A stretch of 46,545 nt of DNA, from contig JAJPKC010000311.1 in the NCBI GenBank assembly GCA_021323955.1, forward strand, positions 1-46,545, read 5' to 3'. A model generated the notes under the pieces. The model searched no databases, had not been told where the DNA came from, and saw nothing but the letters and a program-made list of their open reading frames with translations. A program made the position numbers and the translations under genes. The stretch comes from Oscillatoriales cyanobacterium Centralia_MAG_596. GTDB taxonomy: Bacteria; Cyanobacteriota; Cyanobacteriia; Leptolyngbyales; Leptolyngbyaceae. Numbering within the stretch: the stretch's first letter is position 1; every line of letters begins with the position of its first letter. Below, piece by piece: positions 1-46,545 of the stretch.

Positions 1-1
1 C

Positions 2-250
2 CTCAGCAGTACGCTCTGGATGTGGATGGCACTCAACTACGACCATGAGACTCCCGCTACAGATCTGATCGCGTGGCAGGAGAAAATTTTGTATCAAGAC
101 ATTCCCATCATTCAGGCGCAGCGACCCAGACTCCTGCCGCTATATACCCAATCGGATCTACTGCTGAATAGCGATCGCACGCTGATAATGTATCGCAAGT
201 GGCTGCGCGACCTGGGATTACGATTTGGTACGACTGCCAGCACGGATTAG
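2..250 (+). CDS. Rieske-type aromatic ring-hydroxylating oxygenase, C-terminal fragment
   Basis: The reading frame is open from the window edge, so only about the last 82 residues are present. The ATG offered by the ORF track at base 20 is internal. The tail DIPIIQAQRPRLLPL followed by LNSDRTLIMYRKWLRDLG matches the C-terminal end of VanA/pheophorbide-oxygenase-like Rieske non-haem iron oxygenases, where a helix carrying QRP and a late R-x-W-L motif are common. The Rieske cluster and mononuclear iron sites would lie upstream, outside the window, so the substrate cannot be judged. The gene converges on the channel gene at 267, leaving only 16 bases between stop codons. Confidence 0.7.
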   Translation, partial: LSSTLWMWMALNYDHETPATDLIAWQEKILYQDIPIIQAQRPRLLPLYTQSDLLLNSDRTLIMYRKWLRDLGLRFGTTASTD

Positions 251-266
251 ACTGATCCCGATTATC

Positions 267-1955
267 TTATGCCGATCGCGTCACCGTTGAAGGCATGACG
301 CGCCAGATCTGTTCCAGGCGACTGGCCGGGATCGTCAGGTACAAAATGTCGCCTGCGCTCAGGCAAATTTCCAGTAGATCCCAGCCATGTACGGTTTGAC
401 TCCGCGTTTCCATATATAGCGGTACAAAATCGGTGGCGATCGCGGCGTCCTGTACGCGCTTGCCACAAAACGGATGGTTCGCGGTAATCATGGTTGCCAG
501 CGCTACCCAAAGGCTGTCAGCCGTCATCCCATTACCGAGAATGCGACCACCCAATGCCGCCGCCGCAAATGCTGGGGCTACCAGTTCTGCCGGACTAAAT
601 ACCGCATCAAACTCAAACACAAGCTGCGCCATCCAGGCAAACTCTGGATCCTGGTAGCGCACAATCACCCCCACCTTGGGATTTAAGCTTTTGGCGTTCA
701 GGGCAATTTCCAGGTTTACCGTATCGTTACTGGTTACTGCCAACAATGCTTGCGCCTGCGCAAAGTTTGCCGCTTTGAGCGTAGCAGGAAGGCTGGCATC
801 ACCCTGGATCACCGGGATCTTCATTGCCCGGACGGTGTTGAGGAAGCGGCAGTTGGGGTCTTGCTCAATCACCACAACTTCATGCCCATAGCTGTGAAGG
901 TGGCTGACAATTTGTACCCCAACACCACCCAGTCCACAAACGACAAAATGGCCGCGACGGGGAATACGAGCGGCATCCCAAAAGCGATCGAACCGCGTGC
1001 CCAGCACAAAATCGTTCAGCAGCGCATAGGAAATACCAATAATGGCTGCGCCCACCAGCATGGTAAAGACGGTAAACAGCTTTAGATCATCGGGGGCATG
1101 GTCGATCCCGATATCGTTACCGCCCGCTCCCGTAATAATGCCGACGGAAAAGTAGAGGGCGTCGATCAGGTTGGTGTGCAGCACCGATGAGGCATACGTA
1201 GCTGTGCTGATCAAGATCATGACCAGCAGAAGCATCGTACCAGCCAGCAAGGCTCGACTGTGCGAGCGGAGATACTTCAGCCCCAGGGCCAGTTTGGTCA
1301 ACTTTTGCGTGAGCGATCGCTGGACGGTGCGAATGCTGGGTTTCGTGCCAATGATCAGGCGATCGCCCGACTGGAGCCGATGCCCCCGCACGATCGCTGA
1401 CACCAGATCGACCTTACTATCGACGGGCAGATAGTAAATCAACATGCGATCGCGGTCTTCCCACAGGTCGCTGAGCTTCCGTCCGAGCCACGGGTGGTCA
1501 TCCTCAATGTAGGCTTCATGGATAGGCCAGGTCTGGTTAAACAGCCGCAGTTGCCCGATCGCGGCATTGCCCAGCGCCGCAAACGTAAAAATTGGTGCAG
1601 CCAGCGACGCCACACTCATGCTGATGTGGTCTGGCAAGGTCGTGTCCAGGCGATCGCCCAAACTCGTGTTGAACAGCCGATTGATAATCCGGATGCGTGG
1701 ATTCAGTACCCGTGCCTGCATGAGAACGGCCAGATTAAGGCCATCGTCATTGTTGGTCAAAACCAGCGTTTGGGCATCGCGGATGCCCGCTTGCAGCAGG
1801 ATCTTGGCTGACTGCACATCGCCAACGATGACATCCTCCTCATGGGCGATCGGGCGATGGTGAATCCCGACGACATGTGCGCCCTGCTGTCTGAGCAAAC
1901 AGAGGATTTTGTACCCAGTCGGACTCAAACCACAAATAATAATTCGAGGTTTCAT
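267..1955 (-). CDS. RCK-channel-RCK protein (TrkA-N domains flanking a two-helix ion channel)
   Basis: This 562-residue protein probably controls a cation conductance in the plasma or thylakoid membrane. Residues 1-130 form an NAD-binding RCK/TrkA-N domain (IIICGLSPTGYKIL), followed to about 205 by a TrkA-C-like segment. Two hydrophobic helices lie near 234-256 and 291-315, with a pore-loop region between them. A second RCK domain starts near 335 with the glycine-rich turn VVCGLGGVGVQIV. An RCK domain before the pore as well as after it is unusual, since most bacterial K+ channels carry RCK only C-terminally. The expected TVGYGD filter is not there. The equivalent stretch reads TGAGGND (275-281), so potassium selectivity should not be assumed. 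The ATG at 1955 is the natural start because the Rossmann fold begins at once. Confidence 0.85.
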   Translation of the reverse strand: MKPRIIICGLSPTGYKILCLLRQQGAHVVGIHHRPIAHEEDVIVGDVQSAKILLQAGIRDAQTLVLTNNDDGLNLAVLMQARVLNPRIRIINRLFNTSLGDRLDTTLPDHISMSVASLAAPIFTFAALGNAAIGQLRLFNQTWPIHEAYIEDDHPWLGRKLSDLWEDRDRMLIYYLPVDSKVDLVSAIVRGHRLQSGDRLIIGTKPSIRTVQRSLTQKLTKLALGLKYLRSHSRALLAGTMLLLVMILISTATYASSVLHTNLIDALYFSVGIITGAGGNDIGIDHAPDDLKLFTVFTMLVGAAIIGISYALLNDFVLGTRFDRFWDAARIPRRGHFVVCGLGGVGVQIVSHLHSYGHEVVVIEQDPNCRFLNTVRAMKIPVIQGDASLPATLKAANFAQAQALLAVTSNDTVNLEIALNAKSLNPKVGVIVRYQDPEFAWMAQLVFEFDAVFSPAELVAPAFAAAALGGRILGNGMTADSLWVALATMITANHPFCGKRVQDAAIATDFVPLYMETRSQTVHGWDLLEICLSAGDILYLTIPASRLEQIWRVMPSTVTRSA

Positions 1956-2212
1956 ACTTGAGAAGGCGCTGCCGGCGCGACAGGACTAGTCTTCTATTCT
2001 CGATCGCCGTTCCCGCCAGGACTGTACTGGAAAACACCATTATGATGGGAAAGGCAGTTGGGAAACGGAAACGACCGCGATCGGTAGTCCAATGTCAGAC
2101 TGGCAAGCACCACTCAACGCTCAAACCGCTCCCTCTTGCTGCGCTTGCCCGTGCCTTTTGCGCTTTTGCTCTCTCCAGCCCCTTAGATCTCTAGTCCTTC
2201 CCACCTCCTGAC

Positions 2213-2626
2213 ATGACTTACTTCGTAATTTACGACGGCAACTGCAACCTCTGCACCACCCTCGTGCAATTGCTGGAAACGCTGGACAAAGGCGATCGAT
2301 TTCAGTACATCCCGATGCAGGATGAGCCAGCCTTGAGTCAATTTGGTATTACCGCGCAGGACTGTGAGCAAGGCATGATTTTAATCAATGCGGCAAGCCC
2401 CGAACAGCGCTGGCAGGGCAGCGAGGCGGCTGAAGAGATCGGGCGGCTGTTGCCAATGGGGCAAATCTTTGTGGCGGCTTATCGAGGGTTGCCAGGGGCA
2501 AAATGGGCTGGCGATCGCGCCTACGTGCAGATTCGTGATAACCGCTATACGCTCTTTGGCCGACGCGATCGGACGTATTATCCCCAATATCCAGCGGCCT
2601 GTGTGTCTGATCATTGCCGTCTGTAA
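2213..2626 (+). CDS. DCC-family thiol-disulfide oxidoreductase (DUF393)
   Basis: The 137-residue protein opens with VIYDGNCNLCTTLV, the signature of the DCC family. The DGxCxxC motif near residues 8-14 is a thioredoxin-like redox pair. Family members are small cytoplasmic proteins proposed to exchange thiols and disulfides, but few have been assigned a substrate. Length is typical for the family and the ATG directly precedes the first strand. The C-terminus carries two further cysteines (AACVSDHC). The gene stands alone between a divergent channel gene and a caspase-fold gene 197 bases downstream, with no obvious operon partner. Recognition comes from the motif and the overall pattern. Confidence 0.85.
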   Translation: MTYFVIYDGNCNLCTTLVQLLETLDKGDRFQYIPMQDEPALSQFGITAQDCEQGMILINAASPEQRWQGSEAAEEIGRLLPMGQIFVAAYRGLPGAKWAGDRAYVQIRDNRYTLFGRRDRTYYPQYPAACVSDHCRL

Positions 2627-2823
2627 ACTGATCATCCTCCAGCCACCCTCATAATGTCCGGATTTCTCCTGTTTTCGCTGTAAATCTAGTGATAGATGGA
2701 TGTTTTTTTGTGACTGTTGATTAGTCAACAAACTCCAGGGTGTATCGGGCTTTGGCAGCGGCAATCTGTCTGCGGTAGCCGTCCGATGGTATGAGATAAC
2801 CCGATGAATAAGACTGGATTGAG

Positions 2824-4257
2824 ATGGCAGAAAAATGGGCGATCGTCATTGGCATCAGTCAGTATGAGCGTCTGCAATCCCTCCAATATGCAGAACGTGA
2901 TGCTCAGTTGGTGCGAGATTTCTTGGTAAAAGAGGCCAAGTTTGATCAGGTTTACTACTTTTCCGATCGATCACCCGAAATTGTGCTGGACGGGGTGACG
3001 ATCTTAACGCAGCCTACGGTGGCCAATCTCTGGCGATTTTTTGAGCTGCGGTTTGCGACCCCTTTTCTCAAGCAGGGCGATACACTCTGGCTGTTTTTCA
3101 GCGGCTACGGTTTGCAGTATGCCGACTCAGACTATCTCATGCCCAGTGATGGCGAACCGGAGGCGGCCGACATAACCGCTTTCACAATCGATGCCGTTGC
3201 CGACTGTCTCTGTCGCAGTGGGGCCGACAGTCCTGTGTTGTTTCTCGACGCCTGCCGTACCGACGACCAGAAGTTTGGGCAGGGTTTTGGAACCGATCCA
3301 ACGGGGGTCGTCAGCATTTTTTCGGCGGACTTTGGTGAAGTGACCCAAGAAATTGAGGCGATGCAGCAGGGGACATTCGCCCACGTCCTGGTTGAGGGGG
3401 TACGGTGGGAAAGCCGTCAGTCAAACCCAACCATAGCGCACCTATTTGAATACCTACGCGATCGCGTCCCCCAGATCAACCTGCACCACGGCAAACCACC
3501 ACAGACGCCCCGGATGAGTGCAAATGCCGCGATCGACCCTGAGGCAATTCCCGTGCCCAGGGCGATCGATCGCCGCCAATCCCAACCCAAAGTCCGGCTT
3601 TCGCCGCCCGTCCCGCCAACCGTAGCAGCACCCAAGCCTGCCGCCGTGATGCCGCAATCGGTGATGCGTCGGAGACTGGTAGAGGGACTGGCAGGAGTGG
3701 CAATTCTGGCGCTCGGGTTTGCTGGCATATCTGCCTATTGGGAGGTCACCAGTCTCGATTGGGGTGGCATCCTCCGCTCGGCCCAGCTTGCCCTGAGCGG
3801 CGCACCGCCGTCGTCGAGTGCCTCGACCAAACCCCTCACAGGCACGGCATCACTCCAGGCTGCGTCTAGCTCCAGAGATCGCGATAATTTTTATCAACGT
3901 CTGCCAAAGACGGGAACGTATACGGCTACGACGGGACGTTCGGGGGAGTCGTATCGCGAAATTAGCAGTGGTGCCGGACGGTTTTGCATCAAAATTGTCA
4001 ATACCCCTACTACGCCATCCACGGGCTACCAGCAGATTATTGTTAGCAGCCTCGCCTTTCGTGAGAATGGCATCTACATCGACGCCACCCGCGAACGGCT
4101 GACGGTGGATGGCACGTTTACCGAAATTACGGACAGCAAGAATACCTGGCAATGGCTGAGTGCCGATGTCGATCGCAGCGGACTCGTAGCCGAATGTTTA
4201 GCCGCTCCTGGGAGCTATATCCGGCAAGTAAAGGGGGGAAAAGTAAACCCCAGCTAA
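2824..4257 (+). CDS. Caspase-fold (orthocaspase-like) protein with His-to-Tyr substitution, membrane-anchored
   Basis: Residues 1-240 form a caspase-like domain, starting WAIVIGISQY as in C14/metacaspase proteins. The first catalytic position, normally SGHG, reads SGYG (Tyr95), while the Cys strand LFLDACR keeps Cys144. The His-Cys dyad is therefore half lost, and protease activity is doubtful. Pseudo-orthocaspases with Tyr at this position are, to my knowledge, described in cyanobacteria. A proline-rich linker (about 250-280) leads to one transmembrane helix (about 286-305). A C-terminal domain of about 170 residues, which I do not recognise, would lie across the membrane. The ATG at 2824 sits right before the first strand. 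It converges on the malic enzyme gene. Likely role: a regulatory or scaffold relative of the active caspase at 9342-12269. Confidence 0.85.
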   Translation: MAEKWAIVIGISQYERLQSLQYAERDAQLVRDFLVKEAKFDQVYYFSDRSPEIVLDGVTILTQPTVANLWRFFELRFATPFLKQGDTLWLFFSGYGLQYADSDYLMPSDGEPEAADITAFTIDAVADCLCRSGADSPVLFLDACRTDDQKFGQGFGTDPTGVVSIFSADFGEVTQEIEAMQQGTFAHVLVEGVRWESRQSNPTIAHLFEYLRDRVPQINLHHGKPPQTPRMSANAAIDPEAIPVPRAIDRRQSQPKVRLSPPVPPTVAAPKPAAVMPQSVMRRRLVEGLAGVAILALGFAGISAYWEVTSLDWGGILRSAQLALSGAPPSSSASTKPLTGTASLQAASSSRDRDNFYQRLPKTGTYTATTGRSGESYREISSGAGRFCIKIVNTPTTPSTGYQQIIVSSLAFRENGIYIDATRERLTVDGTFTEITDSKNTWQWLSADVDRSGLVAECLAAPGSYIRQVKGGKVNPS

Positions 4258-4381
4258 AGGATGCCGGGTGTTGGCACGATCGCTTTGGCTAGAACGCTTT
4301 GGCCAGAACGCTGAGGACATAGCCAGTGGTTGCAATATGCAGACGGGATCAGCATTCTGCCCCATCCCTGCCTCCCATGCA

Positions 4382-4438
4382 GGACAACGGCTATCGCCGG
4401 TTGATCGAAGCAGGGTAAAGGCTAACTGTCCGTTGTCC
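4382..4438. terminator. Candidate terminator-like inverted repeat between convergent genes
   Basis: GGACAACGG (4382-4390) and CCGTTGTCC (4430-4438) are perfect 9-base inverted arms separated by 39 bases. They lie between the convergent caspase-fold and malic enzyme genes. The long loop and missing T-run make this a weak terminator prediction. The same gap holds a 14-base near-perfect tandem duplication (cgctttggctagaa / cgctttggccagaa) around 4280-4312. I see no gene in the gap. Confidence 0.3.
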
Positions 4439-4466
4439 GGCGCTCTTTCGACTCATTCTGTCGCCT

Positions 4467-5858
4467 TCACGCGCGGGCAATGCCTTCCTGGCGGGCAGCA
4501 CTCTGGACAGCGGCAGAGACGGCTGTAGCGACCCGTTCATCAAACACAGACGGGATGATGAATTCGCGACCGAGATCGGTGGGCTTGACGAGGGAGGCGA
4601 TCGCCTGAGCGGCTTCGAGATACATTGTGATGGTGAAGGTAGCGGCACGGCAGTCCAGAGCACCCCGGAAGACGCCGGGAAAGGCCAGCACGTTATTAAT
4701 CTGGTTGGGATAGTCGCTGCGTCCAGTTGCCATGACCGCGACATCATTGCTCACCAACTCCGGCTGAATTTCGGGGATCGGATTTGCCATCGCGAAGACG
4801 ATCGGGTCTTTTGCCATTGATCGCACCATTTCTGGTGTGACCACACCGGGGGCACTCACCCCTAAGAAAACATCGCTCTCCCGCATCGCGTCGGCCAGTT
4901 TACCGCCTTTCTCAACCGCAAATTCCCGCTTTTGCTCGGTGAGGTCAGCGCGATCAAGGGACAAGAGGCCTTTGGAATCGCACATGGCAATGTGTTCTGC
5001 ACCCGCTTTGCGAAGCAGCCGCGCGATCGCAACGCCAGCCGCGCCTGCACCATTGATCACAATGCGAACGTCAGCCATCGATTTGTTCACCAGCTTCAAG
5101 GCGTTGATTAAAGCTGCCAGCGTCACGATCGCAGTGCCATGTTGGTCATCGTGAAAAACAGGGATATTCAGCTCGCGCTGGAGCCGCGCCTCAATTTCAA
5201 AGCAGCGTGGAGCCGCAATATCTTCCAGGTTGACGCCGCCAAAAACGGGTGCGATATTTTTCACCGTTTCAACGATTGCATCGGTGTCCTGGGTCGCCAG
5301 GCAGATAGGGAAGGCGTCCAGTCCGCCAAACTCCTTAAACAGCATTGCTTTGCCTTCCATAACCGGCAGCGCGGCTTCGGGGCCCAGATTTCCCAACCCC
5401 AGAACCGCACTGCCATCGGTCACGATCGCAACGGTGTTCTGCTTGATCGTCAGGTTATAGACTTGCTCAGGGTCTTGGGCAATAGCGGTACAGATCCGCC
5501 CCACTCCCGGCGTATAGGCCATCGCCAGATCGGCCTGCCCCCGCAGCGGGATTCGGCTCTGGACGCTGATCTTGCCGCCTCGATGCAGGTTGAAGGTGCG
5601 ATCGTAGACATTCAGGACATGAATGTCGGGCAGCGCTTTGACGGCTGCCACAATCGTCTCTGCGTGTTCGGTACTGGCCGCGTCGATCGTGATGTCTCGC
5701 AGGGAAAGCTGACGGGTTTGCTCAATCAGATCAATCTGACCCATGTTGCCACCCAGGCTGGAGACGGCTTTTGTAACCGATGCCAGCATACCCGGCCGGT
5801 TAGGCACCTCAAAGCGGATGGTCAGACTAAAGCTGGAATTGGGAGTAAGGTTGGTCAT
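4467..5858 (-). CDS. me: NAD(P)-dependent malic enzyme with N-terminal ACT domain
   Basis: The enzyme converts malate to pyruvate, CO2 and reduced pyridine nucleotide. An ACT domain occupies about residues 8-85 (FEVPNRPGMLASVTKAV) and probably senses a small-molecule effector. The catalytic part follows: YTPGVG, the malic-domain segment VTDGSAVLGLGNLGPEA, a metal-binding region FHDDQHGTA, and a Rossmann domain INGAGAAGVAIARLL. The ORF track starts at 5921, but I prefer the ATG at 5858. It gives 463 residues, the length I recall for Synechocystis Slr0721, and removes a low-complexity extension. Neither start has a strong ribosome site. In cyanobacteria this enzyme feeds pyruvate from the C4 pool. 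It is monocistronic, convergent with the caspase-fold gene and divergent from the SRPBCC gene. Confidence 0.93.
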   Translation of the reverse strand: MTNLTPNSSFSLTIRFEVPNRPGMLASVTKAVSSLGGNMGQIDLIEQTRQLSLRDITIDAASTEHAETIVAAVKALPDIHVLNVYDRTFNLHRGGKISVQSRIPLRGQADLAMAYTPGVGRICTAIAQDPEQVYNLTIKQNTVAIVTDGSAVLGLGNLGPEAALPVMEGKAMLFKEFGGLDAFPICLATQDTDAIVETVKNIAPVFGGVNLEDIAAPRCFEIEARLQRELNIPVFHDDQHGTAIVTLAALINALKLVNKSMADVRIVINGAGAAGVAIARLLRKAGAEHIAMCDSKGLLSLDRADLTEQKREFAVEKGGKLADAMRESDVFLGVSAPGVVTPEMVRSMAKDPIVFAMANPIPEIQPELVSNDVAVMATGRSDYPNQINNVLAFPGVFRGALDCRAATFTITMYLEAAQAIASLVKPTDLGREFIIPSVFDERVATAVSAAVQSAARQEGIARA

Positions 5859-6027
5859 GGGCGTTTGAAGTGGGAAATGCGATGGTGATTGCAGCGTAAT
5901 CGACAGGATGAGGCTGGACAACGAAAGCTTGCCAAAGCGTCATTAGCTTAAGGGAATGTCCGACTCAGGATTGTACCAACTCACACCAACTGATTTGATG
6001 TAGTCATGATGAAGCATGTGCAGGTTT

Positions 6028-6471
6028 ATGCCCAGTCTCTACGCCGAAATTGAAATTAATGCGTCCCGGCGGCGGGTTTGGCAGGTGCTTCTGCAAAAAG
6101 AGCACTGGCTTTATTGGAATACCTATTTGTATGACTGCGATGACAGCCGGCCGTTTGCACCGGGTCAGACCGTCTGGCTGTCGCTACGCCGCATTCCCGG
6201 CGATGAGGAAACAGAATTTCAGCCGATCGTCACCCTGATGCAAGCAGACGTGTGCTTGAAATGGGTGTCGTCCATTCCTGGCTTTGCGATCGAGCATGTA
6301 TTTCAGCTCCAGGAAACCGGGCGCGATCGCACCAAATACATTCATCAGGAGAATTTTTCCGGTGCTCTCACCCGCGTTTTCTTTCCCTTCATTCGCCAGG
6401 ACGAACAGCAAGGCATCCGCCGCATGGCGCGTGAGCTAAAGCGGTATGTGGAGGCATCACAAGCTGGTTAA
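6028..6471 (+). CDS. SRPBCC/polyketide-cyclase-like protein
   Basis: The product (147 residues from the ATG at 6028, which I prefer to the upstream ATG at 6016) has the START/Bet v1-like SRPBCC pattern. It begins LYAEIEINASRRRVWQVL with a Trp-rich first helix (HWLYWNTYLYD). Later come strands with an interrupted RTKYIHQENFSGAL and a C-terminal helix RRMARELKRYVEA. This fold makes a hydrophobic cavity for lipids or other small hydrophobic ligands, and the ligand cannot be read from sequence. Length is standard for the family. Its promoter would lie in the 169 bases shared with the divergent malic enzyme gene. The two AT-richer exported genes follow 85 bases downstream. Confidence 0.8.
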   Translation: MPSLYAEIEINASRRRVWQVLLQKEHWLYWNTYLYDCDDSRPFAPGQTVWLSLRRIPGDEETEFQPIVTLMQADVCLKWVSSIPGFAIEHVFQLQETGRDRTKYIHQENFSGALTRVFFPFIRQDEQQGIRRMARELKRYVEASQAG

Positions 6472-6555
6472 AAACTGGCACAATACCCATTTTGTGTGGG
6501 CTTGTCACAGCAAAAATCTCGTATTATTCTGCTGGAGCTTTATAAAGGGTGTGCA

Positions 6556-8022
6556 ATGCTCAAGCGAATTCCAGGCATTAAGCCTTTGGTGATGACGGCA
6601 GTGTTAATTGGGTCGAACTTTATACCACTACAAGCAATCGCTAACGATAATAAAGTTTTTGTTCTACCGAAGAACGATCTATTCCAAATCTCGACTCGAA
6701 AAGGCTTAAATTGGGCAGCTAATGAATGGCCTTACAACGCAACAATTGTCATTGAGGAAGGTGGACAACAGGTTGGCGAGGCTGTTTTAGACCGTCAGGG
6801 TTACGACTTTACAAATGAGTCTGATCCAAGCTTGCTCCGTGTTGTTATTAAAGCTCCATTTTCCAGTCCCGCACCCAATCGATTAGTTGCAGTTTCTACA
6901 TGGAGTAGCCGGACAGAGGGCTGCTTTATGGAGTTATTAATCCAGGTTTCGCTACCAACGAGTTTAAGTGGAATTAATGGACGTGCTCTGGCTCCCTATT
7001 TAGTTCCGGCACGGGTTCAGGTTGATCTGGGAAAAGAAGTGATCACTCTACAACCTAAACCAGGATCTGAAGCAAGGTATAGCGATCCTATTCCTTACGA
7101 ATACTACAACATTGCTAAAGGACAATATATTAGTGGATTTTGGCATCAAGCACGTAATGAGTTTGTCGTTACGTCTAAGCAGGCAAAGATGCTTCTCGAT
7201 ACCCCTCCCGGAAAAGCTCGAGTCATTCTTGCTTTTCCAAACGATCTGTACAAAACCTATGCTTATCCGATTGGAGAAGGAACTACAAAACGCTGGAAAG
7301 AGGTCTTCGGTTTTAATGATGATTGCAAAGCCAACTCTCCTTCAAGACCACTGCCTCCAGATCTGGTAACCCAAGCGAAGTGGACACCACCTAAGGGATA
7401 TTACTATCCGCCTGATGCGGAATTTAAAGAAGCTGAAACAGACGCTAAATCGCTAATGAAGACAGAAGTTAAATTGACCGCTGATGAGCGTAAACAACGG
7501 TATGCTTTTCAGCAGAGCTGGTCTAAGAAAAACGTTCTTTGGCGTTATCTCGGTAGTTGGTCGATCGACAAAAGCAACTTTTATATTTTTCCGGCTACCA
7601 AAAACAGCCAGGCAGCTTGTGTCGTTACAGAACGGCAAAGTAAACCGGATGTCTTTGAAGGATATGTTTACAACACAGCCAGTCCCAGAGAGATGCAGTA
7701 TCATAAACCGAGAGACAAAGATATTAGTGGACTTTATTGGCGAGATCAGCAGGACGTTTTGTTTGGGAAAGATACTGGACCTGGCAGGGTTTATCCAGTT
7801 TTTGCCAGTCAAAAGTCGATCACTATTTCAACAGATATGAAAGCAGATTTCTATCGCTTGGGTTGCCCCACTGCGTTCATTCCAGCATCAAAGTTTGTTC
7901 CATCTCAAGAGCAGACATCTTCTCAAGAGCGACGCGTAGTGAACCCATTGAGCCAGATCGCTCCTCGGCTAAGTTTTTCGCTTGCCCTATTACTACAGAA
8001 TTTTGCACATCGTAAACTCTAA
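6556..8022 (+). CDS. Unrecognised exported protein
   Basis: I do not recognise this family. The ORF track begins at a GTG (6496), but the ATG at 6556 is better. It is preceded by an AAGGGTG-type ribosome site and starts a clear signal peptide (MLKRIPGIKPLV, then a hydrophobic core ending near LQAIANDN). The mature part, about 460 residues, is rich in aromatic residues and predicted strand (repeated W-x-Y, GYYYPPD). It has scattered cysteines that could pair in the periplasm. A second hydrophobic patch (LSFSLALLLQ) lies near the C-terminus. Codons are visibly more AT-rich and HIP1 sites scarcer than in flanking housekeeping genes. The stop is 7 bases before the next ATG, so it forms an operon with the TPR gene. 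Confidence 0.65.
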   Translation: MLKRIPGIKPLVMTAVLIGSNFIPLQAIANDNKVFVLPKNDLFQISTRKGLNWAANEWPYNATIVIEEGGQQVGEAVLDRQGYDFTNESDPSLLRVVIKAPFSSPAPNRLVAVSTWSSRTEGCFMELLIQVSLPTSLSGINGRALAPYLVPARVQVDLGKEVITLQPKPGSEARYSDPIPYEYYNIAKGQYISGFWHQARNEFVVTSKQAKMLLDTPPGKARVILAFPNDLYKTYAYPIGEGTTKRWKEVFGFNDDCKANSPSRPLPPDLVTQAKWTPPKGYYYPPDAEFKEAETDAKSLMKTEVKLTADERKQRYAFQQSWSKKNVLWRYLGSWSIDKSNFYIFPATKNSQAACVVTERQSKPDVFEGYVYNTASPREMQYHKPRDKDISGLYWRDQQDVLFGKDTGPGRVYPVFASQKSITISTDMKADFYRLGCPTAFIPASKFVPSQEQTSSQERRVVNPLSQIAPRLSFSLALLLQNFAHRKL

Positions 8023-8029
8023 AATTCTG

Positions 8030-9229
8030 ATGAAACCAGTCACGTTAGCATTTCATACACTGCTTCAGTTAGCTGTTGTAGAACGTGTTTTGAATTTGTC
8101 GAGTGTCGCGCTGCCTGTCTCGTTAAATGGAGTAGGTGTGGTTAATTCTGGTTCATTGTTTTCCAGATCAACGTTGGTTGCTCAATCGCGTGAAGCAATC
8201 GCAGCGCTCAAGCAGGGTCGCGAACTGTATCAGCAATATAACTATGACGCCGCTCTGAGATCTTTTGAACAAGTAACTAAGCAAGACCCAGACTTTGCTG
8301 ATGCCTGGTATTGGCAGGGTATGACTCTGTACAATCAGCGCGACTATCAAAACGCGATCGTCTCCTTCAAAAGAGCGACCCAAATCGATGCTAAAAATCC
8401 AATCTTTTGGAAAGCGCGAGGGGATGCGATGAATGCTTTAGCACAATATACGCCTGAGCAAGATACCGCAATTGAGCGATATGATCTTGCCGTTGATGCT
8501 TACGATCGTGCCCTAAAATTCATGCCCGCTAATTCCATAAATGAACAGGCTGCAACATGGATGGGGCGTAGTGAATCGCTTTTTGCTCAAGGTAATTTAC
8601 TGGCTAGTCAGCAAAATCCTGTAGCCGCGTCACAAAAGTACCAAGAAGCCACAACTTCCTACAATGAGGTGATAAAGCTAGCAGCACTAACCAATGATAT
8701 AAATCAACAAGTTGATGCCCTATGGCAGCAGGGTGAAGCATATAGGAGAATCGCTGTCTATGGAGAAGAATCGAATAAGCAAACCTCTTATAGGGATGCT
8801 CTTAGCTCTTTTGATAGAGCCATTCAACTTAAATCAGATTTTTCTGATTGTTGGTACCGACGTGGTCGAGTCCTGGAAGAACTAAATCAACTAAAGGAAG
8901 CGTTGAATTCTTACGGTCAAGCAATACATATTGACCCAGAATTTGCAGAAGCTTTGCATTGGCAAGGAAAGCTCCTAGCTAAGTTAAAACGTTTTGAAGC
9001 AGCATTTGACTCGTTTGACAGAGCGACGAAGGGAACTATTCGGAGCGATTGGGCACTGGAAACAAAGCTAAATCCAGCTGAAATCTGGTATGGCCGTGGT
9101 TTAGCACTTTATCAGTTAAAACGTTATGAGCAGGCAGTCAGGTCATTTGATCAAGCAATTAAACTCAAGCCTGATTTCCCAGATGCACAAAAATATCGTA
9201 GCTATGCCCAGGACCAGTTAAATCGGTAA
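8030..9229 (+). CDS. Exported tetratricopeptide-repeat protein
   Basis: The ORF track starts at a TTG (7982), but the ATG at 8030 directly begins a hydrophobic N-terminal segment (LAFHTLLQLAVVERVL), so I use it (399 residues). After a probable export signal or anchor, TPR units are clear: ALRSFEQVTKQDPDFADAWY, then further copies near DYQNAIVSFKRATQID, ALSSFDRAIQLK, ALNSYGQAIHIDPEFAEAL and AVRSFDQAIKLKPDF. TPRs bind other proteins, so this is an adaptor rather than an enzyme. It lies 7 bases after the unknown exported protein and shares its AT-rich composition, so both are likely made together and act in the periplasm. A hairpin follows and may end transcription from both directions. Confidence 0.8.
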   Translation: MKPVTLAFHTLLQLAVVERVLNLSSVALPVSLNGVGVVNSGSLFSRSTLVAQSREAIAALKQGRELYQQYNYDAALRSFEQVTKQDPDFADAWYWQGMTLYNQRDYQNAIVSFKRATQIDAKNPIFWKARGDAMNALAQYTPEQDTAIERYDLAVDAYDRALKFMPANSINEQAATWMGRSESLFAQGNLLASQQNPVAASQKYQEATTSYNEVIKLAALTNDINQQVDALWQQGEAYRRIAVYGEESNKQTSYRDALSSFDRAIQLKSDFSDCWYRRGRVLEELNQLKEALNSYGQAIHIDPEFAEALHWQGKLLAKLKRFEAAFDSFDRATKGTIRSDWALETKLNPAEIWYGRGLALYQLKRYEQAVRSFDQAIKLKPDFPDAQKYRSYAQDQLNR

Positions 9230-9269
9230 TTAGGATCGCGAATTAAATAATCTGTAAATCTGAGATTTG

Positions 9270-9298
9270 GTCGGGACACGGCATTGTCATGTCCCGAC
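9270..9298. terminator. Hairpin between convergent TPR and caspase genes
   Basis: GTCGGGACA (9270-9278) and TGTCCCGAC (9290-9298) form a perfect 9-base stem with an 11-base loop, centred between the two convergent stop codons. A bidirectional terminator is the simplest reading. There is no long T-run on either side, so termination strength is uncertain. Confidence 0.6.
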
Positions 9299-9341
9299 GC
9301 AGAGAATTGCACCTTAATAAATCTGTGATCGTTGAACACAA

Positions 9342-12269
9342 CTACTGATCGCCTCCGATGGTGCTAAAGTTAGCTGGGGGCGGTGCAGCACGGACAGCAG
9401 GCGTTTTATTTGAAGAATCGACACGAACAGAAGGTGGTTCTCCAGAACTCAGAGAACTCGATGAGTTGTCAGGAGATGGGTTTGTTATAGCAACGGGATC
9501 AGGAGGAGGCGCGGCATTAATCGAGGCAAGTTCATCCTCTGCCTTTTGAATAATCGGTTGAGCTTTCTGCTTCCAGTAAGCAGTTGTTGCTTTCTTCGCG
9601 GTATCGTCTGCTAGAGTCCATTTTTTATCGGTTAGTGCCTGGTTCGCTTTAGCTAGAGTTGCCGCGTTATTTGTCCACTCTTGATTCCACTGGCTTATAG
9701 TCTCTTGTGCCTTTTTCCCAGCGGCATTATTTGTTGGAATGATCTTAAGTTCAGCGATCGCCTCATCTTTTTTCCCTGTCTGATACAGCTTCGTTGCTTG
9801 CTGGATTAAGCTTTCTGACCATGTATTAATAGCATCCTGTGCTAGGTGCCCGTATCGATCAGTATCATCAGGAATTTGAGCCGCAAGCGCGATCGCGTCT
9901 TGAAACTTGCTTTTTCCTGCAAAATCTTTTGCTTTATAGAAGCGACAGGCGTTTAGATGCGCTTGAGCATCCTTGAAGAACCGAAAGTTTGACGGTAAGC
10001 CTTGCGCTTGGGTGATGCACTGGTCGTACTGATGCCCTGAATCCAGGGTAGCAATCTGAGTGAGCGTGGCTCGGTCAGTTTGTTCTTCATACTGGTTCCA
10101 AAAATACCAGCCCCCGATCGCGCTGGCTGTCAGTACTGAAGCACCCGCTATTCTCTGCAACTGATGATGATGAGAGGCGAAAAAAGCGGATAAGCGTGCG
10201 ATCGCTGTTTGCACCAACGGAGTGCCAGGGATCAGTCGCGATCGTGTTGGGATGCTTGCTGGCAGGACATCAAGAAAATTGGCGATCGCCAACGGCTTTC
10301 GCTTTACTAGGGGCTGAGCAGGGTTCCAGGTGCTGATAACCTCTTCTTCAACCCGAATCGCGCTGGCATCATCCAGATTCAGCTTCCGTTGCAGGTTTCG
10401 TAGTCTGTTACGAGTTTGTGGACTGAACGGTATCCCAAATCGCTCAAGCACCTCGTTCAACATCTGCTTATACTTCACAAGCTTTTGGTAGTGTTGCTCC
10501 TGTCTGGCAATCAAGCGGGTTTTGCTGGGTGCAATATCGTCAGCCGTCAGCCCTAGTTGCTGTTGCGATTGCTGTAGACGTAGCAACTGATCCGCAGCGA
10601 GTGGATAGGTTTGAGCTAGCGCATCCTCTAACGCCTGCTCGTACTGCCGAAGTTTCTGCTGATGGGTTCCAATCTGAGCCGTTACGAGTGCAGCAATTTC
10701 AGCTATATCCTTTTGATCCAAGTTCAGGGATTGTGCTAACTGCTCAAGGCGATTACAGGTTGATTGAGATGGCAGATGTTTACGCTGCGTTGCTTCTACC
10801 CATGCTTGCTCATACTGTTGAAGCTGTTGCTGATAAGCATCGATCTGGCTAGTGATATGAGAAAGAATCGGGGTAATATCGCGATCGAGCAACCCTAGCT
10901 CCTGCTGTTTGCGGTGTAGCTCGTGCCGTTGTAAATCATTGAGAGGATAACGATTTTGAGTGAAGCCAGTTAGTGCTTCTCTGTATTGCTGCAACCGTAA
11001 CCAGTAAAGCTCTGCTTCAGCGATGACACGACTTTGAGTTGAAGCAATATCATTTGTGGTCAGTTCTAGCTGCTGCTGAAGCTGTTGTAACTGGGTTTGT
11101 GCGACTACGCTGAGTGGGTATTCTTGGCGTGTTGCTTCTATCAGCGCCCGCTCGTACTGCTGTAACTTTTGTTGCTGTAGCCCTAAGCGAGTTGTAACAC
11201 GTAATTCGATCTCTGAGACAACTTGTGGGTCTAGCCTCAGTCTTTGCTGTAACTGCTTCAAATTGCTGAGCGTTTTGCCATTCAAAGTGCTTTCACGCCG
11301 AATGGCGTTAGCAAACGCTTGCTCATATCTCTGACATGCCGCCTCAAACTCTCGACGATAGGGTTCAAGAACTTTAGCTTCAATCTCTTTTGCTTCAGCT
11401 TCCGAGAGCCCTAAACTAATTCGACGTTCTTCTAACTCCCACCGCCAGAACTCGGACACTTCACCGCGATCAATGTATTCCGGTTGGATGGCTTTGCGAT
11501 ATTCTGCTTCAGGATGAATCGGAACTTTAGCCAGTCGAATGCTGAAACTGTCCTCTCCACTGGTATAGATTTCGGGACTCATTCCAGATTGACTTTCTCG
11601 AACCTTCGTACCGGCATAACCATGCAATTCACCAACCGACACAAACCCATCATCATCTTGATCAGCCGCACCTTTGATCCCCTCGATTAAGTAGCGAGTG
11701 TAAACCGATAAGTCGGCTTTTTTATGCTCAAAGGAATACTGAACTGCGGTAGAGGAAGTTAAAATTGCTCGTCCTTCTCCACCCAGTTGGGCTCGGATAT
11801 CTACTGGTGATTGGCTATCTCTGAATAGCTCTTTTGCAAAAGCACCACTAAAGCAACAGTCCAAAATAATGACTTTTCGTTTCGATCGACTCCTGTTCAT
11901 GTGGGTATGAACAAAGTTAGCGGCTACAGCGGTGTAGTCCAGTAGCTCGCCGTCCTCTAAACTTTTGCAGGTTTCCTTTGTTGCAAAGAAAAACTTTGTG
12001 CTGTCGTGCTTGTCCTTGATACCGTGTCCTGAAAAGAAGAACAGCACCAGATCGTCTCTCTGCCGATTTGCAAATAGCCGGTAAACCGCAGCTTCCATCT
12101 CAAATCGCTTTGGATTTTTCAACACTGTCACGTCGCTGGCGGCAAATCCACCGATATCAGGATGCTGCAATACATCTCGCATTGCCTCTACGTCCCTTAC
12201 CGCACATGGAAGTGGACTCAATTCAGTCTCGTACTCACTCACTCCAATGAGCAGCGCTATTTTTGCCAT
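9342..12269 (-). CDS. Membrane-anchored caspase-family protease with EF-hand-like loop and 57-residue helical repeats
   Basis: This is a 975-residue protein in several parts. Residues 1-250 form a caspase (C14/orthocaspase) domain beginning IALLIGVSEYETELSPL. Both catalytic elements are intact: FFFSGHG (His82) and ILDCCFSG (Cys139). DQDDDGFVSVGE (203-214) fits the Ca2+-binding EF-hand loop spacing, and metacaspases are often calcium-activated. Residues 290-648 carry Q-rich amphipathic helices repeating at exactly 57 residues. A Pro/Arg linker leads to one transmembrane helix (about 707-724). A C-terminal segment of helical TPR-like repeats (750-910) and a disordered Ser/Pro tail follow. With an N-in orientation the protease faces the cytoplasm and the tail the periplasm or lumen. 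The ATG at 12269 lies just before the first strand. It shares a strand with the TIR and small membrane genes. Confidence 0.9.
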   Translation of the reverse strand: MAKIALLIGVSEYETELSPLPCAVRDVEAMRDVLQHPDIGGFAASDVTVLKNPKRFEMEAAVYRLFANRQRDDLVLFFFSGHGIKDKHDSTKFFFATKETCKSLEDGELLDYTAVAANFVHTHMNRSRSKRKVIILDCCFSGAFAKELFRDSQSPVDIRAQLGGEGRAILTSSTAVQYSFEHKKADLSVYTRYLIEGIKGAADQDDDGFVSVGELHGYAGTKVRESQSGMSPEIYTSGEDSFSIRLAKVPIHPEAEYRKAIQPEYIDRGEVSEFWRWELEERRISLGLSEAEAKEIEAKVLEPYRREFEAACQRYEQAFANAIRRESTLNGKTLSNLKQLQQRLRLDPQVVSEIELRVTTRLGLQQQKLQQYERALIEATRQEYPLSVVAQTQLQQLQQQLELTTNDIASTQSRVIAEAELYWLRLQQYREALTGFTQNRYPLNDLQRHELHRKQQELGLLDRDITPILSHITSQIDAYQQQLQQYEQAWVEATQRKHLPSQSTCNRLEQLAQSLNLDQKDIAEIAALVTAQIGTHQQKLRQYEQALEDALAQTYPLAADQLLRLQQSQQQLGLTADDIAPSKTRLIARQEQHYQKLVKYKQMLNEVLERFGIPFSPQTRNRLRNLQRKLNLDDASAIRVEEEVISTWNPAQPLVKRKPLAIANFLDVLPASIPTRSRLIPGTPLVQTAIARLSAFFASHHHQLQRIAGASVLTASAIGGWYFWNQYEEQTDRATLTQIATLDSGHQYDQCITQAQGLPSNFRFFKDAQAHLNACRFYKAKDFAGKSKFQDAIALAAQIPDDTDRYGHLAQDAINTWSESLIQQATKLYQTGKKDEAIAELKIIPTNNAAGKKAQETISQWNQEWTNNAATLAKANQALTDKKWTLADDTAKKATTAYWKQKAQPIIQKAEDELASINAAPPPDPVAITNPSPDNSSSSLSSGEPPSVRVDSSNKTPAVRAAPPPANFSTIGGDQ
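10326..11327 (-). repeat. Strictly phased 57-residue (171-base) repeats inside the caspase gene
   Basis: An anchoring tyrosine followed by an A-containing helix recurs at residues 315 (YEQAF), 372 (YERAL), 429 (YREAL), 486 (YEQAW), 543 (YEQAL) and 600 (YKQML). Every interval is 57 residues, with no insertion or deletion. Each unit continues with a Y/H-P-L-like turn, a leucine/glutamine helix (LQQLQQQL type), an acidic turn (DDIA, KDIAEI, RDITPI) and a last helix ending QQKLQQ. The repeats have diverged at sequence level, so this is an old, length-constrained array. The half-unit at about 285-310 suggests it began earlier. Confidence 0.85.
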
Positions 12270-12354
12270 GTAGAATAATCCGCGCTTTAGAGATGCTTAT
12301 CGGCTGAAATTTATTTTATAGTTATTCCCTATCGCAATTTGCCTTATTCGCTCA

Positions 12355-12460
12355 TTAATTTATCAATTGGCATATGGCCCTTCGCAGTCCTTTCGCCACG
12401 TCTAGAAACGCTTCGTTGCGATTTTCCCAGGTCGTGACGGGTCTGGCAATCCTCAGGCAA
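12355..12460 (-). pseudogene. Relic of a second TIR-protein C-terminus
   Basis: Read on the minus strand, these bases encode RPVTTWENRNEAFLDVAKGL followed by a stop at 12355-12357. The intact TIR gene 690 bases away ends with nearly the same peptide (KPVTTWENRDEAFLDVAKGL). The DNA also aligns well over roughly 80 bases (for example tcccaggtcgtgac in both). One extra base relative to the intact gene shifts the frame just upstream of this peptide, and no TIR core remains. It is best read as the tail of a deleted tandem paralogue. The stop codon of the small membrane ORF lies only 5 bases upstream of it. Confidence 0.8.
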
Positions 12461-12464
12461 ATCG

Positions 12465-12698
12465 TTAGTGAATGTTTCGCCGGTAATTGATCTGCCATGA
12501 CCGCTCCAATTGGGCTATACGTCGCTGCCTCAATCGCTGGCAGTAGCGTTGACGAACAAAGATGACGAGCGCACAGACCACAGGCAGTAACAGCACGATC
12601 GCTGTAGAGACGACCGCAGGATCGCTATTTGCTTGTGGTATGGAGCTTGCATCATGGCCGATGGTACGCACAGTAATTCCTAAGTGATTGTTCGCCAT
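12465..12698 (-). CDS. Small single-pass membrane protein, unknown
   Basis: The 77-residue ORF has a short polar N-terminus (MANNHLGITVRTIG), one strong transmembrane helix (VVSTAIVLLLPVVCALVIFV, about 29-48) and a very basic tail (RQRYCQRLRQRR). By the positive-inside rule the tail should be cytoplasmic. A convincing ribosome site (GGAGAAG) lies a few bases before the ATG, unusual among its neighbours and a good reason to believe the gene. I recognise no family. Its stop falls right at the edge of the TIR relic, so its last residues may be new sequence created by the deletion. It sits between the caspase and the TIR-EACC1 gene on the same strand and could anchor or regulate either. Confidence 0.5.
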   Translation of the reverse strand: MANNHLGITVRTIGHDASSIPQANSDPAVVSTAIVLLLPVVCALVIFVRQRYCQRLRQRRIAQLERSWQINYRRNIH

Positions 12699-13047
12699 GA
12701 TGACTTCTCCGGTTGGTTTATAGTCTGGCTGAACAGCGATCAGATACTCTCAGCGATCGCTGCCGCTCGCGGCTTTCCTGGGGCGGTGTAGACATCACGC
12801 TGATCAGAAACCTCAGGGCAAGCCAATTTGTCAGACACCGAACTCAGGCCGGTCTGCTATGCGCTCCTACCATGCCAGAAATGGCGGCTATAATTTACTC
12901 TCTCAGAATAAAATACACATCTGAATAAATGTCATCATTCGTCACAACTGGGTGAATCATTGACTGAGCAACCATGACGAAAGCGCCAGCCTGAAAGTTC
13001 TTGGCGGTTAGCGGATGGTCATCATTCAAGACTGGTCGTTAAGGTAT
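12699..13047. other. Gene-free gap between small membrane ORF and TIR gene
   Basis: Neither strand holds a convincing gene over these 349 bases. The 71-residue plus-strand ORF (12713-12928) has no recognisable features. A short motif, gtcatcattc, occurs twice (about 12930 and 13017). The gap is consistent with decayed DNA left by deletion of the second TIR copy, and should also hold the promoter of the small membrane ORF. Confidence 0.5.
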
Positions 13048-13941
13048 TTACTGCGCGATCGCGGCTCGCAGCCCTTTCGCTACGTCTAAAAACGCCTCAT
13101 CGCGATTCTCCCAGGTCGTGACAGGCTTGGCGTTTTTGGGCAGTGCTTGCAGCTTGCCAAACGGAGCACCCGTCCAATCACAGGGTTTGAGAATAATGGG
13201 GATCACTCTGGCCGCTCCAGCTTCGTGGCGTTTCATGGCCTGGGCCAGCTCAAGGTCATAGCAGTAGTCAGAGGCCAGAAAATTGGCGCTCACCAACAGC
13301 AGAATGACACCAGCAGAATTGAGATGCTCGTCGATTGCGTCGGCCCAATCGCTGCCAGCGGTAATCTCGCGATCATGCCACGCCGCAATGATCCCCTGGC
13401 GCTTCAGGATCGCGAGATGGGTCGCCAGTTCGTCCCGCAGGTCTTCATCCCGGTGAGAGTAAGAAAAAAAGACTTCTACGGGTGCGGTCGGGGTGGGCAA
13501 GCCTGGGGGATTGGCATTGCGGTCAGGCGCAGGAACCGTAACGGGCTGGGAGTCTGCAGCGACTGTATGCATGAGAAATGTCTGTGCGGTCTGAAGGGCA
13601 GCAGCTAACTCGGCCTGATTTCGCGCTTTAACCGTAATTTTTTTGCCCTCAAGTTCCACAGTCAGCTCAAGCGCCGCACTCCCCACGACAGAATCGATCG
13701 CGCCCAAAACGGCGGATGCCTGGGCGGGTGCGACTTGCGCCCTCAATAATCCCGCGAGAAACCCACCAAAGGCTTTGTTCCCAATCGGTGGATGGGGGTC
13801 TGGCACGCGATCGACCCGCTCTACCTCATCAAATTCGCGCAGTTGGCGCAGCAGGTTTTGCGTTTTTGACTCCAATTCTTCGCTATCGAGATCGGGGTCG
13901 ATTACGTTGAAGGTGAGGTAAACGGTTGGTCGGTCGTTCAT
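13048..13941 (-). CDS. TIR-domain protein with N-terminal EACC1-like domain
   Basis: Residues about 155-297 are a bacterial TIR domain: EVFFSYSHRDEDLRDELATH, a box with WHDREITAGSDW, and FLASDYCYDLELAQAMKRHE. Glu231 in that last box is at the usual position of the NADase glutamate of TIR enzymes, so NAD+ cleavage is plausible. The ending PFGKLQALPKNAKPVTTW is typical of effector-type bacterial TIRs. Residues 5-123 are strand-helix-strand with a Gly/Ala-rich hydrophobic hairpin (GGFLAGLL) and ELTVELEGKKITVKARN. This resembles EACC1, the effector-associated component of predicted bacterial conflict systems, here fused rather than encoded separately. A Pro-rich linker joins the halves. The ATG at 13941 has no obvious ribosome site. 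A C-terminal relic of a paralogue lies downstream. Confidence 0.85.
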   Translation of the reverse strand: MNDRPTVYLTFNVIDPDLDSEELESKTQNLLRQLREFDEVERVDRVPDPHPPIGNKAFGGFLAGLLRAQVAPAQASAVLGAIDSVVGSAALELTVELEGKKITVKARNQAELAAALQTAQTFLMHTVAADSQPVTVPAPDRNANPPGLPTPTAPVEVFFSYSHRDEDLRDELATHLAILKRQGIIAAWHDREITAGSDWADAIDEHLNSAGVILLLVSANFLASDYCYDLELAQAMKRHEAGAARVIPIILKPCDWTGAPFGKLQALPKNAKPVTTWENRDEAFLDVAKGLRAAIAQ

Positions 13942-14303
13942 GCCAGTTCACGATCGCGGCGCGTGATGGTTTAGCTGAGCCGAGGCACGGCAACTTTATC
14001 TTACATTGAGAGCATTTGGGCTGGGGTTTAGCCATTTGAACGCTCTGAACACGCATCAGGGCACTTCATACAGGACTGGGTGCTGTTTGGGTGATAGAAT
14101 TTACAAATCATAACCGGAGAAAAATTTAATCATTCACCTGTTATCGCTGGGAAAAATTGCCATAAGCTTGATTTAGCGGCATTTCGCGAGTCTCGAATAA
14201 CTGTGTTACCGTATCGTTGTTGCCGCAATTAGTCCAAAAACAATTGTCGAGTTGTTCACAATTTGTTACAAAGTAGTGAGACAACTTCAGAACGCAAGAC
14301 TGC
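13942..14303. other. Divergent intergenic region, TIR gene / LmeA-like gene
   Basis: No credible gene is present in these 362 bases. It must hold promoters for both divergent genes. The half near the lipid-binding gene is AT-rich and contains repeated acaatt/ttgttaca words (around 14243-14275). I cannot assign a clear -35/-10 pair, and the minus ORF at 14141-14365 looks spurious. Confidence 0.5.
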
Positions 14304-15089
14304 ATGATTGGCGGATTTACTGCACCCCCTACTAGCGCCGACTTTGGTGAGCGAATGCTCAACAAGGTCGTTAGCCAATCGATCCGTCACTTATTCACCC
14401 AAAGTGAATCAGTGGACGTTGCGATTCGCTGCTCCCCCTCTAGCAAGCTACTGCAAGGAAGTATTGACAGCTTTAAGATGAGTGGGCGTCGCCTGCTGAT
14501 CCGGCGGGATTTTTGGGTTGAGGAGATGTCGTTTGAAACGGATGCCGTTTCAATTGACTTTGGTTCGGTGATGACCGGTAAAATTCGGTTGCGCCAACCA
14601 ACCCAGGCGATCGCGCAGGTTGTTTTGACGGAAGAAGGGATCAACCAGGCCTTTATGGCAGAGTTGGTGAAAAAGCGTCTGCTTGACATCGACACGCCCG
14701 AACTGACCGCCCTGTCTGGTGGTGAGCCTGTCTCCTTCTCGGACGTCAATCTGAAGCTATTGCCTAACAATCAGATCAAAATTTTTGCTAAGACTGAACT
14801 GCCGAATGGGTCCGTGCCCATTAGCCTGACGGCCAATCTGGCTGTAGAGCGGCGGCGGCGAATTTCATTCCAAAACCCGCAGTTTGACGAAACGGTTGTC
14901 CCCGAAGCATTGAGAGGCGTCTCGCGTGTGCTGACGCTGGCGTTTGCCTCAATTCTCGATAATATGGTTGATCTCGATCGATTTGACCTCGATGGCGTCA
15001 CAATGCGGATTAACCGCCTGGAAACCCAGGACGATCGCCTCGTGTTTAGCGGTTACGCCCAGATTGAACACTTTCCAGGTGGTCGATGA
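14304..15089 (+). CDS. DUF2993 / LmeA-family lipid-binding protein
   Basis: The 261-residue product matches the DUF2993 (LmeA) pattern common in cyanobacteria and actinobacteria. It starts with an amphipathic helix (MLNKVVSQSIRHLF), then SVDVAIRCSPSSKLLQGSIDSFKMSG, where 'G-x-I-x-S' strands recur, then SIDFGSVMTGKIRLRQPTQA. A central helix follows (TEEGINQAFMAELVKKRL), and long strands run to the C-terminus. The family folds as an elongated lipid-binding barrel; LmeA itself binds phospholipid at the mycobacterial envelope. There is no convincing signal peptide here, so it may act on the cytoplasmic face or the thylakoid surface. Length is normal. Its promoter region is shared with the divergent TIR gene. 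Confidence 0.85.
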   Translation: MIGGFTAPPTSADFGERMLNKVVSQSIRHLFTQSESVDVAIRCSPSSKLLQGSIDSFKMSGRRLLIRRDFWVEEMSFETDAVSIDFGSVMTGKIRLRQPTQAIAQVVLTEEGINQAFMAELVKKRLLDIDTPELTALSGGEPVSFSDVNLKLLPNNQIKIFAKTELPNGSVPISLTANLAVERRRRISFQNPQFDETVVPEALRGVSRVLTLAFASILDNMVDLDRFDLDGVTMRINRLETQDDRLVFSGYAQIEHFPGGR

Positions 15090-15260
15090 TTGGCCGGGTG
15101 AAATGGTGTTGGTTGGGGTTGGTTGGAGTTGGGCGGAAAGCATCTGGGATTGATTTCTAGCGGTAAGGCATCAACCGCTCGTCCTAACATGCTCCCGTAC
15201 CAGGCTCAACCACTGGTTGGATGCGCACGCTAGAGCCTTTTAATAAGCAAGTTTGGCCAG

Positions 15261-15716
15261 CTAATAAGCAAGTTCGGCCAGCCAGGAAATGATGATCCCC
15301 AGGATCGAACCGACGATGACCTGAAACGGCGTATGACCGAGCAGCTCTTTCAGGCGCTTTTCGTTGAACTGCTGGTCTTCTTGAAAGAACTCGTCAATGA
15401 TCTGGTTGAGAATTCGCGCTTGCTTGCCAGCCGCCTGACGCACCCCAGCGGCGTCGTACATGACGATGACGGCAAAGACAACTGCGACCGCAAACTCCGT
15501 GCTGGCCCACCCTGCCGATTGTCCAACCCCCGTTGCGAGCGCTGCCACCAGTGCGGAGTGAGCGCTAGGCATACCACCCGTTTCAACCAGTACTCGTAGG
15601 TTCACTTTATGGTGTTTGCCCAGATCAATCAGCAGCTTTAGCGCCTGGGCAATCAGGCATGCTACAAGAGCAACCAGCAGTACATGGTTGTGGATGATGT
15701 CGCCAAAGTCCTGCAT
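15261..15716 (-). CDS. Divergent PAP2-family membrane protein (DUF212)
   Basis: This 151-residue protein has about four hydrophobic helices. It begins near VLLVALVACLIAQALKLLIDL, then has the family core ETGGMPSAHSALVAALATGVG and VIVMYDAAGVRQAAGKQA, and ends with an LGHTPFQVIVGSILGI helix. SAH with the later Arg/His residues resembles a reduced phosphatidic-acid-phosphatase (PAP2) active site, so it may be a lipid or polyprenyl phosphate phosphatase. Cyanobacterial and plastid relatives are mostly uncharacterised. It lies about 105 bases downstream of crtE on the same strand. That pairing, which I believe recurs in cyanobacteria, hints at prenyl-diphosphate metabolism. Confidence 0.88.
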   Translation of the reverse strand: MQDFGDIIHNHVLLVALVACLIAQALKLLIDLGKHHKVNLRVLVETGGMPSAHSALVAALATGVGQSAGWASTEFAVAVVFAVIVMYDAAGVRQAAGKQARILNQIIDEFFQEDQQFNEKRLKELLGHTPFQVIVGSILGIIISWLAELAY

Positions 15717-15821
15717 GTTGTTTTGGTGGGAGAGAAGATCAATAAACCAGTGTCGAATGATGACGGCTAAAGGATAGAAAGGGAGTTGAGCATTTAGACT
15801 TTAGCACTTCGCTTTGGACAC

Positions 15822-16748
15822 TCAGTGGGTGCGTGCGGTAATAAAGTCAGCGATCGCTGTCAGGGGCTGGGCACGATCGCCAAAATCAGCCAGTTCCGCT
15901 TTAGCCTTGTGCACGAGCGTCTGTGCCTGCTGCTTCGATTCTTCCAATCCCCAAAAGCTGGGGTAGGTAGCTTTCTGCGCCCGCAGATCTTTACCGGCTG
16001 TTTTACCAAGCTCCTCTTGCGTGGCGGTGATGTCTAGAATATCATCCACGATTTGGAACGCCAGACCGATGTACTGGGCGTAGCGGGACAACCGCTGGAG
16101 ATCGATGTCCGATACCCCAGCCAGGATGCTACCCGAGGTCACTGACGCTTCTAGCAGGGCGGCGGTTTTATGGTTATGGATGAAATTGAGCGTATCGAGG
16201 CAAATGGCTGTGTCGCCTTCCGATTCCAGGTCAACAACCTGCCCACCCACCAGACCAGCCGCACCGACAGCGCGACCGAGAATTGCCACAATCTTCAGCA
16301 GACGGTCGGTGGGTACGTTCTTCGTTTCGACGGCAACGTGCTCAAAGGCATACGCTAACAGACCATCGCCCGCCAGGATTGCAATGTCTTCACCATAGAC
16401 TTTGTGATTGGTCAATTTGCCACGGCGATAGTCGTCGTTGTCCATGGCGGGCAAGTCGTCATGAATTAACGACATGGTGTGGATCATCTCCAGCGCACAG
16501 GCCGTCGGCATGGCCATTTCTACCGTCCCGCCAATTAGCTCACAGGTGGCGAGGCAGAGAATGGGCCGCAGCCGCTTCCCGCCAGCCAGGAGCGAATAGC
16601 GCATTGCCTCATAGATCTTTTCGGGGTAAATCACTGGAAGAGAGCGATCGAGCGCCGCTTCTACCAGCATCTGGCGCTCTTGGAGATAGGTTGCCAGATC
16701 AAAATGGTGTTCCTTGGGGGACATATGCTGTCTGTCCGTTAAAACCAT
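15822..16748 (-). CDS. crtE: Geranylgeranyl diphosphate synthase
   Basis: This enzyme condenses isopentenyl diphosphate with allylic diphosphates to make the C20 precursor of carotenoids, phytol and prenylquinones. Both Asp-rich Mg2+-binding motifs are present: [10 protein letters not shown] after IHTMSLIH (FARM) and [10 protein letters not shown] (SARM). [12 protein letters not shown] is the usual first substrate-binding patch, and [12 protein letters not shown] and [11 protein letters not shown] are in order. The track start at 16766 is a TTG. The ATG at 16748, preceded by GGAGAG, is better and gives 308 residues, normal for cyanobacterial CrtE. The upstream neighbour folD is on the same strand but 217 bases away, so crtE probably has its own promoter. 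Confidence 0.95.
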
Positions 16749-16965
16749 CTCTGTCTCTCCATCCAACTCTCAGTTCAGTTCAATCACAATCACATGGCGC
16801 GATCGTTATTCCTCAATCATTTTACGGAGGTTTCTGCACACGTGAGCCATCGAAAACATTAGTCCATCAAAGACGGGCGGCCAGCGATCGCCACCAAACC
16901 GACCCTGACCCACCAGAAACGCGGGTCAGACCCTTGTTTGGCCGCATGGGTCTAGCCTCTCACAT

Positions 16966-17832
16966 TTAGCGTTCGCGATAGCTTACCACGGTATTTTGTA
17001 ACAGCATGGTTACGGTCATCGGGCCAACGCCGCCGGGAACAGGCGTGATCAATTTTGCCACGGTTTGTACCGATGGAAAGTGAACATCCCCGACTAAACG
17101 AGATTTGCCGCTGGTATCGGTAATGCGGTTCATGCCGACATCAACCACCACGGCCCCTGGCTTGACCATGTCTGCTGTGATGAGTTCAGGCCGACCGACA
17201 GCAACCACCAGAATATCAGCCGTCCGGGCTATGGCACCGAGGTCAGGTGTTCTGGAATGGGCGATCGTCACCGTGGCGTCTGCCTCCAGCAGCATTAAGG
17301 CCTGGGGTTTGCCAACGAGAATGCTGCGTCCGATTACAACCGCCTGTTGTCCTTTCGGATTAATCTGGTACTCCTGCAGCAACCGCATCACGCCTGCTGG
17401 CGTACAGCTTCGCAAACCGGGTTCGCCGCGCACCAGCCGTCCTAAGTTAACCGGATGCAGTCCATCTGCATCTTTGGCGGGATCAATCTGGTTTAGCAGC
17501 GCCACAGCGTCCAGGTGGTCGGGTAGGGGCAACTGTACGAGGATGCCATCCACGCGATCGTCACGGTTTAATGACGCAATCACCCGTTCTAATTCAGCCT
17601 GGGTTGCCGTCGCCGGAAAGTGCCGACCAAACGAGGCAATCCCCACATTTGCGCAGGCTCGCTCCTTGTTGCGAACATACGCCGCGCTGGCGGGGTTGTC
17701 ACCGACCATGAGTACTGCCAGGCCCGGTGGCCGCCCTCGTTGGGCGTGTAGAACCTGAACCTGCTGAGTGAGCGCCGCCTGGATTGAAGCCGCCAGGGCT
17801 TTGCCATCAAGTAATTGGGCCGTTGAAGACAT
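16966..17832 (-). CDS. folD: Bifunctional methylenetetrahydrofolate dehydrogenase/cyclohydrolase
   Basis: FolD interconverts methylene-, methenyl- and formyl-tetrahydrofolate in one-carbon metabolism. Diagnostic motifs are [25 protein letters not shown] (with the catalytic Lys in YVRNKE), [26 protein letters not shown] and the NADP-binding site [16 protein letters not shown]. The end of the fold is [34 protein letters not shown]. The ORF track starts at 17865; the ATG at 17832 ([10 protein letters not shown]) gives 288 residues, the usual length. It is divergently transcribed from the lipoprotein gene, and the 135-base gap must hold both promoters. Confidence 0.95.
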
Positions 17833-17967
17833 GCGTGGATGTAAAGGCAACGATCGCTGCCTCACGAGTGGTCAACCACCTAAGACTGTGTTACTACAGC
17901 GTTAGGCTGTCCATCAGTTTCGCAGATTCAGCGTCATTTTTTGTCAATCTCAAGAGTGTGAAGTGCG

Positions 17968-18399
17968 ATGGGGTTAGCAAACGTTTACAGTGGGTGGTCG
18001 ATCGCCCCAATGGTGCTTATCAGTCTGACTGGCTGCGCTCATCTCGGTTGGCCGATCGTCGATGGACATGGCTTTCAGCCAGTGCTGTTGGCGATGGACA
18101 CGCTGACCATTGCCGCAATTAAGCAATCGCCCAGCGTGAATACGATTGTCCAGGTCAAAGGACGAGTCGCCAATCGCGCCCCCCTGCTGGGCAAGACCGC
18201 GTATGAACTTCAAGATGGAACGGGTAGCATCTGGGTGCTCACGACGGACGCCGCTCCCAACCCCGGTGATACAGTGGTCATTCAGGGGAAGCTGCTCTAT
18301 CAATCGATCTCGCCCGACGGCAGTAGCGGCAGTCCAGGGGAATCCATCTACATCGAGCAGCAACGACAGCTTCAGCACTCACCCGCCTTAAAAAGCTAA
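17968..18399 (+). CDS. Putative OB-fold lipoprotein
   Basis: The N-terminus is a short hydrophobic signal ending in LTGC (Cys23), a good lipobox for cleavage by signal peptidase II and lipid attachment. The remaining 120 residues look like a small OB-fold: TIVQVKGRVANRAPLLGKTAYELQDGTGSIWVL followed by GDTVVIQGKL, the nucleic-acid/ligand-binding beta-barrel pattern seen in YgiW/BOF-like and RecG-like OB domains. Ligand and role are unknown. I have seen similar small cyanobacterial proteins only as hypothetical proteins. It precedes the Nudix gene by about 50 bases and may share its transcript. Confidence 0.65.
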   Translation: MGLANVYSGWSIAPMVLISLTGCAHLGWPIVDGHGFQPVLLAMDTLTIAAIKQSPSVNTIVQVKGRVANRAPLLGKTAYELQDGTGSIWVLTTDAAPNPGDTVVIQGKLLYQSISPDGSSGSPGESIYIEQQRQLQHSPALKS

Positions 18400-18451
18400 C
18401 GGCTAACGGCTGAATGCTGCTATCCCTACCGATATCCATGAGGAACTTGAT

Positions 18452-18919
18452 ATGAGTTGCAGTAGTCGTCACGCGGTTGCGATCGCGATCCTCTACCAGG
18501 GCGATCGCTTTTTAATGCAGCTCCGCGACAATATTCCAGGCATCTTTTATCCCGGCCACTGGGCTCTATTTGGCGGGCATCTCGAACCGGGCGAAAGCCC
18601 TGATGTCGCAATGCGGCGAGAATTGCTCGAAGAAATTGGCTACGCGCCTCCCATACTCACCCCCTTTGGGCTGTACGAAGATACTCAGGTTGTCCGTCAT
18701 GTCTATGCCAGCGAACTGGATGTCGATCGCAGTCAGTTAGTGCTCAACGAAGGTTGGGACATGGGGTGGCTGACGGCCACCGACATTCGACAAGGCCATT
18801 GCTATTCACAGCAAGCCAATCAGGTGCGACCGTTGGGCCAACCCCACCAGCGGATCTTGCTAGACTTTATGGAACAAACAACCTCGCTATTTTCGCGATC
18901 GAACAACTCGACTCTTTAG
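18452..18919 (+). CDS. Nudix hydrolase
   Basis: The 155-residue protein has a complete Nudix box, GHLEPGESPDVAMRRELLEE followed by IGY, which fits the consensus Gx5Ex7REUxEExGU. The box binds the metal used to hydrolyse a nucleoside-diphosphate-linked substrate. Before it come the first strands (AVAIAILYQGDRFLMQLRDN) and WALFGG. The downstream DMGWLTATDI resembles the substrate-side loop of small MutT-like Nudix proteins. The substrate is not readable. An AGGA ribosome site sits 8 bases before the ATG. It follows the lipoprotein gene on the same strand. Confidence 0.9.
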   Translation: MSCSSRHAVAIAILYQGDRFLMQLRDNIPGIFYPGHWALFGGHLEPGESPDVAMRRELLEEIGYAPPILTPFGLYEDTQVVRHVYASELDVDRSQLVLNEGWDMGWLTATDIRQGHCYSQQANQVRPLGQPHQRILLDFMEQTTSLFSRSNNSTL

Positions 18920-19253
18920 ACGCCAACCATTTCAGTGGCATCGCAAAATGTTATCAATGGTGAGATTAGCGGCCTTGCTAACATGGGCATCCTAAGACTA
19001 GCGGCATCAGGTGTTTAAACCAGCTCCAGGTCTTTGGTTCCAAGTCCGAGATTCCAAGGTTGTCCCCATAGCAAACCTGTAGCACTGAATCATCCGTTAT
19101 TCATGCTGCCGCTTCTACGGTGTAGATCTATACTTTACTGTCTGCGACTCATCCATCGACCATGTGAGCTATGAGATATGCTTTTGGCAGGGAAAACCTC
19201 GATACCGTGATGAAGTAATGAATCCGACTCTAGATTAGGCTGCTGAACCGCCA
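18920..19253. other. Gene-free gap before the GGEEF gene
   Basis: These 334 bases have no credible ORF, tRNA or strong hairpin that I can find. They presumably hold the promoter and leader of the diguanylate cyclase gene. Confidence 0.5.
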
Positions 19254-20279
19254 ATGGATGCTTCGATTCTTTTAGTCGGAGGTGATGACTTTCTGACAAC
19301 GCTTCTGGTGCGACTTCGTAATTTAGTCAGTTGCACAGTAGAAGTTGCGCCAAACCCGAGCGAGGCAATGCCGCTGATCCAGGCTCAGCAGCCGGATCTT
19401 GTTATTCTGCAAGGGAATCAGCCCGGTAATTTAGAACTTTGCCGCCAGATTAAAGAGCAAACGCGGCTCGCCTGGATTTACTGCATTGTGCTCGATAATC
19501 CGACTCAGGTGCTGGCAGAAGCCTGGCGGAACCGCTTTTGGGAGCTGGAGTGTCGGGCCGAAGCCCTGGAAAATGGAGCCGACGCTTATCTCTGGCTCCC
19601 CAAAAACGATGTCAAGGGTGAACCGCTTGATGTCGAAATTATTGAGCAGCAAGACCGGCTGCTCAGCTCCCAGATTATTTCCGGGCTCCGGATGGTGAAA
19701 AACCATCGGGAGCTGATGCGAACAAACGATATTTTGTCAGCGATCGCCCTTTCTGACCCGCTCACCGAGCTGAACAACCGCCGCGCGCTGGACTGGGAAC
19801 TGCCTCGACAGGTGCAAAATGCGCGATCGCGCTCAGAGCCGCTTAGCGTTCTCATGCTGGACGTAGACTATTTCAAGAGTATTAACGATACCTACGGGCA
19901 TCCCGTGGGCGATCGGGCACTGCAAATCATCTCCAGTCGCTTACGCCATAACCTCCGGTTTCGGGATACCCTGTTTCGCTACGGCGGCGAAGAATTTGTC
20001 ATTATTTTGAGCAATACCGATGCTCAGGAAGCGCTGCTAGTAGCCCATCGACTTTGCCGCCTGATTGCCGATCAGCCCTTCACGATCAACGAAGCCCTGG
20101 ATCTCAATATGACGATCAGCGCTGGGGCCGCATCCCTCCAGGAGCCGGATGATGGCAAGGGAGCCAGCTTATTACAGCGGGCTGACCAAAACCTGCTGCG
20201 AGCAAAAGTTACAGGTCGAAATCGGGTCGTTGGTGAGCTTGATCCCGACGAAAAGGAAGAAAGCAAAAGTACGAAGTAG
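19254..20279 (+). CDS. Diguanylate cyclase with degenerate receiver domain
   Basis: Residues about 160-330 are a GGDEF domain making cyclic-di-GMP: LSDPLTELNNRRALDWEL, LMLDVDYFKSINDTYGHPVGD and the active-site loop RYGGEEF (244-248). An inhibitory I-site RxxD (RFRD, 235-238) sits five residues before GGEEF, so product feedback is expected. The N-terminal 120 residues resemble a PleD-type receiver (ILLVGGDDF, PDLVILQGNQPG), but the phosphoacceptor Asp is replaced by Gln53. An insertion (AWRNRFWELECRAE) lies near the usual dimer face. Control by phosphorylation is therefore unlikely, and another input probably acts. It stands alone, and the next gene starts 246 bases later. Confidence 0.9.
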   Translation: MDASILLVGGDDFLTTLLVRLRNLVSCTVEVAPNPSEAMPLIQAQQPDLVILQGNQPGNLELCRQIKEQTRLAWIYCIVLDNPTQVLAEAWRNRFWELECRAEALENGADAYLWLPKNDVKGEPLDVEIIEQQDRLLSSQIISGLRMVKNHRELMRTNDILSAIALSDPLTELNNRRALDWELPRQVQNARSRSEPLSVLMLDVDYFKSINDTYGHPVGDRALQIISSRLRHNLRFRDTLFRYGGEEFVIILSNTDAQEALLVAHRLCRLIADQPFTINEALDLNMTISAGAASLQEPDDGKGASLLQRADQNLLRAKVTGRNRVVGELDPDEKEESKSTK

Positions 20280-20525
20280 CGGGACGCCGCTTTACGGTAG
20301 GCAAGGCGTGACGGAACGGGAATGCGGCGGCGGTTGGGTGTTCCCGCGGTTGGCGCTTGCCTGACCATCCGCGACACCAACCCCAGGTTCAAAGGTGCGC
20401 TGGTGGCATGGAACAATAGCTGTAACGCGAGTTTCGGCCTCCTGCCGTCCGGCTTTTGCCTGCCGACTTCTACCTCCTTGACGTTGCAAGGTATCCTGGG
20501 AGTCTGTGTGCTTTAGTTTGTACCT

Positions 20526-22133
20526 ATGTCTCAACTTGATCGATCGCGCGTCTCCTTTTCGCCACTGACAAGTTGCCTGCCGCTGAAACGGGCGATCGTG
20601 CTTCCCGTTCTCTTGCTCATCCTGGGGCTAAGCTGGGGATTTGCGCCCGCATCGGCTCTGGCCCGGACGGCTGCCGAATCAATATCGCCACCGACGCCAG
20701 CCCAATCGATTCAGCCGTACCTCGATCGCGTCGTGCGTGAGGTGACAGAGTTTCGTCTGACCAACGGGATGAAATTTATTGTGCTGGAGCGGCATCAGGC
20801 ACCGGTGATCTCGTTTCTCACCTATGCCAATGTCGGCGGTGCTGACGAACCGGACGGCAAGACGGGCGTAGCGCACTTTCTGGAACATCTGGCTTTTAAA
20901 GGCACGACGCGCATTGGCACGACGGACTATAAAGCAGAAGCCCCGCTGCTCGATCGCCTGGATCAGCTATCCGAACAAATTCAAGCAGCAACCAGGCAGG
21001 GACAAAAAGCAACCGTCGATCGCCTGCAGGCAGAGTTTGCCAGGGTGGAGGCCGACGCTGAAAAGCTGGTGAAGCAAAACGAGATCGGGCGCATTGTGGA
21101 GCAGGCAGGCGGTGTGGGACTGAATGCCAATACCTCAACGGACGCCACCCGTTACTTCTACAGCTTTCCGTCCAATAAGCTGGAGCTGTGGATGTCATTG
21201 GAATCAGAGCGATTTTTGGAGCCAGTCTTCCGGGAGTTCTACAAGGAAAAGGATGTGATTCTGGAAGAGCGGCGTTTGCGCACCGACAATTCGCCGATCG
21301 GCCAGATGATTGAAGCCTTCTCAGAAGTGGCGTTTAAGGTTCATCCTTACCATCGTCCGGTGATCGGCTATAACAAGGACATCCAGGGACTCACCCGCAA
21401 GGATGTGCAGGAATTTTATGCAACGCACTATGCCCCCAACAACCTGACGATCGCCGTTGTGGGCGATGTGAACCCAACTGTGGTTAAGCAGTTGGCCCAA
21501 ACCTACTTTGGCCGCTATAAGGCAAAAGCCGCCCCGCCCGAAGTCGTCGCCACCGAGCCAGCCCAGACGGCACCCCGCGAAGTAACGCTCAAGCTAAAGA
21601 CCCAGCCGTGGTATCTGGAAGGGTATCACCGCCCTGCACTCAACCATCCCGACAATGCCATCTACGACATGATCGGCAGCATTCTGAGCGATGGACGCAC
21701 CTCCCGGTTATATAAATCGCTCGTCGAGAAACAGCAGCTAGCACTGGGCGCACAGGGGTTCAGCGGGTTTCCCGGCAATAAGTTTCCCAACTTACTGCTG
21801 TTCTATGCGCTCACCGCTCCGGGGCATACGGTCGATGAACTGGCCACCGCACTCCGGGCTGAAATTGATCGCCTGAAAACGGAGCCTGTCTCGGCACAGG
21901 AACTCGATCGCGTCAAGATCCAGGCGCGGGCAGAACTCCTGCGATCGCTCGACTCCAACATGGGTCTGGCGGAAGCGCTGCTGGAATATGAAGTCAAAAC
22001 CGGGAGCTGGCGCAATTTATTCAAGCAACTGGACGACATTGCGGCCGTGACGGCAGGCGATATTCAACGAGTCGCCCAGGCTACCTTCGTGCCGCAAAAC
22101 CGGACAATTGGCAAACTCATGCCGGAAGACTGA
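20526..22133 (+). CDS. M16-family zinc metalloprotease, catalytic member
   Basis: This is a pitrilysin/processing-peptidase-type protein of 535 residues. A signal peptide or anchor covers about 20-46 (LKRAIVLPVLLLILGLSWGF, cut near ALA). The inverted zinc motif HxxEH is present as GVAHFLEHLAFKG (His117, Glu120, His121), with a more distal Glu in LWMSLESERF. About 50 extra charged residues (LLDRLDQLSEQIQAATRQGQ) follow the motif and are not in short M16 proteins. The second M16 half includes YEGYHRP-like and GRTSRLYKSLVEKQQLAL segments. The partner M16 protein begins 131 bases downstream. Such tandem pairs commonly form heterodimers cleaving peptides in the periplasm. Confidence 0.9.
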   Translation: MSQLDRSRVSFSPLTSCLPLKRAIVLPVLLLILGLSWGFAPASALARTAAESISPPTPAQSIQPYLDRVVREVTEFRLTNGMKFIVLERHQAPVISFLTYANVGGADEPDGKTGVAHFLEHLAFKGTTRIGTTDYKAEAPLLDRLDQLSEQIQAATRQGQKATVDRLQAEFARVEADAEKLVKQNEIGRIVEQAGGVGLNANTSTDATRYFYSFPSNKLELWMSLESERFLEPVFREFYKEKDVILEERRLRTDNSPIGQMIEAFSEVAFKVHPYHRPVIGYNKDIQGLTRKDVQEFYATHYAPNNLTIAVVGDVNPTVVKQLAQTYFGRYKAKAAPPEVVATEPAQTAPREVTLKLKTQPWYLEGYHRPALNHPDNAIYDMIGSILSDGRTSRLYKSLVEKQQLALGAQGFSGFPGNKFPNLLLFYALTAPGHTVDELATALRAEIDRLKTEPVSAQELDRVKIQARAELLRSLDSNMGLAEALLEYEVKTGSWRNLFKQLDDIAAVTAGDIQRVAQATFVPQNRTIGKLMPED

Positions 22134-22263
22134 GCCATAGCCGGGGTGTGAGCCTATGGTCATTCATTTGGTCATGACACAGATTGTGGCACTTCAGCAT
22201 CACTAGTGATGACCGGCGCACGTAGAGCGCAACCATTCAACCGCAACCAGTTTAGAGACACTT

Positions 22264-23751
22264 ATGAGCGTCAAACATCACCCGCCGCAACTAGCCAAAG
22301 TCATCACCCTTGTGTTCTGCTTACTGGTGATCCCCCTGCTTTTATTGGTTTTGGCCCTGCGTCCCGCTGTCGCGGCTGTCCCCAAGCACTACACGGATCT
22401 GTCGTTGCCCCCCCTGCCCGAAATTAAGCTGCCAGCGTACACACGGTTCAAGCTGGCGAATGGAATGGTGGTCTATCTGGTGGAAGACCACGAGCTACCA
22501 CTGGTCAATGGCAATGCTTACATCCGCACGGGCGATCGCCTGGAACCAGCCGACAAGGTTGGTCTGGCGGGACTGGTTGGCGAAGTGATGCGATCGGGCG
22601 GCACCCAGCATCGGACTGGCGATGAAATCAACGAATTTTTGGAGCAGCGGGCCGCATCTGTTGAAGTTGGCATTGGTGAAACGAACGGGAACGCCGATTT
22701 CGACACGCTGACCGAAGATTTGCCGGCGGTCTTTGACGTGTTTGCCGAAACCTTACGCCAGCCAGCGTTTCCAATCGATAAACTAAACCTGGCCAAGACT
22801 CAACAACGGGGCGGAATTGCGCGTCGGAATGATGAACCGGGCGCGATCGCCGATCGCGAATTCCGTCGGCTTGTCTACGGCAATAGCAGCCCCTATGCCC
22901 GCATGGTGGAATACGCCACGCTTGACCCCATTGAGCGTGATGATCTGGTGCGGTTTCATCAGCATTACTTCCAGCCCAACAACATCACGCTGGGGATTGT
23001 GGGTGACTTTGACACCAAAGCCATGCGGCAGATGGTAGAGGCCAAGTTTGGCGACTGGCAGCCATCACAGCCGTCGTCTCAACCTCCGTTACCATCGGTA
23101 TCTCAGGTTAAACGCGGTGGCGTGTTCCTGATCAACCAGCCGCAGTTGACGCAGAGTAATGTGCAAATTGGGCATCTGGGCGGACTCGCCAATAGCCCTG
23201 ACTACCCGGCGTTGTCGGTGATGAATGAAGTGCTGAATGGGTTTGGGGGGCGTCTGTTCAACGAGGTGCGATCGCGCCAGGGATTAGCGTACTCGGTCTA
23301 CGCCTACTGGGGGCCACAGTACGATTACCCAGGGCTGTTCGTGGCCGGGGGGCAAACGCGATCGGATGCCACGGTGCCATTTATCCAGAGCGTGCGGGCT
23401 GAAATTGAAAAAATTCGGACAACGCCCATCACCGCTGCAGAGCTGGCGTTTGCCAAAGATTCGGTGCTCAATTCGTTTATTTTTAACTTCCAGCAGCCGA
23501 GCCAGACCCTCGATCGCCTGCTGCGATACGAATACTTTGGCTACCCCAACGATTTTATCTTTCGCTATCAGAAGGGCGTCGCCGCCACGACGATCGCAGA
23601 TGTTGAGCGCGTGGCGAAAACCTATCTGAAGCCAGAAAACCTGGTGACGCTCGTGGTGGGTAGTGAAGCCGCAATCAAACCACCGCTCAACCGCCTGGGG
23701 CAACCCGTGACGGCGATCGACATCACTATCCCTAAACCGAAAAGTACGTAA
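22264..23751 (+). CDS. M16-family protein, non-catalytic partner
   Basis: This 495-residue exported M16 paralogue starts with a signal peptide (hydrophobic VITLVFCLLVIPLLLLVLAL). At the position of HxxEH it reads GLAGLVGEVMRSGGT, so the zinc ligands are absent and it cannot act alone. It keeps the R..Y region FNEVRSRQGLAYSVYAYW, which in bacterial M16B heterodimers is contributed by the inactive subunit. Together with the upstream catalytic gene this predicts a two-subunit peptidase. The start at 22264 has no clear ribosome site, though other ATGs are too late for the signal. The 131-base gap contains no terminator that I can see, so co-transcription is likely. Confidence 0.9.
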   Translation: MSVKHHPPQLAKVITLVFCLLVIPLLLLVLALRPAVAAVPKHYTDLSLPPLPEIKLPAYTRFKLANGMVVYLVEDHELPLVNGNAYIRTGDRLEPADKVGLAGLVGEVMRSGGTQHRTGDEINEFLEQRAASVEVGIGETNGNADFDTLTEDLPAVFDVFAETLRQPAFPIDKLNLAKTQQRGGIARRNDEPGAIADREFRRLVYGNSSPYARMVEYATLDPIERDDLVRFHQHYFQPNNITLGIVGDFDTKAMRQMVEAKFGDWQPSQPSSQPPLPSVSQVKRGGVFLINQPQLTQSNVQIGHLGGLANSPDYPALSVMNEVLNGFGGRLFNEVRSRQGLAYSVYAYWGPQYDYPGLFVAGGQTRSDATVPFIQSVRAEIEKIRTTPITAAELAFAKDSVLNSFIFNFQQPSQTLDRLLRYEYFGYPNDFIFRYQKGVAATTIADVERVAKTYLKPENLVTLVVGSEAAIKPPLNRLGQPVTAIDITIPKPKST

Positions 23752-24291
23752 CTGGGAATAGGAAGTAAGGAAGGCGAAGTCGGATCACGGGAAAGGGAAA
23801 TAATTCAGTCGCCAGTTGCCAGTCGTCAGTTCGGAGTCTTTAGGTTTCAGATTCAGTTTCAGGTGGGCACCCATCCTGTTACTGGTCACTGGTCACCGTC
23901 ACAACTCAGAACCGCCTCTGCACCTCTCACTCCTCATCCTTCTTGCGAAACCGGCGCGCGATCGCCATAATCAATCGTCTGCAAATCGGCGTCATACGCC
24001 ACGATCCACAAATCATGGGAAGCGGGCTGTCGTCCGGATCCTCGCCATAACAGTTGATTGTCAACTCCGCACGCAGAAACAGCTCCCCATGCTGTTGCCC
24101 TGTTATTAGCATCAATCCCGTGACGCTGACGCATTCGCGGCGATCGCAGGATTCGATCAAGTTGCTGTTGCTTTTGACCAACACGGCGAGTGATGGTGAA
24201 GGTCAGGGGTGAGCGGGACTTCCTCCCCCGCGTACGTAAGTCTTGCCGTTGTGGATGGTGCATCATTTGTTAACGATCAGCCGACTAGCGA
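23752..24291. other. Intergenic region with possible broken gene
   Basis: The first 180 bases are low-information, with short imperfect repeats (cagtcgccagttgccagtcgtcag). The rest, to 24291, may hold the remains of a minus-strand gene, listed separately. Confidence 0.4.
23934..24266 (-). pseudogene. Possible frameshifted small gene
   Basis: Two minus-strand ORFs overlap here: 110 residues at 23934-24266 and 85 at 23927-24184. The first is protein-like at both ends (LTFTITRRVGQKQQQLDRIL and HDLWIVAYDADLQTIDYGDR). The second is protein-like in the middle (LMLITGQQHGELFLRAELTI, NCYGEDPDDSPLP). This is what a gene with two compensating frameshifts would look like. I recognise no family, and chance ORFs remain quite possible. 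Confidence 0.25.
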
Positions 24292-24699
24292 CTATGGGTG
24301 AAAGGGCAAATTTTGGCGCACTTGCTCGATTTGTTTTGGCGTGAGAACATCGGTCACTTGCTGATGCGTTGACAGCAAAATCTGCATCAATTCCGTTTGT
24401 TGCTGTGGTGAAAGATTAAGAGCCGTAATGACATCCGGGCGGACATTACCATTACGATCTAGCGCCGTTTGGAGTTCATCGAGTTGCGCTGGTGTCAACA
24501 CTGATTGCAGTTGCACGCGCGTCTGAACATCAATCTGGTTCAGTTGAGCACACTGCTGGAGCGTCAACGCCACATTCGAAAGATTGGAAAAATTACATAC
24601 TGCTTGATTCGTCTGTGCTTGGGAGAAAGCAGGGGCGATCACGAGGGCGATCGCCCCTGATACCACTAGCACACCGATCGCGTGACCGATCAGCTTCAT
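24292..24699 (-). CDS. Exported Spy/CpxP-like (LTxxQ) helical protein
   Basis: The 135-residue protein has a standard signal peptide (hydrophobic IGVLVVSGAIALVIA, cut near SQA). The mature part is all-helical and Gln/Leu-rich with repeated LTPAQLDEL, LSPQQQTELMQIL and LTPKQIEQVRQ words. These are LTxxQ-like repeats, characteristic of the periplasmic chaperones Spy and CpxP. Two cysteines (VCNF, QQCAQ) could form a disulfide. A periplasmic chaperone or stress sensor is the likely role, though confidence in the family is moderate. It is divergent from the two-component system at 24930, whose sensor could control it. Confidence 0.65.
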   Translation of the reverse strand: MKLIGHAIGVLVVSGAIALVIAPAFSQAQTNQAVCNFSNLSNVALTLQQCAQLNQIDVQTRVQLQSVLTPAQLDELQTALDRNGNVRPDVITALNLSPQQQTELMQILLSTHQQVTDVLTPKQIEQVRQNLPFHP

Positions 24700-24894
24700 G
24701 TCAGAACCTCTATGAGAATTGGATTTCCCGTTCCGACTGGGTTAACCCAATGCGTTCATCCTAGCGATCGGCGATCGTGGCCACATCCAGAGAAAGTCCT
24801 GTTCTGCTCATACCGGATACCTGGTGCAGTAGGACTTTAGTCACAGGTTCACAGCGATTAAATAGGACACCAGACACTAACGCCATGAATTCCT

Positions 24895-24936
24895 TTGACC
24901 TACAGTAAAGACAGTCTAGAATCCTCCTCGTGGAGG
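24895..24936 (+). promoter_or_regulatory. Candidate promoter and hairpin before histidine kinase
   Basis: TTGACC (24895-24900) and TAGAAT (24917-24922) with a 16-base spacer fit a sigma-70-type promoter for the kinase gene. Immediately after, CCTCC-TCGT-GGAGG (24923-24936) is a perfect 5-base inverted repeat whose right arm is a strong Shine-Dalgarno-like GGAGG. If transcripts start at this promoter, the annotated GTG (24930) would be almost leaderless. If they start upstream, the hairpin would hide the ribosome site. Confidence 0.4.
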
Positions 24937-26183
24937 TTGGCAACATTGTTCTCAGCTCAGTGAAATCGTTGTTCCCACTCCAGCGCAACCCCTTCCGTTT
25001 GCTGCTCTTTTTAGAGTGGCTCTTGTTAGGTATGGTCGTGCTAACTATGATGGTGCCCAACCCCATCAATCGGTTTGCGCTGCCTTCACCACTGGTGATT
25101 GGCATTGTCGCTGTCTTTGGCCTTTTGGGACTTCGCGTTCCCAGACGCCAGCTCAGCTATAAGTTGCTCTATACCGGCTTCGAGTTTGGGCTGGTCTTTC
25201 TGTTGGTGACCCTCAGCGCTGACCAGATCGGGCTTTTCCCGCTGCTGTATCTCATCGTTGCCATTCGGAGCTGCGCGATGTTTCAGCCACGTGGTCGGAT
25301 GGTCGTCGCCGGTTTGACGTTCATGTCCTTTCTGTTGACGATGTTTTTCTGGATGCACCCACCCGCTCATCTGCATAAGCCTCCCGGCGGGACTCCAGAT
25401 ACGATGGCACTATTTGCGCTCAAGCTAAATGCGACCCTGACGTTTGGTTTGGCGCTTATGTTTGTGTTGTTTCTGGTCAATGCGCTGCTGATTGAGCGCC
25501 AAAGTCGTGAGCAGTTAGCGTCTGCCAACGAGCAACTCCGTCAGTATGCTCTCCGCATCGAGAACCAGGCGACGCTCCAGGAACGTAATCGGATTGCGCG
25601 TGAAATCCACGACTCGCTGGGACACTTACTCACCGCGCAGAGCATCCAGCTCGAAAACGCGCTACTGTTTTTGCCACCACAGGCTGAGAAGACCCAGTCG
25701 TTTTTGGCTGAAGCCAGACAGCTTGGCTCCAGTGCGCTCCAGGAAGTGCGGCAATCGGTCGCCACGCTACGATCGGATCCCCTACGGGGACACCCCATTA
25801 CACTCGCGATCGAGCACATCATCAAACGATTTGCCCAGACCGTGGGTATCACGCCGGTTGTGGACATTGACACGCGATCGCTCCTGCCCACTGAGATCAG
25901 TACGGCCATCTACCGCATCATTCAGGAAGCGTTTACCAATATCGCCAAACACGCATCCGCCACCGCCGTTTCCCTCCGAGTCTGGGAAAAGCCCGACGGT
26001 ATTTATATCCTGATAGAGGATAACGGTCATGGGTTTGACCCTGACCAAAACACAACGGGGTTTGGGCTGCGGGGCATGCGAGAACGTACCGCCGTTCTAG
26101 GGGGGCAGTTCACGATTACCAGCCAACCAGGAGCGGGTTGCCAGATTGCTGTCGTTATTCCGCTATCGGGGAACGCCCTATGA
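24930..26183 (+). CDS. NarL-type sensor histidine kinase
   Basis: The N-terminal 190 residues hold about five transmembrane helices (LLLFLEWLLLGMVVL, VIGIVAVFGLLGL, FEFGLVFLLVTL and others) and no large extracellular sensor, so it may sense the membrane itself. A coiled coil (REQLASANEQLRQYALRIEN) leads to HisKA_3: RNRIAREIHDSLGHLLTA, His227. The ATPase domain follows, with IYRIIQEAFTNIAKHA (N-box), IEDNGHGFD (G1) and GFGLRGMRER (G2). The start is uncertain: GTG at 24930 is the longest option, GTG at 24960 the next. Its stop overlaps the response-regulator ATG (ATGA), so the two are translationally coupled. DesK-like sensing is one possibility. Confidence 0.92.
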   Translation: MEVGNIVLSSVKSLFPLQRNPFRLLLFLEWLLLGMVVLTMMVPNPINRFALPSPLVIGIVAVFGLLGLRVPRRQLSYKLLYTGFEFGLVFLLVTLSADQIGLFPLLYLIVAIRSCAMFQPRGRMVVAGLTFMSFLLTMFFWMHPPAHLHKPPGGTPDTMALFALKLNATLTFGLALMFVLFLVNALLIERQSREQLASANEQLRQYALRIENQATLQERNRIAREIHDSLGHLLTAQSIQLENALLFLPPQAEKTQSFLAEARQLGSSALQEVRQSVATLRSDPLRGHPITLAIEHIIKRFAQTVGITPVVDIDTRSLLPTEISTAIYRIIQEAFTNIAKHASATAVSLRVWEKPDGIYILIEDNGHGFDPDQNTTGFGLRGMRERTAVLGGQFTITSQPGAGCQIAVVIPLSGNAL

Positions 26184-26842
26184 TTCGCATCTTGCTAGTG
26201 GATGACCAGACCATCATTCGCCAAGGATTACGGAGCCTGCTGGAGTCAAAGCCGGATCTACAGGTAGTGGGGGATGCCGAAAATGGTCACCGTGCCATCC
26301 AGCAGGTTGAAGCGCTCCAGCCGGACGTGGTGCTCATGGACATTCGTATGCCGGGTATGGACGGGGTCGCCGCAACCCAGTTTATCAGTCAGCACTATGC
26401 AACCACAAAGGTGCTGGTGCTGACCACCTTCGACGATGACGAATATGTTTCCCAGGCAATGCGCGTCGGGGCCAACGGCTATTTGCTGAAAGATACCCCC
26501 TCAGATGAGCTAGCGCTGGCCATCCGTCTGGTTCACCGGGGCTATACGCAACTGGGGCCGGGACTGCTCGAAAAAGCGTTCACACCGTTACCGACAGCGC
26601 CCCCGGTCACCCCCGTGACGCTACCGCCCGAACTGGCCGAGTTGACTCCGCGTGAGCGCGAAGTGCTCTGTCTGATTGCGGCGGGGGCCAGCAATCGCGA
26701 AATCGCGACCACGCTTCACATTGCCGAAAGTACCGTCAAGAACTATGTCACCAACATTTTGAGCCAGCTCCATCTCCGCGATCGCACCCAGGCCGCGCTA
26801 TTTGCCACCGCCTTCCTGCCGCTCCTGGAAGCGCAGGGGTAG
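26180..26842 (+). CDS. NarL/LuxR-type response regulator
   Basis: The ORF track begins at a TTG inside the kinase gene. The real start is the ATG at 26180, giving 220 residues starting MIRILLVDDQTIIRQGL. The receiver has Asp54 (VLMDIRMPGMDG), the T/S switch (VLVLTTFDDD) and Lys in LLKDT. The C-terminal LuxR helix-turn-helix reads ELTPREREVLCLIAAGASNR and then STVKNYVTNILSQLHL. It is the partner of the upstream kinase and binds DNA when phosphorylated. Target genes are unknown, but the divergent Spy-like gene is a sensible candidate. Confidence 0.95.
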   Translation: MIRILLVDDQTIIRQGLRSLLESKPDLQVVGDAENGHRAIQQVEALQPDVVLMDIRMPGMDGVAATQFISQHYATTKVLVLTTFDDDEYVSQAMRVGANGYLLKDTPSDELALAIRLVHRGYTQLGPGLLEKAFTPLPTAPPVTPVTLPPELAELTPREREVLCLIAAGASNREIATTLHIAESTVKNYVTNILSQLHLRDRTQAALFATAFLPLLEAQG

Positions 26843-27220
26843 GAATCAGCGTTGGGACACCTGCCCGTGGAGCCGCGTTTCAACGCAGAGCATTGCCCCT
26901 TCGTCCATTAGCGATCCTGAGTACACGTCACCGTAAGAGGGGGTTGGAATTGAACGTCCACACCTCAGGCTCATGCCCGGCGCTTTCCCCATCAACGATC
27001 TTTCTGGTATGCCTGTAGAGTCTAATGACTAATGACTAATGACTAATGACTAATGACTAATGACCCATACTCTATAACATCTGATTTCCGACCCCTCCTA
27101 ATCAATGAGTTGTACTTAGATTAAGAAACCCGGCTTCTGCGCGATTTCCAACCAAATTTGCGACAATAGGTAGACTTCGTTTCCTCTACTCCCGACGCCC
27201 CACTCCCAACGCCCTTCCTC
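26843..27220. other. Gene-free gap with heptamer tandem repeat
   Basis: I see no gene in these 378 bases. The region before 27000 is undistinguished. The heptamer array, described separately, lies in the middle, and the bases before dnaG (27064-27220) should include its promoter. Confidence 0.5.
27022..27063. repeat. Heptamer short tandem repeat (CTAATGA x6)
   Basis: Six exact head-to-tail copies of CTAATGA are present. Short heptameric tandem repeats (STRR-type) are well known between cyanobacterial genes and vary in copy number. It is too short and spacerless to be CRISPR. Confidence 0.95.
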
Positions 27221-29146
27221 ATGGACATTCCCCGCCTTCACCCCGATACGATCGAACAGGTGCGCCAGCGAGCAGACATTGTGGATGTGGTGTCTGAGCA
27301 TGTGGTGCTACGAAAGCTGGGGAAAGACTTTACCGGGCTGTGTCCCTTCCATGACGACAAATCGCCCAGCTTTACGGTCAGCCCCAGCAAACAGTTTTAC
27401 TACTGCTTTAGCTGTGGTGCGGGGGGCAACGCGATCAAGTTCCTGATGGAGTTGGGGAAGCGATCGTTCAGCGAAGTGGTGCTGGATCTGGCCAAGCGCT
27501 ATCAGGTGTCGGTACAAACGCTGGAGCCGGAGCAGCGACAGGAACTCCAGCGCCAGATCTCAGTACGGGAGCAGCTGCACGAAATTTTGGCGCTGACGGC
27601 ACGATTCTTCGAACATGCGCTGAACCAGCCTCAAGGCAAAGCGGCGCTAGAGTATTTGACCACTCAACGGAAGCTCAGCGCGACCACGATCCAACAGTTT
27701 CAACTGGGCTACGCGCCTGCCGGATGGGAAACGCTGTTTGGTTATCTGGTCGAGCAAAAACACTATCCCGTTGAACTGGTGGAGCGGGCAGGGGTGATTG
27801 TGCCGCGCAAAGGGGCGGCGGGGAGTTACTATGACCGCTTCCGCGATCGCCTGATGATTCCCATCCATGACCTCCAGGGGCGAGTGGTCGGTTTCGGGGG
27901 GCGATCGCTGGGCGACGAGCAGCCCAAATACCTCAACTCACCGGAAACCGAGCTGTTTGACAAAGGTAATATTCTGTTTGCGCTGGACAAGGCACGGGCC
28001 GCGATTGCCAAGCAGGATCAAGCGGTCGTCGTGGAAGGCTATTTTGATGTGATTGCGCTCCACAGTGCTGGCATTACGAATGTCGTGGCCTCAATGGGGA
28101 CAGCGCTCAGCCTCGCTCAGGTGCGCCAACTGTTGCGCTACACCGAATCCAAGCGCATTGTGTTTAACTTTGATGCCGATCGCGCGGGCACTCAAGCGGC
28201 AGAACGGGCGATTGGTGAAGTCGCCGCGCTGGCGTATCAGGGCGAGGTGCAGCTTCGGATTCTCAACATTCCTACGGGCAAAGACCCGGACGAGTTTCTC
28301 CAGGAACACTCGCCAGCCGACTACCAGCAATTATTAGACGAGTCTCCATTGTGGCTGGATTGGCAAATTCAGCAGGCGATCGCGGGGCACGATCTCAATC
28401 AGGCCGACCAGTTTCAGCAGAGCGTGCAGGCGATCGTCAAACTGCTGGGCAACCTGCCCAACTCCATGCTGCGTACCCATTACATTCAAAAGTGTGCCGA
28501 ACTGCTGAGCCAGGGCAACAGTCGCCTGATGCGGCAACTGGAGGATGACCTGCGGCTGCAGGTGCGCGGTGAACGGTGGCACGGGCGATCGCAAAAGTGG
28601 CAGACCAGCAGTGAACGCGATTTGCTCGAAGAATCGGAAGCCCAACTGCTGCGTCTCTATTTGCATAAGCCGCCCCACCGTACGGCGATCGTTGAAGCAC
28701 TGGAAGCGCGCGATCTGGAATTCAGCCTGTCGCACCATCGGTTTTTGTGGCGACAAGTGCTGGCCCTTAAAGACGAAGGGCTGGACGTCGCCGCTGACCC
28801 CTCGCTAGATCTGCTGACGCTGCTGCAAGACCGCTGCACTGACTTTCCCAGCGATATGCGCAAGATCTATGCCCTGTTTCAGCTTAGCGAGACGGACGAT
28901 ATTGATGTGCTGCGATCGGCGCTGGTCATCCGTTCAGCTGTTGCCTCGATGGAAAAAGTGATGTGCGAAAAACGTCGTCGTCACTTCATTTCGCTGTGGG
29001 AAAAGACCGACTGCGCCACCGCACCTGAACTGGGACAGTTTTACTACAAAAAAATTGCTGCGGAAGAACAGCGAATTCAGGAACTCGATCGCGAACGCCA
29101 GACCACCTTTGAAGACCTGGTACAGGTTCCGGTGGTGCAAGGTTAA
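27221..29146 (+). CDS. dnaG: DNA primase
   Basis: DnaG makes RNA primers at the replication fork. The CHC2 zinc finger is complete near residues 40-65 (GLCPFHDDKSPSF and YYCFSCGAGGNAIKF). The catalytic core has YDRFRDRLMIPIHDLQGRVV, GFGGRSLGDEQPKYLNSPET and the TOPRIM motifs VVEGYFDVIAL and FNFDADRAGTQAA. A C-terminal region of about 200 residues (from about 440) should be the DnaB-helicase-binding domain. At 641 residues it is of normal length. ATG 27221 fits the family N-terminus (IPRLHPDTIEQVRQRADIVDVV). Its TAA shares the palindrome TTAA with the opposing pentapeptide gene, so the two overlap tail to tail. Confidence 0.97.
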   Translation: MDIPRLHPDTIEQVRQRADIVDVVSEHVVLRKLGKDFTGLCPFHDDKSPSFTVSPSKQFYYCFSCGAGGNAIKFLMELGKRSFSEVVLDLAKRYQVSVQTLEPEQRQELQRQISVREQLHEILALTARFFEHALNQPQGKAALEYLTTQRKLSATTIQQFQLGYAPAGWETLFGYLVEQKHYPVELVERAGVIVPRKGAAGSYYDRFRDRLMIPIHDLQGRVVGFGGRSLGDEQPKYLNSPETELFDKGNILFALDKARAAIAKQDQAVVVEGYFDVIALHSAGITNVVASMGTALSLAQVRQLLRYTESKRIVFNFDADRAGTQAAERAIGEVAALAYQGEVQLRILNIPTGKDPDEFLQEHSPADYQQLLDESPLWLDWQIQQAIAGHDLNQADQFQQSVQAIVKLLGNLPNSMLRTHYIQKCAELLSQGNSRLMRQLEDDLRLQVRGERWHGRSQKWQTSSERDLLEESEAQLLRLYLHKPPHRTAIVEALEARDLEFSLSHHRFLWRQVLALKDEGLDVAADPSLDLLTLLQDRCTDFPSDMRKIYALFQLSETDDIDVLRSALVIRSAVASMEKVMCEKRRRHFISLWEKTDCATAPELGQFYYKKIAAEEQRIQELDRERQTTFEDLVQVPVVQG

Positions 29147-29727
29147 CGACAGTTTAGCGTATCGCGGGTCTGGCGTCCCGTGGTCGGATTCGTGCCCTTG
29201 GCCAGCTTGCACAACAGTACTTGAGCGTCCTGTCGCACATCCACATCGGTGAAATCGGCTCCATCGACGATCGCGCCATCAAATTTGGCATTGAACGCAA
29301 ACGCCCCTTCCAGATTTGCGTTCGTCAAGTTTGCCTGCGAGAACCGAGCTGTGTCCAGCGTCGCGTTGCGCAAGTCGGCTCCCTCAAAATTTGCGCCTTC
29401 CAGATTGGCCCCAAAGAAGCTAACGCCCCGTAGATCGCTATGGCTGAAGTTGCTGCCCCGCAGGTTGGCCTTAGTAAAGCTAGAGTCGGTCAACACCCGC
29501 CCCGAAAAATCGGCACCCAGAAGAAAATCTTTGTTGTAGTCGTCGGCCAATACAGGCGTTGAACCACACAGCCAAATGCTCACGATCGCGGCCAGGTTGA
29601 GAATGATGCTGACTGCGATGCGGCCAGACCAGCGCCATCGCTGCCCAACCCGTACGAGTCGCAGGTACTTCGCAGGGCATCCCGCTGGATGCCGGGTAAC
29701 TCCAGTGCCTATCCGTCTGCTGCTCAT
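29143..29727 (-). CDS. Pentapeptide-repeat protein, probably exported or lumenal
   Basis: The first 35 residues are basic, then a hydrophobic stretch (AVSIILNLAAIVSIWLCG) ends at TPVLADD, which looks like a signal cleaved near residue 60. A long N-region like this may mean an internal start. About 16 pentapeptide repeats follow, with A(N/D)LxX pattern (KANLRGSNFSHSDLRG, ANLEGANFEGADLRN). They fold as a right-handed quadrilateral beta-helix. Two late cysteines (LLCKLA, LNCR) could pair. It resembles the thylakoid lumen pentapeptide proteins of cyanobacteria and plastids, whose role is unclear. It converges on dnaG with shared stop bases. Confidence 0.88.
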   Translation of the reverse strand: MSSRRIGTGVTRHPAGCPAKYLRLVRVGQRWRWSGRIAVSIILNLAAIVSIWLCGSTPVLADDYNKDFLLGADFSGRVLTDSSFTKANLRGSNFSHSDLRGVSFFGANLEGANFEGADLRNATLDTARFSQANLTNANLEGAFAFNAKFDGAIVDGADFTDVDVRQDAQVLLCKLAKGTNPTTGRQTRDTLNCR

Positions 29728-29998
29728 TGTGAATGCTGATACCGAACCCTACAACGATAGTCCGTAGCGTTCGCGGCTGGACTGAACGGCTCAGTAGCCA
29801 GACTAATCGTGCCGATCAGCGGCTCCTCGCGATCGCTACTGCTTCGATCCTACCCGAATCGGTAGCGCTTCTGGCTTTGCAGCAGCAAACTGAAATATCG
29901 GGCAGCAGCAAACTGAAATATCAGGATTGATTGCAAATTCTGGCGTTCAGACGGTCAATGCTTAGGAGAGTCAGTTGCCATCATCCCGCCGGAAGCTC

Positions 29999-30490
29999 AT
30001 GCCATCCCAACCCAATCGTCGGTCAAAACTTACTCTGCCGCCATCGGCTGATCCAGGCGCGTTGGGGGAAACGTTTGTGGCGCAATGGTTGCGCGATCGC
30101 GGCTGGCTTGTCCTGGCACGGCGCTGGCATTGCCGATGGGGAGAACTTGATCTGGTGATTGGTCAGGCGTCGGCTCAAGTACCAGCAGAGCCAATCGCGA
30201 TCGCGTTTGTCGAGGTCAAAACCCGTAGCCGGGGTAACTGGGACAACGATGGGGCACTGGCCATTACTGCCCAGAAACGAGCCAAGCTTTGGAAGACCGC
30301 ACAGCTCTTCTTAGCGGCCCATCCCATCTGGGCTGAACTGCCCTGCCAGTTTGATGTCGCGCTGGTGTGCTGTCGGGCGATCGCGCCAGGGAAAGCAACA
30401 CTGCCGCAAGCGGATCGAATTCAAACAATAACCGCAGGGTATTGCCTGACGCTTCAGCGCTACATCCCTGCGGCCTTTACTCTTGATTGA
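29999..30490 (+). CDS. YraN/UPF0102-family endonuclease-like protein
   Basis: The track start (29975) is TTG. The ATG at 29999 is used, giving 163 residues. YraN proteins have a Holliday-resolvase/restriction-endonuclease fold: GALGETFVAQWLRDRGW, then the catalytic-type signature RWGELDLV with FVEVKTRSRGNW (the D..ExK motif). A role in DNA repair or processing is inferred from the fold and not proven. An insert (ASAQVPAEPI) sits between the strands. It is convergent with the unknown gene at 30559, and a 12-base repeat lies between them. Confidence 0.88.
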   Translation: MPSQPNRRSKLTLPPSADPGALGETFVAQWLRDRGWLVLARRWHCRWGELDLVIGQASAQVPAEPIAIAFVEVKTRSRGNWDNDGALAITAQKRAKLWKTAQLFLAAHPIWAELPCQFDVALVCCRAIAPGKATLPQADRIQTITAGYCLTLQRYIPAAFTLD

Positions 30491-30494
30491 GCTT

Positions 30495-30542
30495 TTAGTA
30501 ACTGAATTAGTAACTGAATTATTAACCGATTTAGTAAGCGAA
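30495..30542. repeat. Four tandem 12-base repeats
   Basis: Four head-to-tail 12-base units (TTAGTAACTGAA twice, then TTATTAACCGAT and TTAGTAAGCGAA) begin 4 bases after the YraN stop. The last two are diverged. They form an AT-rich spacer between convergent genes. Confidence 0.85.
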
Positions 30543-30558
30543 TTCTGTTTTGGCACTC

Positions 30559-30948
30559 CTACGCCAGCGTCTCCGGGCAATATCCCAACCCTTGCACAAA
30601 CTGTTCGCGGAACGCTTCGATCTCTTCACGATCGGGCTTGCCGTGGGACACAATAGCGACCTGATAGCGATGCATGACATCGACCGGCGACTGGCCCGTT
30701 TCTAAACCCCAAAGCGCCATCTGAACTCGAATGCCAGGGTTGCATGGAATACCCAGCTCATGCATAAATGCGCGGAAGTCTCCGTGCTCATGAGGCTCTA
30801 AGTAGCGGTTCATCTTCACTTTGATAATCCAACCGTCGATCTGATGGATCACGGTCATGAAGCGGACAGGAAGACGAGTAGCGGAATGCAAATGCTCTAC
30901 AACTTTTAAAGTGAGGCTGGCATTTGCAAGATGATAAAGGTAGTCCAT
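30559..30948 (-). CDS. Conserved hypothetical protein
   Basis: The 129-residue protein begins MDYLYHLANASLTLKVVEHL and contains a strand-helix pattern with HQIDGWIIKVKMNRYLEPHE. It ends with charged helices (DREEIEAFREQFVQGLGY). It has no membrane segment or signal and looks like a cytoplasmic globular protein. I recall similar sequences in cyanobacteria but no function. It converges with YraN and has about 290 bases of gene-free DNA upstream, enough for its own promoter. Confidence 0.65.
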   Translation of the reverse strand: MDYLYHLANASLTLKVVEHLHSATRLPVRFMTVIHQIDGWIIKVKMNRYLEPHEHGDFRAFMHELGIPCNPGIRVQMALWGLETGQSPVDVMHRYQVAIVSHGKPDREEIEAFREQFVQGLGYCPETLA

Positions 30949-31235
30949 AGCAGTCTGTTAGACCAGGCAAACACTTTCATCCTCTATAGTTCACTAAAGA
31001 CCACACTCATTACCAGGGGAAAAGCCCCCGACATGACGCGTGGTTTCACCCAATTGTAGGAAGTTTTGCGCGAGTAGCGATTTAAGGAAGGGGATCAAGA
31101 CCAGGGGCGGGGAGGCAGCAGGATCGATACGCAGCCTTGTTCGCTTCGCTGCTAACGCCTGACGGCTGTGTTCTCTCGTCCTGACTCCCTCCCTGCTTGA
31201 TCCGCGTATGCTAATGTTCGTCTCTCTGGTTCTGT

Positions 31236-32369
31236 ATGGATTTTGATCATCTCCTGTCTGCTTACGACTACACCCTGCCGATCGATCGCATTGCCCAAAC
31301 GCCCTGTCTTCAACGAGACCTGGCTCGACTGCTGGTTGTAACCGATCCGCAGCAGCACTGTCACGCGATCGTGCGTGATTTGCCCAACTGGTTACGGCCA
31401 GGCGATTTGCTGGTGTTGAATAATACGCGGGTGATTCCAGCCCGACTGTACGGCCAGAAATCGAGTGGTGTCCCGGTAGAAGTGTTGCTGCTGGAACCCC
31501 AGGCTGTGGGCGCAGCGAATGGGGAAACAGCGAATGGGGAAAAAGACTGCTGGCTGGCGCTGGTAAAGCCGGGAAAGCGGTTGAAACCAGGGGCGACGAT
31601 CGCGTTTGGGGCTCCCCCGCTAGCCGTCAACGCTCAGCCATTGAACGGTGAGCTGACGGCGACCGTGCGCGCGATCGACGAAGCGACGGGAGGGCGCATT
31701 TTGCAATTTGAAGTGCCGTCAGGCACCACGCTGGACTGGTGGATTAACCAGTTGGGGCAGGTGCCGCTACCGCCTTACATCACGCAAACGGATGCCCAAC
31801 CGGAGCAGTACCAGACAGTCTATGCCGATCGCCCTGGGGCGGTGGCGGCTCCGACCGCCGGACTGCACTTTACGCCAGAACTGTTGCAACGCCTCCAGGC
31901 ACAGGGCATCGAGCAGTCATTTGTCACGCTGCACGTTGGGGTGGGGACATTTCGCCCGGTGGAGGCGGCAGAAATTACCCAACACACAATGCACGCCGAG
32001 TGGGTTGAGGTACCGCCCGCAACGGTAGAACAAATTCAGCGCACCAAAGACCGGGGTGGGCGGATCATTGCGGTGGGGACAACCGTTGTCCGATCGCTGG
32101 AAGCCGCCGCGCAGGGTGACAGCATTCAACCCTTCTACGGCAAGACCAATTTATTCATTTATCCGGGGTATACCTGGCGCGTGGTCGATGGCTTGATGAC
32201 CAACTTCCATCTGCCCAAGTCCAGCTTGCTAATGCTGGTCAGTGCGTTAATTGGGCGGCAGCGACTGCTGGATCTCTACCAGATTGCGATCGAAGACCAG
32301 TACCGCTTTTACTCGTTTGGCGATGCTATGCTCATTTTGCCTGAGGCGATCGTGGGTGCCAGGGCCTAA
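31236..32369 (+). CDS. queA: S-adenosylmethionine:tRNA ribosyltransferase-isomerase
   Basis: QueA transfers the ribosyl moiety of SAM to preQ1 in tRNA to form epoxyqueuosine at wobble position 34. Family motifs are clear: [74 protein letters not shown] and [16 protein letters not shown] near the C-terminus. At 377 residues it is slightly longer than typical (about 345-360), owing to a low-complexity insert [11 protein letters not shown] near residue 93. The next stop, on the opposite strand, is 18 bases away. Confidence 0.96.
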
Positions 32370-32387
32370 CCATTTGCGGTTTGGGCC

Positions 32388-32585
32388 TTAGTCGTCGGGG
32401 AACTGCCAGCAGGAAATATGCTCGACGCTGGTGCTGCCACAGATGCAATGCTCCTCAGTGGACGCAATCCATTCGCGATCGCACGTGCGACAGTGGCAGA
32501 GGATATTGTTTTTGTTTGCCTCAGCAATGCCACGCTGCCATTCGCGCAGTTCATCGGGACTAAATTGAGCGGGTGGATCAGTCAT
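32388..32585 (-). CDS. Small zinc-ribbon-like protein
   Basis: The 65-residue protein has a helical start (SPDELREWQRGIAEANK), then NNILCHCRTCDREW and EEHCICGSTSVEHISCWQFPDD. Four or more cysteines in CxCxxC...CxC spacing suggest a zinc ribbon. Small proteins of this type are common hypothetical genes in cyanobacteria. It is too small for an enzyme and may bind nucleic acid or a partner. Confidence rests on the ordered cysteines and sensible start. Confidence 0.6.
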   Translation of the reverse strand: MTDPPAQFSPDELREWQRGIAEANKNNILCHCRTCDREWIASTEEHCICGSTSVEHISCWQFPDD

Positions 32586-32710
32586 TGATCGGGCGATCGC
32601 TCCTCATTGAGCGCTGTACGTTTTCTGAGAAACGGCGAATTTAGGCAGCCCTAAAAGTACGGTCGTGGGGTTGCTGAATAGCAAAAATCCCGAAGATATG
32701 GGCGATCGTT

Positions 32711-33064
32711 TTAAGTTCTAGCGACTTTTACGCCATTAATCGGCAACTCACCCTCGTCGAGCTGTTGAGCAAAATCTGGAATAAATCTTCTCATGTTACT
32801 TTCATACGCAACAGGCCATAAGACTTTTAGCCGTTCTCTAGCCTGTTCATTTATATAAACACGGCCTGATTTCTCCACAAGCAGCATTGCGACGTGACCA
32901 CGATTTTCGGTCACAGTGAAAATGTAATCGTCCTTATCCCGTTTAATAGACAACTTCAAGTCATCTAGAATCTCCATTAACTCATGTTCATATAGCGCGT
33001 ACTCCATTTTGCCTTCATGGAGCAAAGCCTGATTCAGTAGTTTCTCAATCTTTTTTGCAGTCAT
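32711..33064 (-). CDS. Conserved hypothetical protein
   Basis: The 117-residue protein is an alpha-beta unit without membrane segments: an N-terminal helix (KKIEKLLNQALL), KDDYIFTVTENRGHVAMLLV strands and a C-terminal region ending ELPINGVKVART. Composition is ordinary and acidic-basic balanced. I recognise no family. It is AT-richer than its neighbours. It stands alone, with 168 bases to ycf23 upstream and 125 bases to the zinc-ribbon gene downstream. Confidence 0.6.
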   Translation of the reverse strand: MTAKKIEKLLNQALLHEGKMEYALYEHELMEILDDLKLSIKRDKDDYIFTVTENRGHVAMLLVEKSGRVYINEQARERLKVLWPVAYESNMRRFIPDFAQQLDEGELPINGVKVART

Positions 33065-33232
33065 AAATCAAGATTTTGTACGACCCCCCATCTGGTTTCC
33101 TATTTTCTATCTGCTTCTGGAGAGTGATCCAACTTAGCTCAAAGCTATTTCACAACGATTAGACTGAACGTTTCTGCCCATATACCTGATTAAAACGATA
33201 GACAGAAACGTTCATCGTAATCAACGATCGCG

Positions 33233-33979
33233 CTAGGCGTAAACGTTAGAACGCTGCACGGTTGCCAGCGCTTCTACCAGGCTCCGCACGGCGGCGATCA
33301 TGGCGATTTCGCTGTTGAGCTGGTTGATGGCAGAGCCAACGCCAATTCCTGATGCGCCAGCCGCGATCGCGAGGGGAGCGGTGACATTTGACAGGCCAGA
33401 AGCGCACAGGACTGGAACCTTGACCGCCCGCGAAATTTCGTAGGCCGCGGCCAGGGTGGGTGCCGCTTTTTCGATCAGGCCCAGGGTGCCGGGGTGGGCT
33501 GGCTGGCTGCTGGTGCCGCCTTCGGTCTGAATGATGTCGGCTCCGGCCTGTACCAGGGCTTCAGCCAGCTGTACCTGTTGATCCAGCGTCAGAATGTGGG
33601 GCACGGTCACGGATAGGGTGATCGTGGGCAAGAGCTGGCGAGTTGCCTGGGTCAGCGCCAGCACTTCATCGGCTTCGAAGCGGCGACCCTGAGCGTAAAA
33701 GCTGTCGAAGTTGCCAATCTCGATTAGATCAGCGCCCGCGTCCACTGCGATCGCAAACTTGGCTGGTTCTACAGCAGACACACAAACGGGTAAGTGGGTG
33801 AGCTGTTTCGCTAACCGCACAAGATCGGGGTCTGCCGCAATGTCTACAAAGGTGGCACCACCGCGATCGGCGGCCTTGACGGTTGCGGCAACGCGATCGG
33901 CATTGAAGTTATGCAAGCCGCTAATAATTTTGAGCGCGCGACCGTTGTCCAGGGCGTTTTGTAGCGTGGGAATCGTCAT
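33233..33979 (-). CDS. ycf23: Ycf23 / DUF561 TIM-barrel protein
   Basis: The 248-residue protein matches Ycf23, encoded in red-algal plastids and cyanobacteria: KIISGLHNFNADRVAATVKA, then GGATFVDIAADPDLVRLA. It reads as a TIM barrel with a phosphate-binding-like C-terminal half (VPVLCASGLSNVTAPLAIAA, GASGIGVGSAINQL). The biochemical role is not established to my knowledge. Start ATG at 33979 is where the first strand begins. It is monocistronic, with an intergenic element at 34251-34320 upstream that belongs to the neighbour. Confidence 0.9.
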   Translation of the reverse strand: MTIPTLQNALDNGRALKIISGLHNFNADRVAATVKAADRGGATFVDIAADPDLVRLAKQLTHLPVCVSAVEPAKFAIAVDAGADLIEIGNFDSFYAQGRRFEADEVLALTQATRQLLPTITLSVTVPHILTLDQQVQLAEALVQAGADIIQTEGGTSSQPAHPGTLGLIEKAAPTLAAAYEISRAVKVPVLCASGLSNVTAPLAIAAGASGIGVGSAINQLNSEIAMIAAVRSLVEALATVQRSNVYA

Positions 33980-34250
33980 GATGCTTTTCTACTCGAATTC
34001 GTACCGTCCATTCTGCCACCCTCTGACGGGAGATTCCAGCTTTCTTCGCGTTGAGCAACGGAATTTACCGCCCGGTGGGCATCAGCGTAAGCTGTTGCGT
34101 CTGGCTTTCAGGGGCAACGGTGAGCGTACAGCACTGAGCGCGTATGGTTGGCTGCCCTTGGGTCGATCGCCAGCTGTTTTACCAGTCCCTAAGGCGTGTC
34201 ATTAATTCTTCACCAAACGCTTGAGATACAGGCATTACCACGCCCGTCCA

Positions 34251-34320
34251 ATCAATTAAGCTAGGGGCTGTAACCCCCCGTACCTGGTGGAGTTAGCCCT
34301 TAATTGATGACAGCCCCTAG
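34251..34320. repeat. Two interleaved inverted repeats after the saccharopine-dehydrogenase-like gene
   Basis: Two perfect inverted pairs are interleaved. ATCAATTAAG (34251-34260) pairs with CTTAATTGAT (34299-34308), and CTAGGGGCTGT (34261-34271) pairs with ACAGCCCCTAG (34310-34320). The order A-B-A'-B' cannot fold as one hairpin; it would be a pseudoknot or two alternative hairpins. The last arm overlaps the TAG stop codon of the gene at 34317, so it may be its terminator. Confidence 0.75.
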
Positions 34321-35447
34321 TCCGGGACTAAGCGCTGCGCAATCGTGACTCCCCGTTCCTGCATCGTTTGTTCAAACAAATTGGTTGGCAGGGCCTCTTC
34401 GATCGCCCAGACCCCTGGCTTTGTCAACGTGCCCGATAGCAACAATTGAGTCACGCTGCCTGTCCCGTAGCCAGCGGCGATCGCTGTATTGGGATGCACC
34501 ATCGTCGCCACGTGTCGAGTCGGCCTGCCATGCTTCTGTCCCGTGACCTCAGACCGAATGGCGACCCCAATGCCGCTAAAGCGATCGGTCACATCCGTCA
34601 TAAAGTGGCTGACCTGCGAGAGAAACTCAATCACAACGCGAGTCTGTAGCAGTCGTGGGTGCCACCACCGCGCCACGCTCCAGGTGAGATAGTTGTAAAA
34701 ATCGGGCACTGTCCCGAACTTGGTAATCACCGTTTTAACCGGAAACGCATTGGGTAGGGTGAACGTTTCTGGCATGTCGAACCAGTAGACGCCAGTGCGC
34801 CCATAGGGAGCGGGAAACTCGACTGTTTCGCGATCGCTGTAGGGTTTTACCGTCTGCCATTGCCCATTGAACCACGCCTGAAACGGACGCTGTAGCCCTA
34901 AAAATGTGGTTCGCATTACGGTAATGCCTGCGCCTCCAGACCCGGCTACCACATAGCTTAAGTGGATCCGGTCAGCCGCATCGAGTTGTTCAACCCCCTG
35001 GCGCACCATACTGTTAGAAATGCCGGGGAAAATACCCGTATTGACGATCGCCGTTACACCAGCCGCTTCAGCCACCGATCGCAGCGCGATCGCCTTGCGC
35101 GTAAAGGAGGGATGGTCACTGACATCGACGTAGTTCACGCCTGCGTCAATGCAGGCCTTGAGCACGCTGGCATCGCGGTAGTGAAACGGCCCTGCACAGT
35201 GCACCACCACATTTTTGGTTGTGTCGGTTCCCACCGTTCGCAAGGCTCGAATGGCCGCCGTTAACGCTGCCTGATCGGTGAGCTCCAGCGTTTGAAACTT
35301 CACGCGTGGCCCCAGATCCGGTATTCTCCGCGCGCTGTCATTCCGCCCGGTAATGGTAATCGCTGCGGCTGTATGCGCCAGCAGATCAGCCGCCACCTGA
35401 CTGCCGATTCGCCCCCGTCCACCCAGAATCAAAACGTTGGTTGTCAT
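34317..35447 (-). CDS. Saccharopine dehydrogenase-like NAD(P)-binding protein
   Basis: The N-terminus is a Rossmann fold, NVLILGGRGRIGSQVAADLL, with VVHCAGPFHYRDASVLKACI and GVNYVDVSDH characteristic of the saccharopine-dehydrogenase/trans-acting enoyl reductase group. A second domain (GITVMRTTFLGLQRPF) and C-terminal helices follow. There is no evidence for lysine metabolism nearby. Such proteins include lipid- or secondary-metabolite-linked reductases, so the name should be taken as a fold. 376 residues is normal. ATG 35447 directly begins the nucleotide-binding strand. Confidence 0.85.
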   Translation of the reverse strand: MTTNVLILGGRGRIGSQVAADLLAHTAAAITITGRNDSARRIPDLGPRVKFQTLELTDQAALTAAIRALRTVGTDTTKNVVVHCAGPFHYRDASVLKACIDAGVNYVDVSDHPSFTRKAIALRSVAEAAGVTAIVNTGIFPGISNSMVRQGVEQLDAADRIHLSYVVAGSGGAGITVMRTTFLGLQRPFQAWFNGQWQTVKPYSDRETVEFPAPYGRTGVYWFDMPETFTLPNAFPVKTVITKFGTVPDFYNYLTWSVARWWHPRLLQTRVVIEFLSQVSHFMTDVTDRFSGIGVAIRSEVTGQKHGRPTRHVATMVHPNTAIAAGYGTGSVTQLLLSGTLTKPGVWAIEEALPTNLFEQTMQERGVTIAQRLVPD

Positions 35448-35954
35448 CTTAATAAAATGTTTTTAACCATTTCAATCCTCTTATTTTTTATTTATGCGTG
35501 AACACTACAAAATTCTTTGTAGCAATTGGCCGCACAACCTTGCATAGCAGATCAGTCCAGATCCGGCAGCAACCGAAACCACGCCAGCGGATGCCCATCG
35601 TCCCGTTACCGTCTGCTGTCGTGTCGCGTGAAACGGTATGGACAACATAGAATGGGCATCGCTCACTGGCGGTGCCAGAAGCACTGGATTGAGAACTGAC
35701 GCCCTGCGCCTTGAATCTCATTGCGAGTCTCAAATTAAGATGACGATCGCAGGATCAGACTGTGGTTTGAAATGCTCTCTCAGCAGGCATTTGGCTGAAA
35801 CTACTGCCAGACGCAAATCGGTCGAAATGGTCGATCGATGATACAATTTAGAGGTATGAGTGAGCGCATCGACAACGATGTGATCGCTGTATGAGGCGGC
35901 GCATTTAGAGCCTCCCATCGAGTCTTTTGGCTTGCGTTTTGGAGCTTTTCGTCT
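35448..35954. other. Divergent promoter region before gyrA
   Basis: No real gene is visible in these 507 bases. The large minus-strand ORF reaching into it (35730-36728) is the gyrA antisense frame. A TACAAT -10-like box at 35842-35847 is a candidate gyrA promoter, with a weak -35. Thirteen codons of an open frame (MSERIDNDVIAV plus stop, 35856-35894), preceded by GAGG, could be a leader peptide. Confidence 0.4.
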
Positions 35955-38588
35955 ATGACCTTCTCCCAGGATACCCCCCAGGATCGGATCGTTCCAACCG
36001 ACTTGCGGAACGAAATGTCCCGATCCTACCTGGAATACGCGATGAGCGTGATTGTAGGGCGGGCACTCCCTGATGCCAGAGATGGTCTCAAGCCCGTGCA
36101 TCGGCGCATTCTCTATGCCATGCACGAGCTGGGTCTGTCGCCCGATCGCCCCTTCCGTAAGTGTGCCCGTGTTGTGGGGGACGTGATTGGTAAATACCAT
36201 CCTCACGGTGACACAGCGGTGTATGACGCCTTGGTGCGGATGGCGCAAGATTTCTCGATGCGATCGCCGCTCATTGACGGTCACGGCAACTTCGGTTCGG
36301 TTGACAACGATCCGCCCGCCGCGATGCGATATACCGAGTGTCGTCTGCGATCGCTGACGACCGATGCGCTGCTGCAAGACATCGAAGCCGAAACCGTTGA
36401 CTTTGGCGCGAACTACGATGGCTCCCAGCAAGAACCACTGGTCATGCCAGCACGGATTCCCCAACTCTTGCTGAACGGCTCTTCGGGGATTGCGGTCGGC
36501 ATGGCGACCAATATTCCGCCGCACAACCTGGGTGAATTGATTGATGGGCTGATTGCGCTGATCCAGAATCCAAATCTCACGGATCTGGAGTTGATGCAGT
36601 ACATTCCCGGCCCTGACTTTCCAACAGGCGCTCAAATTATCGGCAGAACGGCGATCCGCGAAGCCTATACCACGGGGCGAGGTTCTATCATCATGCGCGG
36701 TGTGGCGCAGATCGAGACGATCGAGCACCGGGGGCGGCCCGATCGCGAAGCCATCATCATCACCGAGTTGCCGTATCAGACGAACAAAGCGGCGCTGATT
36801 GAAAAAATCGCCGAAATGGTGAACGAGCAGCGCCTGGAAGGGATTTCCGATATTCGGGACGAGAGCGATCGTGATGGGATGCGGATCGTCATCGAACTCA
36901 AGCGAGACGCTTATCCGCGTGTCGTGCTCAATAATCTCTACAAACAGACTCCGCTCCAGGCGAACTTTGGCGCAAATATGCTGGCGCTCGTCAACCGCGA
37001 ACCGCAGCTATTGACGCTGAAGCAGTTCCTGGAAGTCTTTCTGGATTTCCGCATTGAAGCTATTACGCGCCGTACGCGCTACTACTTGCGGAAAGCTGAA
37101 GAGCGTGATCATCTGTTGCAAGGCTTGCTCATTGCGTTGGGTAACCTGGACGCCATTATCAACTTGATTCGCCACGCGGCAGACGCACCCACGGCGAAGC
37201 AGGAGTTGATTGATACCTATGGGCTGTCAGAACAGCAGGCGGATGCCATCCTGCAAATGCAACTCCGCCGCCTGACGGCACTCGAAGCGGAAAAAATTCA
37301 GCAGGAGCACGAAGACTTACAGACGCAGATTGCCAATTTGCGCGACATCCTGGAGCGGCGCGAGCGCATTCTGGAAATCATCGTCACCGAAATTACGGAA
37401 ATTCGCGCGAAGCATGCCACGCCACGCCGCACGGTGATTGAGCAATCGGAAGATGAACTGGGCGATATTGACCTGATTGCCAACGAGAAAGCGGTTATTC
37501 TGCTGACGGAGCAGGGCTATGTCAAGCGGATGCCGGTCAATACGTTTGAGTCCCAGAGCCGTGCGACACGCGGCAAAGCGGGTACTCGCATGAAGGACGA
37601 TGACGGGGTCGAGCATTTTCTGACCTGTTGTGACCACGATAGCGTGCTGTTCTTCAGCGATCGCGGGGTGGTCTATGCGCTCAAGGCGTATCAGATTCCC
37701 GTGGGGTCGCGCACATCACGGGGAACGCCGATCGTGCAGATGCTGCCAATTCCGCGTGAAGAAAAAATTACGTCTATCATCCCTGTGACGGAATTCAGCG
37801 AAGACGAATACCTGGTCATGCTGACCCGGAAGGGATACATCAAAAAAACGGCACTCACGGCGTTTAGCAACATTCGAGCCAATGGGCTAATTGCCATCTC
37901 GCTGGAGGAAGGAGACGAACTCCGCTGGGTTCGTCGGGCGCGGGTCGATGACAGCATCATTGTTGGCTCCAGTCTGGGGCGATCGATCCACTTCCGCGCC
38001 AACCATGAGCAACTGCGTCCGCTGGGTCGTGCCACCCGAGGCGTGCGATCAATGTCGCTTCGCGAGGGCGATAGCTTGATTGGGATGGATATTCTACCCA
38101 GCCAAATCGTCGCCGACCTGGCACAAGTCCTGGAGTCGGACGTGGAGCCAGAGGTTGAGGAACTGAACGGCGAACTGGTTGAAACCGGTGAGAATGCGGA
38201 ATCCGATCAGCCGCCCACCGCTAGCGGTCAGCTCGGTCCGTGGATTTTAGTCGTGACGATGGGTGGGTACGGCAAGCGCGTCCCCGTTTCACAGTTCCGC
38301 CTGCAAAACCGCGCGGGGATGGGGTTGGTCGCCACCAAGTTTCGCAAGAAGGGCGATCGTCTGGCGGCACTCCACATTGTCAACGAAGGTGCGGAACTGA
38401 TGATGGTCACCAATCGGGGCATTATTATTCGTCAATCGGTAGATGCCATTTCGTCCCAGTCGCGATCGGCCACGGGCGTTCGGGTGCAGCGGTTGGATGA
38501 AGATGATGCGATCGCGGCTGTGGCGCTGGTGCCACCGTCTACCGGTGAAGAAGACGCCCTGCCGGATGATGCTGGTAGTGACGCGTAG
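35955..38588 (+). CDS. gyrA: DNA gyrase subunit A
   Basis: GyrA carries the DNA-cleaving tyrosine of gyrase, which introduces negative supercoils. The N-terminal core reads [19 protein letters not shown] and [19 protein letters not shown], followed by the active-site [10 protein letters not shown] (Tyr). The quinolone-region serine of E. coli is Thr here (GDTAVYD). The C-terminal beta-pinwheel holds GyrA-box-like [13 protein letters not shown], a natural variant of QRRGGKG, plus repeated GYVKRMP/GYIKKTA/GYGKRVP blade motifs. A Glu-rich insert ([18 protein letters not shown]) separates blades near residue 730. Total length 877 is typical. It is followed by a hairpin and a large palindrome before convergent frr. 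Confidence 0.96.
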
Positions 38589-38625
38589 GGCAGCCGCCAC
38601 TGGATTGCATGCCAATGCTGAATGA

Positions 38626-38644
38626 GGCACTACTCCGTAGTGCC
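38626..38644 (+). terminator. Hairpin after gyrA
   Basis: GGCACTAC-TCC-GTAGTGCC is a perfect 8-base stem with a 3-base loop, 38 bases after the gyrA stop. It has no U-tract, so it is a candidate terminator or mRNA-end stabiliser only. Confidence 0.5.
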
Positions 38645-38704
38645 CTGGTAAACAGTGCGCCACCGACGGCAGCAAAAAACTGGCCTCAAATCTGCCTCAT
38701 TGCA

Positions 38705-38736
38705 ACGGTGCGCCGCCCGATCGGGCGGCGCACCGT
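38705..38736. repeat. 32-base perfect palindrome between gyrA and frr
   Basis: ACGGTGCGCCGCCCGA is followed directly by its exact reverse complement, with no loop. It lies between two convergent genes. As RNA from either strand it would form a very stable stem, so it could terminate both, but the T-run is missing. The centre is the HIP1 core CGATCG. Confidence 0.85.
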
Positions 38737-38821
38737 GAGAAGATTGGGGTCTCGGCTGATCACCACTGTCGTCCAATGAGCCGGGACGCGAGCGCCACGA
38801 CACCGTGCACGGACCTCTTGA

Positions 38822-39370
38822 TCAGACCGTCATGATGTCTTTTTCTTTTTCTGCCAGCAGTTCTTCGACTTTCGCAGCGTATTTGTCGGTCAGCTTTTGA
38901 ATCTTGTCCTGCAAGTCCCGCGCTTCATCTTCAGAAATTTCACCGTTTTTCTCTTGCTTCCGCACCGAGTCAACGCCATCGCGTCGAATATTACGGATCG
39001 AGACTTTGCCCTCTTCGGCGTACTTTGCCGCAACTTTCACCAGTTCTTTCCGGCGATCGCTGGTTAGTGGTGGAATGTTGAGGCGAATGATGCTGCCATC
39101 GTTGTTTGGCGTCAGCCCAATATCGGATAGCGAAATCGCTTTCTCGATCAGGCTCAGGCTGCCGCGATCAAATGGCTGTACTGTAATCGTGGAGGCATCG
39201 GGTGTACTAATATTTGCGAGGGATTTCAGCGGTGTAGGGGCACCGTAGTATTCCACCTGCACACGATCGAGGATGGATGTGTTGGCGCGACCAGTCCGAA
39301 TCGTATTGAACGATCGTTGCGTCGCTTCAACCGCCTTTTGCATGTGGTCTTCAACGTCAGCTAACTTCAC
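38822..39370 (-). CDS. frr: Ribosome recycling factor
   Basis: RRF releases ribosomes from mRNA after termination, with EF-G. The sequence is typical: [57 protein letters not shown] and a final long helix. The ORF track extends to a TTG at 39394, but the GTG at 39370 is preceded at good distance by GGAGG (complement of 39376-39380) and gives 182 residues, the family length. The start lies inside the pyrH coding end (14-base overlap), so the two genes are translationally coupled, pyrH first. This order (pyrH-frr) is widely conserved. Confidence 0.96.
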
Positions 39371-40085
39371 AGAAACCTCCGACAAGCGTTCCAATCTGTT
39401 CTCCCTTTACGGCTCGACGCACATTTCCCTTAACGGAAAGGTCAAAGACGATAATGGGTATATTGTTGTCCTTACATAAGGATATGGCAGTACTGTCCAT
39501 CACTCGTAGATCTTGAGTGAGAATATGTCCATAGGTAAGGGTCTGGTAACGTCGTGCCTGGGGATTGGCGCGCGGATCGGAATCGTAAACACCGTCAACC
39601 TTTGTGGCCTTAAATAGCACATCGGCCCCGATTTCAGCGGCACGAAGCGCTGCCGTGGTGTCGGTCGTAAAGAAGGGATTGCCAGAGCCAGCACCAAAAA
39701 TCACGACGCGTCCTTTCTCGAGGTGGCGAATGGCGCGTCGTCGAATGTAAGGCTCGGCAACCTCCTGCATTGAAATCGCGGTCTGCACGCGGGTCGGCAC
39801 ACCGATTTGCTCCAGTGCATCCTGGAGGGTCATGGCATTCATGACAGTTGCAATCATGCCGATGTAATCGGCAGTAGCGCGGTCCATGCCAGCAGCGGCT
39901 CCCTTAACGCCCCGAAAAATATTGCCACCACCGACGACGATTGCCACTTGGATACCGCCAGCTGCAATATCGGCAACTTCTTGAGCAATGTCTTGCACAA
40001 TCGTAGCGTCAATGCCATAAGGAAGCTCACCCATGAGGGCTTCACCGCTTAACTTCAGCACAATCCGCTGGTAAGTTACTCCCAT
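39357..40085 (-). CDS. pyrH: UMP kinase
   Basis: PyrH phosphorylates UMP to UDP. It is an amino-acid-kinase-family protein with the ATP-site start [26 protein letters not shown], the UMP region ([21 protein letters not shown]) and [20 protein letters not shown]. 242 residues is normal. ATG 40085 is well placed before the first strand. It overlaps frr at its 3' end. The 228-base upstream region must hold the operon's promoter and contains a small hairpin (GGTTG-CTTC-CAACC near 40108). Confidence 0.97.
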
Positions 40086-40313
40086 GTAGTGTTATTTCTC
40101 TAATGTCAGGTTGCTTCCAACCATACGATACTCCTTAGATTAGATATTCGTCCACTCACGTCCGTGGTCAGGACAGTTGGAAAATGTTGTTCGAAGCAAG
40201 TCTTGAAATGGCCACGCTGGAGTGGTTAGCAATTGCAGGAAGTCATGCGTCAGAAGGCTAAACACGAAGCGCCAAATGGCTGACTGCCAGACGATCGCGC
40301 CCTCAGGACTAGT

Positions 40314-40850
40314 TTAAGACCGCCATTTAACGGAGCAGCCCACGGGTTCTGTAGACGTTGGCTTAATCGGCGCATTGCTCAACACCTGGGCGATCGCGTC
40401 GCGCAGATATTGGACGTGCACACTCGTAGGATCGGTGGGGCTATCGTCTACAGAGCCGCTATAGCAGAGCACACCGGCCTGATTCAGCAGGAACACGTGG
40501 GGTGTTTTTTCAGCCCCAAAGCTTTGGGCAACGTCCTGGGTCACATCGCGCAGGTAAGGAAAATTGAGCTGATTTTCGGCAGCAAACCGCTTCATGTTGT
40601 CGAAGCTGTCGTCGGGATACCGTTCAGCGTCATTGGCATTGATGCCAATCAGCGTCACGCCCTGCGCCTGGAAGTCCGCTTGAATTTGCTTCAGGCGATC
40701 GAGATACATCCGCACGTAGGGGCAATGATTGCACATAAAAACCACCCCTACCGCCCGGAACCGTTCGAGGTATTTCGCTAAATGATGCACTGAGCCATCA
40801 ATCCCCGGGATTTCAAAGTCTGGAGCGTAGCAACCAATCACAGTACTCAT
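40314..40850 (-). CDS. Thioredoxin-fold (redoxin) protein
   Basis: This is a peroxiredoxin/thioredoxin-fold protein of about 178 residues with start MSTVIGCYAPDFEIPGIDGS (ATG 40850, preceded by GGAAAAG; the track uses an ATG three codons earlier). The redox motif is CNHCPYV, a CxxC as in AlkD/TlpA-type thiol oxidoreductases. It continues INANDAERYPDDSFDNMKRFA and TPHVFLLNQAGVLCYSG with the cis-Pro. The form is close to a family often near thiol peroxidases. It could reduce disulfides or peroxides in the cytoplasm; the electron donor is unknown. It sits alone between pyrH and the agmatinase-family gene. Confidence 0.85.
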   Translation of the reverse strand: MSTVIGCYAPDFEIPGIDGSVHHLAKYLERFRAVGVVFMCNHCPYVRMYLDRLKQIQADFQAQGVTLIGINANDAERYPDDSFDNMKRFAAENQLNFPYLRDVTQDVAQSFGAEKTPHVFLLNQAGVLCYSGSVDDSPTDPTSVHVQYLRDAIAQVLSNAPIKPTSTEPVGCSVKWRS

Positions 40851-41017
40851 CTTTTCCATGCACGAGTGGTAGGGTGTCGTTGTTCGTTGTCCGCTGTTGG
40901 TAATTCGTTGTCTGCCATGCGAGCAAAGAGGGGATCCGGGTTAAGGTTCGCTATATAGGTTTTACGCCTGCGATCTGACCGTTGACTCTTGCTCAGAACC
41001 AGTCCTTCAGCCAACAG

Positions 41018-41929
41018 CTACTTCCAGCCCTGGGCGATCGCCTGATATCCAATAAGTTTATAGACCAATTTGGCTGCCGTAAACTCTGAAACCACAGAAT
41101 CACTGATGGGGGCCAGCTCCATGACATCACTCCCAATGACCTGATGCGCTGCGAAGATGCGCTGGATCAAGGTGAGCAGGCTATACCAGTTGAGGCCACC
41201 GGGTTCTGGTGTGCCAACACCGGGAATGAGGGTTGGATCGATCCCGTCCAGGTCGATCGTGAGGAAGACCTTTTCGGTTTTGATGCTGGCCACGGCGCGA
41301 TCGATCCAGTCCGGTTGGACGACAATCTCCCGAGCGCGGAAGACCGCAAGCTGCTTTTCTTTGATGAGATCGGCTTCTTCCTTACAAATGCTGCGGATAC
41401 CCACCTGGACGGTCGGCAACCCCATATCGACAATTCGTCGCATGACGCAGGCATGGTTATGAATAGAGCCTTCGTACTCGTGGCGCAGATCACCGTGAGC
41501 ATCGACCTGTACCACTGTGAAGGCTTCACCCGGATTGGCCTGACGATACGCCTCGACAATTCCGGTCGTGATGCTGTGTTCGCCGCCCAGCGAGATGACA
41601 AATTTGCCGTCTGACACCAGTTTGTGAACCGTTGCTTGCGTCACGCGGAGCATAGCTTCGGACGAGACTTTGTGCCCGTTGCGGGTATCGGCGATCGCGT
41701 CGTGGGTGTAAATTCCTACGGGCCAGAGTTCCTGATCGAGTTCCTCATCGTAGTATTCGACCTGCTGTGACGCGTCCAGAATGGCGTCTGGGCCATGCTC
41801 ACAGCCCCGACGATACGTGGTGGTCGCCTCATAAGGGATGGGCAGAATCACAACCTTCGCGTCATCGTACGTTGCCGCAACGTCCGGACCCAAAAACGGG
41901 AGTGAGGAAACAGAAGTTTGCACCAGCAT
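41018..41929 (-). CDS. speB: Agmatinase/ureohydrolase-family enzyme
   Basis: The ureohydrolase fold is certain from its dinuclear-metal motifs: ISLGGEHSIT, VDAHGDLRHEYEGSIHNHA and FLTIDLDGIDPTLIPGVGTPEPGG. The enzyme would release urea from agmatine or another guanidino compound. I chose ATG 41929 (303 residues), near the length I recall for cyanobacterial SpeB-like proteins such as Synechocystis Sll0228; the track start adds 12 residues without a motif. Note that another member of this family in Synechocystis (Sll1077) proved to be a Ni-dependent guanidine hydrolase, so substrate is inferred only. No arginine-decarboxylation gene lies nearby. Confidence 0.88.
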   Translation of the reverse strand: MLVQTSVSSLPFLGPDVAATYDDAKVVILPIPYEATTTYRRGCEHGPDAILDASQQVEYYDEELDQELWPVGIYTHDAIADTRNGHKVSSEAMLRVTQATVHKLVSDGKFVISLGGEHSITTGIVEAYRQANPGEAFTVVQVDAHGDLRHEYEGSIHNHACVMRRIVDMGLPTVQVGIRSICKEEADLIKEKQLAVFRAREIVVQPDWIDRAVASIKTEKVFLTIDLDGIDPTLIPGVGTPEPGGLNWYSLLTLIQRIFAAHQVIGSDVMELAPISDSVVSEFTAAKLVYKLIGYQAIAQGWK

Positions 41930-42029
41930 GGTAGCCCCGATAAGTAACACCTGATCCTGGCACATTCTTTGGGCGATCGGCTACTCAGGCGCAGGCGACA
42001 GCGTTGGTCAGAACGTTACGGTTGATTCC

Positions 42030-43658
42030 TCACAGTCCGTAAGGGCGTGGATACGGCTTCAGCAAGGTTTGGCACTGGTAAATTTCAATCACCTGGACGA
42101 TCGCCCCGCCGCGCTGGAGCGAGATATCTGCCACTTTCTGAATGGTCTTGAAATACGGCTGGTATTGGTTGAGGGCTGATTGTGCCTGTGCAGCTGTTGT
42201 CACAAGTAACCCATCCTGCCCCACCCATTGATCCCGGGTTGACCAGAAGGCGAAGCCGCGCAAATCCTGGTCAAAGCAGGTAATTGGTTTGGGATGGAGG
42301 GGCGCGATCGCCATACCCAGCTGCCCTGCAAGATACAGATCGTTGGTGAATAAAAAGTCGGTCGCCTGCATGGCTGCCATCAGCGAGGGCGTATCAGCGA
42401 ATCCTCGCCGCAGTTGCTGGATATTAATGAGCTGCACAGAGGCATCGTTACTGGGAGCCACCCATCCGCCAAACAGCGCATAGCGTCCTGGTTTTTGCAG
42501 TGCGCCGATCGTCACATGGAGCAGTGCGACCAGCAGCAAACTGGTGACGGCCAGGGCGGAACCCCAGAGCCACCGCCTCACAGCCTTGGGCGATCGCTGC
42601 TGCCAGATGGCGGCGTGCTGCCCCAACAGGAGCGTTGCGCCCCAAAAACCCGGCGTGGCCCAGGTCGGTAGAATCGATCGATACCCACCCATGAGCGTAA
42701 AAATCAGCATCAAGGGCAGGGATAGCCAGAGGATCAGGGCGATTTTCCGTGAGGGGTGAGGGACTGCGGCGGCTCTACTTTTCTGGTTAAACTGCCCGAC
42801 TAATGCGTTGCCGCTGACCCACCAGAGGGGAAATCCAAACGTCGGAAACAGATATCCTGCACCCGCCAGAAACGTGACCAGCAAATCCAGCAGGCTATAG
42901 CCTCGACCAGGAATCGCGCGGCCAGATTGAAACCGCAGTGATACCCAGTCGTATTGGGCGTTCCAGAGGACGATCGGCAATACAGCCAGTGCGAATAGCC
43001 CCAGACCGAGCAGCGTCCAGGGAGAAATCAGGGCAACCCGGTAACGCGGACTGGTCAGGCAAAACGCGACTAATCCAAACCCAAGCGCCAGCCCATGATA
43101 CTTACTCAGGCAGGCAAGACCGACGAGCAGACCCACGATCGCCAGCCGATAGGTGCCCCGGTACGGGGTCAGGGGCAGTGTCTGCGTGCCGGAGTCGCGT
43201 TCGCCAAAAAACTCACGCACCGAAACATACAGCGTTGCAGTCCAGAAAAAGATCAGCGGGCTGTCTGGTAAGGTCAGCGTGCCAAAGCCAAGCTGGAAAA
43301 TGGGAATCAGCGTGGCGATCGCCAGCGTCAGTCTGGCAGCCTGATGGGAAAACAACCGTGCACTCGTTAGATACAGCAGCAGTAGCGATCCGGTGTGCAG
43401 CAGCAGCGCACCCAGGCGAATTGTAAACGCCGAGACATCGCCTGTCAGCCCGACACCCAAGCCCGTTGTCAGCGCGACCATCAGCGGGTGGTCAAAGTAG
43501 CTCCAGGCGGGATGCAGCGTGTAGAGGTAGTAGTAGCCTTCATCAAAGCCGGGGGGAAGCCACAGGGCGATCGCGCCTCGGAGCACCAGTCCAACGGCTA
43601 GAAGACTGGTCAGGTATAGGTGGTCTCGTTGACGCAACCATTTCTGCAACGCTGGCAT
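42030..43658 (-). CDS. GT39/ArnT-like membrane glycosyltransferase
   Basis: A polytopic membrane protein with 9-11 hydrophobic helices, starting at ATG 43658 because AGGAG lies just upstream and it removes five residues (542 total). The catalytic-loop pattern DEGYYYLYTLHPAWSYFDHPL near residues 34-54 fits the glycosyltransferase family 39/ArnT fold (acidic D-E after the first helix, HP motif). The enzyme probably moves a sugar from a polyprenyl-phosphate donor onto lipid or protein at the outer face. The last 130 residues form a soluble domain. Acceptor and donor are unknown. Confidence 0.88.
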   Translation of the reverse strand: MPALQKWLRQRDHLYLTSLLAVGLVLRGAIALWLPPGFDEGYYYLYTLHPAWSYFDHPLMVALTTGLGVGLTGDVSAFTIRLGALLLHTGSLLLLYLTSARLFSHQAARLTLAIATLIPIFQLGFGTLTLPDSPLIFFWTATLYVSVREFFGERDSGTQTLPLTPYRGTYRLAIVGLLVGLACLSKYHGLALGFGLVAFCLTSPRYRVALISPWTLLGLGLFALAVLPIVLWNAQYDWVSLRFQSGRAIPGRGYSLLDLLVTFLAGAGYLFPTFGFPLWWVSGNALVGQFNQKSRAAAVPHPSRKIALILWLSLPLMLIFTLMGGYRSILPTWATPGFWGATLLLGQHAAIWQQRSPKAVRRWLWGSALAVTSLLLVALLHVTIGALQKPGRYALFGGWVAPSNDASVQLINIQQLRRGFADTPSLMAAMQATDFLFTNDLYLAGQLGMAIAPLHPKPITCFDQDLRGFAFWSTRDQWVGQDGLLVTTAAQAQSALNQYQPYFKTIQKVADISLQRGGAIVQVIEIYQCQTLLKPYPRPYGL

Positions 43659-43791
43659 GCTCACTCCTGTCATCGACCGCTAAACCATTGACGGCTTTAT
43701 TACGCTATCAAGTTTCAGCCCAGTGCTCTCATCGCAAAGAAAAAAAGCAGGGTGTTATGATTTCAAAGTTCGTTTGCAATATGACTGACCG

Positions 43792-45195
43792 ATGGATGTA
43801 GGCTTTTTAAGCAATCGCTGCGAGTTTGCAGAACCAAAGCGATACAACGGTAACGGTGAATTGACCTTTGCCGTTGTTGGTTGCATCGTCTGGTTTGGCG
43901 CGATCGTCATCCGTCTCAGCTTTAGCAATCGACCCTGGACATTAACCGAAAAACTCGTTGAAGCCGTTTCTTTTATCATCTTTGCAGGCGTCCCTATATT
44001 TTTTTTGGCCACGAATGCAGGGACGAAGTTTGCGCAGCGGGTGCTGTTAAGAAACCACGGATTTTGGTTCCAAGTTTTCACCTGTTTGTTGCTCGGCCTC
44101 TATATTAGTGTCGGTCGGCTGCTGAACGTGAACCCAGAGCGATTTGCATGGCTGCACCAGCTCGATCGCCTGATTGTTAACAATGCCTTTTGGTTGAATA
44201 CGGCCTTATTTTTAGTGGGAGCGTTTATTGTCCTGCGGTTGCCTTTTTTACTGCTGGCTTTACGCGATCGCAAGCTTTATGGAAAACAAAAGCAAACGAT
44301 TTTCTCGATCGCGCAGCAAAATAGCCAGCTTATTCTGCTGCTCGTGATCAATTTTATTTATATCAGTCTGGTGAATACCTCACTGATTTCCACAGCATTT
44401 CAAAGGGAATATTCGGGATTTTTTATTGGCTTTAGCTACTTTTTGATTGCGGTGTTGATGCATCTACCAATTGCGAAGACCACGTCATCGAAACACATGA
44501 TGTTGTTTGATTTGCTGTTGGTAGCGGCCTGTCTGATCAGTCTGTTTTGGTTCGCCAGACCATCCTTCACGTTTGGCCCATTTATTGGACTAACAACATT
44601 TGTGCTGGTAGTGATTCATGGCACACGTCTGGGACGGGAGCATTTTGGCTACAGTTTGCAAATTCGCTACGCCGATGTGGTGTACACAGCCAAAGCGGTT
44701 TTAATGGCGGCTGTGATTTTGGTGCCATTTGCACTGTTGCTGCGATTTACCCAGGCGAAATCGGTGATCGCTTTCGACCTCGGCACGATCGCCCGCTACA
44801 GTCTGTTTTTTCTCAGCTATGCCGTTTTGTTTGGTTTTCGCGTTGGCTTGTTTGAGGAAATTCTCTTTCGATCAGGGCTGATGGTCTTCATTCGTGACCA
44901 GATTCAGGCGCGATCGTATCGGCCCCTCGATCGCAAAGAGCTGGTCACTGTATCCGCGCTGATTTGTTCCGTCATTTTTGGCATTTGTCATATTGGTAAT
45001 AATCCGGGGGCTGGTGTTGCCCTTTCGCCGTTCCAATACAAAGCGATTTATGCCGTGCTGGCGACGCTGGCATCCTTGTTTTACTCCCTGGCATTTGGTG
45101 AAACCAATCGGTTATGGGCGTCGATCACCATTCACGGCATTGTGGATACAACGGCTGTTCTACTGTTGGGTGCTTCATTGGTCGTGCCGTTTTAG
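43792..45195 (+). CDS. CPBP-family intramembrane glutamic endopeptidase
   Basis: A 467-residue protein with roughly ten hydrophobic helices. The CPBP (Rce1-like, CAAX-type) core is at the C-terminal third: FEEILFRSGLM (EExxxR, catalytic Glu pair), FGICHIGNN (FxxxH) and ITIHGIVDTTAV. This is an Abi/CPBP protease that cleaves membrane proteins or peptides. The long N-terminal region of about five additional helices is not in short relatives. Codons are AT-richer than neighbours. A GST gene follows 156 bases downstream on the same strand. Confidence 0.88.
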   Translation: MDVGFLSNRCEFAEPKRYNGNGELTFAVVGCIVWFGAIVIRLSFSNRPWTLTEKLVEAVSFIIFAGVPIFFLATNAGTKFAQRVLLRNHGFWFQVFTCLLLGLYISVGRLLNVNPERFAWLHQLDRLIVNNAFWLNTALFLVGAFIVLRLPFLLLALRDRKLYGKQKQTIFSIAQQNSQLILLLVINFIYISLVNTSLISTAFQREYSGFFIGFSYFLIAVLMHLPIAKTTSSKHMMLFDLLLVAACLISLFWFARPSFTFGPFIGLTTFVLVVIHGTRLGREHFGYSLQIRYADVVYTAKAVLMAAVILVPFALLLRFTQAKSVIAFDLGTIARYSLFFLSYAVLFGFRVGLFEEILFRSGLMVFIRDQIQARSYRPLDRKELVTVSALICSVIFGICHIGNNPGAGVALSPFQYKAIYAVLATLASLFYSLAFGETNRLWASITIHGIVDTTAVLLLGASLVVPF

Positions 45196-45351
45196 CCAAG
45201 TTAACCAGATGCCTGACTTACCAGGCTGCCTGGAGCACGTCTCAGTGAAATTGAATCGGAATCTCATCATCGGTTGAGACGATCGCGGTTTTGACAGAGT
45301 ACTCTATTGACTATCAAGCCACGAATTCACATACCTTGAACCGATATACCA

Positions 45352-45984
45352 ATGGCAACACTCACCGTTTACGGCACCCCGATTAGTACCTACGTTCGTA
45401 CCGTACGGTTGCTGCTTGAGCGCGCCGGTACAGACTATACCCTCAAGGGCGTCAGTATTTTTAATGGCGAAAGCCAGTCAGCAGACTATCTGGCCAAAAA
45501 CCCGTTTGGCAAGGTGCCGACACTGGAAGTCGATGGCGTGTTGCTCTATGAAACAAACGCCATTGTCGAATACCTGGATGCGGTGGTAGCCGACCATAAG
45601 TTCAGTCCTGCGGAACCGTTGCGTCAGGCGCAAATGCGCCAAATCATGGGAATTATTGACAGCTACCTCTATCCACGCGCGATCGGCACTATTGTCATCC
45701 AGCGCTTGATTGTGCCCAGTCAGGGTGGCACTACGGATGAGGCATTGGTGAACAGTGCGGTTGCGCCTGCAAAAACAGCGGTAGAGGCGATCGAAGCCTT
45801 AACACTGGGCACTCCCTATCTTTTGGGTAACGACATCGGCATTGCTGATTTCTACCTCATTCCCATCTTCATCTATTTGTCTAAAACTCCCGAATTTGCT
45901 GCCATTACCGCTCAAACACCCAAGCTTAAAGCCTGGTGGGAGCATGTAAGTCAGCTTCCTGAGGTGACAAAAGTGTGCGCGTAA
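45352..45984 (+). CDS. Glutathione S-transferase family protein
   Basis: The N-terminal thioredoxin-like domain (TVYGTPISTYVRTVRLLLER, then NPFGKVPTLEVDGVLLYETN with cis-Pro and the GSH-binding E-T/S-N) and the helical C-terminal domain identify a GST of about 210 residues. The catalytic first-turn residue is uncertain (TPISTY; Ser or Thr expected). The substrate is unknown. It is followed 116 bases later by leuC; the pair may be unrelated. Confidence 0.9.
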   Translation: MATLTVYGTPISTYVRTVRLLLERAGTDYTLKGVSIFNGESQSADYLAKNPFGKVPTLEVDGVLLYETNAIVEYLDAVVADHKFSPAEPLRQAQMRQIMGIIDSYLYPRAIGTIVIQRLIVPSQGGTTDEALVNSAVAPAKTAVEAIEALTLGTPYLLGNDIGIADFYLIPIFIYLSKTPEFAAITAQTPKLKAWWEHVSQLPEVTKVCA

Positions 45985-46100
45985 CGTCCGGTGATGGCTC
46001 CCTTGGGAACCTGACCAATCACGATTGCCCACGTTGTTAGCATCGCTTGGTAGAATGGAGTCCCACCACACACCCATCGCGGGCACATAAGACAAAGACC

Positions 46101-46545
46101 ATGAGTACAGGGACGCTGTTTGATAAAGTTTGGGATGCACACACCGTTGGCATTTTGCCGTCTGGACAAACACAACTCTTCATTGGGCTGCACCTGATTC
46201 ACGAAGTCACCAGTCCTCAAGCATTTGCGATGCTGCGCGAACGCAAGCTGAAGGTGCTGTTTCCAGAACGAACCATTGCTACGGTCGATCACATCGTCCC
46301 AACGGACAATCTGGCGCGTCCCCTGGCAGACTCGATCGCCGAAGAAATGATGCAGGCATTGGAGCAAAACTGCAAGGAGAATGGCATCACTTTCTACAAC
46401 GTCGGGTCGGGTAATCAGGGGATTGTCCACGTCATTGCACCGGAGCAGGGGTTGACCCAGCCGGGGATGACGATCGCCTGTGGTGATAGTCACACGGCTA
46501 CGCACGGAGCCTTTGGCGCGATCGCCTTTGGCATTGGCACCAGCC
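46101..46545 (+). CDS. leuC: 3-isopropylmalate dehydratase large subunit, N-terminal part
   Basis: Only the first 148 residues lie in the window. The gene runs past the end. [17 protein letters not shown] and [14 protein letters not shown] are characteristic, and [14 protein letters not shown] carries a cysteine of the aconitase-family [4Fe-4S] cluster. LeuC with LeuD isomerises isopropylmalate in leucine biosynthesis. The ATG at 46101 is in frame throughout; the ORF track shows only another frame (46130-46414) here. Confidence 0.95.

What the first reader, a model, noticed from the sequence alone, without database searches (positions are those of the whole stretch)
9342..13941. Caspase plus EACC1-TIR locus: candidate immune or suicide module
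Seen: an intact-dyad caspase with an EF-hand-like loop, helical repeats and one membrane helix; a small single-pass membrane protein; a TIR protein with an EACC1-like N-terminal domain and an intact candidate NADase Glu. All are on one strand within about 4.6 kb. Known: TIR, caspase and EACC1 domains recur as effectors and fixed components of predicted bacterial conflict systems. Inference: they form one signalling device in which the TIR (NAD+ depletion or signal making) and the caspase (proteolysis) act as effectors, and Ca2+ or membrane damage is the input. I know of no described system with this exact architecture.
Basis: partly seen in the sequence, partly recalled or inferred. Interest (0 to 1): 0.75.

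Follow-up and report, generated by a model that had tools for sequence, protein, structure and literature searches.

The report
EACC1-TIR gene beside receptor-like caspase
In a cyanobacterium, a predicted NAD+-destroying TIR protein carries the adaptor domain (EACC1) that normally sits as a separate gene next to bacterial caspases, and it now lies beside such a caspase that arrived on an acquired 6.5 kb DNA insert; the two look like parts of a known kind of predicted immune or suicide system in a new arrangement, but that they work together is not proven.

Summary
9342-12269(-) is an intact caspase (H82/C139, EF-hand loop 203-214, 57-residue helical repeats, membrane helix). 13048-13941(-) is a TIR protein with a disordered linker and a conserved candidate Glu231. 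Its N-terminus is EACC1, shown through relatives: 10 of 29 homologues hit Pfam EACC1. Standalone homologues sit directly 5' of related caspases in 70 of 74 cyanobacterial loci, the EACC1-caspase 'System 4' of Kaur 2020, in a branch Pfam misses.

The reading as one TIR+caspase device is only partly supported. TIR never occurs in those 74 loci. EACC1-TIR occurs alone at the same place in two congeners, and in Oculatella, without caspase. The caspase arrived with two more genes as a low-GC 6.5 kb insert found only here. A TIR 3'-end remnant (12352-12456) abuts it. The 77-aa 'membrane protein' has no support as a gene.

New: the caspase's C-terminal membrane/TPR-like module is shared with Ser/Thr receptor kinases, two of which are followed by a homologue of the insert's secreted 508-aa protein. 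This suggests a transmembrane sensor caspase.

Best reading: a variant EACC1-caspase system whose EACC1 partner carries a TIR NADase. Main rival: chance juxtaposition of two modules.

The parts
13561..13941 (-). EACC1 domain, residues 1-127 of the EACC1-TIR protein
   Evidence: 29-row family alignment A1; 10 of 29 members match PF19953; AlphaFold model b-a-b-b-a-b-b-a, mean pLDDT 80-89
13051..13482 (-). TIR domain, residues 154-297; candidate catalytic Glu231 at 13249-13251
   Evidence: TIR_2 9.8e-18; PADLOC ThsB1 2e-62; PDB TIR folds; Glu present in all near relatives
13048..13941 (-). EACC1-TIR gene, 297 aa, purifying selection against congeners (dN/dS about 0.1)
9342..12269 (-). receptor-like caspase gene, 975 aa
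   Evidence: PF00656 6e-22; nests among EACC1-linked caspases, weak support
11520..12269 (-). caspase catalytic domain; H82 (12024-12026), C139 (11853-11855)
11628..11663 (-). EF-hand-like loop DQDDDGFVSVGE, residues 203-214
   Evidence: pattern present in 53 of 69 related caspases
10200..11507 (-). helical region with 57-residue repeats, residues about 255-690
   Evidence: self-identity 31% at offset 57; no Pfam match
10089..10151 (-). putative membrane helix IAGASVLTASAIGGWYFWNQY, residues 707-727
   Evidence: corresponds to clear TM helices of kinases in L194, L195
9555..10067 (-). C-terminal TPR-like module shared with Ser/Thr kinases
   Evidence: 35% identity over residues 707-966, E 1e-36 to 1e-37
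12352..12456 (-). remnant of a second TIR 3' end just upstream of the caspase
   Evidence: 85% aa identity over 27 residues, E 9e-13; 96-nt direct repeat, 75%
12465..12698 (-). 77-aa ORF with one hydrophobic stretch; no support as a gene
   Evidence: no homologue found
6496..8022 (+). protein of up to 508 aa, probably secreted (likely start ATG 6556, signal-peptide-like N-terminus); homologues lie directly 3' of two kinases that share the caspase's C-terminal module
7982..9229 (+). TPR protein, 415 aa; TPR homologues neighbour two other proteins with the C-terminal module (L215, L225)
6472..13047 (.). 6.5 kb insert absent from the same place in congeners, GC about 0.43-0.50 against 0.54-0.57

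Best explanation
A variant of the EACC1-caspase two-gene system. EACC1 is the usual small partner of a family of bacterial caspases. In an ancestor of this genus the resident EACC1 was fused to a TIR NADase (shown: fusion, synteny, selection). In this genome a caspase of the EACC1-linked family, without an EACC1 gene of its own, has been inserted right behind it (shown). Inferred: the caspase is a transmembrane receptor whose C-terminal module, with the secreted 508-aa and TPR proteins, senses an envelope event, perhaps gated by Ca2+ at the EF-hand loop. The EACC1 domain docks onto the caspase, so activation clusters or releases the TIR, which destroys NAD+ through Glu231, while the caspase cleaves cell proteins. 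The result is dormancy or death of the infected or damaged cell.
For: EACC1 sits 5' of a caspase in 70 of 74 standalone loci. The window's EACC1-TIR is the only EACC1 found in this genome and it lies 5' of, and on the same strand as, a caspase that nests among EACC1-linked ones, with weak support. A TIR 3'-end remnant directly upstream of the caspase suggests that a TIR gene preceded it before. The catalytic residues of both enzymes are intact. The EACC1-TIR is under purifying selection. The caspase C-terminal module and the 508-aa partner recur together in two kinase loci.
Against: EACC1-TIR stands alone in Stenomitos frigidus, a second congener and Oculatella. The caspase insert is compositionally foreign and unique to this genome. 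The gap is 778 bp against about 10 bp in typical pairs, and no promoter or terminator signal above chance settles co-transcription. Basic residues in the linker, which an Arg/Lys-specific protease would need, are not conserved: one in the window, none in G002 (read by eye).
Confidence: 0.42

Rival explanations
1. Two separate modules brought together by an insertion. EACC1-TIR is an old resident gene that works alone or with EACC1 caspases in trans; the insert is an acquired sensor caspase (caspase, secreted 508-aa protein, TPR protein) that works without it.
For: EACC1-TIR alone at the same place in two congeners and without caspase in Oculatella, decayed in a third congener. Insert has lower GC and GC3 than flanks and EACC1-TIR. 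No TIR in 74 EACC1 loci. Caspases without adjacent EACC1 exist (11 of 68 non-window caspases sampled).
Against: The insert landed exactly behind the genome's only known EACC1 gene, on the strand and side where EACC1 belongs, and it abuts a TIR remnant.
Confidence: 0.38
2. Type IV Thoeris-like signalling: the TIR makes a cyclic ADP-ribose signal that activates the caspase as a protease effector.
For: TIR and caspase on one strand; such a system is known (Rousset 2025, via PMC12847820); the TIR is of a type PADLOC assigns to ThsB.
Against: The conserved partner of this caspase family is EACC1, not TIR; the EACC1-TIR relatives lack a caspase neighbour; no nucleotide-sensing domain was recognised in the caspase. 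I could not compare with the Thoeris caspase sequence itself.
Confidence: 0.1
3. EACC1-TIR is an EACC1-recruited effector for other, unlinked caspases, and the adjacent caspase is irrelevant to it.
For: The second congener (G002) has EACC1-caspase pairs elsewhere, so EACC1-TIR could join them in trans there.
Against: No standalone EACC1 was found in this genome or in Stenomitos frigidus; the adjacent caspase ORF is intact with both catalytic residues.
Confidence: 0.1

Closest known systems
EACC1 two-gene conflict system ('System 4', Kaur et al. 2020 eLife, PMC7159879)
   Same: 5' EACC1 gene, 3' caspase gene with variable C-terminus; the cyanobacterial relatives keep this order in 70 of 74 loci
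   Different: Here EACC1 is fused to TIR, the gap is 778 bp, and the caspase is on a later insert. The paper describes EACC1 as standalone or fused to EAD1/EAD2 and stresses actinobacteria and proteobacteria; this branch is cyanobacterial and below the Pfam cut-off. The model shows no membrane helix in EACC1.
Type IV Thoeris (Rousset et al. 2025 Science 387:510; read only through PMC12847820)
   Same: A TIR NADase and a caspase-like protease as partners
   Different: There the TIR-protease operon is the unit; here TIR and caspase are not conserved neighbours and EACC1 is the link
Cyanobacterial membrane Ser/Thr kinases with a C-terminal TPR-like module (L194, L195)
   Same: Same membrane helix plus C-terminal module, and a homologue of the secreted 508-aa protein next door
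   Different: A kinase in place of caspase plus 57-residue repeats
EACC2 / TRADD-N caspase systems (PMC8195603)
   Same: Constant small domain with caspase, variable C-terminus with membrane segments
   Different: No EACC2 or TRADD-N domain recognised here by the Pfam scan; not tested with dedicated profiles

Membership tests
EACC1 domain family | Sequence match to PF19953 | tested here: inconclusive
   Window domain no hit; 10 of 29 aligned family members hit, best 1.1e-4; one full-length sub-cut-off hit, profile 11-106 of 107, in G008
EACC1 domain family | Single conserved membrane helix with a small-residue patch (Kaur 2020) | tested here: inconclusive
   Gly-rich hydrophobic stretches exist (GGFLAGLL; AVLGAIDSVVGSAALELTV) but the models fold them as a soluble a+b domain; hydropathy maximum 1.57
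EACC1-caspase two-gene system | EACC1 gene 5' of a caspase gene, same strand | tested here: met
   Window order and strand agree; 70 of 74 relatives, though up to 8 of the 74 loci were fetched by their caspase. The window's spacing (778 bp) is atypical
EACC1-caspase two-gene system | Caspase with intact dyad and variable C-terminal region | tested here: met
   H82, C139; repeats, TM, TPR-like module
EACC1-caspase two-gene system | EACC1 standalone or EAD-fused | tested here: not met
   Fused to TIR. Filed as a variant, not a standard member
Type IV Thoeris | TIR and caspase-like protease in one conserved operon | tested here: not met
   0 of 74 standalone EACC1 loci contain TIR; three other EACC1-TIR genes have no caspase
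Type IV Thoeris | N7-cADPR made by TIR activates the protease | not testable with these tools
   Biochemical
TIR NADase | TIR fold and catalytic Glu | tested here: met
   activity itself not testable
Ca2+-dependent caspase/metacaspase | EF-hand-like loop as candidate Ca2+ site | tested here: met
   DxDxDGxxxxxE loop, family-wide; Ca2+ binding and dependence not testable

The most novel reading that the evidence does not exclude
EACC1 is a soluble ferredoxin-like adaptor, not a membrane sensor, that plugs interchangeable effectors or sensors (TIR NADase, Roc-COR GTPase, GUN4) onto a family of caspases with a Ca2+-type loop. At this locus it joins NAD+ destruction and proteolysis under a transmembrane sensor whose ectodomain was exchanged with a receptor kinase together with its secreted partner.
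Probability: 0.25. Interest if true: 0.75.

Novelty: new variant of a known kind. Interest (0 to 1): 0.5.

Why it matters
It reveals a branch of EACC1-caspase systems in about a tenth of sampled cyanobacterial genomes (41 of 386 with the family profile) that the Pfam EACC1 model misses (none of 386 over the cut-off). It also makes the role of EACC1 testable: a protein in which EACC1 carries an enzyme of known chemistry (TIR) allows a direct assay of whether EACC1 recruits effectors to caspases. The kinase-to-caspase exchange of a membrane module with its secreted partner gives a handle on what such caspases sense.

Tried and rejected
EACC1 by Pfam on the window alone: negative; solved through homologues. 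NCBIfam gave only a weak match to an unrelated family, best E 0.013. A real gene at 12465-12698: no homologue. Search for more EACC1-TIR remnant in the 778-bp gap: only the TIR tail is significant. PDB search with the caspase: only weak metacaspase matches to the first 85 residues, so no help with partners. EACC1 fold search: no PDB match better than E 0.0047; ferredoxin-like or dimeric-barrel folds among the top rows. Promoter/terminator scan: not above shuffles. No RNA family or tRNA that would mark an integration site. One search was a search with an arbitrary peptide and carries no information. Linker cleavage as TIR release: linker basic residues not conserved.
Full report
What is there. 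The caspase (9342-12269, minus strand) and TIR protein (13048-13941, minus strand) are real, intact genes. The caspase has the H82/C139 dyad, an EF-hand loop, a helical region with a 57-residue period, a weak membrane helix at 707-727 and a TPR-like C-terminal module. The TIR protein has an N-terminal domain of 127 residues, a disordered linker (about 131-150) and a TIR domain with Glu231 in a position that all its near relatives keep. The AlphaFold model has mean pLDDT 88.6 (pTM 0.57, so the mutual placing of the two domains is not defined), and its PDB matches are TIR domains. Against its orthologues the gene shows dN/dS near 0.1, although dS is close to saturation.

The N-terminal domain is EACC1, by transitivity. 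A search of 115 genomes found relatives in 41, mostly as standalone proteins of about 125-150 aa. Ten of the 29 aligned family members match Pfam EACC1 with E down to 1.1e-4, while the window's own domain does not. [quoted passage not shown] 2020: EACC1 first, caspase second (PMC7159879). Of 74 standalone EACC1 loci, 70 have a caspase within 500 nt downstream on the same strand, usually about 10 nt away. Up to eight of these loci were fetched through their caspase, which slightly inflates the ratio. A profile from these relatives finds the family in 41 of 386 cyanobacterial genomes, whereas PF19953 finds none above its cut-off.

TIR is not a regular partner. None of the 74 loci has a TIR gene in the fetched stretch. 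EACC1-TIR fusions were found in four genomes only: this one, Stenomitos frigidus ULC18 (G001, L048/L136; the identification rests on the matching contig of 93,772 bases), another congener (G002, L049), and Oculatella sp. LEGE 06141 (L137). One origin for all four is not rejected (AU p 0.81). Only in the window does a caspase follow. Other EACC1 fusions are to a Roc-COR GTPase (L144) and to helical repeats plus GUN4 (L145).

History of the locus. Malic enzyme, SRPBCC protein, EACC1-TIR and LmeA-like gene are in this order in two congeners; two others (G003, G006) lack EACC1-TIR; G004 keeps an EACC1 remnant with stop codons. In the window, 6.5 kb lie between the SRPBCC gene and EACC1-TIR: a probably secreted protein of up to 508 aa, a TPR protein, the caspase, and a 778-bp gap. 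GC falls to 0.43-0.50 against 0.54-0.57 around it, and third-position GC is 0.37-0.45 for the inserted genes against 0.58-0.65 for neighbours and 0.61 for EACC1-TIR. The gap contains the last 27-30 codons of a second TIR gene, 85% identical in protein to the resident one and more like it than like any orthologue. Inference: the insert came with a TIR gene ahead of its caspase, or a local duplication made the copy. The 77-aa ORF in the gap has no homologue and probably is not a gene.

The caspase as a sensor (inference from homology). Its residues 707-966 match the membrane helix and C-terminal module of Ser/Thr kinases in G047 and G017 at 35% identity. In both, the next gene is a homologue of the window's 508-aa protein. 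TPR homologues neighbour two other module-bearing proteins (L215, L225). So the three inserted genes probably belong together as an envelope-facing sensor set, with a caspase in the place of a kinase. The caspase's catalytic domain nests among EACC1-linked caspases with weak support.

Mechanism. Shown: domain content, conserved catalytic residues, gene order, insertion. Inferred: EACC1 binds the caspase; a signal through the membrane module activates it; the TIR then consumes NAD+. The chief alternative, chance neighbourhood of two modules, explains the history almost as well and is given nearly equal weight. Type IV Thoeris (TIR signal activating a caspase-like protease; PMC12847820) is the nearest working precedent for a TIR-caspase pair. 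Its defining linkage is absent here, though a similar chemistry cannot be excluded.

On EACC1 itself: Kaur et al. read it as a membrane helix with extensions. The models here show a compact b-a-b-b-a-b-b-a domain with ferredoxin-like resemblances at weak significance. This is a prediction from 29-39 sequences and deserves an experiment.

Verdict: a new variant of a known kind, with a sound observation, a partly supported interpretation and an unproven link between the two enzymes.

Noticed in passing
window 2824-4257 (+): A second caspase gene (477 aa, PF00656 8.6e-16) of another subfamily, 5 kb from the insert's caspase; not followed beyond Pfam.
   Followed up: partly
L012:88-2528, L014:1-2603 (same genome, contigs C548, C562): Two caspase genes each directly preceded by a small gene; the one in L012 encodes a Pepco domain (Pfam 1.4e-26) and the one in L014 is visibly similar: another predicted conflict system in this genome.
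   Followed up: partly
L017/L118 (same genome, contig C349); L105, L109 in congeners: Caspase homologues of this family that lack the catalytic Cys, two of them (L118, L109) also the His, like the pseudo-orthocaspases of the literature.
   Followed up: no
L144:998-4486 (+): EACC1 at the C-terminus of a Roc-COR GTPase, followed by small proteins with a repeated 'LGKYNVNIGEG' motif that look like effector-associated domains.
   Followed up: partly
L145:4146-5603 (+): EACC1-like domain fused to helical repeats resembling the window caspase's 57-residue repeats and to GUN4, without a caspase next door.
   Followed up: partly
L134:4236-4342 and G004:C238:15284-15526: Decayed EACC1 gene with stop codons at the same place in a congener, a sign of gain and loss of this locus.
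   Followed up: yes
L102, L103, L113: A clade of caspases of this family in Stenomitos without adjacent EACC1; what they pair with is unknown.
   Followed up: no

Follow-up and report, generated by a model that had tools for sequence, protein, structure and literature searches.

An exactly phased 57-residue helical repeat, predicted to form a rod, in a cyanobacterial caspase of a conflict-system type

The window, meaning the whole 46,545-nucleotide stretch of DNA analyzed here (contig JAJPKC010000311.1 of Oscillatoriales cyanobacterium Centralia_MAG_596), encodes a caspase in which tyrosines recur at one fixed interval between the protease domain and a probable transmembrane (TM) helix, while the sequences between them have diverged. 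What holds the length of the unit constant while its sequence drifts? An earlier note on this DNA took the combination as the sign of a rigid superhelix, plausibly a scaffold or oligomerization ruler between the protease and the membrane. The features of the locus are collected in Table 1.

The phase itself was confirmed. The anchor tyrosines of the window protein lie at residues 315, 372, 429, 486, 543, and 600, giving five spacings of exactly 57 residues each; among 3,000 shuffles of the protein, a chain of six such tyrosines occurred in none and a chain of five in two, and the BLOSUM62 autocorrelation at lag 57 stood 14 standard deviations above the shuffles. An iterated unit hidden Markov model (HMM) recovered seven units, with spacings of 58, 57, 57, 57, 57, and 57 residues, the additional unit at Tyr257 preceding Tyr315 by 58; the array thus starts one unit before the span originally noticed (10326-11327, or residues 315 to 648). 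Strict length with loose sequence was likewise borne out. Pairwise identity among units 1 to 5 was 23 to 51%, and the period was kept in arrays down to about 37% identity; units 0 and 6 were 5 to 26% identical to the others in an ungapped comparison, in which a single extra residue in the loop of unit 6 lowered the score of that unit. At the DNA level, the only repeat in the array was one 44-nucleotide family with 64 to 73% identity, implying that the duplication is old. Searches of Pfam and NCBIfam with the window array found no matching family. The repeat, which is without an earlier name in the libraries and papers searched, is real and structured and lies within a known kind of conflict protein.

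Table 1. Coordinates of the caspase gene, its repeat units, and neighboring features in the window
Feature	Position	Strand	Residues	Basis or remarks
Island, ~6.6 kb	6455..13055	.		GC 0.43-0.49 vs 0.53-0.57 outside; missing in two congeners
Protein with probable signal peptide	6496..8022	+		Homologues follow kinase-TM genes bearing the same C-terminal module
TPR protein inside the island	7982..9229	+		
Caspase gene with repeat array, probable TM helix, and helical C-terminal module	9342..12269	-	975 aa	EACC1-associated type
Helical C-terminal module, predicted extracytoplasmic	9516..10037	-	745-918	AlphaFold2; homologous module in kinase-TM proteins
Probable TM helix, weakly hydrophobic	10098..10151	-	about 707-724	Sequence; aligned relatives with clear TM segments
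Repeat unit 6 (terminal)	10335..10472	-	600-645	Unit HMM; 1-residue insertion in loop
Repeat unit 5	10473..10643	-	543-599 (57 aa)	Tyr spacing and unit HMM
Repeat unit 4	10644..10814	-	486-542 (57 aa)	Tyr spacing and unit HMM
Repeat unit 3	10815..10985	-	429-485 (57 aa)	Tyr spacing and unit HMM
Repeat unit 2	10986..11156	-	372-428 (57 aa)	Tyr spacing and unit HMM
Repeat unit 1	11157..11327	-	315-371 (57 aa)	Tyr spacing and unit HMM
Repeat unit 0	11328..11501	-	257-314 (58 aa)	Unit HMM
Caspase domain	11535..12269	-	1-245	Presumed dyad His82 (codon 12024-12026) and Cys139 (codon 11853-11855)
Remnant of TIR-gene 3' end, 96 nt	12352..12447	-		75% identical to 13036-13131
EACC1-like domain fused to TIR	13048..13941	-	EACC1-like about 1-127; TIR 157-280	TIR_2 9.8e-18; PADLOC ThsB 209 bits; EACC1-like neighbours

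In the AlphaFold2 model of the window array, helices of 33 to 36 residues alternated with helices of 13 residues, and each of the longer helices spanned a unit boundary and carried the anchor tyrosine. The pLDDT was mostly about 85 to 97 across the array when the whole protein was modeled and averaged 95.8 (pTM, 0.68) for the array alone; the model predicts an ordered rod, and the disorder that would have spoken against a rigid array did not appear. In 57-period units, a hydrophobic stripe ran unbroken across the connector through positions 37, 40, 44, 48, 51, 55, 58 (equivalent to position 1 of the next unit), and 62 (position 5). A similarity to NusB found in a PDB search (E value of 0.013 over 72 residues) was dropped, as profiles did not make it significant. 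Spectrin repeats likewise form a rod in which helix C of one repeat passes without interruption into helix A of the following one; the predicted continuity of the window array is analogous, but the window repeat is only about half as long and had no sequence or fold match to spectrin.

A helix that passes through every unit boundary gives the best account of the exact phase. Each unit would consist of a core of about 42 residues, comprising the last part of helix A, which bears the anchor tyrosine, a short helix B with the motif L-x-x-L-x-x-x-L-G-L, and the start of helix C, followed by a helical connector. Because helix C would continue without a break as helix A of the following unit, unit length would amount to helical phase: one inserted residue would turn everything downstream by about 100 degrees, and three or four added residues, making one turn, would nearly restore the helix face. 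Such a cost of rotation per residue would give one exact period per array and periods that differ from array to array by about four. The seven-unit array may be a stiff spacer or scaffold from an effector domain to a sensor or deployed domain, in a conflict-system caspase carried on a mobile island, a reading to which a probability of about two in three was assigned. In the window protein, it would set a cytoplasmic caspase, with a possible role in defense or cell death, apart from the probable TM helix and, beyond it, a helical module outside the cytoplasm.

The caspase domain matched Pfam Peptidase_C14 (6e-22) and scored 161 bits against NCBIfam NF047832 (cut-off, 140 bits), which places it by score among the EACC1-associated caspases; its closest folds were MALT1 and metacaspases, and both catalytic residues were present, His82 in FSGHG and Cys139 in LDCCFSG, the former nearly invariant (at least 90%) in a 66-row alignment. 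Beyond the array, the AlphaFold2 model contained a helix at residues 713 to 744, with low confidence at 700 to 716. The C-terminal module recurred in two genomes on Ser/Thr kinases, again after a TM helix, and in both cases the kinase gene preceded one for a homologue of the protein, probably secreted, that is encoded at 6496-8022. This kinase-TM-module gene and the gene for the secreted protein of about 475 residues (L216:3302-6712 and L217:3041-6438) form a conserved pair. In a relative with seven units (L172), TPR and periplasmic-binding domains came after a TM helix. From these sequence comparisons, the caspase and array would lie inside the cell and the C-terminal module outside.

A ruler between protease and membrane was not supported. 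TM-like segments after the array were no more common in proteins with four or more units (19/31) than in those with three or fewer (27/58; P = 0.27), so that long arrays were not tied to a TM helix. In a further relative (L021), two units were followed by a charged coiled coil that replaces the rest of the array, and the TM segment and C-terminal module were kept, implying that the architecture does not require the exact phase. Together, these findings led to the array being read as one kind of spacer or scaffold: of the earlier interpretation, the ordered helical repeat of strict length stood, but the specific ruler between protease and membrane did not.

The profile search for the repeat in other cyanobacterial proteins, which the earlier note had proposed, showed that it recurs. 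A scan of genome contigs with the single protein found no relative, an initial array alignment had diverged too far to serve as a query, and a narrower array alignment reached 24 loci, nearly all from Nostoc. The unit profile, searched within the phylum, matched 58 of 386 genomes, and on this search the repeat has so far been found almost only in cyanobacteria. Among the loci collected, 148 proteins carried the unit, comprising 111 with a caspase, 4 with a TIR domain, and 33 others, about 17 of which were Ser/Thr kinases by eye, with one (L066) confirmed; CHAT-protease proteins with the unit were found later and lie outside this count. Most unit-bearing caspases had two units followed by FGE, GUN4, TPR, or other domains, and the variable C termini of unit proteins also included a periplasmic-binding domain after a TM helix.

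Several individual proteins illustrate this range. L051:3988-7713 had six units and GUN4 and had lost the caspase residues (GRG and DCG), making it a pseudo-caspase. The TIR proteins L111, L183, L184, and L055 likewise carried the units, with L111 ending in WD40-like repeats by eye and L183 and L184 ending in GUN4; L219 and L220 were CHAT proteases with two units and then an FGE domain; and kinase proteins with two units were L066 (with WD40), L067, L071 to L077, and L113. In two genera of one family, arrays (L056:886-5488, with a caspase, and L057:1-2416) were split at the same place, with a +1 overlapping frame that starts inside the last unit and carries that unit, the TM segment, and the C-terminal region. 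A possible ATG start of this second frame lies inside the anchor-tyrosine codon (TATG), and no convincing slippery site for a programmed frameshift was seen in either locus.

The same range bears on whether the array is instead a homotypic adaptor or oligomerization module that recruits effectors to one another, as effector-associated domains (EADs) do. EADs are defined in PMC7159879 by attachment to several effector types, and the unit is joined to caspase, TIR, Ser/Thr kinase, and CHAT domains. However, no Pfam EAD model matched the window protein or appeared among the families listed for 71 array relatives, the unit usually sits between an effector and a C-terminal domain in one chain, and no neighboring gene pairs sharing the unit were noticed in an unsystematic look. 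An adaptor or oligomerization function was considered unlikely.

The period in other proteins bears on a second alternative, in which the exact length is a relic of tandem duplication, kept by descent from a 57-residue ancestor without structural selection. The exact phase was also found in 14 other proteins with seven or more units, in Nostoc and its relatives and in one genome of another family (L172); spacings were 56 to 58 residues through the first seven units, and the span from unit 1 to unit 6 was 285 residues throughout, with 286 in one. Freely varying spacing among orthologues was thus not seen. Descent would readily account for the homogeneity of every array in its own period (53, 54, 57, or 61) and for the unit-for-unit orthology of L172 and L099, with whose units those of the window agree in order (of 120 unit orders, this one was the best or in the top four); unit 4 of the window and of L099 share the motif ATQRKH. 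Against a relic, the register was kept although units 1 to 5 share only 23 to 51% and the arrays about 37% ungapped identity (units 1 to 6 of the window versus L172 and L099, the most distant of the 57-period set). The caspase domain of these same pairs was 59 to 60% identical and had gained 4 to 5 gaps, a rate from which 5 to 6.5 gaps would be expected in the array; one was observed, and it was assigned to the loop of unit 6.

Furthermore, arrays differed by whole turns rather than by arbitrary numbers. Periods of 53 (L022), 54 (L056), 61 (L051, L174, L175, L177, L180, and L186), and 62 (the L052 group) were found, and the modal spacings of all 15 array sequence clusters fell in the set 53, 54, 57, 58, 61, and 62. 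The value of 57 is thus not universal for the unit, and is one of several allowed fixed values; many relatives of the window protein have two units only. The changes in length were located in the connector that links helix C to helix A of the following unit, where 61-period units have four polar residues added between positions 48 and 55. Change of the period by four-residue steps is only suggestive, since the 15 clusters are not fully independent. On balance, a duplication relic without structural selection was judged quite unlikely. It is very improbable that the array belongs to the usual TPR, HEAT, or coiled-coil types, for although it is all-helical and Gln-rich and gives sporadic weak Pfam matches to helical families such as Nas2_N, TPR, HEAT, and ARM models did not match it, its alternating 35- and 13-residue helices are unlike a coiled coil, and Foldseek with the predicted array returned no PDB or viral structure at an E value of 1e-3 or below. 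The Nas2_N matches in Nostoc arrays were taken as helical noise: no stretch passes alone in the two arrays inspected, one of which is above the cut-off when scored over its whole protein.

The stiff-spacer reading places the caspase in a conflict system, and the surroundings of the gene were consistent with a mobile accessory island. The two congeneric genomes (L210 and L211) lacked the island with its caspase and retained the EACC1-like-TIR fusion gene, which is thus kept in the genus without the adjoining caspase. The remnant of a second TIR gene lies as a direct repeat 82 bp upstream of the point where the caspase gene begins; this remnant, the low GC content, and the absence from congeners fit such a module. 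The EACC1-caspase two-gene conflict system has been described by Kaur et al. 2020 (PMC7159879, in the passages used) and is represented by NCBIfam NF047832. Likenesses to it include the N-terminal caspase of the window protein, above the NF047832 cut-off; the variable C termini of its relatives; and an EACC1-like gene directly upstream, mostly within 15 nucleotides, in 39 of 75 caspase-plus-unit loci with enough upstream sequence. In contrast, the EACC1-like domain in the window is fused to TIR and lies 778 bp from the caspase, and those passages of PMC7159879 do not mention a repeat array between caspase and C terminus. The Pfam EACC1 model matched 14 of 46 relatives of the window EACC1-like domain (best, 9e-5), and did not match the window domain itself.

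Surveys of cyanobacterial orthocaspases, which covered 473 and 671 proteins, used Pfam domains and, in the portions drawn on, describe caspases with FGE, GUN4, WD40, TPR, or periplasmic-binding partners, but their tables and passages contain no such repeat (PMC8283722 and PMC3501461). Similarly, the sensors diversified by DGRs in multicellular bacteria include caspase and kinase proteins with FGE/C-type-lectin C termini (PMC7517822 and PMC10907252), and many unit proteins have FGE domains, whereas the window protein has none.

The most interesting lead was a relationship to Tic110, the chloroplast inner-envelope scaffold (PF16940). The structure of a Cyanidioschyzon merolae Tic110 fragment (PDB 4BM5) was matched by the array profile at 9.5e-6 and by the unit-pair profile (A8) at 1.1e-6, with the next PDB chains at 0.7 and 0.13, respectively. 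Residues 39 to 256 of 4BM5 scored 35.6 bits, versus at most 11.9 in 8,000 shuffles and 2.3 when reversed, and in a reversed-alignment control Tic110 was absent and the best PDB E value was 0.22. The single 45-residue unit profile did not have 4BM5 among its PDB matches, and Foldseek did not list this 4.2-Å structure, which is largely poly-Ala. Conversely, Pfam Tic110 gave six matches at an E value of 1e-3 or below in 242 cyanobacterial genomes; one was in GyrA, and the other five fell in four proteins that carry the unit (two in L218 and one each in L219, L220, and L222). L218 reached 36.3 bits (cut-off, 27 bits). The L218 protein (L218:943-2604) consists of seven compact tandem units of about 44 residues and GUN4; its array alone had only 4BM5 as a PDB match at an E value of 10 or below, weakly at 0.19, and 44-residue arrays like it were found nowhere else in 340 genomes. 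Single-member Pfam Tic110 matches were mostly under the cut-off, and the window protein had none and is therefore not filed as Tic110. At the level of profiles, a repeat homologous to that of Tic110 would thus be a property of the repeat family and not of the window protein alone.

Tic110 has a rod of seven helix pairs with a motif, L-x-x-L-x-x-x-L-G, conserved in all Tic110s (PMC3823011), and this motif corresponds to helix B of the repeat unit. Unlike the window protein, which has a caspase at its N terminus and its sole probable TM helix after the array, Tic110 is a plastid protein with two N-terminal TM helices and without a protease, and its repeats are more compact, with each hairpin of 4BM5 taking up about 44 residues. 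The repeat looks related to that of Tic110, but helical hairpins can converge. Tic110 has been included in a list of plastid proteins without prokaryotic homologues (PMC3050876). It is tentatively proposed that the Tic110 repeats have in this unit a prokaryotic relative and plausibly their source, with the plastid ancestor or a cyanobacterial donor supplying a helical scaffold, taken from effector or signaling proteins (caspase, TIR, CHAT, or kinase), that became the stromal import scaffold.

Thus, the exact phase is given a structural reason that is testable by point insertions, and a single definable repeat occupies the unannotated region from protease to C-terminal domain in numerous caspases, TIR proteins, and kinases of cyanobacteria. 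Should the relationship to Tic110 be borne out, a core protein of plastid import would have relatives in cyanobacterial conflict proteins, and the origin of Tic110 would become testable.
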